This document shows positions 1-41,879 of a DNA stretch of 41,879 bases, piece after piece. The stretch comes from a virus: positions 1-41,879 of the IMG/VR virus record IMGVR_UViG_3300043775_004953; one strand, 5' to 3'. Made by a program: the position numbers and the translations under genes. Position 1 is the first letter of the stretch; every line of letters begins with the position of its first letter. The notes under the pieces were generated by a model. The model was not told the DNA's origin. It saw only the letters and a program-made list of their open reading frames with translations, and searched no databases.

Positions 1-1395
1 CATGAGCGAGATCTCTTTCGCGCGTTGTTTAAGTTCCGCCTCCCAATCACGCCCCTGCCTCGCGTATTCATGGGCCAGAGTTGTCGTATGATTGGCGAGG
101 CGGATTTTCTGGGCATTGGCTTCTTTGGCTGGGTCGACATGCTCATGTCCGTCCCAGAACCATTGATGCTCGAACGACGAGTCGAGAGTGCGAAGCGAGT
201 TAGGCAGATAGCCTTCGATGAGAATCGCTTCGCGCAGCCATGCGTACAGAATGCGATCCAGAATGGTGCGAGCCATTTGGGACTGCTCGACACGGATCGA
301 CTTGAAGTAGGTTTGGTGGTCGAGCCGCCCGGAGGCATAGTTGTAACCCGACGAATTACCAGCAGCGACATTGAACGGCATGTTCAAACAACGTGCGATT
401 TCGTTGAGAATCTCACGCTTGAACTCGGCGTACGTGGTCGCCGGTTGCTCAGCGTGCATCTGAGCCATCTTCCAGCCGCCAGGCATCGTTAGGAGAGCTC
501 GCTTCTCCAGTTCGATCGGCTCGAACGGTTCGGCGGCGTCTGCTTCGCCACCGGCCGGCGCGTCTGTGTAGAGAATCCCAGCGAAGTCAGCCGCTGTTTC
601 GGCAGCTGCCAATACTGCCAAAGTGAATCGTCGCAGCTGCGCGAAGAGTGGAAGCGCCGGCGTGATGTCGGGAATACCACGGATCTGGCCAGGCCGATCG
701 CTGCGGAAAAAATGGAGGATGGAATTGGCATCGATAGTGTCATAATTCTCAGTCAACGAGAACGCGTCATCACCTGGATGCTCTCGAAGTACGTCATACG
801 AAATTGGGTTTCCGTGCTCATCGAAGCGAATGCCATCGAGGTAACGATTACTGTCGAGAGCCAAGATGGGTGACGTGACCTGTTCAGCTTCGACGAGCTT
901 CAGATCGAGTTGAACCGGTGAATCGATTCTTGGGTTACTAGTTAACAAGCCAAACGATTCACCGTCCGATACGCGAGCCAGCCGCATCGTGCGTAGTTTT
1001 TCTGCCAGACCAGTTGCATCGGCCCAAGCAAAGAACTCTTGCTCAACAAATCGGTTGGCGAACGCATCGCCCGTCAGCATTTGCAATCGCGGCCCGGTAC
1101 CCACGCAGTCGTTGGCCAGAGTCAGCGAGATGCCGCGAGCATAAGAGTTGTTGGCGATCTCGTATCGCGAACGGTTGCGTAGCGTGCGCCGCACTTCGGG
1201 GCTATTGGCCGCACTGGCCGATAGTCCGTCGGCGGCCGCCCAGTGGCGAACGTTGTCGACCGTGGTGGTCGCAGCGTCGTAGCGCCCCAGCAATCTCACC
1301 AACGACCAGGGGTGTCGGGCCGAGCGTCCACGGACGAGCGATCGATCTTTGCGATCACCGTTCTTGCTCAGAATCCCTGACAACAACTTAAACAT
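1..1395 (-). CDS. Phage portal protein, lambda type (partial, 3' end outside window)
   Basis: The minus frame is open from an ATG at 1395 to the window edge without a stop, giving 465 codons. It begins MFKLLSGILSKNGDRK. It then shows the lambda-type portal pattern: NVRHWAAADGLSA and NRSRYEIANNSYARGI near the start, DCVGTGPRLQ, and later the conserved block around NMPFNVAAGNSSGYNYASGRLD. Portal proteins form the dodecameric ring at one capsid vertex through which DNA is packaged, and the terminase docks on them. The gene follows the terminase and the small gpW-position gene on the same strand, as in lambda-like head modules. The rest of the head and tail genes would lie to the left of the window. 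The family assignment is from motif recognition. Confidence 0.93.
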   Translation of the reverse strand, partial: MFKLLSGILSKNGDRKDRSLVRGRSARHPWSLVRLLGRYDAATTTVDNVRHWAAADGLSASAANSPEVRRTLRNRSRYEIANNSYARGISLTLANDCVGTGPRLQMLTGDAFANRFVEQEFFAWADATGLAEKLRTMRLARVSDGESFGLLTSNPRIDSPVQLDLKLVEAEQVTSPILALDSNRYLDGIRFDEHGNPISYDVLREHPGDDAFSLTENYDTIDANSILHFFRSDRPGQIRGIPDITPALPLFAQLRRFTLAVLAAAETAADFAGILYTDAPAGGEADAAEPFEPIELEKRALLTMPGGWKMAQMHAEQPATTYAEFKREILNEIARCLNMPFNVAAGNSSGYNYASGRLDHQTYFKSIRVEQSQMARTILDRILYAWLREAILIEGYLPNSLRTLDSSFEHQWFWDGHEHVDPAKEANAQKIRLANHTTTLAHEYARQGRDWEAELKQRAKEISLM

Positions 1396-1467
1396 CCGTG
1401 ACTCAATCCCTACTGTTAAACCCGACACCCCTGCCTATAGAAACAAGCTCGATCAGTTGCGAACCAA

Positions 1468-1665
1468 TTAGTCCGCCCCTGGTGGCACGAGCTTGTTAAA
1501 TCGAAGGCCACGCTTCTTTTGGGAGGCGGCTGCCTTGGATGCCAGATACTTGTCAGCAGCGATCTGTTCGGTCAGCTTATGCTGCTCGACGCTACCGGCA
1601 TCTCCCGATGCCTTAGCAGGTGCTTTCGCACTCTCGCGAATCGTTTCTTGCAAGTTGTCAGACAT
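1468..1665 (-). CDS. Small protein in the gpW (head-tail joining) position
   Basis: This 65-aa protein is Ala/Lys-rich and predicted helical, with the signature ASKAAASQKKRGLRFNKLVPPGAD at its C-terminus (residues about 43-65). It lies between the terminase large subunit and the portal gene on the same strand, where lambda-like phages keep the small head-completion protein gpW. The sequence itself does not clearly resemble lambda gpW, so the role rests on position and size. A promoter-like two-block motif (1700-1739, minus) sits about 35 bp upstream of its start. Confidence 0.75.
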   Translation of the reverse strand: MSDNLQETIRESAKAPAKASGDAGSVEQHKLTEQIAADKYLASKAAASQKKRGLRFNKLVPPGAD

Positions 1666-1699
1666 ACATGCGGCCTACCTGAGAATGAAGAAGTGGTCT

Positions 1700-1739
1700 T
1701 CTATCTGTAGGAATACCCGGTACCCATGTAGATTGACGG
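1700..1739 (-). promoter_or_regulatory. Two-block promoter-like motif, copy 1
   Basis: Read on the minus strand this is CCGTCA, 18 nt, then TATTCCTACAGATAGA. Copies with the same 18-nt spacing occur at 21521-21560, 40893-40932 and, on the other strand, 25219-25254. Copies 1 and 2 also share GGGTACC inside the spacer. It lies about 35 bp ahead of the gpW-position gene. Fixed spacing, and orientation toward a gene start in all three minus-strand copies, suggest a promoter. The sigma factor that would use it is unknown. Confidence 0.6.
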
Positions 1740-1775
1740 AAAAGCGAGAATATTTTTTTGATCAAGTCTTTCGGG

Positions 1776-4046
1776 CTACTGGTTCCGCCGGCGCTTCTGC
1801 ATCTCAGAAAAGCTCATCCGCTCCTTACGGATCTCGGCCGTGCCTTCGATGCCTGGAAGAATCACGCCTTGCATGGACGCCGCAACCGCAGAACCAACCA
1901 AACAGTCAAACCAGTGGTTGTCGGGCTGCTCCGGTCGCTGCTTCCATTCGTCGACGCTCCGGCCGCGGGCCTCTGTCTTGACGAAGTACTCCGAGGTTAG
2001 ATGCTCGGCGAGCATACGATGGGTTTCGGCGTTGGTGCCAAAGAGCGAAAGGCAACCGCGATCGCCCATCGCGACTTGCAGGCGAGCGTTGATAAACGAC
2101 TTCCACCAGTTCGTATCGTAGACCACGTGGCGGATGGCCCGCTTACCGGCGACGTTGGGGATACGCCAGTTGAGCCCTACGCGATCACCTGGCCGGCGAC
2201 GATATTCGCTAAACGGCAAGCTCGATGCGCCCACGAAGCGACCGTGGCTGGGGATGATCACAGCGGCGTGCTTTGACTGCCGGCAGAACTGGTAGACCAC
2301 ATCCGTCGACTGGCCCCAGTTAGCATCGATCAGACAGCGTCCAATGCGCATCGCTGCACCATCGTCTCGTTGCCACTCGCGATCGAGTAGCTTCGACGTC
2401 AGCGATTCGAGGCCGGCGTAGATCGAGCCCTCGAGTCCGGTTCCAGTCGCTTCGGAGCTCAGCGTCTGGCGAGCCTCGCGCAGCGTGAAATACGGACGTT
2501 GCTGGTCAGGGTAGCAACCATAGTCGATCACATAACCGGTGAAGTCGTCCTCCCAAGCGGTGACCACATAGAATAGGAGCTTTTGCTGGACGTCGATGAA
2601 TGCGGTGAGATGGTTGGCACCGATCGATACCAAACCACGATCCATGCGGTTGATCTTGCTGGCGACCTCCTCTGGTTTAAGCATTCCGTCAACAACAGTT
2701 TCCGCTGGCAGAGGTTGGTTCTGATATTCGGCGAAGAACGCTGCTTCGTCTTGTAGCTTGAGATTCATCGCGTGTTGGATTGCAGAGAGTTCGTCGTAGT
2801 TGAATCGCTCCTGCCAAGCGATAACGGCACCCTCGTCCATCGCGGCTTGATTCTGACGATAGAACTCGGTGGCCGCTTCACCACCATCACCGCCACGCAT
2901 GCCTTCGGCGCGGATCTCGGCGTAACGTTCCCATAACGTTTCGTTCTTGGGGAACGCATAGACCATCTTTGTCCGCTCGCCATTCCATTCCGGATGCCGA
3001 TTGCGATCGAGGATATTGTCGGCCATATCACCCGGGCGAATCACGGTGCAGGGCATAATGCCCGAGATTTTCTTGCCCGGCCCGGCCAAGCCAAGGACTG
3101 CGCCGGCGAGTATGCTTTCGCGATTTGCGCACTGGGAAAGCGAACGAGCGCTCTCATCCGTTTGCGGGTCATCGAGTACCACGAGACTCGGACGGACGGT
3201 TCTGCCGTCGGGACGCTTGAACTTCATACCACGAATGCGACCGGTTAGGCCGGCGACTTTGATGATCGCTCCGCTCGCATTGCTGCCCTCGATCGTTGGG
3301 AGAACGACCTCCTTTGCAGTCCAACCGATCTGCGTGCGTTTACCTTTGTAGAGCTGGCCGTTCGCTCGATTGGAGATTCCATCGAGGGCTTGTATCGGAA
3401 AGCAAACCTCAGGGAAGTCGGCTAAGAGCAGCTCGTTGCTATCGAGTTCGGTTTTGATCGAGTCGAGCATATCACACGCGTGCCCTTCATCGCTGCCGAT
3501 CAAACATACGAAGTTACGATGCCCATAAAGTACCGCCCATATGCAAGCGACCTCAGCAATCGAACTCTTGCCGCTACCACGCGCCATCGCCAGTGCAAAC
3601 AAACCGCCATGCACAACCGCTTGCTCGATCTTCTCAATGACCTTGATGTGGTCCGGCGACCAAGCAAGATGGAACGTTAGTGGAAAGTAGGTCTCACAGA
3701 AGTATCGGAAGTCTCGCGACGCGCGATCTTTGCGATCTACGTTATCGACCTCTGGTAGTTCACCGATATCGCGACCGGCAAGCGCGAGCGCTGCATTACG
3801 TGCACGCGCTCGCTCCTTCATTGCATCGTAGGGATCGACACCGTTTGTCGTACGAGGCGTATGTCGTACGACATGCATCCATGCGCAATAGCGAAGCAAA
3901 TCGACGGTCTTGTTGTCGCCGATGCGTGCGCCGGCGCGTTGACGATGGCGATACAGTTGACGCTCGCTGATCACCTCGCCTAGCGGCGTTGAGTTCAGCA
4001 GTCGGCATAGCTCGCTTGGTTTTAGCTTCCTCGGATCACTCGCCAC
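1776..4046 (-). CDS. Phage terminase large subunit (GpA-like) with N-terminal accessory domain
   Basis: This is the DNA-packaging motor. I chose the GTG at 4046 because an AAGGAG sits 7 nt upstream; an in-frame ATG at 4100 has no such site and lies inside the upstream gene. Numbering from the GTG (756 aa), residues about 8-62 form a small domain also found in the HNH protein at 13217-14068. The ATPase has Walker A ARGSGKSS (155-162) and Walker B SLVVLDD (287-293). The C-terminal half has the nuclease signature AFIDVQ followed by FYVVTAWE, and LIDANWGQSTD, typical of GpA-type large subunits that cut DNA at packaging ends. Its start overlaps the end of the preceding 68-aa gene by 11 bp, suggesting translational coupling. 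Confidence 0.94.
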   Translation of the reverse strand: MASDPRKLKPSELCRLLNSTPLGEVISERQLYRHRQRAGARIGDNKTVDLLRYCAWMHVVRHTPRTTNGVDPYDAMKERARARNAALALAGRDIGELPEVDNVDRKDRASRDFRYFCETYFPLTFHLAWSPDHIKVIEKIEQAVVHGGLFALAMARGSGKSSIAEVACIWAVLYGHRNFVCLIGSDEGHACDMLDSIKTELDSNELLLADFPEVCFPIQALDGISNRANGQLYKGKRTQIGWTAKEVVLPTIEGSNASGAIIKVAGLTGRIRGMKFKRPDGRTVRPSLVVLDDPQTDESARSLSQCANRESILAGAVLGLAGPGKKISGIMPCTVIRPGDMADNILDRNRHPEWNGERTKMVYAFPKNETLWERYAEIRAEGMRGGDGGEAATEFYRQNQAAMDEGAVIAWQERFNYDELSAIQHAMNLKLQDEAAFFAEYQNQPLPAETVVDGMLKPEEVASKINRMDRGLVSIGANHLTAFIDVQQKLLFYVVTAWEDDFTGYVIDYGCYPDQQRPYFTLREARQTLSSEATGTGLEGSIYAGLESLTSKLLDREWQRDDGAAMRIGRCLIDANWGQSTDVVYQFCRQSKHAAVIIPSHGRFVGASSLPFSEYRRRPGDRVGLNWRIPNVAGKRAIRHVVYDTNWWKSFINARLQVAMGDRGCLSLFGTNAETHRMLAEHLTSEYFVKTEARGRSVDEWKQRPEQPDNHWFDCLVGSAVAASMQGVILPGIEGTAEIRKERMSFSEMQKRRRNQ

Positions 4047-4242
4047 GTCCCATCTCCTTTGCTTGCCACGCGCTGTAGTGCACAAGGTTGATCGTGCCAT
4101 CGGCGTTCACCGGCGCACCGCTTTGTATGTCGAGGCGGATCTTCTCTGGATCGATCCGCTCTCGGTATGCGGCCGCAAGTAGCTTCGCCGCTTGTTCGAC
4201 CTTAAGCCTCGTCGGATCGACCTGGCCCGTTCCTTCACTCAT
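4036..4242 (-). CDS. Small protein upstream of terminase, candidate small terminase subunit
   Basis: A 68-aa protein starting at an ATG preceded by GGAGG. It overlaps the terminase large subunit start by 11 bp, the usual place for a small terminase (DNA-recognition) subunit, though it is much shorter than typical TerS proteins. Its second half (GAPVNADGTINLVHYSAW) aligns with the shared domain in the large terminase and in the HNH protein at 13217-14068 (there APKINSGTKRVDLLAYCAW). I infer a related nucleic-acid or protein binding fold. No catalytic residues are apparent. Confidence 0.7.
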   Translation of the reverse strand: MSEGTGQVDPTRLKVEQAAKLLAAAYRERIDPEKIRLDIQSGAPVNADGTINLVHYSAWQAKEMGRGE

Positions 4243-4423
4243 CGCATTCCTCCGTGACTTGGCATCTCGAAACGTGGGGCCACCGTTTGCGCACGGTCGC
4301 GTTTTATCCGCATGTTCGCCTGGTTATGCGGAGCATGTTTGGACGCGACGGTGGCGTAATGTTGGGGCAACGGTGGCCTCTCAAAAAACATGGAAATTAC
4401 TGGGAAAAACATGCAAGACTTCG
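4243..4423. promoter_or_regulatory. Divergent intergenic region between packaging genes and small-gene array
   Basis: This gap separates the minus-strand packaging operon from the plus-strand array. It holds an inverted repeat CCGCAT/ATGCGG near 4309-4330 and a stretch related to the intergenic repeats at 5393-5613 and 7337-7557. In the plus reading frame, the region ahead of the repeat element encodes residues resembling those in the other copies (for example KTWKLLGKTC versus ETWKNMGKSC). No independent gene was seen. Promoters for both directions are expected but no clear sigma-70 pair is visible. Confidence 0.4.
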
Positions 4424-4464
4424 CTTGAGGTTCCTCGAAACGCATGGCTCATGTGTGTCATCGC
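4424..4464 (+). repeat. Gene-associated 41-bp element, copy 1
   Basis: CTTG, exactly 14 nt, then the 23-bp box that begins GCATGGCTCATGTGTG and ends YATCGC. It lies 52 bp before the amidoligase start codon. In the gene's frame it reads SLEVPRNAWLMCVIA and is open into the gene. Confidence 0.85.
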
Positions 4465-4516
4465 GACGCAGAAAACGCGACGCAAAACACACCTCGAACC
4501 ACAAAGGAACGCAACG

Positions 4517-5374
4517 ATGAACGCAAACGAAATCGCCTTCGGAATTGAATTCGAAACCACCCTCCCAAGCACCGACAACACACCGATCGGTCCCTACCAC
4601 AGCGGATACCAAGTACCTTGGCTGCCAGCCGGATGGAAAGCAGAACGCGATGGAAGCATCCGACCCGAGAACACCTCTCGCAAAGGATGCGAGTTTGTAA
4701 GCCCAATACTCAAAGGGGCTGAAGGCGTACGCCAGATCGAGAACGCGATCGACCAAATCAACGCTCGCGGGGGCCGAGTAAATTCGAGCTGCGGTCTGCA
4801 CATAACGGTTAGCTGGAACGGAGACGCAGCCGCCTTGGCAAGATTGATTTCCTTGGTCGGTAACCACGAACGAGCGATCTATGCCTCGACCGGAACCCGC
4901 AAACGCGAACAAATGATGTACGCCAAGCGAATCAAACAATACGGCAACAAAGACAACGCCAAGAGCCGATGCGAATCGGATCGCTACCACCTGCTGAACT
5001 TGACCCACCTGACCCGCGGCAAGAACCGAATCGAATTCCGAGCCTTCGGAGGAACGCTTAACAAGACCAAGGTGGTCGGATACCTGATGATGGTTTTGGG
5101 TTTGGTTGAACTCGCCCTCAATACCAAACGATGCAGCGAGTGGGATTACATCAAGAAGGAAGGAACTAAGAGTTGCTGGGATCGCCCTGGTGCCGGCCTT
5201 GGCGAGACCGAACTCAACCGATTGTTCTACCGACTCGGATGGACCAAAGGTTGGTACAAGGGTGCCCTTCGCGATAAGGTCTACGGAGAGGTCGCCTGCG
5301 AAACCAAACCGGAATGGAAGACGATCAAGACCAAACTCCTCGAGCTCGCCCGCAAATACGACCGCGCGGCCTAA
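4517..5374 (+). CDS. Amidoligase family protein
   Basis: A 285-aa protein of the Amidoligase_2 type, relatives of glutamine synthetase-like and ATP-grasp ligases predicted to form amide bonds in peptides or small metabolites. Visible family signatures: FGIEFE at 8-13, AERDGSI at 42-48, GCEFVSP at 57-63, CGLHITV at 92-98 (metal/ATP site His), YHLLNL, and RIEFRAFGGTLN. I start at the ATG with AAAGGA 8 nt upstream. The frame is open upstream to 4088, but that extension covers the repeat element and the packaging promoter region. It is the first and largest gene of the plus-strand array. A hairpin terminator follows at 5389-5424. The substrate is unknown; phage amidoligases might modify a host peptide or the cell wall. 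Confidence 0.88.
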   Translation: MNANEIAFGIEFETTLPSTDNTPIGPYHSGYQVPWLPAGWKAERDGSIRPENTSRKGCEFVSPILKGAEGVRQIENAIDQINARGGRVNSSCGLHITVSWNGDAAALARLISLVGNHERAIYASTGTRKREQMMYAKRIKQYGNKDNAKSRCESDRYHLLNLTHLTRGKNRIEFRAFGGTLNKTKVVGYLMMVLGLVELALNTKRCSEWDYIKKEGTKSCWDRPGAGLGETELNRLFYRLGWTKGWYKGALRDKVYGEVACETKPEWKTIKTKLLELARKYDRAA

Positions 5375-5388
5375 ACCGCTACCACATA

Positions 5389-5424
5389 GAACGCCGCGAA
5401 CGGAATCGCGGCGTTCTTTCGTTT
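5389..5424 (+). terminator. Rho-independent terminator after amidoligase gene
   Basis: An 11-bp perfect stem (GAACGCCGCGA / TCGCGGCGTTC) with a 6-nt loop ACGGAA, followed by TTTCGTTT. A similar hairpin recurs at 7335-7358 because the whole intergenic segment is duplicated. Confidence 0.75.
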
Positions 5425-5613
5425 GGTCGCGACATTTGCACGCTGTCGCGTTCGTACTAGCATCCTCGATCACGTACCCAACATGCAGAACGACGCGACA
5501 CGGGCGAACGTTGCGAACCGTCGGGCGTTTCCAGAAACATGGAAAAACATGCAGAAAAGCCGGTGGAATCGGCTTGAGCTTATTCAAACCGCATGGCTCA
5601 TGTGTGTCATCAC
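5393..5613 (+). repeat. 221-bp intergenic repeat, copy A
   Basis: This stretch aligns without any net insertion or deletion to 7337-7557. Read in the frame of the array genes, both copies encode similar peptides (AAFFRLVAT, ATRANV, ETWKNM, then the TAWLMCVI block), and many differences are at third codon positions. Copy A has a short ORF starting GTG at 5423 and ending TAA at 5617 just after the block. Whether it is translated is unknown. Confidence 0.7.
5573..5613 (+). repeat. Gene-associated 41-bp element, copy 2
   Basis: CTTG-N14-box. It lies 40 bp before the start codon at 5654. It differs from the others in reading ACG instead of GCN in the last codon. In frame: RLELIQTAWLMCVIT, then a TAA stop. 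Confidence 0.85.
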
Positions 5614-5653
5614 GTAAACGATTCCATTCCCTTTCCGAAACGGAGAAACACAG

Positions 5654-5947
5654 ATGAACGACACAACCACCACTAGCGCCGAACAAGCGATCAAGGACGA
5701 ACTGCGACGCCTCGGATGGATGATCCCCGACGCGCAGCGCCGCCTCAACGAGCATGCCCAAACGATGCTCAGACGAGCCGAACGAGCGGTCAAGGACATG
5801 GAAGCCATGATGGCCAACCAGCCTTGCAGCATGAGTTGGGTGGACTTCGCTGAAAGCGACCTGCGAAACGCGCGCGAGGCAAAAGCCCAGCTTGAGTTCC
5901 TCTACCAACAACGGACCATGCTCGAGTTCTTCTTGAGAGAGGATTAG
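5654..5947 (+). CDS. Small helical protein of unknown function
   Basis: A 97-aa charged protein, predicted almost entirely helical and possibly coiled coil from about residue 24 to 95 (DAQRRLNEHAQTMLRRAERAVKDMEAMM...LRNAREAKAQLEFLYQQR). The start is supported by GGAGA 8 nt upstream. No domain recognised. It is the second gene of the repeat-associated array and is followed by a strong hairpin terminator at 5964-5997, so it is probably its own transcription unit. Confidence 0.8.
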   Translation: MNDTTTTSAEQAIKDELRRLGWMIPDAQRRLNEHAQTMLRRAERAVKDMEAMMANQPCSMSWVDFAESDLRNAREAKAQLEFLYQQRTMLEFFLRED

Positions 5948-5963
5948 CGAGCGCCGCGGATTC

Positions 5964-5997
5964 GCCGGCGGCACAGCGCCGCCGGCAGAATCTTTTT
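5964..5997 (+). terminator. Rho-independent terminator
   Basis: A perfect 9-bp GC stem (GCCGGCGGC / GCCGCCGGC) with loop ACAGC, then AGAATCTTTTT. It sits 16 bp after the stop of the preceding gene and just before the next repeat element. Confidence 0.8.
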
Positions 5998-6016
5998 GAA
6001 ATGTTTTCGGACTCGG

Positions 6017-6057
6017 CTTGCTGTTCGTGGAACCGCATGGCTCATGTGTGTTATCGC
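6017..6057 (+). repeat. Gene-associated 41-bp element, copy 3
   Basis: CTTG-N14-box, 43 bp before the start at 6101. In frame: RLAVRGTAWLMCVIA, open into the gene. Confidence 0.85.
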
Positions 6058-6100
6058 AAAACGGCAAACCATTTCCAAACGCTTCAAGGAGAAGACAAAG

Positions 6101-6394
6101 ATGAATCTCAACTACGACCGGCTCGCTGCCATCAAGACCGCCTTGGCTAATATGCAACCAGGAAGCGCACGCGACGTACTCGCGACGTTCAACGACGCCT
6201 GTGGATCGCTGACCCGCCTGGTTGAAACGCTTCAGTGCGAGGGATGCGGAGTGAGAGGTGAACCCGCAACCGCGATTCAAGAAGAACTGAACCTCGCTGA
6301 GGAGGCCCTGAATATTCTGTGCGAAAGCGCGTTGCCGGTGATCATTCTTCAAGAGCGGGCGACGAATCCCAATACCGAGCTCGCCGACGACTAG
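6101..6394 (+). CDS. Small array protein, paralogue family A
   Basis: A 97-aa predicted helical protein, start supported by AAGGAG 9 nt upstream. Its N-terminal 75 residues align with the protein at 7601-7876 (AIKTALANM versus AIRTAFKQM, LTRLVETL versus LKRLADSL, IQEELNLAEEALNIL versus LEAELRMFEDAIDAL, LPVII versus LPEAI) and more weakly with that at 7052-7309. This indicates duplication within the array. Four cysteines are present but no obvious zinc motif. Function unknown. An in-frame extension upstream would run through the repeat element; I treat it as leader. Confidence 0.8.
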   Translation: MNLNYDRLAAIKTALANMQPGSARDVLATFNDACGSLTRLVETLQCEGCGVRGEPATAIQEELNLAEEALNILCESALPVIILQERATNPNTELADD

Positions 6395-6412
6395 GCCGAC
6401 GCGGACGGCATT

Positions 6413-6437
6413 ACCGAACACGGAGGTTCGGTTTCCC
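6413..6437 (+). terminator. Weak terminator-like hairpin
   Basis: A 7-bp stem ACCGAAC/GTTCGGT with a 6-nt loop, followed by TTCCCTT. It sits about 20 bp after the stop of the preceding gene. Weak, because the T-tract is interrupted. Confidence 0.4.
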
Positions 6438-6564
6438 TTGGTCTTCAAAACTGTGCCCCTCGTTTCGTCACTGTGGGCATGTTTCGTGTATGTAACTAAT
6501 AGTGGCCAATGGGCAAATGCGACGCAACTGTGGGCGTTTTGTGCGCTTCTTGGTGGGTTGGAAA

Positions 6565-6598
6565 AACATTCAGAATTCTGACGCAATCTCTGAATGTT
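6565..6598 (+). repeat. 10-bp inverted repeat ahead of element copy 4
   Basis: AACATTCAGA and its exact complement TCTGAATGTT, separated by 14 nt, end 3 bp before the CTTG of the repeat element. Other element copies have less perfect hairpins in the same place (for example copy 2 GCCG/CGGC). It could be a terminator for the previous unit or part of a control region. Confidence 0.5.
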
Positions 6599-6601
6599 CG
6601 G

Positions 6602-6642
6602 CTTGAGCTTTCGCAAACCGCATGGCTCATGTGTGTTATCGC
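6602..6642 (+). repeat. Gene-associated 41-bp element, copy 4
   Basis: CTTG-N14-box, 37 bp before the start at 6680. In frame: RLELSQTAWLMCVIA, open into the gene. Confidence 0.85.
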
Positions 6643-6679
6643 AAGAACGATTCCCAACCCCAAACCAAGAGACACACAG

Positions 6680-6895
6680 ATGCTCAACGGAACCCAAGAG
6701 ATAACCGCCGACGATTGCTACTTCGTACACCTTGCCACAACGGAGCTCCTCGAAGAACTCCGAGAGGCACTGGAACAGATGACTATCCCAACCGAGGGCA
6801 AGAAGGAAATGTTGCGGTTCTTTCGACGAATGGATGACCTGCACGACGCACTCGACAGCCTCACGAGCCGGTTCCCTGTAAAGAGAAACGCATAA
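6680..6895 (+). CDS. Small array protein, paralogue family B
   Basis: A 71-aa acidic, predicted helical protein. The segment LLEELREALEQMTI...KEMLRFFRRMDDLHDALDSLTSRF resembles the protein at 8402-8650 (ISDLYAAIEEMPI...MKQFFDELADVQATAAKLAQHF), so the two look like duplicates. The start is preceded by AAGAGA 7 nt upstream. No known domain; function unknown. Confidence 0.75.
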   Translation: MLNGTQEITADDCYFVHLATTELLEELREALEQMTIPTEGKKEMLRFFRRMDDLHDALDSLTSRFPVKRNA

Positions 6896-6970
6896 CTGCC
6901 AACCTTTCAACAAAGAACTTGGCAAGGACGCCAAGTTCCGAAAAACATTCTGGAATCTTCCCGGAATCGG

Positions 6971-7011
6971 CTTGCTGTGTTTGGAACCGCATGGCTCATG
7001 TGTGTCATCGC
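6971..7011 (+). repeat. Gene-associated 41-bp element, copy 5
   Basis: CTTG-N14-box, 40 bp before the start at 7052. In frame: RLAVFGTAWLMCVIA, followed at once by TAA. Confidence 0.85.
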
Positions 7012-7051
7012 GTAAACGATTCATACACCTTTCCGAAACGGAGACACAAAC

Positions 7052-7309
7052 ATGACCAACGCAAACAACCCACACGCAGCTACGGACGCAACCCTTCGCC
7101 AAATCTTCAAGACGATGGACGCCCACCAGGCCCAAGAGATTCGCGAAGCCTATTACAAGGCGATCGAGGGTTTGATGACCCTGGCAGAAACCCTCGAGGT
7201 CGCCGACGCACAACAAACACCCAGCGCCGGCCCGCTTCTCACCGAACACTTCAACGCGGTCCAAGCCCTGGACGCAATGAAGAACAGCCGCCTCGGAAAG
7301 ATCCTCTAA
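7052..7309 (+). CDS. Small array protein, distant family A member
   Basis: An 85-aa predicted helical protein, start supported by GGAGA. The stretch LRQIFKTMDAHQAQEIREAYYKAIEGLMTLAETLE is similar in pattern to the N-terminal halves of the proteins at 6101 and 7601. No recognised domain. It is followed by the duplicated hairpin and intergenic repeat copy B. Confidence 0.75.
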   Translation: MTNANNPHAATDATLRQIFKTMDAHQAQEIREAYYKAIEGLMTLAETLEVADAQQTPSAGPLLTEHFNAVQALDAMKNSRLGKIL

Positions 7310-7334
7310 ACCACAGACCAGCGGAATGCCACGG

Positions 7335-7366
7335 ACGCCGCGAACGGAAGCGCGGCGTTCTTCCGC
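7335..7366 (+). terminator. Hairpin after 7052-7309 gene
   Basis: An 8-bp stem ACGCCGCG/CGCGGCGT, counterpart of the terminator at 5389-5424. The following T-tract (TCTTCCGCTT) is poorer, so termination is less certain. Confidence 0.5.
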
Positions 7367-7557
7367 TTGGTCGCGACACTCGCCCACAGTCGCGTTCTTG
7401 TGAGCACCTTCGACCAAGGACCCAACATTCAAAACATCGCAACACGGGCCAACGTTGGGGCCCGTAAGGCCTCCCGAGAAACATGGAAGAACATGGGAAA
7501 AAGCTGCTGAAATCGGCTTGCTGCCGGTAGAACCGCATGGCTCATGTGTGTCATCGC
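7337..7557 (+). repeat. 221-bp intergenic repeat, copy B
   Basis: The partner of 5393-5613, ungapped. In the array frame it encodes the AAFFRLVAT, ATRANV, ETWKNM and TAWLMCVI blocks, but a TGA interrupts it at 7508-7510, shortly before the 41-bp element. Confidence 0.7.
7517..7557 (+). repeat. Gene-associated 41-bp element, copy 6
   Basis: CTTG-N14-box, 43 bp before the start at 7601. In frame: RLAAGRTAWLMCVIA, open into the gene. Confidence 0.85.
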
Positions 7558-7600
7558 CCAGCGACCAACCGCTTTCACTACGCAAGAGGAGAACAAACCG

Positions 7601-7876
7601 ATGTCCCGAACCAACGCCAGACACACTGCAATCAGAACCGCCTTCAAACAAATGCCTCGCGCTACCGCGCTGGATATCTGCGACGACTATCGCGAAGTGG
7701 TCACACGGTTGAAGCGACTGGCCGACAGCTTGGCGGGCGCGTTCGTGGTAGCCAGCGGAGATTCGGCTCGCGTCCTGGAAGCAGAGCTCCGCATGTTCGA
7801 AGACGCCATCGATGCCCTTGCTGGCAGTATGTTGCCCGAAGCGATCGACGAATGTTTGCCTTCCAAAGAATGCTGA
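7601..7876 (+). CDS. Small array protein, paralogue family A
   Basis: A 91-aa predicted helical protein, a close paralogue of the product of 6101-6394 over most of its length. The start ATG has AGAGGAG 9 nt upstream. It has two cysteines near the C-terminus. Function unknown; the pair suggests tandem duplication of gene plus upstream element followed by divergence. Confidence 0.8.
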   Translation: MSRTNARHTAIRTAFKQMPRATALDICDDYREVVTRLKRLADSLAGAFVVASGDSARVLEAELRMFEDAIDALAGSMLPEAIDECLPSKEC

Positions 7877-7906
7877 AAAAACCTGCTGAAAACATTGAAA
7901 GGACCG

Positions 7907-7947
7907 CTTGAGGTTATCCGAACCGCATGGCTCATGTGTGTTATCGC
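7907..7947 (+). repeat. Gene-associated 41-bp element, copy 7
   Basis: CTTG-N14-box, 37 bp before the start at 7985. In frame: PLEVIRTAWLMCVIA, then TAA. The N14 part also forms a short GGTT/AACC hairpin. Confidence 0.85.
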
Positions 7948-7984
7948 ATAACCAGTTTTCATTCACCCAAACGGAGAACCAAAC

Positions 7985-8257
7985 ATGAATCTCGACACCC
8001 TGATCGAAATCCTCAACGACTACCGCGAAGAGTTCGGAGGCGACGCCGAAGTGCGGCTGATGACCCAGCAGAACTGGCCCTTCGAAAACCGGATCTGCGG
8101 CGTTACCAGCGGACGCGACATGAACGATGTGTCGGACGATGAGGATGAAGACGACGACGCTCAAGACGTTGCCGACGACAACACGGTCTACATCGTTGAA
8201 GGCGGACAGATCTGCTACGGCAGCAAGCGGGCTTGGGAAACGTGTCGCGACAGTTGA
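7985..8257 (+). CDS. Conserved small protein with acidic insert
   Basis: A 90-aa protein. The N-terminal half (MNLDTLIEILNDYREEFGGDAEVRLMTQQNWPFENRICGV) resembles a small protein family I have seen in phages and many bacteria, usually of similar length and unknown function. Residues about 45-61 are a run of Asp/Glu (DVSDDEDEDDDAQDVADD), and the C-terminus ends VYIVEGGQICYGSKRAWE. The start has GGAGA 8 nt upstream. The acidic stretch could mimic DNA or bind a basic host protein; that is speculation. Confidence 0.85.
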   Translation: MNLDTLIEILNDYREEFGGDAEVRLMTQQNWPFENRICGVTSGRDMNDVSDDEDEDDDAQDVADDNTVYIVEGGQICYGSKRAWETCRDS

Positions 8258-8321
8258 TGGCAACACGCCGATGCGCCGGGGGAAAGGTTCTGGAAAACCT
8301 TCAGAATCTTTTCCCCTTCGG

Positions 8322-8362
8322 CTTGATGCGGTTTGAACCGCATGGCTCATGTGTGTCATCGC
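8322..8362 (+). repeat. Gene-associated 41-bp element, copy 8
   Basis: CTTG-N14-box, 39 bp before the start at 8402. The N14 and box form a perfect hairpin ATGCGGTT/AACCGCAT with a 2-nt loop. This is the only copy whose box is out of frame with the array genes; its own frame also carries a TGA five codons before the ATG of the box. Confidence 0.85.
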
Positions 8363-8401
8363 ATACGACATTCCAAACACAAACAAACGGAGATCACCAC
8401 G

Positions 8402-8650
8402 ATGCCAACTATGACCAACCGACCACGCCTGACCTCGGCCCAGTTCCTCGGCGCACACCGACGAGCGCTCGAGACGATCAGCGACCTGTACGCAGCGATC
8501 GAAGAGATGCCGATCCTCGCCGCTTCCGACCAATCGACCATGAAACAGTTCTTCGACGAACTGGCTGATGTGCAGGCTACCGCAGCGAAGCTCGCCCAAC
8601 ATTTCCGCACGCAAGTATGCACCGAAGAAAAGAATTCGAATTCCTTTTGA
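8402..8650 (+). CDS. Small array protein, paralogue family B
   Basis: An 82-aa predicted helical protein resembling the product of 6680-6895 in its central 50 residues. The start has GGAGA upstream. An in-frame ATG inside the repeat element (8342) would add 20 residues; I prefer the internal start by analogy with the other units. No known domain. Confidence 0.75.
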   Translation: MPTMTNRPRLTSAQFLGAHRRALETISDLYAAIEEMPILAASDQSTMKQFFDELADVQATAAKLAQHFRTQVCTEEKNSNSF

Positions 8651-8656
8651 ATCCGG

Positions 8657-8697
8657 CTTGATGCGGTTCAAACCGCATGGCTCATGTGTGTTAACGC
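8657..8697 (+). repeat. Gene-associated 41-bp element, copy 9
   Basis: CTTG-N14-box, 37 bp before the start at 8735. Contains the same ATGCGGTT/AACCGCAT hairpin as copy 8. One box position differs (AAC for ATC). In frame: RLDAVQTAWLMCVNA, open into the gene. Confidence 0.85.
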
Positions 8698-8734
8698 GAA
8701 AACGATTCACCAACCAAACAACGGAGACCAGCAG

Positions 8735-9049
8735 ATGACCCAACACGACCTCGACCTGACGATCACCAAGATCAGCAATCGCAACCGCGGTGCTGGCGGG
8801 TCTTGGGTGCAAGGCAAGATCAACGACGAATACCGCTTCGATGCTTTGGTCTTCGCCGATCACGCAGATCACGAATCGTACGAACTTAACCAGAGCAAGA
8901 TTTCGAAGCTTTGGGTTCAACGCCTGGCCGACCGCAAAGTGATGTTCAACTTCGATCGCGGGTTGGATGTGCCGGCGGTCAATACGGAGGTGCAGGTGAT
9001 TGTCGACTTTCTCTGCGAGGGATTGTCGGACTTGGTCTTTGGTCAATAA
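8735..9049 (+). CDS. Conserved phage protein of unknown function (possibly DUF7678)
   Basis: A 104-aa protein with a conserved-looking core: GGSWVQGKINDEYRFDALVFADHADHESYEL, then ISKLWVQRLADRKVMFNFDRG and VDFLCEGL. This pattern fits a small domain family of unknown function that I associate with DUF7678, but I cannot confirm the name here. The start has GGAGA 7 nt upstream. It is the last gene carrying the clear 41-bp element. Confidence 0.85.
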   Translation: MTQHDLDLTITKISNRNRGAGGSWVQGKINDEYRFDALVFADHADHESYELNQSKISKLWVQRLADRKVMFNFDRGLDVPAVNTEVQVIVDFLCEGLSDLVFGQ

Positions 9050-9142
9050 GCCGAAACGCAGCACGGACGCGCGTAGTCGATCGGTGGTTCGATCGGCCTG
9101 ACGATGGCAGCCAACCACGAACACAGAATTGGAGATACCAAG

Positions 9143-9712
9143 ATGAAGAAGGCAGAAGTAAAGATTGGTGGCAAGTACTACGCGAACGTTTCGGGCAATC
9201 GCTGCGAGATTCGGATCGATGCCGAGAAGCCTCGAGGCGGCTGGGACGCAACCAACCTCGCGACCGGTAAGAAGATTCTTATCAAGAGCGCCCAACGCCT
9301 GCAGGGTGAAGTGGGTGCGAAACGCGGACGCGCGAAGGTCACCATCGAAGGTAACGTAACGGTGGTTGAGAACGAACCAGCCATCGTCGAAACTATCGGA
9401 GGCGAATCGTCCACAGCGGTTGCGGTTCTCAAGAAGCCACGCAAGGCAAAGGCGGCATCCACCGAGACGGCTGACGCCGGCGAGAAGCGATTGAGCTGCG
9501 TCGCTGCGGCCTTGAAGGTTCTCAGCGAATCGAGCGAACCGATGAACGCCCAAGAGTTGATCACCGCGATGGAAGCCAAGGGCTACTGGACCAGCCCCGG
9601 TGGCAAGACGCCCCACGCGACCTTGTACAGCGCGATCCTTCGCGACCTCGCCAAGGGTGACGACAGCAAGTTCGTGAAGACCGAACGCGGACGCTTCACC
9701 GTTCGAGGCTAG
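9143..9712 (+). CDS. HARE-HTH domain protein
   Basis: A 189-aa protein. The N-terminal ~55 residues (KKAEVKIGGKYYANVSGNRCEIRIDAEKPRGGWDATNLATGKKILIKSAQRL) look like a small beta-rich module common in such proteins. A low-complexity linker follows, and the last ~75 residues are a HARE-HTH winged helix (AALKVLSESSEPMNAQELITAMEAKGYW, GGKTPHATLYSAILRDLA, RGRFTVRG), a fold seen in RNA polymerase delta subunit and chromatin or restriction factors. It probably binds DNA or the transcription machinery. The ATG at 9143 has GGAGA 8 nt upstream; an upstream ATG at 9104 lacks this. A 12-bp gap to the next gene suggests an operon. Confidence 0.88.
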   Translation: MKKAEVKIGGKYYANVSGNRCEIRIDAEKPRGGWDATNLATGKKILIKSAQRLQGEVGAKRGRAKVTIEGNVTVVENEPAIVETIGGESSTAVAVLKKPRKAKAASTETADAGEKRLSCVAAALKVLSESSEPMNAQELITAMEAKGYWTSPGGKTPHATLYSAILRDLAKGDDSKFVKTERGRFTVRG

Positions 9713-9724
9713 GAGACCCAGCCG

Positions 9725-9958
9725 GTGAAACACTTTTACGATTTGCGAACGGTGGATGACCTGGCCGACGGCGAGATCGCAACGCCAGAGCCAGGCATCA
9801 CCTACGACCTGCGAACGATTAACAATCGCAAGCTCAACGTCGGCAGCGTGGTGGACGTGATCCGCCAAGGTCCCACGCTGTTCGCCCGAACCACTAGCGG
9901 AGATTCGATCGCTGTCTCCGGCAACGGCGCTGCCATCTTGGTACCGCACGACTTGTAG
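9725..9958 (+). CDS. Small protein, unknown function
   Basis: A 77-aa protein beginning at GTG, with GGAGA about 8 nt upstream. It contains an internal echo, YDLRTVDDL near residue 5 and YDLRTINN near residue 27. The rest is predicted beta-rich (VGSVVDVIRQGPTLFARTTSGDSIAVSGNGAAILV). It is 12 bp after the HARE-HTH gene and likely co-transcribed with it. No family recognised. Confidence 0.75.
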   Translation: MKHFYDLRTVDDLADGEIATPEPGITYDLRTINNRKLNVGSVVDVIRQGPTLFARTTSGDSIAVSGNGAAILVPHDL

Positions 9959-9991
9959 ACAAGCCCGAAGCACGGAACGCTTCCCACCAAT

Positions 9992-10026
9992 CGCCCCACG
10001 TTTACACCGTGTGGGCGTTTTCTCGT
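9992..10026 (+). terminator. Rho-independent terminator
   Basis: A stem CGCCCCACG/CGTG-T-GGGCG with one bulged T and a 7-nt loop, followed by TTTTCTCGTT. It is placed 33 bp after the stop of the 9725-9958 gene. Confidence 0.7.
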
Positions 10027-10123
10027 TGATGCGAACATAAGCCCAGCACGTAACACAACGCGACACGTCGCGAAATCGCGGTTCGCCGGCGCAGCCACAT
10101 GTTTGGAAGAAATTCGCAAAACA

Positions 10124-10190
10124 TGCTCGCATGTTGGCTTGATGTTTTTGCGATTCGCTGGCTGACTGTTGAGGATCGTCTTTCGTTTCT
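10124..10190 (+). repeat. Degenerate, element-like intergenic segment
   Basis: The region retains CATGTTGGCTTGATG, then a GC-rich stretch where the 23-bp box would be, but only fragments of the box survive (GCTGGCTGACTGT). It may be a decayed tenth copy preceding the gene at 10211. The similarity is weak. Confidence 0.3.
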
Positions 10191-10210
10191 CCAACAACCA
10201 GGAACCAACC

Positions 10211-10426
10211 ATGGCCAAACCCACCCTTGAGCCGGCAGCTCCCTACGAGAACCTGCACCTCGTTGCCCGCGACTACCTCGATCAACTGCGTCAATCGCTC
10301 GACGCCTTGCAACCACCAGACGACCCAGCACTGCGTTGGCGGAACGTTCACACGATGGCCCAGGTCAACGCACGCTTGGCTCAAGCCGGCGAACTGCTCG
10401 ACAAGCTCACCACCACTACGAAATGA
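10211..10426 (+). CDS. Small helical protein, unknown function
   Basis: A 71-aa predicted helical protein (YLDQLRQSLDALQPPDDPALRWRNVHTMAQVNARLAQAGELLDKL). The start ATG follows AGGAA with 7 nt spacing. The helical pattern resembles family B of the array but not enough to claim homology. It is 12 bp from the next gene, so it begins a three-gene operon. Confidence 0.75.
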   Translation: MAKPTLEPAAPYENLHLVARDYLDQLRQSLDALQPPDDPALRWRNVHTMAQVNARLAQAGELLDKLTTTTK

Positions 10427-10438
10427 AACAAGGAACCC

Positions 10439-10669
10439 ATGACTATGCAGAAACGATTGAAGAAAGGCGATCGCATCCGCTTGGTGTCGATGCCGCAAGA
10501 TCCCGACCCGATTGCCGTTGGATCGCTGGGGACCGTCGTTGAAGTCCACGAACACCGCGACTGGACGCAGGTCGATGTCGATTGGGACAACGGCCGCTCC
10601 CTCATGCTGACGATGCCCGACGATTGTGTCGCCATCGTCGAACCCAACGACCACGAACCATCGAAGTAA
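10439..10669 (+). CDS. DUF4314 domain protein
   Basis: A 76-aa protein matching the DUF4314 pattern: LKKGDRIRLVSMPQDPDPIAVGSLGTVVEV, then QVDVDWDNGRSLML and a C-terminal VAIVEP. DUF4314 is a small SH3-like beta-barrel family common in phages and mobile elements; no biochemical role is known to me. It is the middle gene of a tight operon with 12-bp gaps on both sides. Confidence 0.88.
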   Translation: MTMQKRLKKGDRIRLVSMPQDPDPIAVGSLGTVVEVHEHRDWTQVDVDWDNGRSLMLTMPDDCVAIVEPNDHEPSK

Positions 10670-10681
10670 GGAAACCAACCT

Positions 10682-10999
10682 ATGTCCACAAGAGCAACGA
10701 TTGCCTGCAAGCAAGAAGACGGTCGCTACGCAGCGATCTACCTTCACTTCGATGGCTACCAAGACCACGCCGGCAGAGTCCTTAAAGAACATTACACCAC
10801 TATCGAGTCGGCACGAACGCTGGTCGCAGGCGGCGATATTCGATCGCTTGCTAACGACGGAACGCCCGAGCGCTTCACCGACGGTAATCGCACGGTTGTC
10901 ATGCCGACGCGTGCAGCTCTCCATGAGTTCGCGAGGAACTGCGGCACCGAGTATGTTTACATTTTCGAGGACGACGCTTGGCATTGTCATAGGCTTTGA
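10682..10999 (+). CDS. Conserved phage protein, unknown function
   Basis: A 105-aa protein starting MSTRATIACKQEDGRYAAIYLHFDGYQDHAGRVLKEHYT and ending CGTEYVYIFEDDAWHCH. The MSTRATI start, the YxHxDGY motif and the C-terminal YVYxFEDxxW are typical of a widespread small phage protein family with no assigned function. It is the last gene of the plus-strand array, converging with the HNH gene at 11006 across only 6 bp. No terminator hairpin is visible between them. Confidence 0.85.
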   Translation: MSTRATIACKQEDGRYAAIYLHFDGYQDHAGRVLKEHYTTIESARTLVAGGDIRSLANDGTPERFTDGNRTVVMPTRAALHEFARNCGTEYVYIFEDDAWHCHRL

Positions 11000-11005
11000 T
11001 GGGTT

Positions 11006-11428
11006 TTACTGATTCGATGAGTTTTGTTTTGCACGAAGTTTTCGATTACGTTTCGCAATAACGGCGAGGTCCGATAGACAGCGCTTGCACGCCCCCATCA
11101 CGCCGTTGCGTCCCTTGTATTCGTAGAACTCCGTGTCGACTGGCCGATACCATTGGCAGCGCCGACAGCGTTTCAACCAGCGGCTGCCAATTCGTATGCA
11201 ACCGCTGTGAATCCGCTTGTGCTCCAAGCGAGTCACCAGCTTGAGGTTCTCAAGTCGGTTATCGAGCTTGTCACCGTTGCGATGGTGTAGCTCCATGCCT
11301 TCTGGAATAGGCCCGTGATGCGACTCCCAGACGATCACGTGCTCAAACCGCTGCTTGCGATCCTTGCATGTGATTCGTCGATAGCCGAACGGCGTGATTG
11401 AACCTCTGGCCGATGACCGTTGCGTCAT
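11006..11428 (-). CDS. HNH homing-type endonuclease
   Basis: A 140-aa protein with an HNH_3-like core: GYRRITCKDRKQRFEHVIVWESHHGPIPEGMELHHRNGDKLDNRLENLKLVTRLEHKRIHSG (residues about 15-75). The C-terminal zinc ribbon runs from CRRC to CKRC. The HH-N-N-H pattern gives the metal-dependent nicking site. Its ATGA overlaps the stop of the ParB-methyltransferase gene by 4 bp, indicating translational coupling. It may act as a selfish nuclease or in DNA processing; sequence alone cannot separate these. Confidence 0.9.
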   Translation of the reverse strand: MTQRSSARGSITPFGYRRITCKDRKQRFEHVIVWESHHGPIPEGMELHHRNGDKLDNRLENLKLVTRLEHKRIHSGCIRIGSRWLKRCRRCQWYRPVDTEFYEYKGRNGVMGACKRCLSDLAVIAKRNRKLRAKQNSSNQ

Positions 11429-12807
11429 CGCATGTTCTCCTCTCGCGCCTTCATGGGGATTGGAGATTCACCCGTTCGTTCCAAGACCGCAGGAATACCT
11501 GTGAAACGCTGGAAGCGATCAACGATGACATCGCAATACAGCGTGTCGAGTTCCATCAAGAACGCGTTGCGACCGCATTGCTCAGCGCCGATCAGCGTTG
11601 AACCACTGCCACCGAACAGGTCGAGAACGTTCTCGCCTTGTACCGACGAATACTGCATCGCGCGGACAGCGAGTTCGGCCGGCTTGCCCGTTAAATGTTC
11701 AAGCTGTTGCGGAGGGATCTTCTTGACATGCCAAAGGTCCGTGATGTTCTTCGGTCCATAGAACTTATGGCCCGCTCCTTCTTTCCATCCGTAGAAGGCC
11801 CACTCATGAGCGCCCATGAAATCTTTTCGCGTCAAAACGGGATGCTGCTTGTCCCAGATGATCGACTGCGAAAAGTACAGCCCATGCTTCTTTAGCACGG
11901 GAGGATAGTTGCCGCAGTTGGCGTAGCCACCCCAGATGTAGAAGCAGCGACCTGGTAGCAACACGCGAGCAATGTTTCCAAACCAATCATCAAGCAGTTT
12001 GTCGAACGCCTCGTCGCTGACGAAGTCATTCGCGAGCGGCCGATCTTTCGGACGCAGCTTCTTGTGAGTCGCTGCGTGTTTTGGTTTGCCCGTTTCGTGA
12101 TCGACACCAAACGAAGCGGCGTTTCCCTGTCCTTGCTTCAGTCGGCCCGATGCCGCATCGTTCGAGAACGAAGACAAACCCGCAGCGATTGCGTTGTTCG
12201 ATCGAGGCTCCACTTTGACGTTGTAGGGTGGATCTGTATTGCACAAGTGGATCGCAGCGCCGGCCAAGAGTCGATCCAAGTCTGCCGGCGAGGATGAGTC
12301 CCCACAGAGTAGCCGATGGTTTCCGAGGATCCAAAGATCGCCTGGCTGGGTAACCGCTTCGTCTGGCGGCTCCGGCACATCGTCTGGATCGGTGAGCCCT
12401 TCGTTGACGCCGGTGTCGAGCAGCTTGGCGAGTTCATCCGCATCGAAGCCGAGCAGACCAAGGTCGTATCCGCCTTCGCCCAGTTCCTTCAGCTCGATCG
12501 GCAAGAGATCGTAATTCCAATCTGCCAGGTCTGCCGACTGGTTGTCAGCGATGCGGTAAGCTCGGATCTTCTCCGGCGATAGATCGGTCGCAACATGCAC
12601 TGGCACTTGGTCGACGCCAAGTTTCTGCGCGGCCTTGTATCGCGTGTGACCGCAGATGATGACTCCATCGGAATCAACAACGATCGGTTGTCTCCAACCG
12701 TATTCACGAATCGACGCTGCAACTGCATCGACTGCGTTGTCGTTCGTTCGCGGGTTGTTGGGGTAAGGACGGATGTCTCCGATACTTCGTAGTTCAATCG
12801 TTAGCAT
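11425..12807 (-). CDS. ParB-N-domain / DNA methyltransferase fusion
   Basis: A 460-aa phage-type methyltransferase. Residues about 1-95 are a ParB/sulfiredoxin-like domain (IRPYPNNPRTN, ICGHTRYKAAQKLG with GHTR at 53-56). Residues about 155-440 are an N4/N6-type methyltransferase with DPPY at 192-195 and FGGSGST (SAM site) at 398-404. That order corresponds to the beta class. Such orphan enzymes methylate phage DNA and may protect it from restriction. The start is supported by AGAGGAA. It forms an operon with the HNH gene and overlaps the upstream zinc-ribbon gene by 7 bp. Confidence 0.93.
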   Translation of the reverse strand: MLTIELRSIGDIRPYPNNPRTNDNAVDAVAASIREYGWRQPIVVDSDGVIICGHTRYKAAQKLGVDQVPVHVATDLSPEKIRAYRIADNQSADLADWNYDLLPIELKELGEGGYDLGLLGFDADELAKLLDTGVNEGLTDPDDVPEPPDEAVTQPGDLWILGNHRLLCGDSSSPADLDRLLAGAAIHLCNTDPPYNVKVEPRSNNAIAAGLSSFSNDAASGRLKQGQGNAASFGVDHETGKPKHAATHKKLRPKDRPLANDFVSDEAFDKLLDDWFGNIARVLLPGRCFYIWGGYANCGNYPPVLKKHGLYFSQSIIWDKQHPVLTRKDFMGAHEWAFYGWKEGAGHKFYGPKNITDLWHVKKIPPQQLEHLTGKPAELAVRAMQYSSVQGENVLDLFGGSGSTLIGAEQCGRNAFLMELDTLYCDVIVDRFQRFTGIPAVLERTGESPIPMKAREENMR

Positions 12808-13061
12808 GAACGTTCCTCTATGGCTCGAATAAGATTCTCTTGAAACGGTGTGGCCTCATCGCCTTCGCGTGGACCGTAGATTCGACGCCGACGATCCGCC
12901 GGCTTCTTTGACCACTGCAGGTACTCCCGCCAATGGTTCTGGTGTTCGCGAATGAGCAGCGAAGTGCACTCATCGCAGATGTCGTCATTGCCGGCTGGCG
13001 GCCGGCGTTCGCAGATCAAGCAGATTCGACGACTCGATGTCTGCTGGACGGGCATGATCAT
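12801..13061 (-). CDS. Small zinc-ribbon protein
   Basis: An 86-aa protein. I take the ATG at 13061 because AAAGGA lies 6 nt upstream; the open frame continues to 13190 but has no better start. CLIC and CDEC (about residues 14-32) form a four-cysteine zinc site, followed by a basic helical region (LIREHQNHWREYLQWSKKPADRRRRIYG). Role unknown. It may help the downstream methyltransferase or HNH protein, with which it overlaps or abuts. Confidence 0.65.
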   Translation of the reverse strand: MIMPVQQTSSRRICLICERRPPAGNDDICDECTSLLIREHQNHWREYLQWSKKPADRRRRIYGPREGDEATPFQENLIRAIEERSC

Positions 13062-13224
13062 TGGGCATCCTTTCTGGTAAGAGCATCCGACGGCACTCGC
13101 CTCCGAACAGCAGTGCAAGAAAAACGACGAACCAAGCGAGCTTCCAGAAGAAGCTTTCCAGTCCTCGCGCGGCTGGGACGATTGAATCATTCCAACGATC
13201 GCGAGCAGGCTTTACGTCACTCAT
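12985..13224 (-). CDS. Small membrane protein (possible)
   Basis: A 79-aa ORF whose ATG overlaps the stop of the HNH protein gene by 8 bp and is preceded by AAGGAG. It has a predicted membrane helix at about residues 26-42 (FFWKLAWFVVFLALLFGG) with a basic segment after it. Its 3' part overlaps the next gene by 77 bp, which is long and lowers confidence. Small one-helix proteins in phages can be holin- or spanin-related, but there is no lysin nearby to support that. Confidence 0.45.
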   Translation of the reverse strand: MSDVKPARDRWNDSIVPAARGLESFFWKLAWFVVFLALLFGGECRRMLLPERMPNDHARPADIESSNLLDLRTPAASRQ

Positions 13225-14068
13225 GTTTTGGGTCTCCTTGGGTTGAGTTTTTAAGAACGCTGTGTCTCTCGGCGTGTAGAGCTACTTTTTTGCAAAGTTC
13301 GATGAAGTCGCTCATCCGCATCGTGTTCTTAGCGCGATTGACTTCCGCAGTCACCAGTTGGCAATTCGATGCAGAGAAGTCGCCGCCAGCAGCAAGCGGC
13401 ACGATATGATCGAGTGATAGGTTTTCTGCAGTCAGTATTTCGTTGGTTAGAGCGCAGCGATGATTCTGAGCTTTCAGGATTCGACGAAGCTCACCAAGGG
13501 TGATGACTTCAAGATTGCCAACTCGACGTCTTCGCACCTGGGCCTTTGGTTTGTGACGTTGCAGATGCAGCCATGCGCAGTAAGCCAGCAAGTCAACACG
13601 CTTGGTACCGGAATTGATCTTTGGCGCACGCTTTCGTTGTCGGTACAGCTGGCGTTCGCTGATCACTTCCCCGAGCCCGGTGGAATTCAATAGTTGAACT
13701 AGACTGGAGGGTCGGAAGATGAGACTAGCTGGAAGTGCTGGGCTCTTGCTTTCCAGGATGTCAAGCGAAGCCTCAACGCATACTCCAAACTGTCTTTCTT
13801 CAATCGATTGCGTTCCAGAAGGATCACTCGATTCAACTCTTTCCTCAAAGCGGAATCCCAGTTGGACGGTGCAGGTTGAAGGACCTTCGTGTTCCGTGGC
13901 TTGCGATTCTGGGATCGATCGCAACGGATCACTTGCGCTGTGATGCAACAAGTCAGGGCTCGATGCATGGGATCTGCAAGATTCTGCCTCTGCTTCGATC
14001 GCGATATTGCATGAGTAATCGCTTTCTGCAAACAGGTTTCCCAATCCTTGTTTTTCATTTGAAATCAT
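13217..14068 (-). CDS. HNH endonuclease carrying a terminase-like domain
   Basis: A 283-aa protein from the ATG at 14068 (GGAAAGG upstream; an in-frame ATG at 14191 gives 41 extra residues without support). Residues about 1-115 are Ser/Glu-rich and likely disordered. Residues about 118-175 (PSSLVQLLNSTGLGEVISERQLYRQRKRAP...VDLLAYCAWLHLQRH) closely match the N-terminus of the terminase large subunit. The C-terminal part is an HNH domain (HRCALTNEIL, SLDHIVPLAAGGD, NCQLVTAEVNRAKN). Many tailed phages pair an HNH nuclease with the terminase for end cutting; the shared domain suggests a physical or DNA-site link here. Confidence 0.88.
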   Translation of the reverse strand: MISNEKQGLGNLFAESDYSCNIAIEAEAESCRSHASSPDLLHHSASDPLRSIPESQATEHEGPSTCTVQLGFRFEERVESSDPSGTQSIEERQFGVCVEASLDILESKSPALPASLIFRPSSLVQLLNSTGLGEVISERQLYRQRKRAPKINSGTKRVDLLAYCAWLHLQRHKPKAQVRRRRVGNLEVITLGELRRILKAQNHRCALTNEILTAENLSLDHIVPLAAGGDFSASNCQLVTAEVNRAKNTMRMSDFIELCKKVALHAERHSVLKNSTQGDPKHE

Positions 14069-14326
14069 GTTCCCTTTCCTACACTCGGACAAAACATAGA
14101 AACTGTGCCTACTAGCGCGGCTGTTCCCGCGGCCCTGAGTTGTGGCACTGGGGCCGGAGTACCTAAAGCTTTTCTGTTGCCTGCGTGCCATAGTGGCAGA
14201 CGCATCGTGGGGCCACTGTTGGCCCTCTGACGCGTCCTCCTGCTGGTTGGGCGTTGCACTCGAATGAGGTGCAACGGTTGCGACGTGCGCTAACGTGTGC
14301 GATGACTTGCGTTCTCGATTGGTTAC
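14069..14326. other. Intergenic region with short inverted repeats
   Basis: A gap between two minus-strand genes. It contains small perfect palindromes such as TGCCA-TAG-TGGCA and GGGCCA-CTGT-TGGCCC. Open frames crossing it lack ribosome sites and known motifs. It may hold the promoter for the HNH gene; I cannot place it. Confidence 0.3.
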
Positions 14327-14797
14327 TCATGAGCAGCCTCGGATGACGTTGCCCGCTTGCTTCCAAAGTTGGTGGGCATTCGTAGGCGTCCAATTCCGGA
14401 TGTTCTCTTCACCACCGCCCGCGCCGTGAGACATTTCCCAGTACGTCACGTCGGGATTGAGTCCAAATGCGGCTGATGCATCAGCGGGGATGGATTCAAT
14501 CTCACCGGTTGGCTTCCAGCACTCGCCGAAAGCGAAGTCCATGCAACGATGGCCAGCAAACGACTCGATGTCGTCGAAGGGTTGCACATCGATCAAAAGC
14601 ACATGCGTGTCAGGGCACTCGGAGTGGCCGCATGGAAACTCCACACGGAAGGTTGGCGTCCAACCGACGAGGTCCATAGGCTCATACTCCCACTTCCAAT
14701 TCGCTTGATCAAAGAAGCACGCCCATTGTGCTTCTAAGCGGGAACGGAACTGGACGCCGTTGTAGACGGTGGGGCGAGACGCAAATGCGTGATTCAT
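14327..14797 (-). CDS. PD-(D/E)XK nuclease-like small protein
   Basis: A 156-aa protein. YNGVQFRSRLEAQWACFFDQANWKWEYEP (about residues 11-40), then GWTPTFRVEF and HVLLIDVQPF, fit a family I associate with phage PD-(D/E)XK-like nucleases (RSRLEARWAxFFD...WEYEP...PDF...VEVKP). The usual Asp in the PDF position reads as Thr and the usual Lys of the last motif is Gln here, so activity is doubtful. Between these lies CGHSECPD, an insertion with two cysteines. The start at 14797 has AAAGG upstream. It lies just downstream of the iteron-like repeats, suggesting a DNA-metabolism role. Confidence 0.75.
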   Translation of the reverse strand: MNHAFASRPTVYNGVQFRSRLEAQWACFFDQANWKWEYEPMDLVGWTPTFRVEFPCGHSECPDTHVLLIDVQPFDDIESFAGHRCMDFAFGECWKPTGEIESIPADASAAFGLNPDVTYWEMSHGAGGGEENIRNWTPTNAHQLWKQAGNVIRGCS

Positions 14798-14850
14798 ACC
14801 GAGGTTGCCTTTCGATTTTGGGGTGATTGAGAAATGTGGTTTGAGGCATT

Positions 14851-15183
14851 CCCGGACGTCCGGACGTTTAGGACGTGTTTCCCTATACGATCTACATACG
14901 GGGAAAAACACGTTCGTTTACCCTCCCAACAACTAACTCCTGACAAACGTCCGGAACGTCCGGAACGTCCTAAGCCACCAATGAAAATGCTGGGTAAAAA
15001 GTTAGGACGTTTGGAAATCATTACGTCCGGGAAATGTCCTAAACGTCCGGAAGTGGACACCGAGCTTCGCACGTGGAAGCAGCGAAATTGATTGAACGGC
15101 ACGACACTATTGGCGTTTGTGATATTGATCATGAAAACAGCTCCAATTCCCGGACGTTCCCGGACGTCTGGTTTTCAACGTCC
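14851..15183. repeat. Iteron-like cluster of AACGTCCGG/GGACGT repeats
   Basis: About a dozen copies of GGACGT or its complement ACGTCC lie within 333 bp: 14854, 14862, 14871, then three in tandem 9-bp steps at 14947, 14956 and 14965 (AACGTCCGG), then 15005, 15023, 15043, 15152, 15162 and 15178, plus a variant ATGTCC at 15034. Several share flanks such as TTAGGACGT/ACGTCCTAA. The cluster fills the gap after the primase-helicase gene and runs into its last codons. Direct plus inverted short repeats next to a replicative primase are typical of replication origins or repressor sites. I lean to an origin. Confidence 0.65.
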
Positions 15184-17798
15184 GGAAGTCCTAAGCGGTC
15201 ACTTTGGGCCGATTCAATGAAGACCTGATACTGGTTGTATTGGCCATTGAAGATCCGCTTGAATACTGCATACGAGCCATCATCTAGCTTAAATCGCTCA
15301 CCAACGAATCGACCAGCCAGTTTGCCCATGCGCGTGGTCTGTGAGCGCGGAGTGCCGTCGCCCAGTTCGGACTGCAGAACGAAGTTTTTGTTGGCGAGGT
15401 CTGTTAACTCAGATGACGACCAGATCCCCTGCGGGTGTTTCGCGAGCGTCGTGACCAGCTCCTCGAACTCGCGACGGGTCTCATCCATCTCGCTGGCGGC
15501 ATCGTCAGCATTAATCATGAAGTCTGGTTCTCCATTGGCTTCCAGAATTCCGCCGATGATGTTGCCCCAGCCTTTCTTGTTAAAACGCGTTTGCACCTTG
15601 GCTAGTGGCATTCCGCAGGCCTTCCATCGCTCGACCATATTTATCAGTTCGCCGAGCAACTGAAGGCGATGTGTTTGAACGTACCCCTCCGGATCGTCCA
15701 TCGAGAAGGATCGCTTCGTGGGATCGCCTTCGTGGTGCAGATTGATGGCCACGCAGCGAGTGATAAGGTCTCGACTTACATCAGGCGAGTTGGCAGTGAT
15801 GCAAAACAGATGCGAGTTCTCGGCGCGGATCTCTTGCGAAAAGCCCAGCAAACGAAAGGAAAGAATCGGGTCGGTGATGGATCTCTCGAGGCAGGCAGAA
15901 TCGATCTTGGGATTGCGACCGCGTGCCTTGGCGTTATCAATGATGATGGTGGTGACGCCATGACGAACAATTGTTCCGAGACGCTTTTCGAACTCTTCGT
16001 CGTTGGCGTTGTACGAGGCGGTTTCCACATGATGGCCATCGCGTAAGATTGCCAAGATTTGTGCGAGAACCGATTTACCAAGCTCGGGTTGATTACCGTT
16101 GAACAGTACGGCTGGCTTGGAACCGATAAATCGAGAGACAAGCAAACCCGTTAGCAAGATTCCAATGTAGTTAGTGCGATCCGTTGGTTTTCTCCAGCAG
16201 AAATCTCGAAGCAACGTATCGAGATGCTTGGTCCCTTCCACGGGTTCGATGTTTGGCCCCGCGTAATAGAAACCCGATTGGGTATCGAAGCCGGGGCTGA
16301 CCAGCCGCCAGTCCTCCGTGTAGATCGGATTGTGGCTAAACAGTCGAATTGCTGGCAGCCGTTCGCGCTGGCCCACGTTGTTGAGCCAAGTGTTCGCGTA
16401 AGATGTTGGCAGGGGTTTGTACTCACCACCATCTTCATTAACGAAGTAGAACTCGACGTGCTGATTGAGCAGTCCTGTCAATTCCGCCGATGAGAGAACA
16501 GGCGAAACTGATTGCTCTCGAACCACAACCAATTGTTCCATCCGGTTGAAACAAGAGCCTGTGGAAAGCAATCGTTCGGTGATCTGCCCCATGGTTGAAG
16601 CGACGGGGGTTGATCGCGAGTCGATCGTAATGGTGCGTCGTTCTTCGGGTTCATCTGTCTGCTGGCCGCCAGTGGGTGCAGCTACTGCAGCACTTTCCTG
16701 CGGCAAACGCTTCTGCAAGCGATCGCACAAAGTGGTGCGCACATCGTACTCACCACTTTCCCAAGTTAGGTCGAAATAGCGGCGACCTTGCTCTGCGAAC
16801 TTGCCGACGGATTGCAGCCGTGTCCAAACTTCATCCTTGGCGATTCCATTTCGAATTGCATAGCAGCAGACTGCGAAGTCCACCTCGGATCGAGATCCCT
16901 CCGGAGCAATCGTGCATGCAGCAATAAGCTCCGAAAGCTTGTCGGACTTACCAGCCGATAGCTTTCGGACGGCAGGCAACGGCATCGCCTCGATCTGTCG
17001 TTGACGCTTCGTGGCTTCACACGACTTGGCAAACTTTTGAAACGCTTCGATTGGATACCGCCGACTGCCATTGCATTCGACAAGCTCTGCTTTAACCGGC
17101 TCGCGACCATTACGTTGTTCCTTGCGATTCCATGTGCCCGGCAGTCGAAGCAAACGAGTGAGGTCAGTTGTGTGGTCGGCATGGATGGCGACCGCGATGC
17201 CTGTGAGCAGGTCTTGGGCCTGTAGAGCCTTGGGACTTGTCTTGGTCAAATGATGGCGTCGATCAACGTAAACACGATCTTTGCCATCAAGGATGTAGCG
17301 TCTCGTTTTCTTCCGTCCGTCGCTACCAACGGTCCATTCCGTTTCGACTGGAGGTGGATCGCCAACATCGTCGATCAGCAGTGGACGATCCAAACGCCAA
17401 TACAAATGCACGCCGTTACCGCTATTGACGATTGCCGTTGGTGAAGGCATCGATTGCGAGGTGCATCGTTCTAGCGATTGTTCGACTGTGCATCCATCGA
17501 GGTCGGCCCAGAGACATCGAACAGTACGAATCTGCCAAGCGAGGTCATACCGCCCTTTATTACCAAACCGCTGGCAGACGCCGAAAAACAAATTCGAGCG
17601 CTCAGACTCGGAGCTGGTCTCCAACCGAGCCAGCGTTTGCTCGAGTGTCGTCGCCTTGGCGGGCCGATAGCACACGTTGCCATAGTCAACGCGGCTACGT
17701 TTCCGCCCACCTTCCGTCCACGTTTCAACAGGACGAAAGAGGATAAGGTCCGACGGTTCGAATAAAGTCGTCAGTAAAGTGATCGCTGGGTGAATCAA
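15129..17798 (-). CDS. Bifunctional primase-helicase (AEP-type primase plus D5-like helicase)
   Basis: An 889-aa replication protein. The N-terminal archaeo-eukaryotic/RepB-like primase part shows LWADLDG (catalytic Asp pair, 99 and 101), SGNGVHLYW at 126-134 and LLRLPGTWNRK near 216-226. The C-terminal superfamily 3/D5-like helicase part has Walker A GNQPELGKS at 568-576, Walker B TTIIIDNAK at 616-624, and LFCITANS with a following arginine-containing segment. It would prime and unwind at the phage origin; the iteron-like cluster lies at its 3' end. The start is TTG, overlapping the previous stop as TTGA. The lack of a better ATG favours this. Confidence 0.92.
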   Translation of the reverse strand: MIHPAITLLTTLFEPSDLILFRPVETWTEGGRKRSRVDYGNVCYRPAKATTLEQTLARLETSSESERSNLFFGVCQRFGNKGRYDLAWQIRTVRCLWADLDGCTVEQSLERCTSQSMPSPTAIVNSGNGVHLYWRLDRPLLIDDVGDPPPVETEWTVGSDGRKKTRRYILDGKDRVYVDRRHHLTKTSPKALQAQDLLTGIAVAIHADHTTDLTRLLRLPGTWNRKEQRNGREPVKAELVECNGSRRYPIEAFQKFAKSCEATKRQRQIEAMPLPAVRKLSAGKSDKLSELIAACTIAPEGSRSEVDFAVCCYAIRNGIAKDEVWTRLQSVGKFAEQGRRYFDLTWESGEYDVRTTLCDRLQKRLPQESAAVAAPTGGQQTDEPEERRTITIDSRSTPVASTMGQITERLLSTGSCFNRMEQLVVVREQSVSPVLSSAELTGLLNQHVEFYFVNEDGGEYKPLPTSYANTWLNNVGQRERLPAIRLFSHNPIYTEDWRLVSPGFDTQSGFYYAGPNIEPVEGTKHLDTLLRDFCWRKPTDRTNYIGILLTGLLVSRFIGSKPAVLFNGNQPELGKSVLAQILAILRDGHHVETASYNANDEEFEKRLGTIVRHGVTTIIIDNAKARGRNPKIDSACLERSITDPILSFRLLGFSQEIRAENSHLFCITANSPDVSRDLITRCVAINLHHEGDPTKRSFSMDDPEGYVQTHRLQLLGELINMVERWKACGMPLAKVQTRFNKKGWGNIIGGILEANGEPDFMINADDAASEMDETRREFEELVTTLAKHPQGIWSSSELTDLANKNFVLQSELGDGTPRSQTTRMGKLAGRFVGERFKLDDGSYAVFKRIFNGQYNQYQVFIESAQSDRLGLPDVENQTSGNVRELELFS

Positions 17799-18064
17799 GC
17801 TGTGCCACCCCTATCAGATCGATCATCCTGAGGAAGGCGTACACCCATCGCCTTCAATACTCGTGATCCGTGATCAGTCTCACAGAACCGAACCACTGGC
17901 TCGGTGTCGTCTGCCAGCGATGCAAGCTGAGCCCACGTGACGCTTTTCCATTTGCGGCAGCGGTACGCGCGGACGGAGACGCCCGAATCATCAACGCGAA
18001 CAACGAGATTGAGATTTGGCAAATGCCGAACGATCGGGCGACTGAAACGGGTGAGTTGCGACAT
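17795..18064 (-). CDS. Small protein between RusA and primase, unknown
   Basis: An 89-aa basic protein with a predicted beta-rich core (LNLVVRVDDSGVSVRAYRCRKWKSVTWAQLASL) and a charged tail. It starts 2 bp after the RusA stop and overlaps the primase start by 4 bp, so it is translationally tied to the replication operon. No family recognised. Confidence 0.8.
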   Translation of the reverse strand: MSQLTRFSRPIVRHLPNLNLVVRVDDSGVSVRAYRCRKWKSVTWAQLASLADDTEPVVRFCETDHGSRVLKAMGVRLPQDDRSDRGGTA

Positions 18065-18066
18065 GG

Positions 18067-18450
18067 CTAAGCGAGCTCCATTGCAGGAGAAAGCGTCTGC
18101 GACGCCGCATCGCTGAGTTGAACCCTGATTGTGCCGCTCGGCTGCGATTCATGCTTGATCGAAAGCAACCAGATAACTTGCGAGTCATCCCAGAACGCGC
18201 CGGCATGCTGCAACGCATCGAGTACTGCTTTCTGAACATTGTCACAGTCGCGTCGACGATCATCTGGTGGAGTGATATCGATGCGAATGGCCAGCGGGCC
18301 CATAAGCGGCTTAATGCCAGAGGCGATCGCAATCCGCCGAACCTGATGACGATAGGATCGCGCATCCTTCGACAGCACAGGACGCCCCTGGTAATAGCTG
18401 AAGTAGTGATTTACTGATGGCGGGTAGGGGAGTGTGAGCTCGGTAACCAT
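18067..18450 (-). CDS. RusA-family Holliday junction resolvase
   Basis: A 127-aa protein of typical RusA length. It begins with LPYPPSVNHYF and carries the acidic catalytic cluster in DDRRRDCDNVQKAVLDAL, followed by AGAFWDDSQV. RusA enzymes are dimeric, metal-dependent resolvases that phages use to process recombination and replication intermediates. AAGGA lies 7 nt before the start. It sits in the replication/recombination operon with Sak4-like and nuclease genes. Confidence 0.93.
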   Translation of the reverse strand: MVTELTLPYPPSVNHYFSYYQGRPVLSKDARSYRHQVRRIAIASGIKPLMGPLAIRIDITPPDDRRRDCDNVQKAVLDALQHAGAFWDDSQVIWLLSIKHESQPSGTIRVQLSDAASQTLSPAMELA

Positions 18451-18469
18451 CCCTGCTTCCTTTTACTGA

Positions 18470-18536
18470 AATAGAAAAAGCCGGGACGGAGCGAATGGCC
18501 GGTTTGCACCAACTCAGTCGCTTTGCCCGTCCCAGC
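18470..18536 (-). terminator. Intra-operon hairpin with T-tract
   Basis: On the minus strand GCTGGGACGG pairs with CCGTCCCGGC (one G-U) across a long loop with internal pairing, followed by TTTTTCTATTT. It lies between the DUF669 and RusA genes, so it may attenuate transcription into the downstream replication genes rather than end it completely. Confidence 0.5.
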
Positions 18537-18566
18537 CGCACCCGTGCGAACTCAAGCGGCAAACGA

Positions 18567-19031
18567 TCAGAACGGCGTGTCCTCTGAAGATGGGGCTTCA
18601 CCGTTCGAAGTGGCCGCCAGCCGAATGCGTCGATTGAAGTAGACGTTGGTGTAATCACCGCGAGTCCGCTTCGTGACTTCCAAGGTCACATCGAGCAGTT
18701 CTTCGAGTCGCCCAGATAGCTCACTGAACTTGGAAAGTTCCAGGCCCAGCGTTTTGAGATCGCCCTTCACGTAAGGGAGCGAGGCTTGCGTGATGACCGA
18801 ATTCTTGAAGATGTGGCGGCCGGCTTGCGAGCCAGACATCACTTGCAAGTCGAACTTGATCATCGGGTCGCCCTTCTGACTTGATTCAAGCTTCACCGAC
18901 TCGATGCGCGCTTGATACTTACCATCGGGGACCTCGTCGTACTCCGGTGCTTCCGCTGTCGCGAACTCATCATCGAACGACGACAAATCGACGGACTGGT
19001 TGGTGGTTTCGTATTCTTCGTAATCGCTCAT
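18567..19031 (-). CDS. DUF669 protein, SSB-like
   Basis: A 154-aa protein matching the DUF669 phage family: VPDGKYQARIESVKLESSQKGDPMIKFDLQVMSG near the middle and VTLEVTKRTRGDYTNVYFNRRI toward the end. The family is regularly encoded beside Sak4/AAA recombinases and is thought to bind single-stranded DNA. The acidic tail ends SSEDTPF, resembling the C-terminal tip by which SSB recruits partners. Its ATGA overlaps the stop of the Sak4-like gene. Confidence 0.9.
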   Translation of the reverse strand: MSDYEEYETTNQSVDLSSFDDEFATAEAPEYDEVPDGKYQARIESVKLESSQKGDPMIKFDLQVMSGSQAGRHIFKNSVITQASLPYVKGDLKTLGLELSKFSELSGRLEELLDVTLEVTKRTRGDYTNVYFNRRIRLAATSNGEAPSSEDTPF

Positions 19032-19831
19032 TGCTTAACAGCCTTTCCTGCTGGGGTGCTGCCCGGAGTGGAAGTAGACGCAGCAGTGCCTTTGCCGGGC
19101 GTAGGGCTCTGTGCGGTTGAATTCAAAGCGGTGCCGCTGAATGCCGAATTGAAGGCGGCATAGTCGAGAGGCAGCATCTCGGGCAAGCGACCCGTGCGAT
19201 CGCCAGCCTCGTAAGTTGGATGAGGCTTGGTTCGGAGCACTCGATCGACAACGAGATTGCCAGCAGCATCTTTGCGAGAGACCGAATCTCCATAGAGGAT
19301 GATGTCGACCAGGCCCAACACGACGTTTCGAGCACGATCGGGCAAGCTCGGAGTGGTCTTGGTGTACTCGCCCGTTCTCGTTTCGATGGTCTTGTCGACT
19401 GCATGCGAAATGAGAATCAAGCCGTATGGCAGGCTGGCCAATCGAGTGAGCACACGATGCCATTCGTTCTTGACCAGAGCCCAGCCTTTACCATGGCCCA
19501 TGTCGCCTTCGTACTCGATGCCATGCTTGGCACAGACATAGTCCGAGCACATCTTGAAAGCGTTGTCGACCGTGTCGATCACGAGCGTCTTGAAGTTGTG
19601 ATCCCCTTTGGCAATTAGCTTGCAGGCTTCCAAGAACGCTTCCCACGAGTAGGTCGGCACCTTGAACACTTCCAAGTGATTGAGACCTGGTTCGCATTCA
19701 AAAAACATGGCCTCCGGGAACTGTGATGCGAACGAGCTCTTGCCGAGCTTTGGCACGCCGTAAAGTAAGATCGATTGCTTGGCCAAGTCCGTAGTCGGTT
19801 TGGTCTTGGCGGTTGGTAGAGTCATTGTCAT
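19028..19831 (-). CDS. Sak4-like RecA-fold ATPase (AAA_24)
   Basis: A 267-aa protein. Walker A is GVPKLGKSS at about residues 25-33, Walker B is TLVIDTVD, and a DMGHGKGWALVKNEW block follows, all typical of phage Sak4/AAA_24 proteins that promote single-strand annealing with the phage SSB. The C-terminal 35 residues are Ser/Thr/Pro/Gly-rich and likely disordered. The ATG at 19831 is used here; a TTG at 19837 is also possible, both downstream of AAAGGAAA. It is tightly linked to the DUF669 gene (4-bp overlap) and 20 bp after the nuclease gene. Confidence 0.9.
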   Translation of the reverse strand: MTMTLPTAKTKPTTDLAKQSILLYGVPKLGKSSFASQFPEAMFFECEPGLNHLEVFKVPTYSWEAFLEACKLIAKGDHNFKTLVIDTVDNAFKMCSDYVCAKHGIEYEGDMGHGKGWALVKNEWHRVLTRLASLPYGLILISHAVDKTIETRTGEYTKTTPSLPDRARNVVLGLVDIILYGDSVSRKDAAGNLVVDRVLRTKPHPTYEAGDRTGRLPEMLPLDYAAFNSAFSGTALNSTAQSPTPGKGTAASTSTPGSTPAGKAVKQ

Positions 19832-19851
19832 GAACAAGGTTTCCTTTCAAA

Positions 19852-20898
19852 TCAGAACTGAGGTGCTTCAGAATCAACACGAGATAGCTCTTCGTTAGGG
19901 AGAGCGATCTCGTACAGGTTGTCAGCGACGTTGGGATTGAATCCCGATTGGCAGTAAGCCAAGTACTCGCAAGGTCGTTGGTATGAGAAACAGTTCGATG
20001 TATTCAGCAGCCATTTGCCACGGCGACGGGCATCGAGGTACTGCTGGGTGATTTCCCAGACTTCGTCTTGCAACATGGCAAGTCGGTCTTCCGAGAGATA
20101 AATGAACTCGCGATGGAACGCCTCGGGACGTGAATACCATTCGGTGAGCCGAGCTTGGAACTCATCGTCGGTCTCGGGCATCTGCCGCTTGGCGGTTGAT
20201 TTGCCGCTCTTATTCTTGGCGGCGAGTTCCGCGTGGCGAACTTCGTACTCTTCCTGCGTCTCGCCTTTGCCTTGCTTAAGCCGACTCTTGAGAAGCACGT
20301 TGTAGATCACGCCGACGATCGGATAGCCAAGTTCCCGCAGGTAGTAGCAATACAATGCGATCTGCGTATCGGTCCACAACTTGTCGAGATAACTCGCATC
20401 AACGGTTGATGCCGTTTTATGCTCAAGCAGATACAAGCCATCGTGGCAACGAACGATGCCGTCGACCTTGCCGGCGATACGGAACGTCTGACTCTGCCGG
20501 CCAGTATCGGGATTGCGGATCTCGCCGACGAACTCCTTCTCAACTTCGACAACTTCGAAATCCTCAGTTGCGTAACGTTCGGCGTAGCCATGCATCATCG
20601 CGGTCGCCAAATGCCACTGAACCATGTGGTTCAGGTCGGAAACGCGATTCTCGAAGGCATCGTCAATGTATGCGAGCACCTCGCTAAGTCGCGACTCGGT
20701 ATCCCGTGACCGATACCAAAGCTCGATCGCCGTATGGATCACACTACCGAACGACAACGCCTCCGCACGCTCACGCGGCCGCAGGTTATCGAGATAACGA
20801 TTCTTGTACTTGCGAGGACAATTGCGAAACGTATTCAGCGCTGAATAGGTCAGCAGCGCCTTGTCGTTCGCTTCAGTTTGGGTAGTGACTTGTGACAT
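19852..20898 (-). CDS. PD-(D/E)XK exonuclease, Cas4/RecB-like
   Basis: A 348-aa protein. The N-terminal LLTYSALNTFRNCPRKYKNRYLDNLRP contains the first cysteine typical of iron-sulfur nucleases; FGSVIHTAIELWY, then VDGIVRCHDGLYLLEHKTAS give the nuclease core (Asp and E-x-K). NCFSYQRPCEYLAYCQSG near the C-terminus supplies the remaining cysteines. This matches phage AddB/Cas4-like exonucleases that make single-stranded tails for recombination. Together with Sak4, DUF669 and RusA it forms a recombination set. Confidence 0.92.
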   Translation of the reverse strand: MSQVTTQTEANDKALLTYSALNTFRNCPRKYKNRYLDNLRPRERAEALSFGSVIHTAIELWYRSRDTESRLSEVLAYIDDAFENRVSDLNHMVQWHLATAMMHGYAERYATEDFEVVEVEKEFVGEIRNPDTGRQSQTFRIAGKVDGIVRCHDGLYLLEHKTASTVDASYLDKLWTDTQIALYCYYLRELGYPIVGVIYNVLLKSRLKQGKGETQEEYEVRHAELAAKNKSGKSTAKRQMPETDDEFQARLTEWYSRPEAFHREFIYLSEDRLAMLQDEVWEITQQYLDARRRGKWLLNTSNCFSYQRPCEYLAYCQSGFNPNVADNLYEIALPNEELSRVDSEAPQF

Positions 20899-20948
20899 GG
20901 GTGCTTGGGGTTAACAGTCTTGAGGTGCTTTGTTGAGTAAATCGGTGC

Positions 20949-21173
20949 CTAGAAGAAGTTCATCTCGTAGGTGTCTTGTTCTTCGATCAGATTCCCGTTG
21001 AGGCGTTTTGCGCCTCGTTCGCGAGCCAGCTGTGCTTCACTCACTTTCAGCGACGCATTGATCTGCGAGCACTTCTTGCAAATGCGGTTAGCTGCACTCT
21101 TGGAACGAAACGTTTCGTTGCACTTCAGGCACTTCCGATCACCGGGTTCATGGGGTAAAGGTCGTGTTGACAT
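20949..21173 (-). CDS. Small zinc-finger protein
   Basis: A 74-aa basic protein with a four-cysteine zinc site, CLKC (about 15-18) and CKKC (about 32-35), in the stretch GDRKCLKCNETFRSKSAANRICKKCSQIN. This arrangement is common in small phage and planctomycete proteins of unknown role; nucleic-acid binding is likely. It is in line with the replication operon. Confidence 0.8.
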   Translation of the reverse strand: MSTRPLPHEPGDRKCLKCNETFRSKSAANRICKKCSQINASLKVSEAQLARERGAKRLNGNLIEEQDTYEMNFF

Positions 21174-21228
21174 CGCCTGCGGATCTTTCAGCGAGGAGGT
21201 CGAAGAGGGATGGGTGACAGGTTCTGAA

Positions 21229-21468
21229 TCAAACCGTGTCGACGGACTCGACCTCGAAGTTGCCTTCGCGATCGCTGGTCACCAGATAGTGCTGGTGCGA
21301 GATGTTTGCGACGAATCGGCTTTCACGAGGAAGCGCTTCGCGAATGGTCTGGCAGGATTCGTTGAATTCGTTAGAAGCGGCTTCGAAGCGTTCGACGGCT
21401 CGCAGGTATCGCTGCAAAGCGAGCGAGACGGTGACTCGTTGTTCGATATTCATGGTGGGTGCGCTCAT
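21229..21468 (-). CDS. Small protein, first gene of replication operon
   Basis: A 79-aa protein with a predicted helical N-terminal half (VTVSLALQRYLRAVERFEAASNEFNESCQTIREAL) and a beta-like end. AAGGA lies upstream of the start. About 50 bp upstream on the same strand is the two-block promoter-like motif at 21521-21560, so this may be the first gene of the operon running down to the recombination and replication genes. Function unknown. Confidence 0.75.
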   Translation of the reverse strand: MSAPTMNIEQRVTVSLALQRYLRAVERFEAASNEFNESCQTIREALPRESRFVANISHQHYLVTSDREGNFEVESVDTV

Positions 21469-21520
21469 TAAGTGATGTCCTTCTACTGCTGGTGACCTGT
21501 GTTGGCTGAAACTTGCTCTC

Positions 21521-21560
21521 TCTATCTGTTGGAATACCCGGTACCCGGGTGAGTTGACGG
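21521..21560 (-). promoter_or_regulatory. Two-block promoter-like motif, copy 2
   Basis: On the minus strand: CCGTCA, 18 nt, TATTCCAACAGATAGA. It starts immediately after the sigma-factor stop codon and points at the gene starting at 21468. Nearly identical to copy 1, including GGGTACCGGG in the spacer. Confidence 0.65.
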
Positions 21561-22157
21561 TTACGAATCCAGATATCTGTCAAATCCCGCTTCTTCAAAG
21601 AGCTTGCGGATCTGCAACATCCAGTCGTTGAGCGTGGTGCGAGGGATGCCGAGATCGCGAGAAATCTCGGTGATCGACTGGTTTTGACGGCGACGGAGAA
21701 TGTCTTGGTATTTCTCCGGTAGCTTCGATATGAACGTTGACAAATCCATGCGAAGGTCGTTGAGCTCTTCCTCGCCAAGGCGACGCTCACGTCCCAACCG
21801 TCGGTCTTGATCTTGGTGGTGTAAGGTCTGGGACATTTCGACCTGACCGCCGTCATCACCGCGGACGCTCTTGCTGAGACTGACGCGGCCGGCGGTCGCA
21901 CGCTTTGATACCGAGCGATCGCGAACCACGTTGGCCAGGTGACGTTGCACCACGGTGCAAACGTACGGGTAGAGATGGCCAACTGATGGGTCGTAGAGTC
22001 GAAGGCTCTTCGTCGCTCGGACGTAGACCTCCTGGACCAGATCACTACGATCCTGCTGGGTGAAGTCGGACTTGGCGATCAGCTTTCCAACTTGACGATT
22101 GATGACACTGCGAACGAAATTGTCATCGGCGAGATTGATAGAATGGTTGTCTGACAC
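21561..22157 (-). CDS. Phage-encoded sigma-70-family (ECF-like) RNA polymerase sigma factor
   Basis: A 198-aa protein from the GTG at 22157, which has AGGAGG 7 nt upstream (an earlier GTG at 22184 overlaps that site). Region 2 lies in SDLVQEVYVRATKSLRLYDPSVGHLYPYVCTVVQRHLANVVRD, and region 4 in LPEKYQDILRRRQNQSITEISRDLGIPRTTLNDWMLQIRKLF with a helix-turn-helix. The linker region is highly charged. It would direct host RNA polymerase to phage promoters. No anti-sigma gene is adjacent. The promoter-like motif copy 2 abuts its stop codon, making it a candidate reader of that motif class. Confidence 0.92.
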   Translation of the reverse strand: MSDNHSINLADDNFVRSVINRQVGKLIAKSDFTQQDRSDLVQEVYVRATKSLRLYDPSVGHLYPYVCTVVQRHLANVVRDRSVSKRATAGRVSLSKSVRGDDGGQVEMSQTLHHQDQDRRLGRERRLGEEELNDLRMDLSTFISKLPEKYQDILRRRQNQSITEISRDLGIPRTTLNDWMLQIRKLFEEAGFDRYLDS

Positions 22158-22280
22158 GGACGGACCTCCTGGTTGAGGCCCCACAGGCGACAGGTCCGAG
22201 AGTTAAAGCCTGTGAGGCCCGCCCGCTCGTTTGCGGGCTGTTTCCTGATGTGAATCAGACCTGTCGTCCGCTACTGGCGA

Positions 22281-22418
22281 AAATTCCCAAAACGGCCTGG
22301 GAAAGAAGAAAATTCCCATTCGTCGCCACAGGAAACCCTGGAATTTACGGGCTAAACGCAGTGAGAAATTTGATAAAATTCCAGTAGTAGGGTTTTGGGA
22401 AATTCCCAAAATTCCCAG
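22281..22418. promoter_or_regulatory. Operator-like cluster of AAATTCCCA repeats with 19-bp palindrome
   Basis: Between the divergent sigma gene and the gene at 22441 lie four direct AAATTCCCA copies (22281, 22310, 22400, 22409) and a perfect palindrome TTTTGGGAAATTCCCAAAA at 22393-22411. The palindrome centre is one base. The arrangement suits a dimeric repressor or activator controlling both divergent genes. The region is notably A/T-rich against its surroundings. Confidence 0.6.
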
Positions 22419-22440
22419 TAGAGAAGTGGGAGGCAACCGC

Positions 22441-22689
22441 GTGAAGTTCGGATTTCGCAAACCATCGCTGAAGAAAAGAATCGCGGCGCGCACGTCCGTA
22501 AAGAGAGCGATTCGCCATCGCCTGGGACTCAAAGCGCCAAGAGGCTGGGGATGGCTAACTAATCCCCGCAAGGCCGCCTACAACCGCGTGTACAACAGAA
22601 CGACTCGCGGTTGTTTAGTTCTGATTATGGCAGCCGGCGCAGCGACGATTTCACCATTCGTCTTGTTGACGATTTGGTTGATTCGCTGA
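22441..22689 (+). CDS. Small basic protein with C-terminal membrane segment
   Basis: An 82-aa protein from GTG at 22441, with GGGAGG 7 nt upstream. The N-terminal ~55 residues are basic (KPSLKKRIAARTSVKRAIRHRLGLKAPRGWGWLTNPRKAAYNRVYNRTT), a pattern I recognise from small conserved proteins on mobile elements with no known function. The last 25 residues (CLVLIMAAGAATISPFVLLTIWLIR) form one predicted membrane helix. Its 3' end overlaps the convergent gene by 39 bp. Confidence 0.8.
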   Translation: MKFGFRKPSLKKRIAARTSVKRAIRHRLGLKAPRGWGWLTNPRKAAYNRVYNRTTRGCLVLIMAAGAATISPFVLLTIWLIR

Positions 22690-23736
22690 AGAGAACGAGT
22701 GCTCCCAGTCCTCGGGATGCAATTTGAATACGCATCTCCAGCCCTTTCTATCGTCGGTAAGCTCGATCGGCTCGCCCTCGATGTCAAAGAACTGTTGAAG
22801 CGACTTGTTAAGCAATTCCCGCTGCTTACGATTCTTTCGGCAGGCGTCAGGAGAGAGCCAGGTCATCATGCCATGTTCTCTAGCAAACTTAAGAAGCAGC
22901 TCCCACTGCTTGCTGGGTTTACCACTTCGTGAATCAACCAACCCCAGCTGAGAGTAGGTCAACACTTGTCGCTGGTCGCGGATGACCACGCTGATCTTCT
23001 CGGTGTCGCTGAAACGCATCTCGACATCGCTCCAGCGGCTACCGCTTGGAGTTGGGAATCGACCAGTCACGGTTTTCGCCTGTGGCATCAGTCGATCACG
23101 GAACGCGACCAACTGCTGACGCGCCCATGGCGACAAGCTCCACTCGCCATCGTCGCTGAACAACAAGGCTTGATCGAGCGGAACCACGAGAGATCCTCTC
23201 GAGTCCAACATCTTCTCGTTGCGACTACTCAGCATCCGTTTCGAAGTGAGAAACAAGACGAATGGTCGCTGAAACTCTGCCAAGAACGCATCGATGCACC
23301 AATCAAGCCGGCGTGGATCGCTGACTTTCGCCAGGAACAACGAGAACCCCGATCCATTGGGATTCCCGTAGTGACCAAGCCTGTATCGATACATCGGGCC
23401 TCCGAGACGTTCGAATGCCATGTCATATCCAACTAGCGAAGCCAGCTCTGCGGCGAGCTTGCCAAAGCTGAACTCGTAGCAAACGATGTCGCGGCGATCG
23501 ATCGGAACATACTCTTCGGTCTTCTCGTTGTAGCCTTCGAAGACACCATCTTCGACCTCGACAATTTCCAGCCACTCGTACGGACGACCTGGAACAGGCA
23601 GCGCCGCAGCGAGGTCTTTGATCGGCACGAGGAGTTCACGGTGCGAATCAAATGCATCGCCGAGCAACAGCCGCCAGCTCAGATGGGAGGTCGCCACATC
23701 GTTTAGCTGCTCAAGTGCTTGCCAGGGCTGGCTCAT
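22651..23736 (-). CDS. Unknown protein with C-terminal domain shared with the 34964 gene
   Basis: A 361-aa protein from the ATG at 23736 (GAGGAGG upstream). No domain recognised in the N-terminal two thirds. The last ~110 residues (VVIRDQRQVLTYSQLGL, GKPSKQWELL, GMMTWLSPDA, NRKQRELLNKSLQQFF, GEPIELTDDRKGWRCVF) align closely with the C-terminus of the 666-aa protein at 34964-36964. The pattern suggests a winged-helix DNA- or protein-binding module, which is an inference. Its start overlaps the end of the 23711 gene by 26 bp, so the two are probably co-translated. Confidence 0.88.
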   Translation of the reverse strand: MSQPWQALEQLNDVATSHLSWRLLLGDAFDSHRELLVPIKDLAAALPVPGRPYEWLEIVEVEDGVFEGYNEKTEEYVPIDRRDIVCYEFSFGKLAAELASLVGYDMAFERLGGPMYRYRLGHYGNPNGSGFSLFLAKVSDPRRLDWCIDAFLAEFQRPFVLFLTSKRMLSSRNEKMLDSRGSLVVPLDQALLFSDDGEWSLSPWARQQLVAFRDRLMPQAKTVTGRFPTPSGSRWSDVEMRFSDTEKISVVIRDQRQVLTYSQLGLVDSRSGKPSKQWELLLKFAREHGMMTWLSPDACRKNRKQRELLNKSLQQFFDIEGEPIELTDDRKGWRCVFKLHPEDWEHSFSSANQPNRQQDEW

Positions 23737-24898
23737 GGCGAGTCCTCCTCGGCAATTGCTTCGAGATGATGAATCCGCGCTGGGTAAGCCAAGCTTCGAT
23801 GGTCGACGACATTCGACCACGACTGTAGATGGCAACATTAGGAGGACGAACTGTGATCGCCAATTCGGTCTTGCGTCCCTCAAGCTCCATCTTGAACGTT
23901 GCGGAGATCAAACGCCTCTCGATGCGAATATTCTTGTTTTTCGCCTGCGCCCAATCAAGTAAATCGTTACCCTTGCGAATAGTTATGACGCCGTAACGAT
24001 CATCCGGGTCACCAAGCCAAAGCTCGATCATTCGAACATCGCGGACGCCCTCAATATCGCCAGGCACCAGCGCATCAAACTCGAATTCGCGAAGAGGATC
24101 GAGCGTGTACTTCACGCCAGTTGGAAACAGGTTCTCGTTGCCGAACATATGCTTGCCCAGGAGACGGCAGTACAGGGCTTTTTCCCTCGATGTCTTGGCA
24201 TTGACCCGCAACTCTCCAAACTCACGGTTGTAGATGGCTGAGGCGCTCTGCACTGGCCAGAACGACTGAAATCCGAACCGACCATTTTCTACAACCGTCT
24301 GTCGTCGAAAAAGGCTTCCGTGCATGATGGAGAATTCGACCTCCTCGTCATTCTCAAAGACTTCAACCTTCGTTCCCTGAGCGCGGAATCGCTCCACGTG
24401 CCAGGAATCGATGTCTCGTTCCAGTTGCTGAAGCGTCTCCTCTGCGGGCGTCACAAACTTCGGAGCGGTGGTCTGGCTCGCTTGAAAATAGTCGTACGAG
24501 CGAACTCGCTTGATCCGAGACAACGCATGGGTCTGGACCAACTTCTCGCGATTCGACAGCCACGCCGCCGTGACGATGTCGGCCGAAGAATGCTTCCCTC
24601 CAGGAGCGATTCCAAGGGTTTCGGCTGGAACTCGGTCGAGCAACAGGTCGACAGCAACCGTGTTGGCTAGTTCGTCAATCAAAGAGATCGCGTCCAGCAA
24701 GTCTGCTGGCGTTTCTCGATCGGCTTTGGCTATCTCGCGTATGACCGCTTGGCAATCGATCGAGCCTGGGGCTTCGATCGGGACAAACCGATTTGCAAAG
24801 AAATCGGCATATGGGTGGAGCAGAGCGAACAATCGCTCGGGATCGATCGATTCCAAAACACCGGGGCGCGACAGGCGCGAAATTCGAACTGCGGTCAT
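23711..24898 (-). CDS. Unknown 395-aa protein, partner of downstream gene
   Basis: I take the ATG at 24898 (AAGG 8 nt upstream) rather than the upstream start at 24919. No catalytic motif is recognised. Visible blocks include LLHPYADFFANRFVP, SSADIVTAAWLSNREKLVQTHALSRI, FSIMHGSLFRRQTVVENGRFGFQSFW and a GDIEGVRDVRMIELWLGDPDDRYGV region. No membrane segments. It forms a two-gene operon with the protein at 22651-23736. Situated between phage replication genes and a restriction-like island, it is a candidate accessory (defence or regulatory) module. Confidence 0.85.
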   Translation of the reverse strand: MTAVRISRLSRPGVLESIDPERLFALLHPYADFFANRFVPIEAPGSIDCQAVIREIAKADRETPADLLDAISLIDELANTVAVDLLLDRVPAETLGIAPGGKHSSADIVTAAWLSNREKLVQTHALSRIKRVRSYDYFQASQTTAPKFVTPAEETLQQLERDIDSWHVERFRAQGTKVEVFENDEEVEFSIMHGSLFRRQTVVENGRFGFQSFWPVQSASAIYNREFGELRVNAKTSREKALYCRLLGKHMFGNENLFPTGVKYTLDPLREFEFDALVPGDIEGVRDVRMIELWLGDPDDRYGVITIRKGNDLLDWAQAKNKNIRIERRLISATFKMELEGRKTELAITVRPPNVAIYSRGRMSSTIEAWLTQRGFIISKQLPRRTRHEPALAST

Positions 24899-25477
24899 GT
24901 TGCAAACCTTGAAAATCAATTAGCCATACCAATCCTTCATTGATTAAAACGTCAAGCGATCCAAACGACTGACGCACAAAAAGTGCGATTGGCAGGGGCT
25001 GGCCTACGGCTTCCACCGTGCAAATTCCTAGCGTGGGCATCCCATCCGCCAGTCCATGACCGTTGTCCTGAGTGATTCCATCCAGGCCAAGCCACTGCCA
25101 ATCGCGAATGCTATCATCCCGATGGCTGTGACACGTTAGGTCACAGCTCCTGCGAATCGGGAAATTTTTTCCATTTCATCTGCTAGCAAAGCCGATTCGG
25201 CAATTCTTGCGCTTTCGCCCGTCGTTTGGGTCGTCATTCGGGTATTCCAACAGAAGGGCGCTGAACCTTCGATTGCGGGTAAAATGGCGGATGTCGCCCA
25301 ACTTTTGCTGCATTGGTCAATGCGTACGCACCCAAGTGTCCAGGACTCCCCAACCTGCCGGATACCTGCAGGAACAATGGCAAGAGCAATAGGGTGACCA
25401 AACTTGTCACAGGCCACCAAAAAATGTACTTACTCCAATGCGAATCGCAGCGGAGATAATTTTCGAGGACCGAATAA
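24899..25477. other. 579-bp gap without a convincing gene
   Basis: Open frames in this stretch lack ribosome sites and known motifs. It contains a perfect 8-bp stem GCTGTGAC/GTCACAGC (25125-25147) with a 7-nt loop and no T-tract, and a plus-strand copy of the two-block promoter-like motif at 25219-25254. It separates the minus-strand two-gene module from the plus-strand DUF5131 gene. Confidence 0.5.
25219..25254 (+). promoter_or_regulatory. Two-block promoter-like motif, copy 4 (plus strand)
   Basis: CCGTCG, 18 nt, TATTCCAACAGA: the same spacing as copies 1-3 with one change in the first block and a shorter second block. It points toward the DUF5131 gene, whose start codon is about 220 bp downstream, a longer leader than for the other copies. 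Confidence 0.5.
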
Positions 25478-26299
25478 ATGAGCACTAACTCCAAAATCGA
25501 GTGGACGGACACGACCTGGAACCCGGTTCGTGGTTGCACAAAGATTAGTGCCGGCTGCAAGCACTGTTATGCAGAAACATTTGCAGAGCGGTTTCGCGGC
25601 GTCCCAGGCAATCCGTTTGAGTTCGGATTCGACCTTCGTCTAGTGCCACACAAATTACCAGAGCCGTTTCAATGGACGAAACCGCAAATGGTCTTCGTCA
25701 ACTCGATGAGCGATCTGTTCCACGAAGATGTCCCAGACGACTACATCGTTCAAGTTGCCCAAGTGATGACAACGGCGAACTGGCACATTTACCAGGTGTT
25801 GACCAAGCGGGCCGATCGTTTGCGAGATCTTCTGCAAACCAAGTTGAGATTTGCAGCAAACTTGGAACATATCTGGTGGGGAACAAGCGTCGAGAATAAG
25901 AAGTCAGGTGTACCGAGAATTCAGCAATTGCGTGATGCAAAAGCAAAGATGAATTTCCTTTCGATTGAGCCGCTCCTTGAAGACTTGGGCAAACTCAATC
26001 TGAAAGGCATGCAGTGGGTAATTGTCGGCGGAGAGAGCGGCAACGGAGCTAGGCCGATGCAAGTAGAGTGGGTCACCTCGATCCGAGAACAGTGCGCTAA
26101 ACAGAATGTCCCATTCTTCTTCAAGCAGTGGGGAGGCGTACGGAAAGCTAGATATGGTCGCGAATTGGATGGCAGAACCTACGATGAGTATCCAACTGTG
26201 AATCGTCAGCCAATCCCACCCCTTGCGGTCCGTCGTGGTTTAGAGGCAGGCCTAATGCTGCCACGAGACACTCGCTCGACAGTTGCAGCAATCGCTTAG
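25478..26299 (+). CDS. DUF5131 / phage Gp37-Gp68 family three-Cys protein
   Basis: A 273-aa protein. The N-terminus WNPVRGCTKISAGCKHCYAETFAERF carries three cysteines (C20, C27, C30), the three-Cys motif of the family, reminiscent of radical-SAM enzymes. It continues with MVFVNSMSDLFHEDVP, YQVLTKRADRL, WWGTSVEN, FLSIEPLLEDLG and WVIVGGESG, all family hallmarks. Members are found in phages and next to TcmP proteins, as here: the convergent gene at 26296 is TcmP and their ends overlap by 4 bp. The reaction is not established. Confidence 0.93.
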   Translation: MSTNSKIEWTDTTWNPVRGCTKISAGCKHCYAETFAERFRGVPGNPFEFGFDLRLVPHKLPEPFQWTKPQMVFVNSMSDLFHEDVPDDYIVQVAQVMTTANWHIYQVLTKRADRLRDLLQTKLRFAANLEHIWWGTSVENKKSGVPRIQQLRDAKAKMNFLSIEPLLEDLGKLNLKGMQWVIVGGESGNGARPMQVEWVTSIREQCAKQNVPFFFKQWGGVRKARYGRELDGRTYDEYPTVNRQPIPPLAVRRGLEAGLMLPRDTRSTVAAIA

Positions 26300-27186
26300 G
26301 GGCGAAGAATGTCTTGCGCCATTCGCACAGCAGTCGGCGCGCCCCTCTCATTGCCGACGGCAAAACAGAGCAGGTAGATCGGCATACCTCGAGAATTGCA
26401 TAGCAGCAAAGGGTTCTTGGCTACACTCTCGAAAACCGAGCCCAAGCGTTCAAGGAAGTACGCTTGGATATCTGCGAAGTCCGCGACCTTCGTCTCAAGC
26501 TCTTCATCGCCAAACAGCGACTGCTGAACGGACTTCTTGTAAAATCGTTGACGCCACGCATCTTCACCAAATGTTCGTGTCAGTGCATTCGCCCAACCTT
26601 CTGGCGGAAGTTTTCGATTAATGAGCAATCGGTTCACGGCCTGGCCGATCGGAAACAGCATCCACAAATCGATTGCTTTAGTTGCCGCGATTGCCTCAAT
26701 CGTTGACCAATTGACTTGCATTCCATACGGATCGAGGAATACAACGGCGCGATGTCTCTGCCAGTCGGTTTGTGCGCACCAGTTTGTTAAAACGGTATTG
26801 GCATCCCCATGTTCGATCAGCATACTGGTTGCGCGACCAGGATAAAGAGCCTTCAGTTTTTCTAATTCGGCGACACGTTTCTTACTGTGCTCGATGAAGA
26901 GATAACGGTCGAAACCGGGCTCCACTTCGAGTGCGATTCTTGAACTTCCCTTTTGTAGTTCAATGAAATCAGGGTCGGATTCGACGTCAAGCAATGGAGT
27001 TTCAGATAGCTCAGGGATATTCGAGTCCATCCGATCCCCGGTCCCTGCAAAAGCATCAACGAAGTATGTCGTGAAATATCTTGCTCGCTCGTTAGCATGG
27101 AAAATTGTCGTGTATGCCTGTAGATACTTGCTGACACGCTCGAGCTTTTCACGGGTCCATTCTCCACCAAAAATATGCTCATTCAT
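26296..27186 (-). CDS. tcmP: Three-Cys-motif partner protein TcmP
   Basis: A 296-aa protein from the ATG at 27186 (AGGGA 6 nt upstream; a TTG at 27192 is weaker). DAFAGTG at about 44-50 and VVFLDPYGMQVNWSTIEAIA near the middle give a methyltransferase-like fold, and IDLWMLFPIGQAVNRLL follows. TcmP is named for its association with three-Cys-motif (DUF5131-like) proteins, one of which converges on it here. It starts about 18 bp after the DUF4062 gene, so it may also belong to the restriction-like operon. Substrate unknown. Confidence 0.92.
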   Translation of the reverse strand: MNEHIFGGEWTREKLERVSKYLQAYTTIFHANERARYFTTYFVDAFAGTGDRMDSNIPELSETPLLDVESDPDFIELQKGSSRIALEVEPGFDRYLFIEHSKKRVAELEKLKALYPGRATSMLIEHGDANTVLTNWCAQTDWQRHRAVVFLDPYGMQVNWSTIEAIAATKAIDLWMLFPIGQAVNRLLINRKLPPEGWANALTRTFGEDAWRQRFYKKSVQQSLFGDEELETKVADFADIQAYFLERLGSVFESVAKNPLLLCNSRGMPIYLLCFAVGNERGAPTAVRMAQDILRP

Positions 27187-27204
27187 ATTCAATCCCTGAG
27201 TTGT

Positions 27205-28305
27205 TCAGTCGTCTTCGCTCTCAGGCTCAGCAAACTCCAAGAAACTATGCTCACGCAACGTCTTGCGACTAAGGTCATTGAGACTTGCGGCTCCGATACC
27301 ACCATCTACCGGGACGATTTCCAGTTGTTCCATTGAGGCTAGCGACTGAAGTTTCTCCCGCAAGAACGAGTCACCGATCTTCTGCCCGAAGAATGGTTCG
27401 TTGATGATGTCAGCATAATTGACGTAGGAATGTTCGTGTGATTGTAATGATTCAATTCGCCGAAGTATCAGCACATACCAAAGTTGATCTGCCGCGTCGA
27501 ATCCTTCTTTGGTCAATCGGAACACTTCACCCTTGTAACTCGAGTCCTTCGCAAAACCGCATTTCTCCAGTTGTTCAAGTCCACTTTCCCATCTGGCTTC
27601 GGACCTTTCATCGCCGGGACGATTTAGACATTTTCCACCAGCAGAGAGCACATGGCCTCTCCGCATGGAGCTATTCAGCGTCACCGAAGGACGCGCTGAC
27701 ATCGATGCGGCCACAAGGATTGTGTTTGCCTCGGGGACGAATACCACTTCAACCTTTCGGGTTACTTCATCGGAAACCGCAATAAATTCATCTCCTCCGA
27801 GAATCTGGTTCATGGCAAGGTCTAGCTGATGGCGAAACAATGATCCGAATTCAGCGACTTCGGTGTATGGCGTATACAAACCATTGCCCTTGATTGAGTC
27901 TTTAAAATCACGAACCGCTTGGACTTGAGGTAGGTCTGCAGAGTTTGGTAGAGCGCGGTCACAAAAGAAGATCAGGACTCTCTCAGGGCCTTTCTTATCG
28001 GAAAACTCTCGAATCTCCTGAACGGTTCCTGAAAGATCCGAGTTCGTAGGAGTCCCGAGTCTCGACCAAAGGATGGCTACAAGCAAATCACATCGGTCGA
28101 GAAGCTGGCCGTTGATAAGGTCTTGAGGATGCCCGCCTTGCACTGCATGGGAATGCGTCTCGACGCGCACCGGTTCGATCAGAACAGACCGAGACATCGA
28201 ATGGGCTGCATTCCAGTTGTGGATCATGCGACACGTTTCGTCACGCTCTTGGTGCACATCACCAGGGCTAGCGATAAATAATCGAATAAAGGTACCGCTC
28301 TGCAT
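27205..28305 (-). CDS. DUF4062 (TIR-like) protein
   Basis: A 366-aa protein. The N-terminal ~150 residues fit DUF4062 (IRLFIASPGDVHQERDETCRMIHNWNAA, LDRCDLLVAILWSRLGTP, SGTVQEIREF, VLIFFCD), a fold related to TIR domains and seen in immune and STAND-type proteins. The C-terminal part (GEVFRLTKEGFDAADQLW) resembles a winged helix. Its ATG immediately follows the stop codon of the GIY-YIG gene, so it is in the same operon. A nucleotide-sensing or NAD-related role is possible but the catalytic residue cannot be assigned. Confidence 0.88.
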   Translation of the reverse strand: MQSGTFIRLFIASPGDVHQERDETCRMIHNWNAAHSMSRSVLIEPVRVETHSHAVQGGHPQDLINGQLLDRCDLLVAILWSRLGTPTNSDLSGTVQEIREFSDKKGPERVLIFFCDRALPNSADLPQVQAVRDFKDSIKGNGLYTPYTEVAEFGSLFRHQLDLAMNQILGGDEFIAVSDEVTRKVEVVFVPEANTILVAASMSARPSVTLNSSMRRGHVLSAGGKCLNRPGDERSEARWESGLEQLEKCGFAKDSSYKGEVFRLTKEGFDAADQLWYVLILRRIESLQSHEHSYVNYADIINEPFFGQKIGDSFLREKLQSLASMEQLEIVPVDGGIGAASLNDLSRKTLREHSFLEFAEPESEDD

Positions 28306-29562
28306 CTACTTTCCCCGTCGCTTCATGCTCGCTGTTTCCATATCAAACACATAGTCGCTAATCGATCCATCCTTGATTCGCTCGACAACTTCTTCGACCA
28401 CTGGCAGTGGAACAAGGAACCACTCGCGAGGTTGAACCTTCCCGCCGAATCGATCGGCTAACGCTAGGTCAATACGAGCGCGTGCGAGGAACTTGTGAAG
28501 CAGGGATTCAAACGCCTTGCAGTTGATGTTCGCTAATCGGTAGACCGCTACCAACTCTACGGCGGCGAAGAGATACGTCGTTTCCTTCTTGGCGTTGGAC
28601 ACTCGCTTCTCGGGATCGCCGGTGGTGAGCCCGATCTTGTGTAGCAGTTCGCGGTTCTCTTGCACGAATGGATTGTCGGAGAGACTTCGTGCCACGTAGA
28701 TCGCACCAGACTCGCAGTCGCCGTCCTCCATGACATTGGAGAAGAGCGGGCCTAAGTCGCTAAAGTCTTCTTCAATCTCGGCTTGTTGCGGTACTATTCG
28801 CCGGCTGTTTTCGTCTTTGTTTAGCGCGCGTCGCAATGAACGAAGTAATAAGTCTGACTCGGTACCATTGTCGAAGATGACTCGTAGGCGTCGATCACGT
28901 TCGCCGTGTTCAGGAGTGAACCACTCACCTGTCTCTGCGACCAGTGCCTTCTGGCCATCCACGATGAACCAGTCGCCCTTGCGTATTTGAGATCGACTGC
29001 TGGTCTTGAACAACTCGGTCGATTGACGTCCGGTTTCTAGATCAGCCTGAACTGCTTCGAAGTCTAGCCGAAAAGCGTCAAAGTCTTCGCACGGCTTGCG
29101 CTGGGCAACTTCTTCAGGGACGTTTCGCTCGGCATTGCGCTCGGTCGCGGAACGAACGTGCTTCATCGTCGTGATATCATCTTCTGAGGGGCTAACGCCG
29201 AGTGCTTCCAAGAGTTCGTCGTCGCTGTCCAGCTCGTACTCTTCAGATGGCTCACTGACGCGATCTGTCAGTATTCCGTCCGCATCCATGGGCCTCAGAA
29301 GATCCAGGCAGTCGGCATTGCCACGAATTCGGTCTAGCCGAACTGCATACAAGCGTTCGAAGATATCTCGGCCTTCACCGTGCTGAGGAAGCCGTTCGTG
29401 CTCTCGATAGAAGCGCTGAATGTCTTCGAACCCCGCGATGATCCGCTCTTGCTTGGCCGTGTAGGTCTGATCCTGCTTGATTTCGGTCTCAACACCAAGC
29501 TCAGCCAAAAGCGCATCATCGTCATCCGTAAATGCCGCTTCCCTCGTCTTCTTTTTAGCCAC
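28306..29562 (-). CDS. GIY-YIG nuclease family protein
   Basis: A 418-aa protein starting at GTG (AGGAG 7 nt upstream), overlapping the helicase stop by 8 bp. The N-terminal ~270 residues are acidic and unassigned, including an SQIRKGDWFIVDGQKALVAETG beta-like region. The C-terminal T5orf172-like GIY-YIG domain has GAIYVARS (GIY position 287-289), KIGLTTGDPEKRVSNAK at 309-325, a catalytic Glu near 352 (FESLLHKFL) and EWFLVP at 380-385. It is the likely cutting subunit of the methyltransferase-helicase operon. Confidence 0.9.
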   Translation of the reverse strand: MAKKKTREAAFTDDDDALLAELGVETEIKQDQTYTAKQERIIAGFEDIQRFYREHERLPQHGEGRDIFERLYAVRLDRIRGNADCLDLLRPMDADGILTDRVSEPSEEYELDSDDELLEALGVSPSEDDITTMKHVRSATERNAERNVPEEVAQRKPCEDFDAFRLDFEAVQADLETGRQSTELFKTSSRSQIRKGDWFIVDGQKALVAETGEWFTPEHGERDRRLRVIFDNGTESDLLLRSLRRALNKDENSRRIVPQQAEIEEDFSDLGPLFSNVMEDGDCESGAIYVARSLSDNPFVQENRELLHKIGLTTGDPEKRVSNAKKETTYLFAAVELVAVYRLANINCKAFESLLHKFLARARIDLALADRFGGKVQPREWFLVPLPVVEEVVERIKDGSISDYVFDMETASMKRRGK

Positions 29563-31630
29563 TTGCCTTCTCCTGTTTCATTCGCGCCAGGAATGCGATG
29601 CCCTCTGCCATGCGTCGCTCCCACGCATCTTGGCTGGTGATCGAAGGCAGTCGACCGCGTTCGTTCTTGAACTTCAAGGCACGTTTCGCTAGATCGCGAG
29701 CCTCTTCGGGTGTCAGCTGAACTCGCCGGCCAGCGATCGCTGACTGGACTTGCCGAAGTCGCTCTTCGTTCATCGTCTTGGCGAGAATGTTGTATGCCTC
29801 GCCGAAGGGATTGATCGAATCGATTAAATCGACGTTCAAATCTCGCACATCGGTTACATAGCGGCGAATCCCGTCGATCAGCGCCGTGTTCGAAGTTGCA
29901 CCACTGCCACTCGCTTTCTTGCCACCCATCTGAATCAGATTAAGGGCTGCAACGGCGCGCTGCCGAATGGCCTCTTGGTCTTGCTCAGACAAGTCGGGGT
30001 ACTTGTCGCGAATGATCTTACCCATTCGCTGCTGAGTTGTTTCCTGAGGTGGAAGCTCGTCATTGAACAAGCCATCCTGGACGGTGCGAGTGTCTTGAAC
30101 GAAGGAAGCCAGAACCTCGTTGAGGTCCTCACGGCAGATTCTGGTTGCTTCGTCACTCTCGGGTTCGATGAGCCCATTTATTTCAATCTGAACACCGCCA
30201 GTCGCAGGGTCCACGCCAACATTGCAACCACCATGATCGTATCCGTCAGTTCCGTAGTCCAACCCAGGCTGAGGTCCGCTCGGAACGTTGGGGCCGTTCG
30301 GTACGTTGGCTGGCGTCTTTGGACGGAACTCGAAACGAGGTGCGAGCACTTGTTCCATCAGCAAACTAGCGGCGATCGCTTTGAGTGTGTCGTTGACCGC
30401 CTCGGTAACAGCTTGCTCACCTGCGTCCGGCTCGGCGATCAAGTTAGTGAATCTGGCCTTTGTCTTGCCGACAGCATCGCGTGTCGCTCGACCAATGATT
30501 TGCACGATTTCAGTCAAGCTACTACGGTAACCGATGGTCAGGGCATGTTCGCACCAAATCCAATCGAAACCCTCTTTGGCCATCCCCAAGGCGATAATGA
30601 TGTCAACATGATCTCGATTCTCGCGACCTACTGGATCACGAAGCGCCGCTGCAACCTTCTCGCGTTTGATCGGTTCATCGTCCACGAGATCCGCAATTCG
30701 CAGAGTTCGTCCTGTCGACGTTTTCACAAGCTGAAAACCGGTGGCGTCATCGGTGCCCAGCCACTCACCTAGGGTCTCAAGTATGTGCTCAACTTCTTTG
30801 TGCTTGTCTTGAGTGCTTTCGCGGCTGTTAACATTCGGGATGTGAATGATCGTCTTTTCGTTCTCGTCGAGAACCTTTGGCAGATCGTCGAGGTAGCTGC
30901 CAGAATAGAAGTAGTAGCCAATGTCCAACTGCTTCAGATGCTTATAGCCGCTGAGCTGCTCGTAGTAAGTGTACGTCACCGTCGCAAATCGCCGCTCATC
31001 TTCAGGCATCAGCACGGCAGCAGCATCGCCACGGAAGTAGCTGCCTGTCATGGCGATCAGGTGTGTCTTGTCGCGCTCGATCAATTGTCGCACGAATTCG
31101 CCTAGTCGATTGTCGTCACTCACCGATACGTGGTGAAACTCGTCGACGGCAATAAGGCGATCATCAAAGGCTTCAACGCCGAACTTTTCAAATGCAAAAC
31201 GGAACGTGGCGTGTGTGCATACCAACAAGCGATCTTCGGAAGCGAGAAAGCGCCCAAGTGCTTCAACCTTCCCACCGTCTGTACCAGGCGCGTTGCAAAG
31301 GTTCCATTGTGGGGCGATAGTCCAGTCGGTGAAGAAGCCATCCTTGGCGAGCTGAGTGTTACCAAAGCTCGCACCAATCGACTTTTCAGGAACGACTACG
31401 ATCGCCTGCTTCAGGTTTTGGCGATGCAGCTTGTCGAGAGCCACGAACATGAGCGCTCGACTCTTACCCGAGGCTGGCGGCGACTTGAGCAGCAGGTACT
31501 GCTCGCCACGAAACTGCCAGACGCGTTGCTGCATGGCTCGCATTCCCATCGCGTTGGACGTGATGGATTGGCCACTACCGGCATAGCTGACACTGACGCC
31601 AGGCATCGTTTTTGGCTTTTGTTCACTCAT
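29555..31630 (-). CDS. DEAD/DEAH-box superfamily 2 helicase
   Basis: A 691-aa protein. Walker A SPPASGKS at 50-57, motif II DEFH at 163-166, SAT-like motif MTGSYFRGD, and QIIGRATRDAVGK carrying the arginine finger in the second RecA domain. This resembles helicase/translocase subunits of type I/III restriction systems. The C-terminal ~250 residues are unassigned, with a helical region rich in charged residues. It lies between the MmeI-like methyltransferase gene (90-bp gap) and the GIY-YIG gene (8-bp overlap). Confidence 0.93.
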   Translation of the reverse strand: MSEQKPKTMPGVSVSYAGSGQSITSNAMGMRAMQQRVWQFRGEQYLLLKSPPASGKSRALMFVALDKLHRQNLKQAIVVVPEKSIGASFGNTQLAKDGFFTDWTIAPQWNLCNAPGTDGGKVEALGRFLASEDRLLVCTHATFRFAFEKFGVEAFDDRLIAVDEFHHVSVSDDNRLGEFVRQLIERDKTHLIAMTGSYFRGDAAAVLMPEDERRFATVTYTYYEQLSGYKHLKQLDIGYYFYSGSYLDDLPKVLDENEKTIIHIPNVNSRESTQDKHKEVEHILETLGEWLGTDDATGFQLVKTSTGRTLRIADLVDDEPIKREKVAAALRDPVGRENRDHVDIIIALGMAKEGFDWIWCEHALTIGYRSSLTEIVQIIGRATRDAVGKTKARFTNLIAEPDAGEQAVTEAVNDTLKAIAASLLMEQVLAPRFEFRPKTPANVPNGPNVPSGPQPGLDYGTDGYDHGGCNVGVDPATGGVQIEINGLIEPESDEATRICREDLNEVLASFVQDTRTVQDGLFNDELPPQETTQQRMGKIIRDKYPDLSEQDQEAIRQRAVAALNLIQMGGKKASGSGATSNTALIDGIRRYVTDVRDLNVDLIDSINPFGEAYNILAKTMNEERLRQVQSAIAGRRVQLTPEEARDLAKRALKFKNERGRLPSITSQDAWERRMAEGIAFLARMKQEKASG

Positions 31631-31720
31631 GGGGTATTTGTCCTCGATGGCTGTCTGGCATTGTGTAGGGTGGAACTGTCGATGATTTCTTGTTAGTTGC
31701 TCCGCTTGGGTATTGAAAGC

Positions 31721-34513
31721 TCATTTCATCCCTCTCTTCTTCGCCGTCATCTCAGTGTAGAGCTGGAATAGAGTTTCGAGCCGTTCGGTGTCGTTTTTAA
31801 AGCGACGACCAACGTAGATACGTTCGAGAATTTCATCGTTGCGATCGTGAGCAGCTCGTAGATCGTCCGGCATTGAGTCTGGGTCGTAGAGCTCCGCTAA
31901 TGTCGCTGGCCAACGGGCCTCGCGGGCGAGGAGAATGTCCTCAGCACACACTGTCAAATCTGTCTTGTTGGCGTCGGTGAGTGGAGGGACAGGAAAGGTG
32001 TTCCATCCAAGAGTGTTTGAATATGAGTAGTCTGTTCTCAGCCGTCCGCATACAGTTGCGATCCAAGCAAGATGCAATCTCGATACGAGAATGGACAACA
32101 TCCACAGCGGACCATTGGGTGCGTAGCATGCTTTGTTTGTCGGAATGACATCGTCCACTGCAACTCCCGCGGGAAAGAACTCGCGATCTTCTGAGCTTAC
32201 AAGTGGCACAAAAATCTTAAATTGGTCATCTCCCTTGAACTCACGGAACTGATGCGGGCGTGCTGCGAGCTTGTTTACCGACGCATCGGTAGTTGCAAGA
32301 CGGTCAGCCTTAACATTTTCAATGCGAGTCGCGATTTCGGGAAATGCATGTGCTTCCTCGACGTCACTATTGCTAATCCAGAGACAATACCTAATCTTGC
32401 CATTAATAAACTCACTTGAGCCGATAAACTTTTTGAAGAGCCGTTCAGGAACACCGCGCCCACTCAGATCGCGGTATTCATCTGGCGACACAATCAAACC
32501 TTCGGACTTCGAATAGTAAACACCGTACTCGAGCGCCGCCTCCACGAATTGTGGATTCTTAGAAGCCTGAACAATCTCCACCTCGTGGGATGTTAAATAA
32601 GGATTTATGTGCTCGGCGCTAACTACTTGATCGCCGTGGAAAAGTAGTTTCTGTCCATTTGACTTCAAACGAAGGCCAGTGATCACGACGGTCACGCCTG
32701 CGTTGTGACTCGCAAGGTTATTCCATTTAAAAGAAGTGTGTGCGAAATTGATTTCCAATCCCATCTGCAGAATGATTTGCCAAGTTATCGGTACTTGCTG
32801 GCCTTGACATATGCTGTTTGTCGCAACGAACGCAAAAGCTGCTTGGCTTCGTTTGCTGAACTCTGCAGCCTTGAGGAACCAGGCACCTACGTAGTCAACA
32901 TTCTTCCATTTGGATGTCTTGGTTTCGAAAAGCTGTTTTAGGTCATCTTTCTGCTCTTGTGACTGTTTTCGTGTTCCAGTAAACGGGGGATTGCCACAGA
33001 TATACGTTTCCCCCCCTTCGTTCTCAAAATCGATCTCGATTTGATCAAGTGGAGTTTGGAAAAGGTCATCCTCTAATAGCTTGATGCCTCCTGTTCCTGT
33101 CGGCGGACAAACCTTTAACCAATCCAAACGAAGCGCATTGCCATATGTGATCCAGTTCTCTTTGTTGAGAGGCAGGAACTCGGCAAGCGCCAAGCGTTGA
33201 CCTCGATAAAGTTCGTCGCATTGATACTCGGCAATGATGAGTGCCAAGCGAGCAATTTCAACTGCGAAGTGTCGCAGCTCGATTCCGCGAAAATTGGTGA
33301 GCGGAATCTCCGAGGCACGATCCGGCTCGCCACGCAGAATATTGATCTCGGCTTCAATCTTGCGCATCTCTTTGTACGCAATGACTAGGAAATTGCCGCT
33401 TCCGCAAGCTGGATCGAAGACGCGAATGCGAGCCAATCGCTTGCGAAGATTGAGTAGCTTACGCGGATTCTTGCCAGCTTCTTTTAACTGCGCATGCAAG
33501 TCATCAAGGAACAGCGGATTCAGCACCTTTAAGATGTTCGGTACACTCGTGTAGTGCATGCCCAACGCGCCACGCTCCTCGTCGTCGGCAACAGCTTGAA
33601 TCATCGAACCAAAGATATCGGGATTGATCTGTGTCCAATCGAGCGAGCCAATGTGCAACAGATAAGACCGAGCGATCTGCGTGAACTTTGGAACCGTACC
33701 TCGCTCGGACGTTGAGCCGTTACTTCCAAACAATCCTCCGTTGACGTACGGGAACTGGCCCGCCCATGGACGCAGCTTGGCTGCGTCGCGTACATTCGTC
33801 GGCACATCCATAGCGCGGAAGACCTCGGCAAGAACAAAATCCGTGTTCTCGCCGCTCGGATCGCTCATCTGGCGAACTGTCTCGGTGAAGAGCGCGTTCC
33901 CGTTGAAGATCCCGGTATCTTCCGCGAAGAAGCAAAAGATCAATCTCGCGAAAAAATGGTTGAGTTCTTCCCGCCGCTCGTCCCCGTCCCAGTCCGGATT
34001 GTTGCGCAGCAGTTCGACGTACAAGCGATTCAGTCGCCCAGTGGCCTTGATATCGAAGGCGTTCTCGCGGATCTGCCGTACGGTCGAGATCCCCGCGAGC
34101 TCGAGGAAGTAACCAAAGTGGTCAGCCAGTTCCTTGAACTCGCACACCAATGGCGGCTCTTCCGAATTCAGGCACTCCGCGTGAATCGTATTCCCATCCG
34201 TTGCCAGCGCGAACTTCGCTTTGTGTTTGCCTGAAGCAGGGCTGTCAACAAGACGCTTCAGTAGGCCAGCAACTGCGTCGGGGCCACCTGCAGAGCACGT
34301 GGCGATGTGAATGTTGTTCCGCTGAAGTACGGAATGAATTCCGTCGCCTGCCACGTCCGTCTTGTTCGTCGAGTTCTTTCCGACGCTGCGTAGTCGCTGA
34401 AGGGTCGCAGTCTTGTTGCCGAACGCCTCCAAGAATGCGTACGAGAACTCAGCCGCGTTGAACGACTCTTCGACCAGCTTACTGACTGCTTCTTCGATCT
34501 CGACCGCGTTCAA
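31721..34513 (-). CDS. MmeI-like class I SAM-dependent DNA methyltransferase
   Basis: A 930-aa protein starting at TTG with GGAG 7 nt upstream. The SAM site DPACGSGNF is at 367-375 and the catalytic NPPF at 508-511, so it is an adenine N6 methyltransferase. The N-terminal region (FSYAFLEAFGNK, DVAGDGIHSVLQRNNIHIA, LARLIFCFFAEDT, GLFGS) and MHYTSVPNILK fit the large MmeI/type IIG-like family. I do not see a clear PD-(D/E)XK nuclease at the N-terminus, consistent with a separate GIY-YIG nuclease downstream. The C-terminal ~350 residues include the target-recognition part. It heads the operon running to the DUF4062 gene. Confidence 0.94.
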   Translation of the reverse strand: MNAVEIEEAVSKLVEESFNAAEFSYAFLEAFGNKTATLQRLRSVGKNSTNKTDVAGDGIHSVLQRNNIHIATCSAGGPDAVAGLLKRLVDSPASGKHKAKFALATDGNTIHAECLNSEEPPLVCEFKELADHFGYFLELAGISTVRQIRENAFDIKATGRLNRLYVELLRNNPDWDGDERREELNHFFARLIFCFFAEDTGIFNGNALFTETVRQMSDPSGENTDFVLAEVFRAMDVPTNVRDAAKLRPWAGQFPYVNGGLFGSNGSTSERGTVPKFTQIARSYLLHIGSLDWTQINPDIFGSMIQAVADDEERGALGMHYTSVPNILKVLNPLFLDDLHAQLKEAGKNPRKLLNLRKRLARIRVFDPACGSGNFLVIAYKEMRKIEAEINILRGEPDRASEIPLTNFRGIELRHFAVEIARLALIIAEYQCDELYRGQRLALAEFLPLNKENWITYGNALRLDWLKVCPPTGTGGIKLLEDDLFQTPLDQIEIDFENEGGETYICGNPPFTGTRKQSQEQKDDLKQLFETKTSKWKNVDYVGAWFLKAAEFSKRSQAAFAFVATNSICQGQQVPITWQIILQMGLEINFAHTSFKWNNLASHNAGVTVVITGLRLKSNGQKLLFHGDQVVSAEHINPYLTSHEVEIVQASKNPQFVEAALEYGVYYSKSEGLIVSPDEYRDLSGRGVPERLFKKFIGSSEFINGKIRYCLWISNSDVEEAHAFPEIATRIENVKADRLATTDASVNKLAARPHQFREFKGDDQFKIFVPLVSSEDREFFPAGVAVDDVIPTNKACYAPNGPLWMLSILVSRLHLAWIATVCGRLRTDYSYSNTLGWNTFPVPPLTDANKTDLTVCAEDILLAREARWPATLAELYDPDSMPDDLRAAHDRNDEILERIYVGRRFKNDTERLETLFQLYTEMTAKKRGMK

Positions 34514-34631
34514 CCGTTCGCTCCATCAATTGGGTGATTGTGAGAAATGACCTCCAAGCATAGCCACATGTTGCCTGCAAGCTGCTACAATCGTACAATG
34601 CTAGCCTCACTGGAACAAGCAGGGAATGAAG
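34514..34631. promoter_or_regulatory. Divergent promoter region of the restriction-like island
   Basis: A 118-bp gap between the methyltransferase (minus) and the XRE regulator (plus). GGAGCGAACGG precedes the methyltransferase TTG, and AGGGA precedes the XRE ATG. A control protein binding here could regulate both operons. No clear palindrome was identified. Confidence 0.4.
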
Positions 34632-34967
34632 ATGAACAAGTTCGGCGACCGAATTCGTGAACTCCGCAAGGCAAAAGGCTATTCCCTCCGCCAACTGGCT
34701 CCGTTGGTCGGCGTCGGGTTTTCGTATCTGAGCAAAGTCGAGAACGACAAACTCGACTTCGAGGGCACTGCGTCCGAGTCGCTGATCCACCGCCTTGCGG
34801 ACGTCCTGGAGGCGGACGAAGAGGAGCTATTGCTGCTCGCCCACCACGTCCCCAAGCGCATTGCTGACCGGATTCTTGAACAGCCAGAAGTGTTCCGAAC
34901 CCTTGCATCACTAGATGCTGAGGAGCTTGAGCGATTCGCGAGCCGACATACGAGAGTGCCTAGATGA
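34632..34967 (+). CDS. XRE-family helix-turn-helix regulator
   Basis: A 111-aa protein starting at the second ATG (AGGGA 6 nt upstream; the first ATG at 34626 has no spacing). The HTH is FGDRIRELRKAKGYSLRQLAPLVGVGFSYLSKVENDKL (residues about 4-41). The C-terminal half IADRILEQPEVFRTLASLDAEELERFA is typical of regulators next to restriction-like operons. It is divergent from the methyltransferase gene and overlaps the following gene by 4 bp. It probably controls the island. Confidence 0.9.
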   Translation: MNKFGDRIRELRKAKGYSLRQLAPLVGVGFSYLSKVENDKLDFEGTASESLIHRLADVLEADEEELLLLAHHVPKRIADRILEQPEVFRTLASLDAEELERFASRHTRVPR

Positions 34968-36964
34968 GTGACGTTGCCGCTGCTACTTACTTTTTCTTGA
35001 CCGTACGCTCTGATGCAACAAGCCCACCATCGGTGTTTTATTACGCTGACGATGAATGGATGGCCATCGAGCTTTGTAAGCTGTTCAAGTCTGAGTTTGG
35101 GCAGTTTTGTGATCACGAGTTTTCCCGCATGGTAGTCAGTGCGGACGATACGACTCAGCTTGTGCGACTTCGTACTGCCGTCGACGAGGTGTCGCTATAC
35201 CAAGATCCAGATCCAGGTACTTACGATCCCGAACCGACACAGGAATTACTACAACTAGCCAACTATTACTCGCGTGCGACCCAGTGGGAATCACTGCTTG
35301 AGAACTTGCGAAAGCAAGAACCAAAAGAATCTCGAACGAATGGTCCAAAACAAGGTGCGGCTACCGCGACCGGAGAACTTGACATTCAATCGCTTGAGCG
35401 TGTTCGAACCTTGCTTGAGAAGCATCGATTGATGTTTCTCTATTTTGCAGTACCCAAACAGATCAATCCGCTAGCGACGGGAAACAAGTGGCAGCTAGAT
35501 TGCCTAAAGCCCGATCAATTTCCAAAGTTCAAAAGTGATGAAATTGATGATGACGGGGAGTTTCTCTTCACTTACCGACGGCGACTCGAACAGTTCGTTC
35601 AAACGTGCTATAGCAAGTTTGGAAGCGGTGCCGGAAGCAAGCCACGGGTGCTAACAGAAGACTGTACCGTAGTGGATGTTGAAGGTGGTTCACTACCAGC
35701 CTGGTACCTTGACGATGGTGCCTGTGTCTACCTTGATGAGTCTGCGGAACAGATTCTTGCGAGCATGCGCGATGCCGTACGTAAAGGGCAAAGTCGACTG
35801 CTCCAGCCATTTATCAAGGCCATTAAGGACGCTCTGCACGACCAAGGTAAGTCCAAGTGGTATGCGTCCGAGCCAGTTCGATGGGAGTATGTGTCTCGCC
35901 TGGATTCAATCCTGCATGAATTGAGGACGTTCGAGCTAGAACAACCGAGCATGAATAAGGCTGCAACCGCAGAGGAGGTTAAAGATCCCACGCTGGACGA
36001 CGCTGCAGGTTCGCCTGATGTCAGCGCTGAAGATTTGCTCAAGGGAATCCCCGAGGAGGACGATCGCAACTCTGGATTGATTCTTCTGATGTTATTTGCT
36101 CAAGCATATTACAAGATGCTTGAAGCAACAACTTCCCTGTCTGATTGGCTGACGGCAATGGACCTGGGGCTCAATCATTCCTACATATGGACCGTTCAAA
36201 ACCTGACCAACTTACTCAAAAACAATAAGCATCTAAGCGACTTCCCAGAAAAGTTCGAACCCATGTTCGACGATCTATATCCAACAACAATCACTGATGT
36301 CGAATGGCAGTTGATGGTCGCTCCGCATGCTGATGGCTTTCTTGCAGCAGTTCAGCGATATGTGCTGAAGAAGGGGACCTACGATCCGGAAGAGGGTTCA
36401 CCGGCTTGGATCATGGTGCAACTTTTCCGGCCCGGAGTGGAGACGGCGATTGAACGGGCCGAGAATTACAATCGACGTTTGTGCAAAGCACGCCAAAGGA
36501 TGTTCGACAGCCCAGGAGCAGTGCAGGCTGGTGCAGCTAGTTCTGAAGACGTGACGAATGCGCAAAAAGTCGACAATGCAAGCGGAACCCAGGCGTCTGC
36601 GACCCACTTTGGGTTTACATCTCTAGCCGATCGAAAATGGTCCGAGTTGACGATTCGGTTTCTCAATTCCGAAACTGTATCCGTAAAACTACTAGATAAA
36701 TCTGCTAAGTTGACCTATTCCGACCTTGGAATGATTGATGGACGATCAAGGGGACCAACGAAACAGTGGTATTTGCTAGAGGCATTTGCGAGGGACAGAG
36801 GTGAACTGACTTGGACCAGTCCTTCCGCTAGTAGTGAAAACAGAAAACGCCGCAAATTGCTTAGCGACAACTTGAAGAGCTTCTTTGGCATTCAGGGCGA
36901 GCCTATTGTGTTGACGGAAGACAAAAAAGGCTGGCGCACTGTTTTCAATGTGTCCGAGTCATAG
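34964..36964 (+). CDS. 666-aa unknown protein with C-terminal domain shared with the 22651 gene
   Basis: The gene overlaps the XRE stop by 4 bp, so it is translated with it. The N-terminal part is unassigned; a helical middle region includes DDRNSGLILLMLFAQAYYKMLEATTSLSDWLTAMDLG. The last ~110 residues (LTYSDLGMIDGRS, GPTKQWYLLEAFA, NRKRRKLLSDNLKSFF, GEPIVLTEDKKGWRTVF) align with the C-terminus of the protein at 22651-23736. No signal peptide or transmembrane segment is evident. Its link to the XRE regulator suggests it belongs to the island. It converges with the zinc-ribbon gene, overlapping by 6 bp. Confidence 0.88.
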   Translation: MSDVAAATYFFLTVRSDATSPPSVFYYADDEWMAIELCKLFKSEFGQFCDHEFSRMVVSADDTTQLVRLRTAVDEVSLYQDPDPGTYDPEPTQELLQLANYYSRATQWESLLENLRKQEPKESRTNGPKQGAATATGELDIQSLERVRTLLEKHRLMFLYFAVPKQINPLATGNKWQLDCLKPDQFPKFKSDEIDDDGEFLFTYRRRLEQFVQTCYSKFGSGAGSKPRVLTEDCTVVDVEGGSLPAWYLDDGACVYLDESAEQILASMRDAVRKGQSRLLQPFIKAIKDALHDQGKSKWYASEPVRWEYVSRLDSILHELRTFELEQPSMNKAATAEEVKDPTLDDAAGSPDVSAEDLLKGIPEEDDRNSGLILLMLFAQAYYKMLEATTSLSDWLTAMDLGLNHSYIWTVQNLTNLLKNNKHLSDFPEKFEPMFDDLYPTTITDVEWQLMVAPHADGFLAAVQRYVLKKGTYDPEEGSPAWIMVQLFRPGVETAIERAENYNRRLCKARQRMFDSPGAVQAGAASSEDVTNAQKVDNASGTQASATHFGFTSLADRKWSELTIRFLNSETVSVKLLDKSAKLTYSDLGMIDGRSRGPTKQWYLLEAFARDRGELTWTSPSASSENRKRRKLLSDNLKSFFGIQGEPIVLTEDKKGWRTVFNVSES

Positions 36965-38023
36965 GTTAGGACTCGTATTGGCACTCGCCAACAGTGCGGC
37001 GACGTTTTTCAGACCAGCCACAAGTCGCTCTAGAACGTTAGTTAAGTCTATGACCTCTTGAGCTTGAATCCGTAGTCTTTGCCCTGGCAGGTATGTCTTG
37101 TCACCTGTCTTGTCAATGTACTTTTGGTCGACAATACCTTGGCAATGACCCAACTTGTGTCGTTTGTGGACCATTCCATTCAAGAAGTTAAGCTCTTTCA
37201 CCGTGAGCATATCGGCATAACTCTTTCCGGTGGCCTCACTCCATTTCTGGGAAGCATCGTCGACTCGCTGAAAGAGATTCACGTCCACTTTGATTGTCGC
37301 TGCGTTCGGAAGTTCTTTGAATAATGCCTCAGTAACTCTCTGCATGGCGGTAATAAGATTTTCGATTTGGTCTTCGACAATCTGCTCAACAAGATTTGCC
37401 GCGAAATCATCATCATGGATCAAGCGAACGGATTCCGCGATCGTTGGAATCGCCTGAATTGCTTTGCGGCTCAGTTCCAACGTATGCTCAAAGTCTCGGA
37501 TGGCTGAATTATGGCCGCACGCAGGACAGAAGTATCCATGACCGATAGTTGAGTACCTGGAACTACACGACGAGCACACAAAGTCTTGCCTAAGAACTTC
37601 ATCGGCCTCCGGAGGTAGAACAACCTTTACGGGACTTGGAGTGTGCTTAAGCGACATCGAGATCGAAAACAAGCCAGAAGAGATTTTCGTTGGCCGACTT
37701 TTGCGTGCCGCGCGTCCAAGTGCTTCGTTTACCGCGTTACGGGCATACTCATTTGCAATTTCTTGGATGTAATCTTCTTGCCACTGTGTGTTGAATTCCT
37801 CCGGTGCAGCTGAACCGCCGCATTTTGGGCAATAGGCACACTCATCAGAAACCTTTTCGCGCCAGTCAACAAAAAGAACTTTGAAATTGCATTTGCAGGA
37901 TCGCTTTGGGCAAACTCGATCGAAATAGCCCTTGTCATCTAGCGGCATGTCGATCTCAATTCGAACGCCGCCCGGTTGAACCATCTTAAGATTCTGAATT
38001 TCACGAATCAGGTCATCGAACAT
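36959..38023 (-). CDS. Zinc-ribbon protein with HEPN-like R-x4-H motif
   Basis: A 354-aa protein with GGAGG before the start. Cysteine clusters at 38-45 (CPKRSCKC), 62-68 (CAYCPKC) and a C-x2-C-x12-C-x2-C ribbon at 150-169 suggest bound zinc. A helical C-terminal region contains MVHKRHKLGHCQGIVDQKY with R288-x4-H293, the signature of HEPN ribonucleases, followed by YLPGQRLRIQAQEV. I infer an RNA-targeting effector or sensor; one motif is not proof. It converges with the 666-aa gene. Confidence 0.75.
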   Translation of the reverse strand: MFDDLIREIQNLKMVQPGGVRIEIDMPLDDKGYFDRVCPKRSCKCNFKVLFVDWREKVSDECAYCPKCGGSAAPEEFNTQWQEDYIQEIANEYARNAVNEALGRAARKSRPTKISSGLFSISMSLKHTPSPVKVVLPPEADEVLRQDFVCSSCSSRYSTIGHGYFCPACGHNSAIRDFEHTLELSRKAIQAIPTIAESVRLIHDDDFAANLVEQIVEDQIENLITAMQRVTEALFKELPNAATIKVDVNLFQRVDDASQKWSEATGKSYADMLTVKELNFLNGMVHKRHKLGHCQGIVDQKYIDKTGDKTYLPGQRLRIQAQEVIDLTNVLERLVAGLKNVAALLASANTSPNL

Positions 38024-38096
38024 GTAACGCCTCCGTATCTGTTTACCTGCCGCGGGAAATTATAGCAGATATCATTGAAGCAAACTGGAGCGTTTC

Positions 38097-38516
38097 CTAG
38101 TCGGAAGCCGTATTCCGTCGTCTCCATTCATAACGCTGCTTTCGCCAGTCGTAGTCCGATGCGAGTCTCTGGAGTTCTTTGAGTTGTGGCGTGCGAAAAA
38201 GCTGTTTTGACGCTTCAAACTGAAGAAGGTCTTCCTGGATCTCTGTCGCGAGTAGCCGCAAGTTCATGATCTGCGTCACGCGTGCTCTGGTCACGTGCCC
38301 GAGGCGGGCAAGGTCAGCATAGTCGGCGACGACGCCTTCCCTGATTAGATCCTCGAAGTGTATCGCAAGAGCCATGTAGCGCGAGATGCGAGGTATGCGT
38401 TCGAGCGCTGGTTTGGGCTCGTCCGATGGGGCTGCCCCTTCGACGATTCGCTTCTTGGCTCCACGGCCGCGTTGCTTGATTGAGAACTGAAAGTCGACGC
38501 TTACTGGCTTGCTCAT
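38097..38516 (-). CDS. Small HTH protein linked to recombinase
   Basis: A 139-aa basic protein. Residues about 35-95 (PALERIPRISRYMALAIHFEDLIREGVVADYADLARLGHVTRARVTQIMNLRLLATEIQEDLL) form a helix-turn-helix with ParB/KorB-like character. This protein commonly follows a DUF2924-recombinase pair. Its ATGA overlaps the recombinase stop, so it is co-translated. It might regulate integration or excision, or serve as a recombination directionality factor; this is inference. Confidence 0.85.
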   Translation of the reverse strand: MSKPVSVDFQFSIKQRGRGAKKRIVEGAAPSDEPKPALERIPRISRYMALAIHFEDLIREGVVADYADLARLGHVTRARVTQIMNLRLLATEIQEDLLQFEASKQLFRTPQLKELQRLASDYDWRKQRYEWRRRNTASD

Positions 38517-40087
38517 GATACGGCCTCCACGAGTTCAGGACGGTTCTCCATGGCGATCGTCTTGATACCATCGGGATGGAAGGTGATGGTCACGCGACCG
38601 GTCGCACCGTCGTAATCGATCTGCTGTACGATCAACTGTACGATCCTTGATTGCTCGCGGACTGTGAGCGATTCCCAGATCGGTTCGAAGCTAGTCAATG
38701 CGTTGACCACATCCTCGCGGGTTAGCGTCTGGGCCTGCAGCGCCGCCAGCTTCGCGCTGACGATCACATGCCGATGTTCGGCGCGACGAAGGCTTTCGTG
38801 CCAGTCAGCTAATTGCTCCAGAGAGGTTGCGTCGGGCAAGCCTGGCTTAATCTTGGGAGCGGCAACGCGGATGGCTTCGTTCCAATACTCCAGCTCTTTC
38901 ACTAGCTCGTCCCGTTCGGCCACAAGTGCCCCCAGTTCGCGTTCGGATTGGACCTTGGCTTGTTCCACCACCTCGTCGACGAGCGCCGCGTCGTGGCCAA
39001 CGTGGCGAATCTTGTCGACGACAAACTTCTCGATCTCGGCGGCCGGCACCGACTTGGACTTGCAGTTCTTCCAGCCTCGCTTCTGGGCCTTCATGCAAAC
39101 GTAGTAACGGTAGCGTTTCGATCCGTTCTTGGTCGTATGTGTCGGCGTCATCGAACAGTCGCAGCAGGCACATCGCAGGATTCCTTTGAGCATCGCACCG
39201 AATTTGTTTCTCGCTTCGACGCCGCCTGTTCGACCGTTCCGTCTCAGAAGCGATTGAACCTTTTGCCAGACTTCCAATGAGATAATCGCGTCGTGCTCCC
39301 CTTCGTTCACTTCGTCTTTGTAGCCAAGCTTGCCGATGTAGGTCACGTTGGTGAGAAGTCGGAACAGCGTTGCTTTGGTAAACGGCGAGCCGCCCCGGAG
39401 CGTTCCCTTTTTTGTTTTCCATGACTTGTTGTTCCAGCCACGGCGATCGAGTTCGGCAATCGTCGCCATGATCGACTCGCGTTCCAAGTACAGGTCGTAG
39501 ATCGCCCTGACTCTATTGGCCTCGACCTCGTTGATTCGAAGCTTGCCACCTTGCGGCTCGATGTCGTAGCCAAGCAGCGGCATGCCACCAGACCATTTGC
39601 CTTTACGCCGCGCCGCAGCGATCTTGTCGCGTGTTCGCTCCGAGATTAGTTCGCGTTCGAACTGGGCAAACGACAGCAGCACGTTGAGCATCAACCGACC
39701 CATCGAGTTGGTTGTGTTGAACTGCTGCGTCACGCTGACGAACGCGACCTGGTTGCGTTCGAAGACTTCGAGCATGCGAGCGAAGTCCATCAGCGAGCGG
39801 CTTAGTCGGTCGACCTTGTAGACCACCACGCAGTTCACCTTGCCAGCTTCGATGTCCGCCAGCAATTGCTTGAGCGCCGGACGATCCATATTGCCACCAG
39901 TGAAACCACCGTCGTCATAACGATCGGGCACGCAATGCCAGCCTTCCTGCGTTTGGCTTTTGATGTACGCTTCGGCGCATTCGCGTTGGGCGTCGAGCGA
40001 ATTAAACTCCTTGTCGAGACCCTCGTCTGTGGACTTGCGGGTGTAGATCGCACAGTTCAATTGGCGATTGATGTTGGCCTTGTTCAT
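38513..40087 (-). CDS. Large serine recombinase
   Basis: A 524-aa recombinase. The resolvase domain begins CAIYTRKSTDEG with catalytic Ser19, followed by VVYKVDRLSRSLMDFARML, FNTTNSMGRLMLNVLLSFAQFERELISERTRDK. A recombinase domain follows (RVRAIYDLYLERESI, NVTYIGKLGYK). Then a zinc ribbon (CACCDCSM...YYVCMKAQKRGWKNCKSK) and a coiled-coil motif. Large serine integrases insert phage DNA between attP and attB without host factors. It is overlapped by DUF2924 upstream (4 bp) and the HTH gene downstream (4 bp). It may be the integrase of this element. Confidence 0.95.
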   Translation of the reverse strand: MNKANINRQLNCAIYTRKSTDEGLDKEFNSLDAQRECAEAYIKSQTQEGWHCVPDRYDDGGFTGGNMDRPALKQLLADIEAGKVNCVVVYKVDRLSRSLMDFARMLEVFERNQVAFVSVTQQFNTTNSMGRLMLNVLLSFAQFERELISERTRDKIAAARRKGKWSGGMPLLGYDIEPQGGKLRINEVEANRVRAIYDLYLERESIMATIAELDRRGWNNKSWKTKKGTLRGGSPFTKATLFRLLTNVTYIGKLGYKDEVNEGEHDAIISLEVWQKVQSLLRRNGRTGGVEARNKFGAMLKGILRCACCDCSMTPTHTTKNGSKRYRYYVCMKAQKRGWKNCKSKSVPAAEIEKFVVDKIRHVGHDAALVDEVVEQAKVQSERELGALVAERDELVKELEYWNEAIRVAAPKIKPGLPDATSLEQLADWHESLRRAEHRHVIVSAKLAALQAQTLTREDVVNALTSFEPIWESLTVREQSRIVQLIVQQIDYDGATGRVTITFHPDGIKTIAMENRPELVEAVS

Positions 40088-40584
40088 TTGTCACCGCCTT
40101 TTTTGTTGAGCTTGAAGAAGTGGTATCCGTTGCAGTGCTGGCCAGTGATCTTCTTGGCCACAGCGCTGAGCGTCTTGTAGATCGCCCCCTCGTATTCGAA
40201 GCCGTTCTCTAGAACGAGCACCACGATTTTCTCGCCTTTGTAGACTCGCTCGATCTCTGATCTCGGCGGCGGGAGACGATTGTCTTCTTTTGGCTGAACG
40301 AAGCCGGTCACGGTGTCGCCCGCTGGCTTCGGTACCGGCTTGATGGCTTTGGGGGCGGTTGTACGGATGTCGGTGCCGCGAGCGAGTTCTGCGGCGCGAC
40401 GCCTAGCCCGCTGTGAAATGTCGCCTTCGATATTGGCCTGCATCTTCCAAGCGATGCGTTTGACGAGCCACTGTTTGTTGCGGGTGTTGGTCGGCTCGCC
40501 CCATGTCTCTTCAAATTTCTCTCGCAGCTGCCCAACCGTCATGCGTTGGAGCAGAGCGACTTCTTTGTCGATGTCGATTAGCAT
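40084..40584 (-). CDS. DUF2924 domain protein
   Basis: A 166-aa protein from the ATG at 40584 (AGGAG 6 nt upstream). MTVGQLREKFEETWGEPTNTRNKQWLVKRIAWKMQ and the C-terminal YKGEKIVVLVLENGFEYEGAIYKTLSAVAKKITGQHCNGYHFF are the two blocks of DUF2924. The family is almost always found next to large serine recombinases and may aid recombination. It overlaps the recombinase start by 4 bp. Confidence 0.9.
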   Translation of the reverse strand: MLIDIDKEVALLQRMTVGQLREKFEETWGEPTNTRNKQWLVKRIAWKMQANIEGDISQRARRRAAELARGTDIRTTAPKAIKPVPKPAGDTVTGFVQPKEDNRLPPPRSEIERVYKGEKIVVLVLENGFEYEGAIYKTLSAVAKKITGQHCNGYHFFKLNKKGGDK

Positions 40585-40607
40585 TGATTTCTCCTGAAAA
40601 AACGGAC

Positions 40608-40820
40608 TCACTGGTCGTTAACCACGTTGGTCACAGAGAGCACGCTTTCCGAAGAAACCTCAAGGCAAGCTGTTGGCAATTCTTCCGGATCGTCGTCGAT
40701 TTCCGAATCCGGTATCGCCACACGCGATTTCATCCGAACGATGCCGGCCGCCAGAATTGCAGCGATTTCCGATCGCCGAGCCGGCGCGGACAGTGAAGAA
40801 GGGGGAACAGACGAGAGCAA
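40608..40820 (-). CDS. Small protein heading the recombinase cassette
   Basis: A 70-aa protein starting at TTG with GGAGGT 5 nt upstream. It includes SAPARRSEIAAILAAGIVRMKSR, a short pattern often seen in small proteins ahead of DUF2924 genes, and an acidic middle. A promoter-like motif (copy 3) lies about 70 bp upstream. Function unknown. Confidence 0.65.
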   Translation of the reverse strand: MLSSVPPSSLSAPARRSEIAAILAAGIVRMKSRVAIPDSEIDDDPEELPTACLEVSSESVLSVTNVVNDQ

Positions 40821-40892
40821 CTCGCACCTCCATGCTCAACGCCGCTATAATTGGCGGCTCGAAGACAGACATTCGCAGCCACAACAGCCGCG

Positions 40893-40932
40893 TCTATCTG
40901 TAGGAATACCCGGCGCGAGTTCGAAATGACGG
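40893..40932 (-). promoter_or_regulatory. Two-block promoter-like motif, copy 3
   Basis: On the minus strand: CCGTCA, 18 nt, TATTCCTACAGATAGA, identical in both blocks to copy 1. It would drive the recombinase cassette and shows that this end belongs with the phage genes at 1-22 kb. Confidence 0.6.
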
Positions 40933-41066
40933 AGTAGGGTGCGAAAGTAAACGCCTTTAGATCACTTGGTCTGCTATGATGTTGGGTGGATTTTTGATCA
41001 GCGTGAGACGGTTCGAGACAGAATGTAAATTTGCATTCTGTGGGGCATCTATACCTCGAGGGACAT

Positions 41067-41879
41067 GTGGCAGTTGCATCGGCTAACCAGCGAGCGAAAA
41101 TTAGGAGGCGATTTGCAAAGTGTCCACTTAAGTGCCCAATCTACGCTGATACCGTTATCGAATCGCTGAGCGACTTCTTCGCGGTTTTTCATTCACTGCT
41201 CGACCCTGGGAAAGTCTTCTGGTTTCGCGGGCACTCAAAATTGAGCTATAGGCTTAGTCCGTCAGCGCTCAGGTACTCAACCGTCGACGCAAGAGATAAA
41301 GCCCTTGGGCTCGTCACAGAGATGAAGCGGTTCTTGGAGATGAAGCTTCCTCGACCGCCCGCGCCGGACGACGACCTCGGCTGGATGCAGGTTGCACAGC
41401 ATTACGGCTTGCCTACGCGTCTTCTCGATTGGACTCAGAATGCCGCTGTAGCTCTCTTTTTTGCCTGCTGCTCAAATCAACAAGATGATGGATTGGTAGC
41501 CGTGATAAATCCGATCGAGCTCAACCAAGAGGTTGATGCAAGACTTCCTCGCGTGTTCACCTTTCAAAAAGATTCGGGTTTGATCAAGCCGTATCTAAAG
41601 ATGGATGGCAGCGGATCAGCAAGAGGCAGGAGAACGATTGCCATCAACCCTACTTGGAACACCGAACGAATCGCAATGCAGCAGGGCGCGTTTACCTTGC
41701 ACGGGAAGAGATTTGAAATCGACAGTAGCCAAGCAAGTTCGCTTATCTATGTGCCAATCCTTAAAGACTATAAAGTAGCCTTATTGAGCGAACTAGAACG
41801 AGTAGGAATCGGCGAAATGTTTATCTTCCCGGAACCTGAACATGTTTGCGCACATTTGCTTCGCTCTGCGAGAATCTAG
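41067..41879 (+). CDS. FRG domain protein
   Basis: A protein of about 270 aa. The start is uncertain: GTG at 41067 has GAGG 5 nt upstream, and a TTG at 41031 is possible. FRG signatures are VFWFRGHSKLSYRLSPSALR, MQVAQHYGLPTRLLDWTQNAAVALFFAC and a C-terminal IAMQQGAFTLHGK. FRG proteins often occur in defence or mobile contexts; their activity is not established. The stop codon is the last three bases of the window. It may be part of the element or the flanking chromosome. Confidence 0.88.
   Translation: MAVASANQRAKIRRRFAKCPLKCPIYADTVIESLSDFFAVFHSLLDPGKVFWFRGHSKLSYRLSPSALRYSTVDARDKALGLVTEMKRFLEMKLPRPPAPDDDLGWMQVAQHYGLPTRLLDWTQNAAVALFFACCSNQQDDGLVAVINPIELNQEVDARLPRVFTFQKDSGLIKPYLKMDGSGSARGRRTIAINPTWNTERIAMQQGAFTLHGKRFEIDSSQASSLIYVPILKDYKVALLSELERVGIGEMFIFPEPEHVCAHLLRSARI

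Follow-up and report, generated by a model that had tools for sequence, protein, structure and literature searches.

Nine copies of one strictly spaced element stand ahead of different small genes in the 41,879-nt window (the whole stretch of DNA that was analysed, with terminase, portal and serine integrase as DNA phage markers), and the array of 14 genes to which they belong lies opposite a stop-free reverse frame (rORF) of 2,197 codons (4397..10990, − strand). Rightward promoters combined with a leftward translational bridge form the best explanation of this layout as a whole, which we regard as probable, albeit with clear reserve. The general proposal that dsDNA phages can maintain several genes as one block that is readable in two directions, with a leftward late operon translated through the inverted array as a meaningless giant polypeptide, would have about an even chance of being correct. 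So far, a two-way-readable layout has been known only from some RNA viruses.

A search with the pattern CTTG-N14-GCATGGCTCATGTGTG finds nine sites without a mismatch, each on the + strand, and no further site with one to three mismatches; none appears in 100 shuffles, which rules out a chance origin. The nine copies are exact and real, and their CTTG positions are those of the original prediction throughout. Copies 1 to 9 occupy 4424..4464, 5573..5613, 6017..6057, 6602..6642, 6971..7011, 7517..7557, 7907..7947, 8322..8362 and 8657..8697 (+), and their upstream parts lie at 4384-4423, 5533-5572, 5977-6016, 6562-6601, 6931-6970, 7477-7516, 7867-7906, 8282-8321 and 8617-8656, respectively. Copy 1, with its phased A-tract part, scores 93.7 bits and precedes an amidoligase gene; the upstream part of copy 7 overlaps the 3' end of the preceding gene, and that of copy 9 is mostly within the preceding gene. 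Most distances between copies are divisible by three, a consequence of the frame lock of the block. Between the end of the box (23 bp) and the start codon, copies 1–9 leave 52, 40, 43, 37, 40, 43, 37, 39 and 37 nt with an SD-like sequence at each start, exactly the 37-52 nt and separate Shine-Dalgarno anticipated beforehand. The predicted box ending, YATCGC, holds in seven copies, but those at 5573 and 8657 end in CATCAC and TAACGC. In addition to the nine predicted copies, a degenerate tenth (CTTG-N14-CGCTGGCTGACTGTTG) is located at approximately 10138..10178 (+), ahead of the gene at 10208-10426, with a score of −10.9 against −30.8 for the next best + strand site and a shuffled maximum of −13.2.

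The 41-bp element originally described is recovered as a core, but conservation is longer, with limits near −58 and +22 as counted from the box. The full element of approximately 80 bp consists of three upstream A-tracts about 10.5 bp apart, followed by CTTG-N14-CATGGCTCATGTGTG. Its upstream part reaches 40 bp 5' of CTTG and contributes about 20 bits of signal, with an autocorrelation of A frequency of 0.58 at 10 nt and 0.53 at 11 nt. The nearly invariant TTG belongs to a hexamer, TTG(A/C)(T/G)G, with 3-4 of six matches to a TTGACA-like −35, and CTCATG occupies the 17-bp spacer position where a sigma-70 −10 is expected. The box contains a conserved A (83%) 18 bases from its beginning and a CATG-N3-CATG symmetry. 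Many copies have a palindromic N14 part, for example ATGCGGTTTGAACCGCAT at 8326. Across the family, the element is situated 49-78 nt upstream of the start codon (box to start). The planctomycete link suspected earlier was right: about 60 loci carry the element, all within one (pro)phage family of Pirellulaceae, and about 14 gene families are element-led. Close matches in eight whole host genomes fall essentially only inside arrays, which rules out a host-wide promoter; this confinement, like the element, is read directly from the sequences. A literature search on planctomycete prophages carrying the element returned nothing relevant, and the cultured phages include no close relative, the terminase being less than 60% identical to every record.

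The array begins with an amidoligase-like gene (Amidoligase_2, 4517..5374, +), followed on the same strand by genes of unassigned function at 5654..5947, 6101..6394, 6680..6895 and 7052..7309, a gene (7601..7876) whose product belongs to the largest and partly paralogous cluster among the element-led proteins, two more unassigned genes (7985..8257, present in 40 loci, and 8402..8650) and a DUF7678 gene (8735..9049), the last one with a good element. A type II hammerhead ribozyme (9049..9116, +) separates it from the gene of a HARE-HTH protein (9143..9712, +; E 4.7e-13), and a ribozyme of the same family is found in 14 of 14 related loci. Four further genes in the same frame (9725-9958, 10208-10426, 10439-10669 and 10682-10999, +) complete the block. 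The forward genes evolve as coding genes, with the third position fastest, and comparison with PADLOC and NCBIfam gives no defence or anti-defence match among them. The hairpins predicted between units are strong 3' of the amidoligase gene (5388..5417, +) and of gene 2 (5964..5986, +), both intrinsic-terminator-like, and strong hairpins of this kind follow only a few array genes; overall, however, the region has 12 terminator-like sites against a shuffled expectation of 11.1, and a terminator would not fit into some junctions, such as the 7 nt from the stop at 8650 to the CTTG at 8657.

Promoter, 5'-UTR control element and translated leader had been offered as roles of the element, and the promoter is the best supported of the three: the phased A-tracts, the fixed TTG–box spacing and the lack of RNA covariation favour a putative dedicated promoter. 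Each element would act as a rightward promoter particular to this phage family, in which the A-tracts may form bent DNA or a UP element, the hexamer may serve as a −35-like box, and the non-canonical core CATGGCTCATGTGTG would replace the TATAAT box. With TTGMTG as −35 and a 17-bp spacer, CTCATG would be the −10 and the conserved A the start, leaving a 5' UTR of about 40–60 nt with an SD and giving each small gene or short gene run its own transcript. A phage- or array-specific factor probably recognizes the element, because it hardly occurs elsewhere in the host genomes; both promoter activity and this trans-acting factor we infer, and the HARE-HTH protein could be a candidate for the latter. 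The phage-directed polymerase of the original prediction did not emerge, as the Pfam and PHROGs matches of the larger ORFs and array genes, in a record that is possibly incomplete, contain neither an RNA polymerase nor a sigma factor. Against the promoter reading, the core does not match the sigma-70 −10 box, a consensus scan detects no promoter at that place, and elements without a preceding terminator are read into from upstream. A sigma-54 promoter is rejected from the sequence, with GG and GC at the wrong distance.

An RNA device in the 5' UTR (riboswitch, thermosensor or protein-binding leader), with transcription starting further upstream, would suit the fairly constant distance of the element to the SD and the palindromic N14. 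However, RNAalifold predicts no structure for 77 non-redundant copies, there is no clear sign of covariation in the palindrome, the columns pair mostly at the rate that independence would give, and the element has no Rfam match; a structured RNA is rejected on these results. The signal also continues 40 bp 5' of CTTG at helical phase and in copy 9 enters the preceding gene, so that a 5'-UTR control element is disfavoured and any such device is unlikely. The translated leader is refuted: among 244 cases, only 47 have the box ATG in the frame of the gene, and the ORF that it opens is erratic in length. The element could instead be the operator of a phage repressor or silencer, and the promoter an ordinary one at another intergenic position, which would agree with the CATG-N3-CATG symmetry and with a phage that is probably temperate because it encodes a serine integrase. 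This reading is equally improbable, since the entire 80-bp arrangement with its fixed TTG–box spacing is kept, which is more than a short operator, and a consensus promoter scan finds no sigma-70-like promoter near the copies.

Repeated promoters ahead of many small genes are familiar from lytic phages such as T4 or SPO1, whose early promoters match the host sigma-70 consensus; the present element shares this arrangement but differs in its downstream core, CATGGCTCATGTGTG. Morons are accessory prophage genes with their own promoter and terminator (cf. PMC7067206). The array genes resemble them in being small, facing against the neighbouring phage operon and having a promoter-like element and sometimes a terminator-like hairpin, but about nine such units stand together here under one common element, in a constant place and with an open reverse frame. 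In cluster K mycobacteriophages, the start-associated sequence (SAS) of 13 bp (GGGATAGGAGCCC) lies 3-7 bp before the start and has a proposed role in translation (Pope et al. 2011, PMC3203893). Both are near-identical asymmetric repeats in many copies, each before a different small non-structural gene and essentially absent from host genomes; however, with about 80 bp, phased A-tracts, a position 49-78 nt upstream and an unrelated sequence, the element does not belong to the SAS, and the predicted unlikeness in position and sequence is confirmed.

All 14 array genes are in one frame, and the rORF opposite them has no stop in the genes, the intergenic DNA or the nine elements. Reverse stops in the window number 0/96/57 by frame; approximately 30 would be expected in the genes and 26 in the intergenic DNA, with simulation minima of 15 and 11. 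In relatives of the window's class, the arrays contain 4 reverse stops in 37,964 codons versus 629 in 34,007 codons of flanking genes, and a single shared frame is 100% modal in nearly all of them. The intergenic DNA of 12 diverse loci of this class (13.6 kb) has 0/148/129 reverse stops by frame. Its sense stops occur in all frames (127/74/100), which rules out sense-strand readthrough behind the frame lock. Among relatives, the intergenic lengths are divisible by three. Total spacer length is the better measure of this divisibility; a test of single indels in close pairs gives multiples of three in 84 of 159 gaps, a low count that reflects mutually compensating gaps or gaps set at the wrong place in the alignment. 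The rORF reaches up to 2,399 codons, or about 7,200 bases, in relatives. Some relatives, forming a second class, possess the same element and synteny without the open frame, with 42/55/47 intergenic reverse stops by frame.

The array runs against a leftward operon comprising the ParB/N6-N4 DNA methylase gene (11425..12807, −), a small gene (4036..4242, −) and the terminase large subunit (1776..4100, −). The rORF opens at the stop of the methylase, which is directly upstream in most relatives, or of an HNH-type gene, which in the window (11006..11428, −) stops 15 nt before the rORF ATG. At its other end, the rORF overlaps the next gene by 4 or 8 nt in more than 15 loci (some near-duplicates); in many relatives its stop overlaps the start of the small gene, and an ATGA joins the two. 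Translation itself may thus be under selection, with the rORF as a bridge in the leftward operon, as suggested by the frame lock, stop depletion and junction overlaps. In most lineages the array is kept in one frame and free of reverse stops in genes, spacers and elements. Ribosomes that follow the leftward transcript could then translate straight across it, as a single very long frame without other meaning, and transcription would still be coupled to translation on reaching the terminase genes. We infer an anti-polarity purpose of the reverse frame. Against the bridge, the second class keeps synteny without the open frame, and the bridge is therefore not indispensable; furthermore, the rORF in the window stops 154 nt short of the next gene, and a nonsense polypeptide of 2,000 codons would be costly. 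A conserved leader before the small leftward gene may contain a putative promoter of its own.

Three other explanations of the open frame have to be weighed against the bridge. Ribosomes on both strands might protect the RNA by preventing duplexes or decay of overlapping transcripts; the rules are the same as in narnaviruses, and rightward promoters plus leftward transcription would yield complementary RNAs, but the junctions coupled to leftward neighbours favour operon continuity over protection as such, and we consider this conceivable yet doubtful. A functional giant protein would fit a frame unbroken for up to 2,399 codons whose start and stop are coupled to the neighbours. It is very unlikely, however, as the product has no Pfam domain and no amino-acid conservation, intergenic substitution rates at the three reverse codon positions are alike (0.0705, 0.0715 and 0.0646), length varies freely with units gained or lost, and the frame is absent in the second class. 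Codon bias with tandem duplication of units divisible by three would draw on the growth and shrinkage of arrays by whole units and on the scarcity of TTA/CTA/TCA codons in the second class as well (0.39% vs 1.29%). This reading is scarcely credible and already contradicted: intergenic DNA is stop-free in that one frame only, spacers are divisible by three between unrelated gene pairs too, and reverse-stop counts are normal in single genes that lie inverted in the same genome (5/274, 24/667 and 10/283).

As in ambigrams, the array has a codon-aligned reverse frame and a near-complete absence of reverse stops. In ambigrammatic narnaviruses, this frame is opened by removal of UUA, CUA and UCA, its product is not conserved, and it is proposed to protect the RNA via ribosomes (DeRisi 2019 PMC6884476; Dudas 2021 PMC8155312; Retallack 2021 PMC8316113). 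The array shares the open codon-aligned frame and an unconserved predicted product; it works alike without being a member. Narnaviruses are RNA viruses of eukaryotes in which a short segment or a single gene of about 3 kb is involved, whereas the array is part of a dsDNA phage, takes in as many as 14 genes together with the DNA between them, extends to 7.2 kb at most and has junctions that are coupled to neighbouring genes. For the ambigram principle, a translational bridge would be a previously undescribed use. In bacteria, pop opposite ompA (603 bp, PMC7103648) is likewise an open frame opposite an annotated gene; such antisense overlapping genes differ in being single, short and claimed as functional proteins.

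The block offers a natural example of DNA in which an open reverse frame is selected for, over several kb and including non-coding parts, with the sister lineages that lack it serving as controls, and the narnavirus question of whether translation itself or its product is selected becomes testable in bacteria. The element would define a putative class of promoters in planctomycete phages, a group in which transcription is, to our knowledge, almost unstudied, and its array could provide a ready-made promoter set for planctomycete hosts. Cultured hosts, among them Rubripirellula obstinata and Rhodopirellula rubra, contain at least partial examples of the array. Gene callers may report a spurious protein of 2,000 residues opposite it.

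CTTG-N14-GCATGGCTCATGTGTG gives nine perfect + strand matches in the window (CTTG at 4424, 5573, 6017, 6602, 6971, 7517, 7907, 8322 and 8657) and none in shuffled sequence, confirming the nine copies of the original prediction. Each precedes a start codon with a Shine-Dalgarno-like sequence, 37–52 nt past the end of the 23-bp box, as had been claimed; the proposed YATCGC ending holds in seven copies and fails in the other two. Scored against a profile of 77 non-redundant copies, the nine reach 77–94 bits, an extra degenerate copy (box at 10156) −10.9, and the next + strand site −30.8.

The upstream part of the element consists of A-rich stretches centred at approximately −56, −45 and −35 relative to the box, followed by GCTTG (−19 to −15), (A/C)(T/G)G, a variable part, the nearly invariant box core CATGGCTCATGTGTG and TYA(T/A)CGC. 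The upstream A frequency has an autocorrelation of 0.58 at 10 nt, 0.53 at 11 nt and 0.24 at 21 nt, a periodicity of helical phasing, a property at the DNA level, as in UP elements and bent promoters. The upstream part can fall within the preceding gene, as most of it does in copy 9. The element precedes approximately 14 gene families, and the box-to-start distance is 49–78 nt in nearly all 244 cases.

The 17-mer GCATGGCTCATGTGTGT is matched in 73 viral-contig and 38 genome-contig stretches, with the relatives carried in part on metagenomic contigs. Apart from approximately eight lone matches, dismissed as chance and devoid of CTTG, every match of stated origin is planctomycete, mostly Pirellulaceae, in agreement with the planctomycete origin originally guessed; the genera are Rhodopirellula, Rubripirellula, Stieleria, Aporhodopirellula, Roseiconus and Pirellula MAGs. 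The common synteny comprises leftward portal, terminase and small genes, the rightward array, usually opened by an amidoligase gene and including a HARE-HTH gene, and a leftward ParB/N6-N4-methylase gene beyond it. The window phage (41,879 bp) encodes a serine integrase, a GpA-type terminase and a portal of the lambda type. A search of eight whole host genomes, allowing up to three mismatches, places the element in one to four arrays per genome, and three-mismatch matches outside arrays are as scarce as those of a reversed control; owing to this near-confinement, the element is not a general host promoter.

Three functions had been proposed for the element. A translated leader is contradicted by the box ATG, in frame with the gene in just 47 of 244 cases, and by erratic leader ORF lengths. 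A 5'-UTR control element acting as structured RNA is disfavoured: alifold predicts no consensus pairs, Rfam models give no match, and pairing in the palindromic N14 part is approximately that predicted by base composition, with a slight excess at −7/−4 and −9/−2 only, which rules out a structured RNA visible to these tools. With both set aside, a putative promoter is the remaining best reading. Taking TTGMTG as the −35 would place CTCATG at the 17-bp position of the −10 and the start at a conserved A (box +18), which is geometry, not proof. A promoter consensus scan found no TATAAT-like hexamer at the element, and this, together with the absence of the element elsewhere in the hosts, argues for a dedicated recognition factor. 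The array HARE-HTH protein is a candidate because it shares its domain with the RNA polymerase delta subunit, a guess resting on co-occurrence. The suggested likeness to the start-associated sequences of cluster K mycobacteriophages (PMC3203893) extends to the arrangement and to nothing else.

The spacings of the element copies brought a further feature to light. On the minus strand, from 10990 down to 4397, one frame is stop-free for 2,197 codons, and the other two contain 57 and 96 stops. All 14 array genes share the register in which reverse stops correspond to the sense codons TTA, CTA and TCA, and none of them contains any. Based on the codon usage of the phage's other genes, approximately 30 reverse stops are expected in the array genes and 26 in the spacers (simulated minima 15 and 11). 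Outside the array, three single genes that are likewise inverted carry TTA, CTA and TCA in normal numbers. The rightward genes are real, given their Pfam domains and third-position-biased evolution.

In most of the family, these codons account for 4 of 37,964 array codons versus 629 of 34,007 in terminase, portal and methylase of the same loci, totals drawn from locus lists with some near-duplicates. A small set of 12 diverse loci, with 13.6 kb of spacer, has 0, 148 and 129 reverse stops by frame, and forward stops in every frame (127, 74 and 100). Spacer length is a multiple of three in all distinct spacers compared but one, regardless of gene pair. A second class, mostly from marine hosts (SV_7m_r, TBK1r, Rubripirellula and some Rhodopirellula arrays), keeps the element and synteny, but its genes lie in different frames and no reverse frame is free of stops; a few intermediate relatives are open for approximately 3.5–4.8 kb. 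The contrast between classes is partly built in, because these very counts served to assign the classes by eye; neither the window result nor the internal frame comparison depends on that contrast. The relatives are not independent, so the counts are not readable as independent trials. In the amidoligase tree, which has open forks, the open state is found to either side of the midpoint root with the other state nested, suggesting that the second class lost the open frame.

The reverse amino-acid sequence is not conserved; what is conserved is openness and the points of beginning and end. Between close pairs, spacer DNA outside the elements changes equally fast at all three reverse codon positions (0.0705, 0.0715 and 0.0646), and array-gene four-fold sites are only slightly slower than those of flanking genes, which is also true of the class lacking the open frame. 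No Pfam domain was found in the reverse-frame product. The frame opens at the stop of a methylase or HNH gene, with a start codon 8–28 nt later in most loci, sometimes preceded by AGGAGG. At its far end, in more than 15 loci, some near-duplicates, the stop of the frame shares 4 or 8 nt (ATGA, ATGAGTGA) with the start of the leftward gene that follows; in others, 61–154 nt separate the two. Such a layout is that of an operon cistron.

Because openness and cistron-like junctions are conserved and the sequence is not, a translational bridge through the inverted array to the terminase operon is favoured. Ribosomes would be carried leftward through the array, allowing uninterrupted transcription to reach the terminase operon; the obvious reason would be protection from Rho. 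Against the bridge, the second class manages without the open frame, and the conserved leader before the leftward small gene may hold its own promoter. A rival explanation is RNA protection, as proposed for ambigrammatic narnaviruses, which are defined by codon-aligned reverse frames with UUA, CUA and UCA removed; what their reverse frame encodes does not seem to function as a protein, and their persistence needs an intact reverse frame (PMC6884476, PMC8155312, PMC8316113). The phage block obeys the same codon rule independently, in DNA and spanning many genes and spacers. No earlier report of such a frame in phages was found in the open-licence papers searched.

In addition, a type II hammerhead ribozyme (9049–9116, + strand) lies directly upstream of the HARE-HTH gene and would cut the array transcript there; it recurs in 14 of 14 related loci searched, with or without the open reverse frame (L071, L029, L048, L056, L084, L010, L091, L102, L103, L023, L118, L087, L052 and L022). 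The leader before the leftward small gene (4243–4400) contains repeated GTGGCCCCACG and GCGAC...GTCGC-like dyads, as do leaders of the small gene in relatives; a 35-bp leader motif recurs at 14201–14235, ahead of a leftward gene starting at 14191, possibly forming a leftward promoter or operator family. Clustered CGTCCGGAA repeats and inverted repeats at 14836–15052 are a possible operator or origin. A 40-bp repeat beginning TCTATCTGTWGGAATACCCGG occurs at 1700–1739, 21521–21560 and 40893–40932, approximately 19–20 kb apart. A 186-bp spacer, spanning a terminator-like hairpin and the upstream part of the element, is present twice (5391–5576 and 7335–7520, 79% identity), so units were duplicated along with their spacers. 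Meanwhile, comparison with the related locus L026 shows gain or loss of whole element-to-element units, such as an extra MAGHTPQQYES... unit, and the element may therefore double as a site of homologous exchange.
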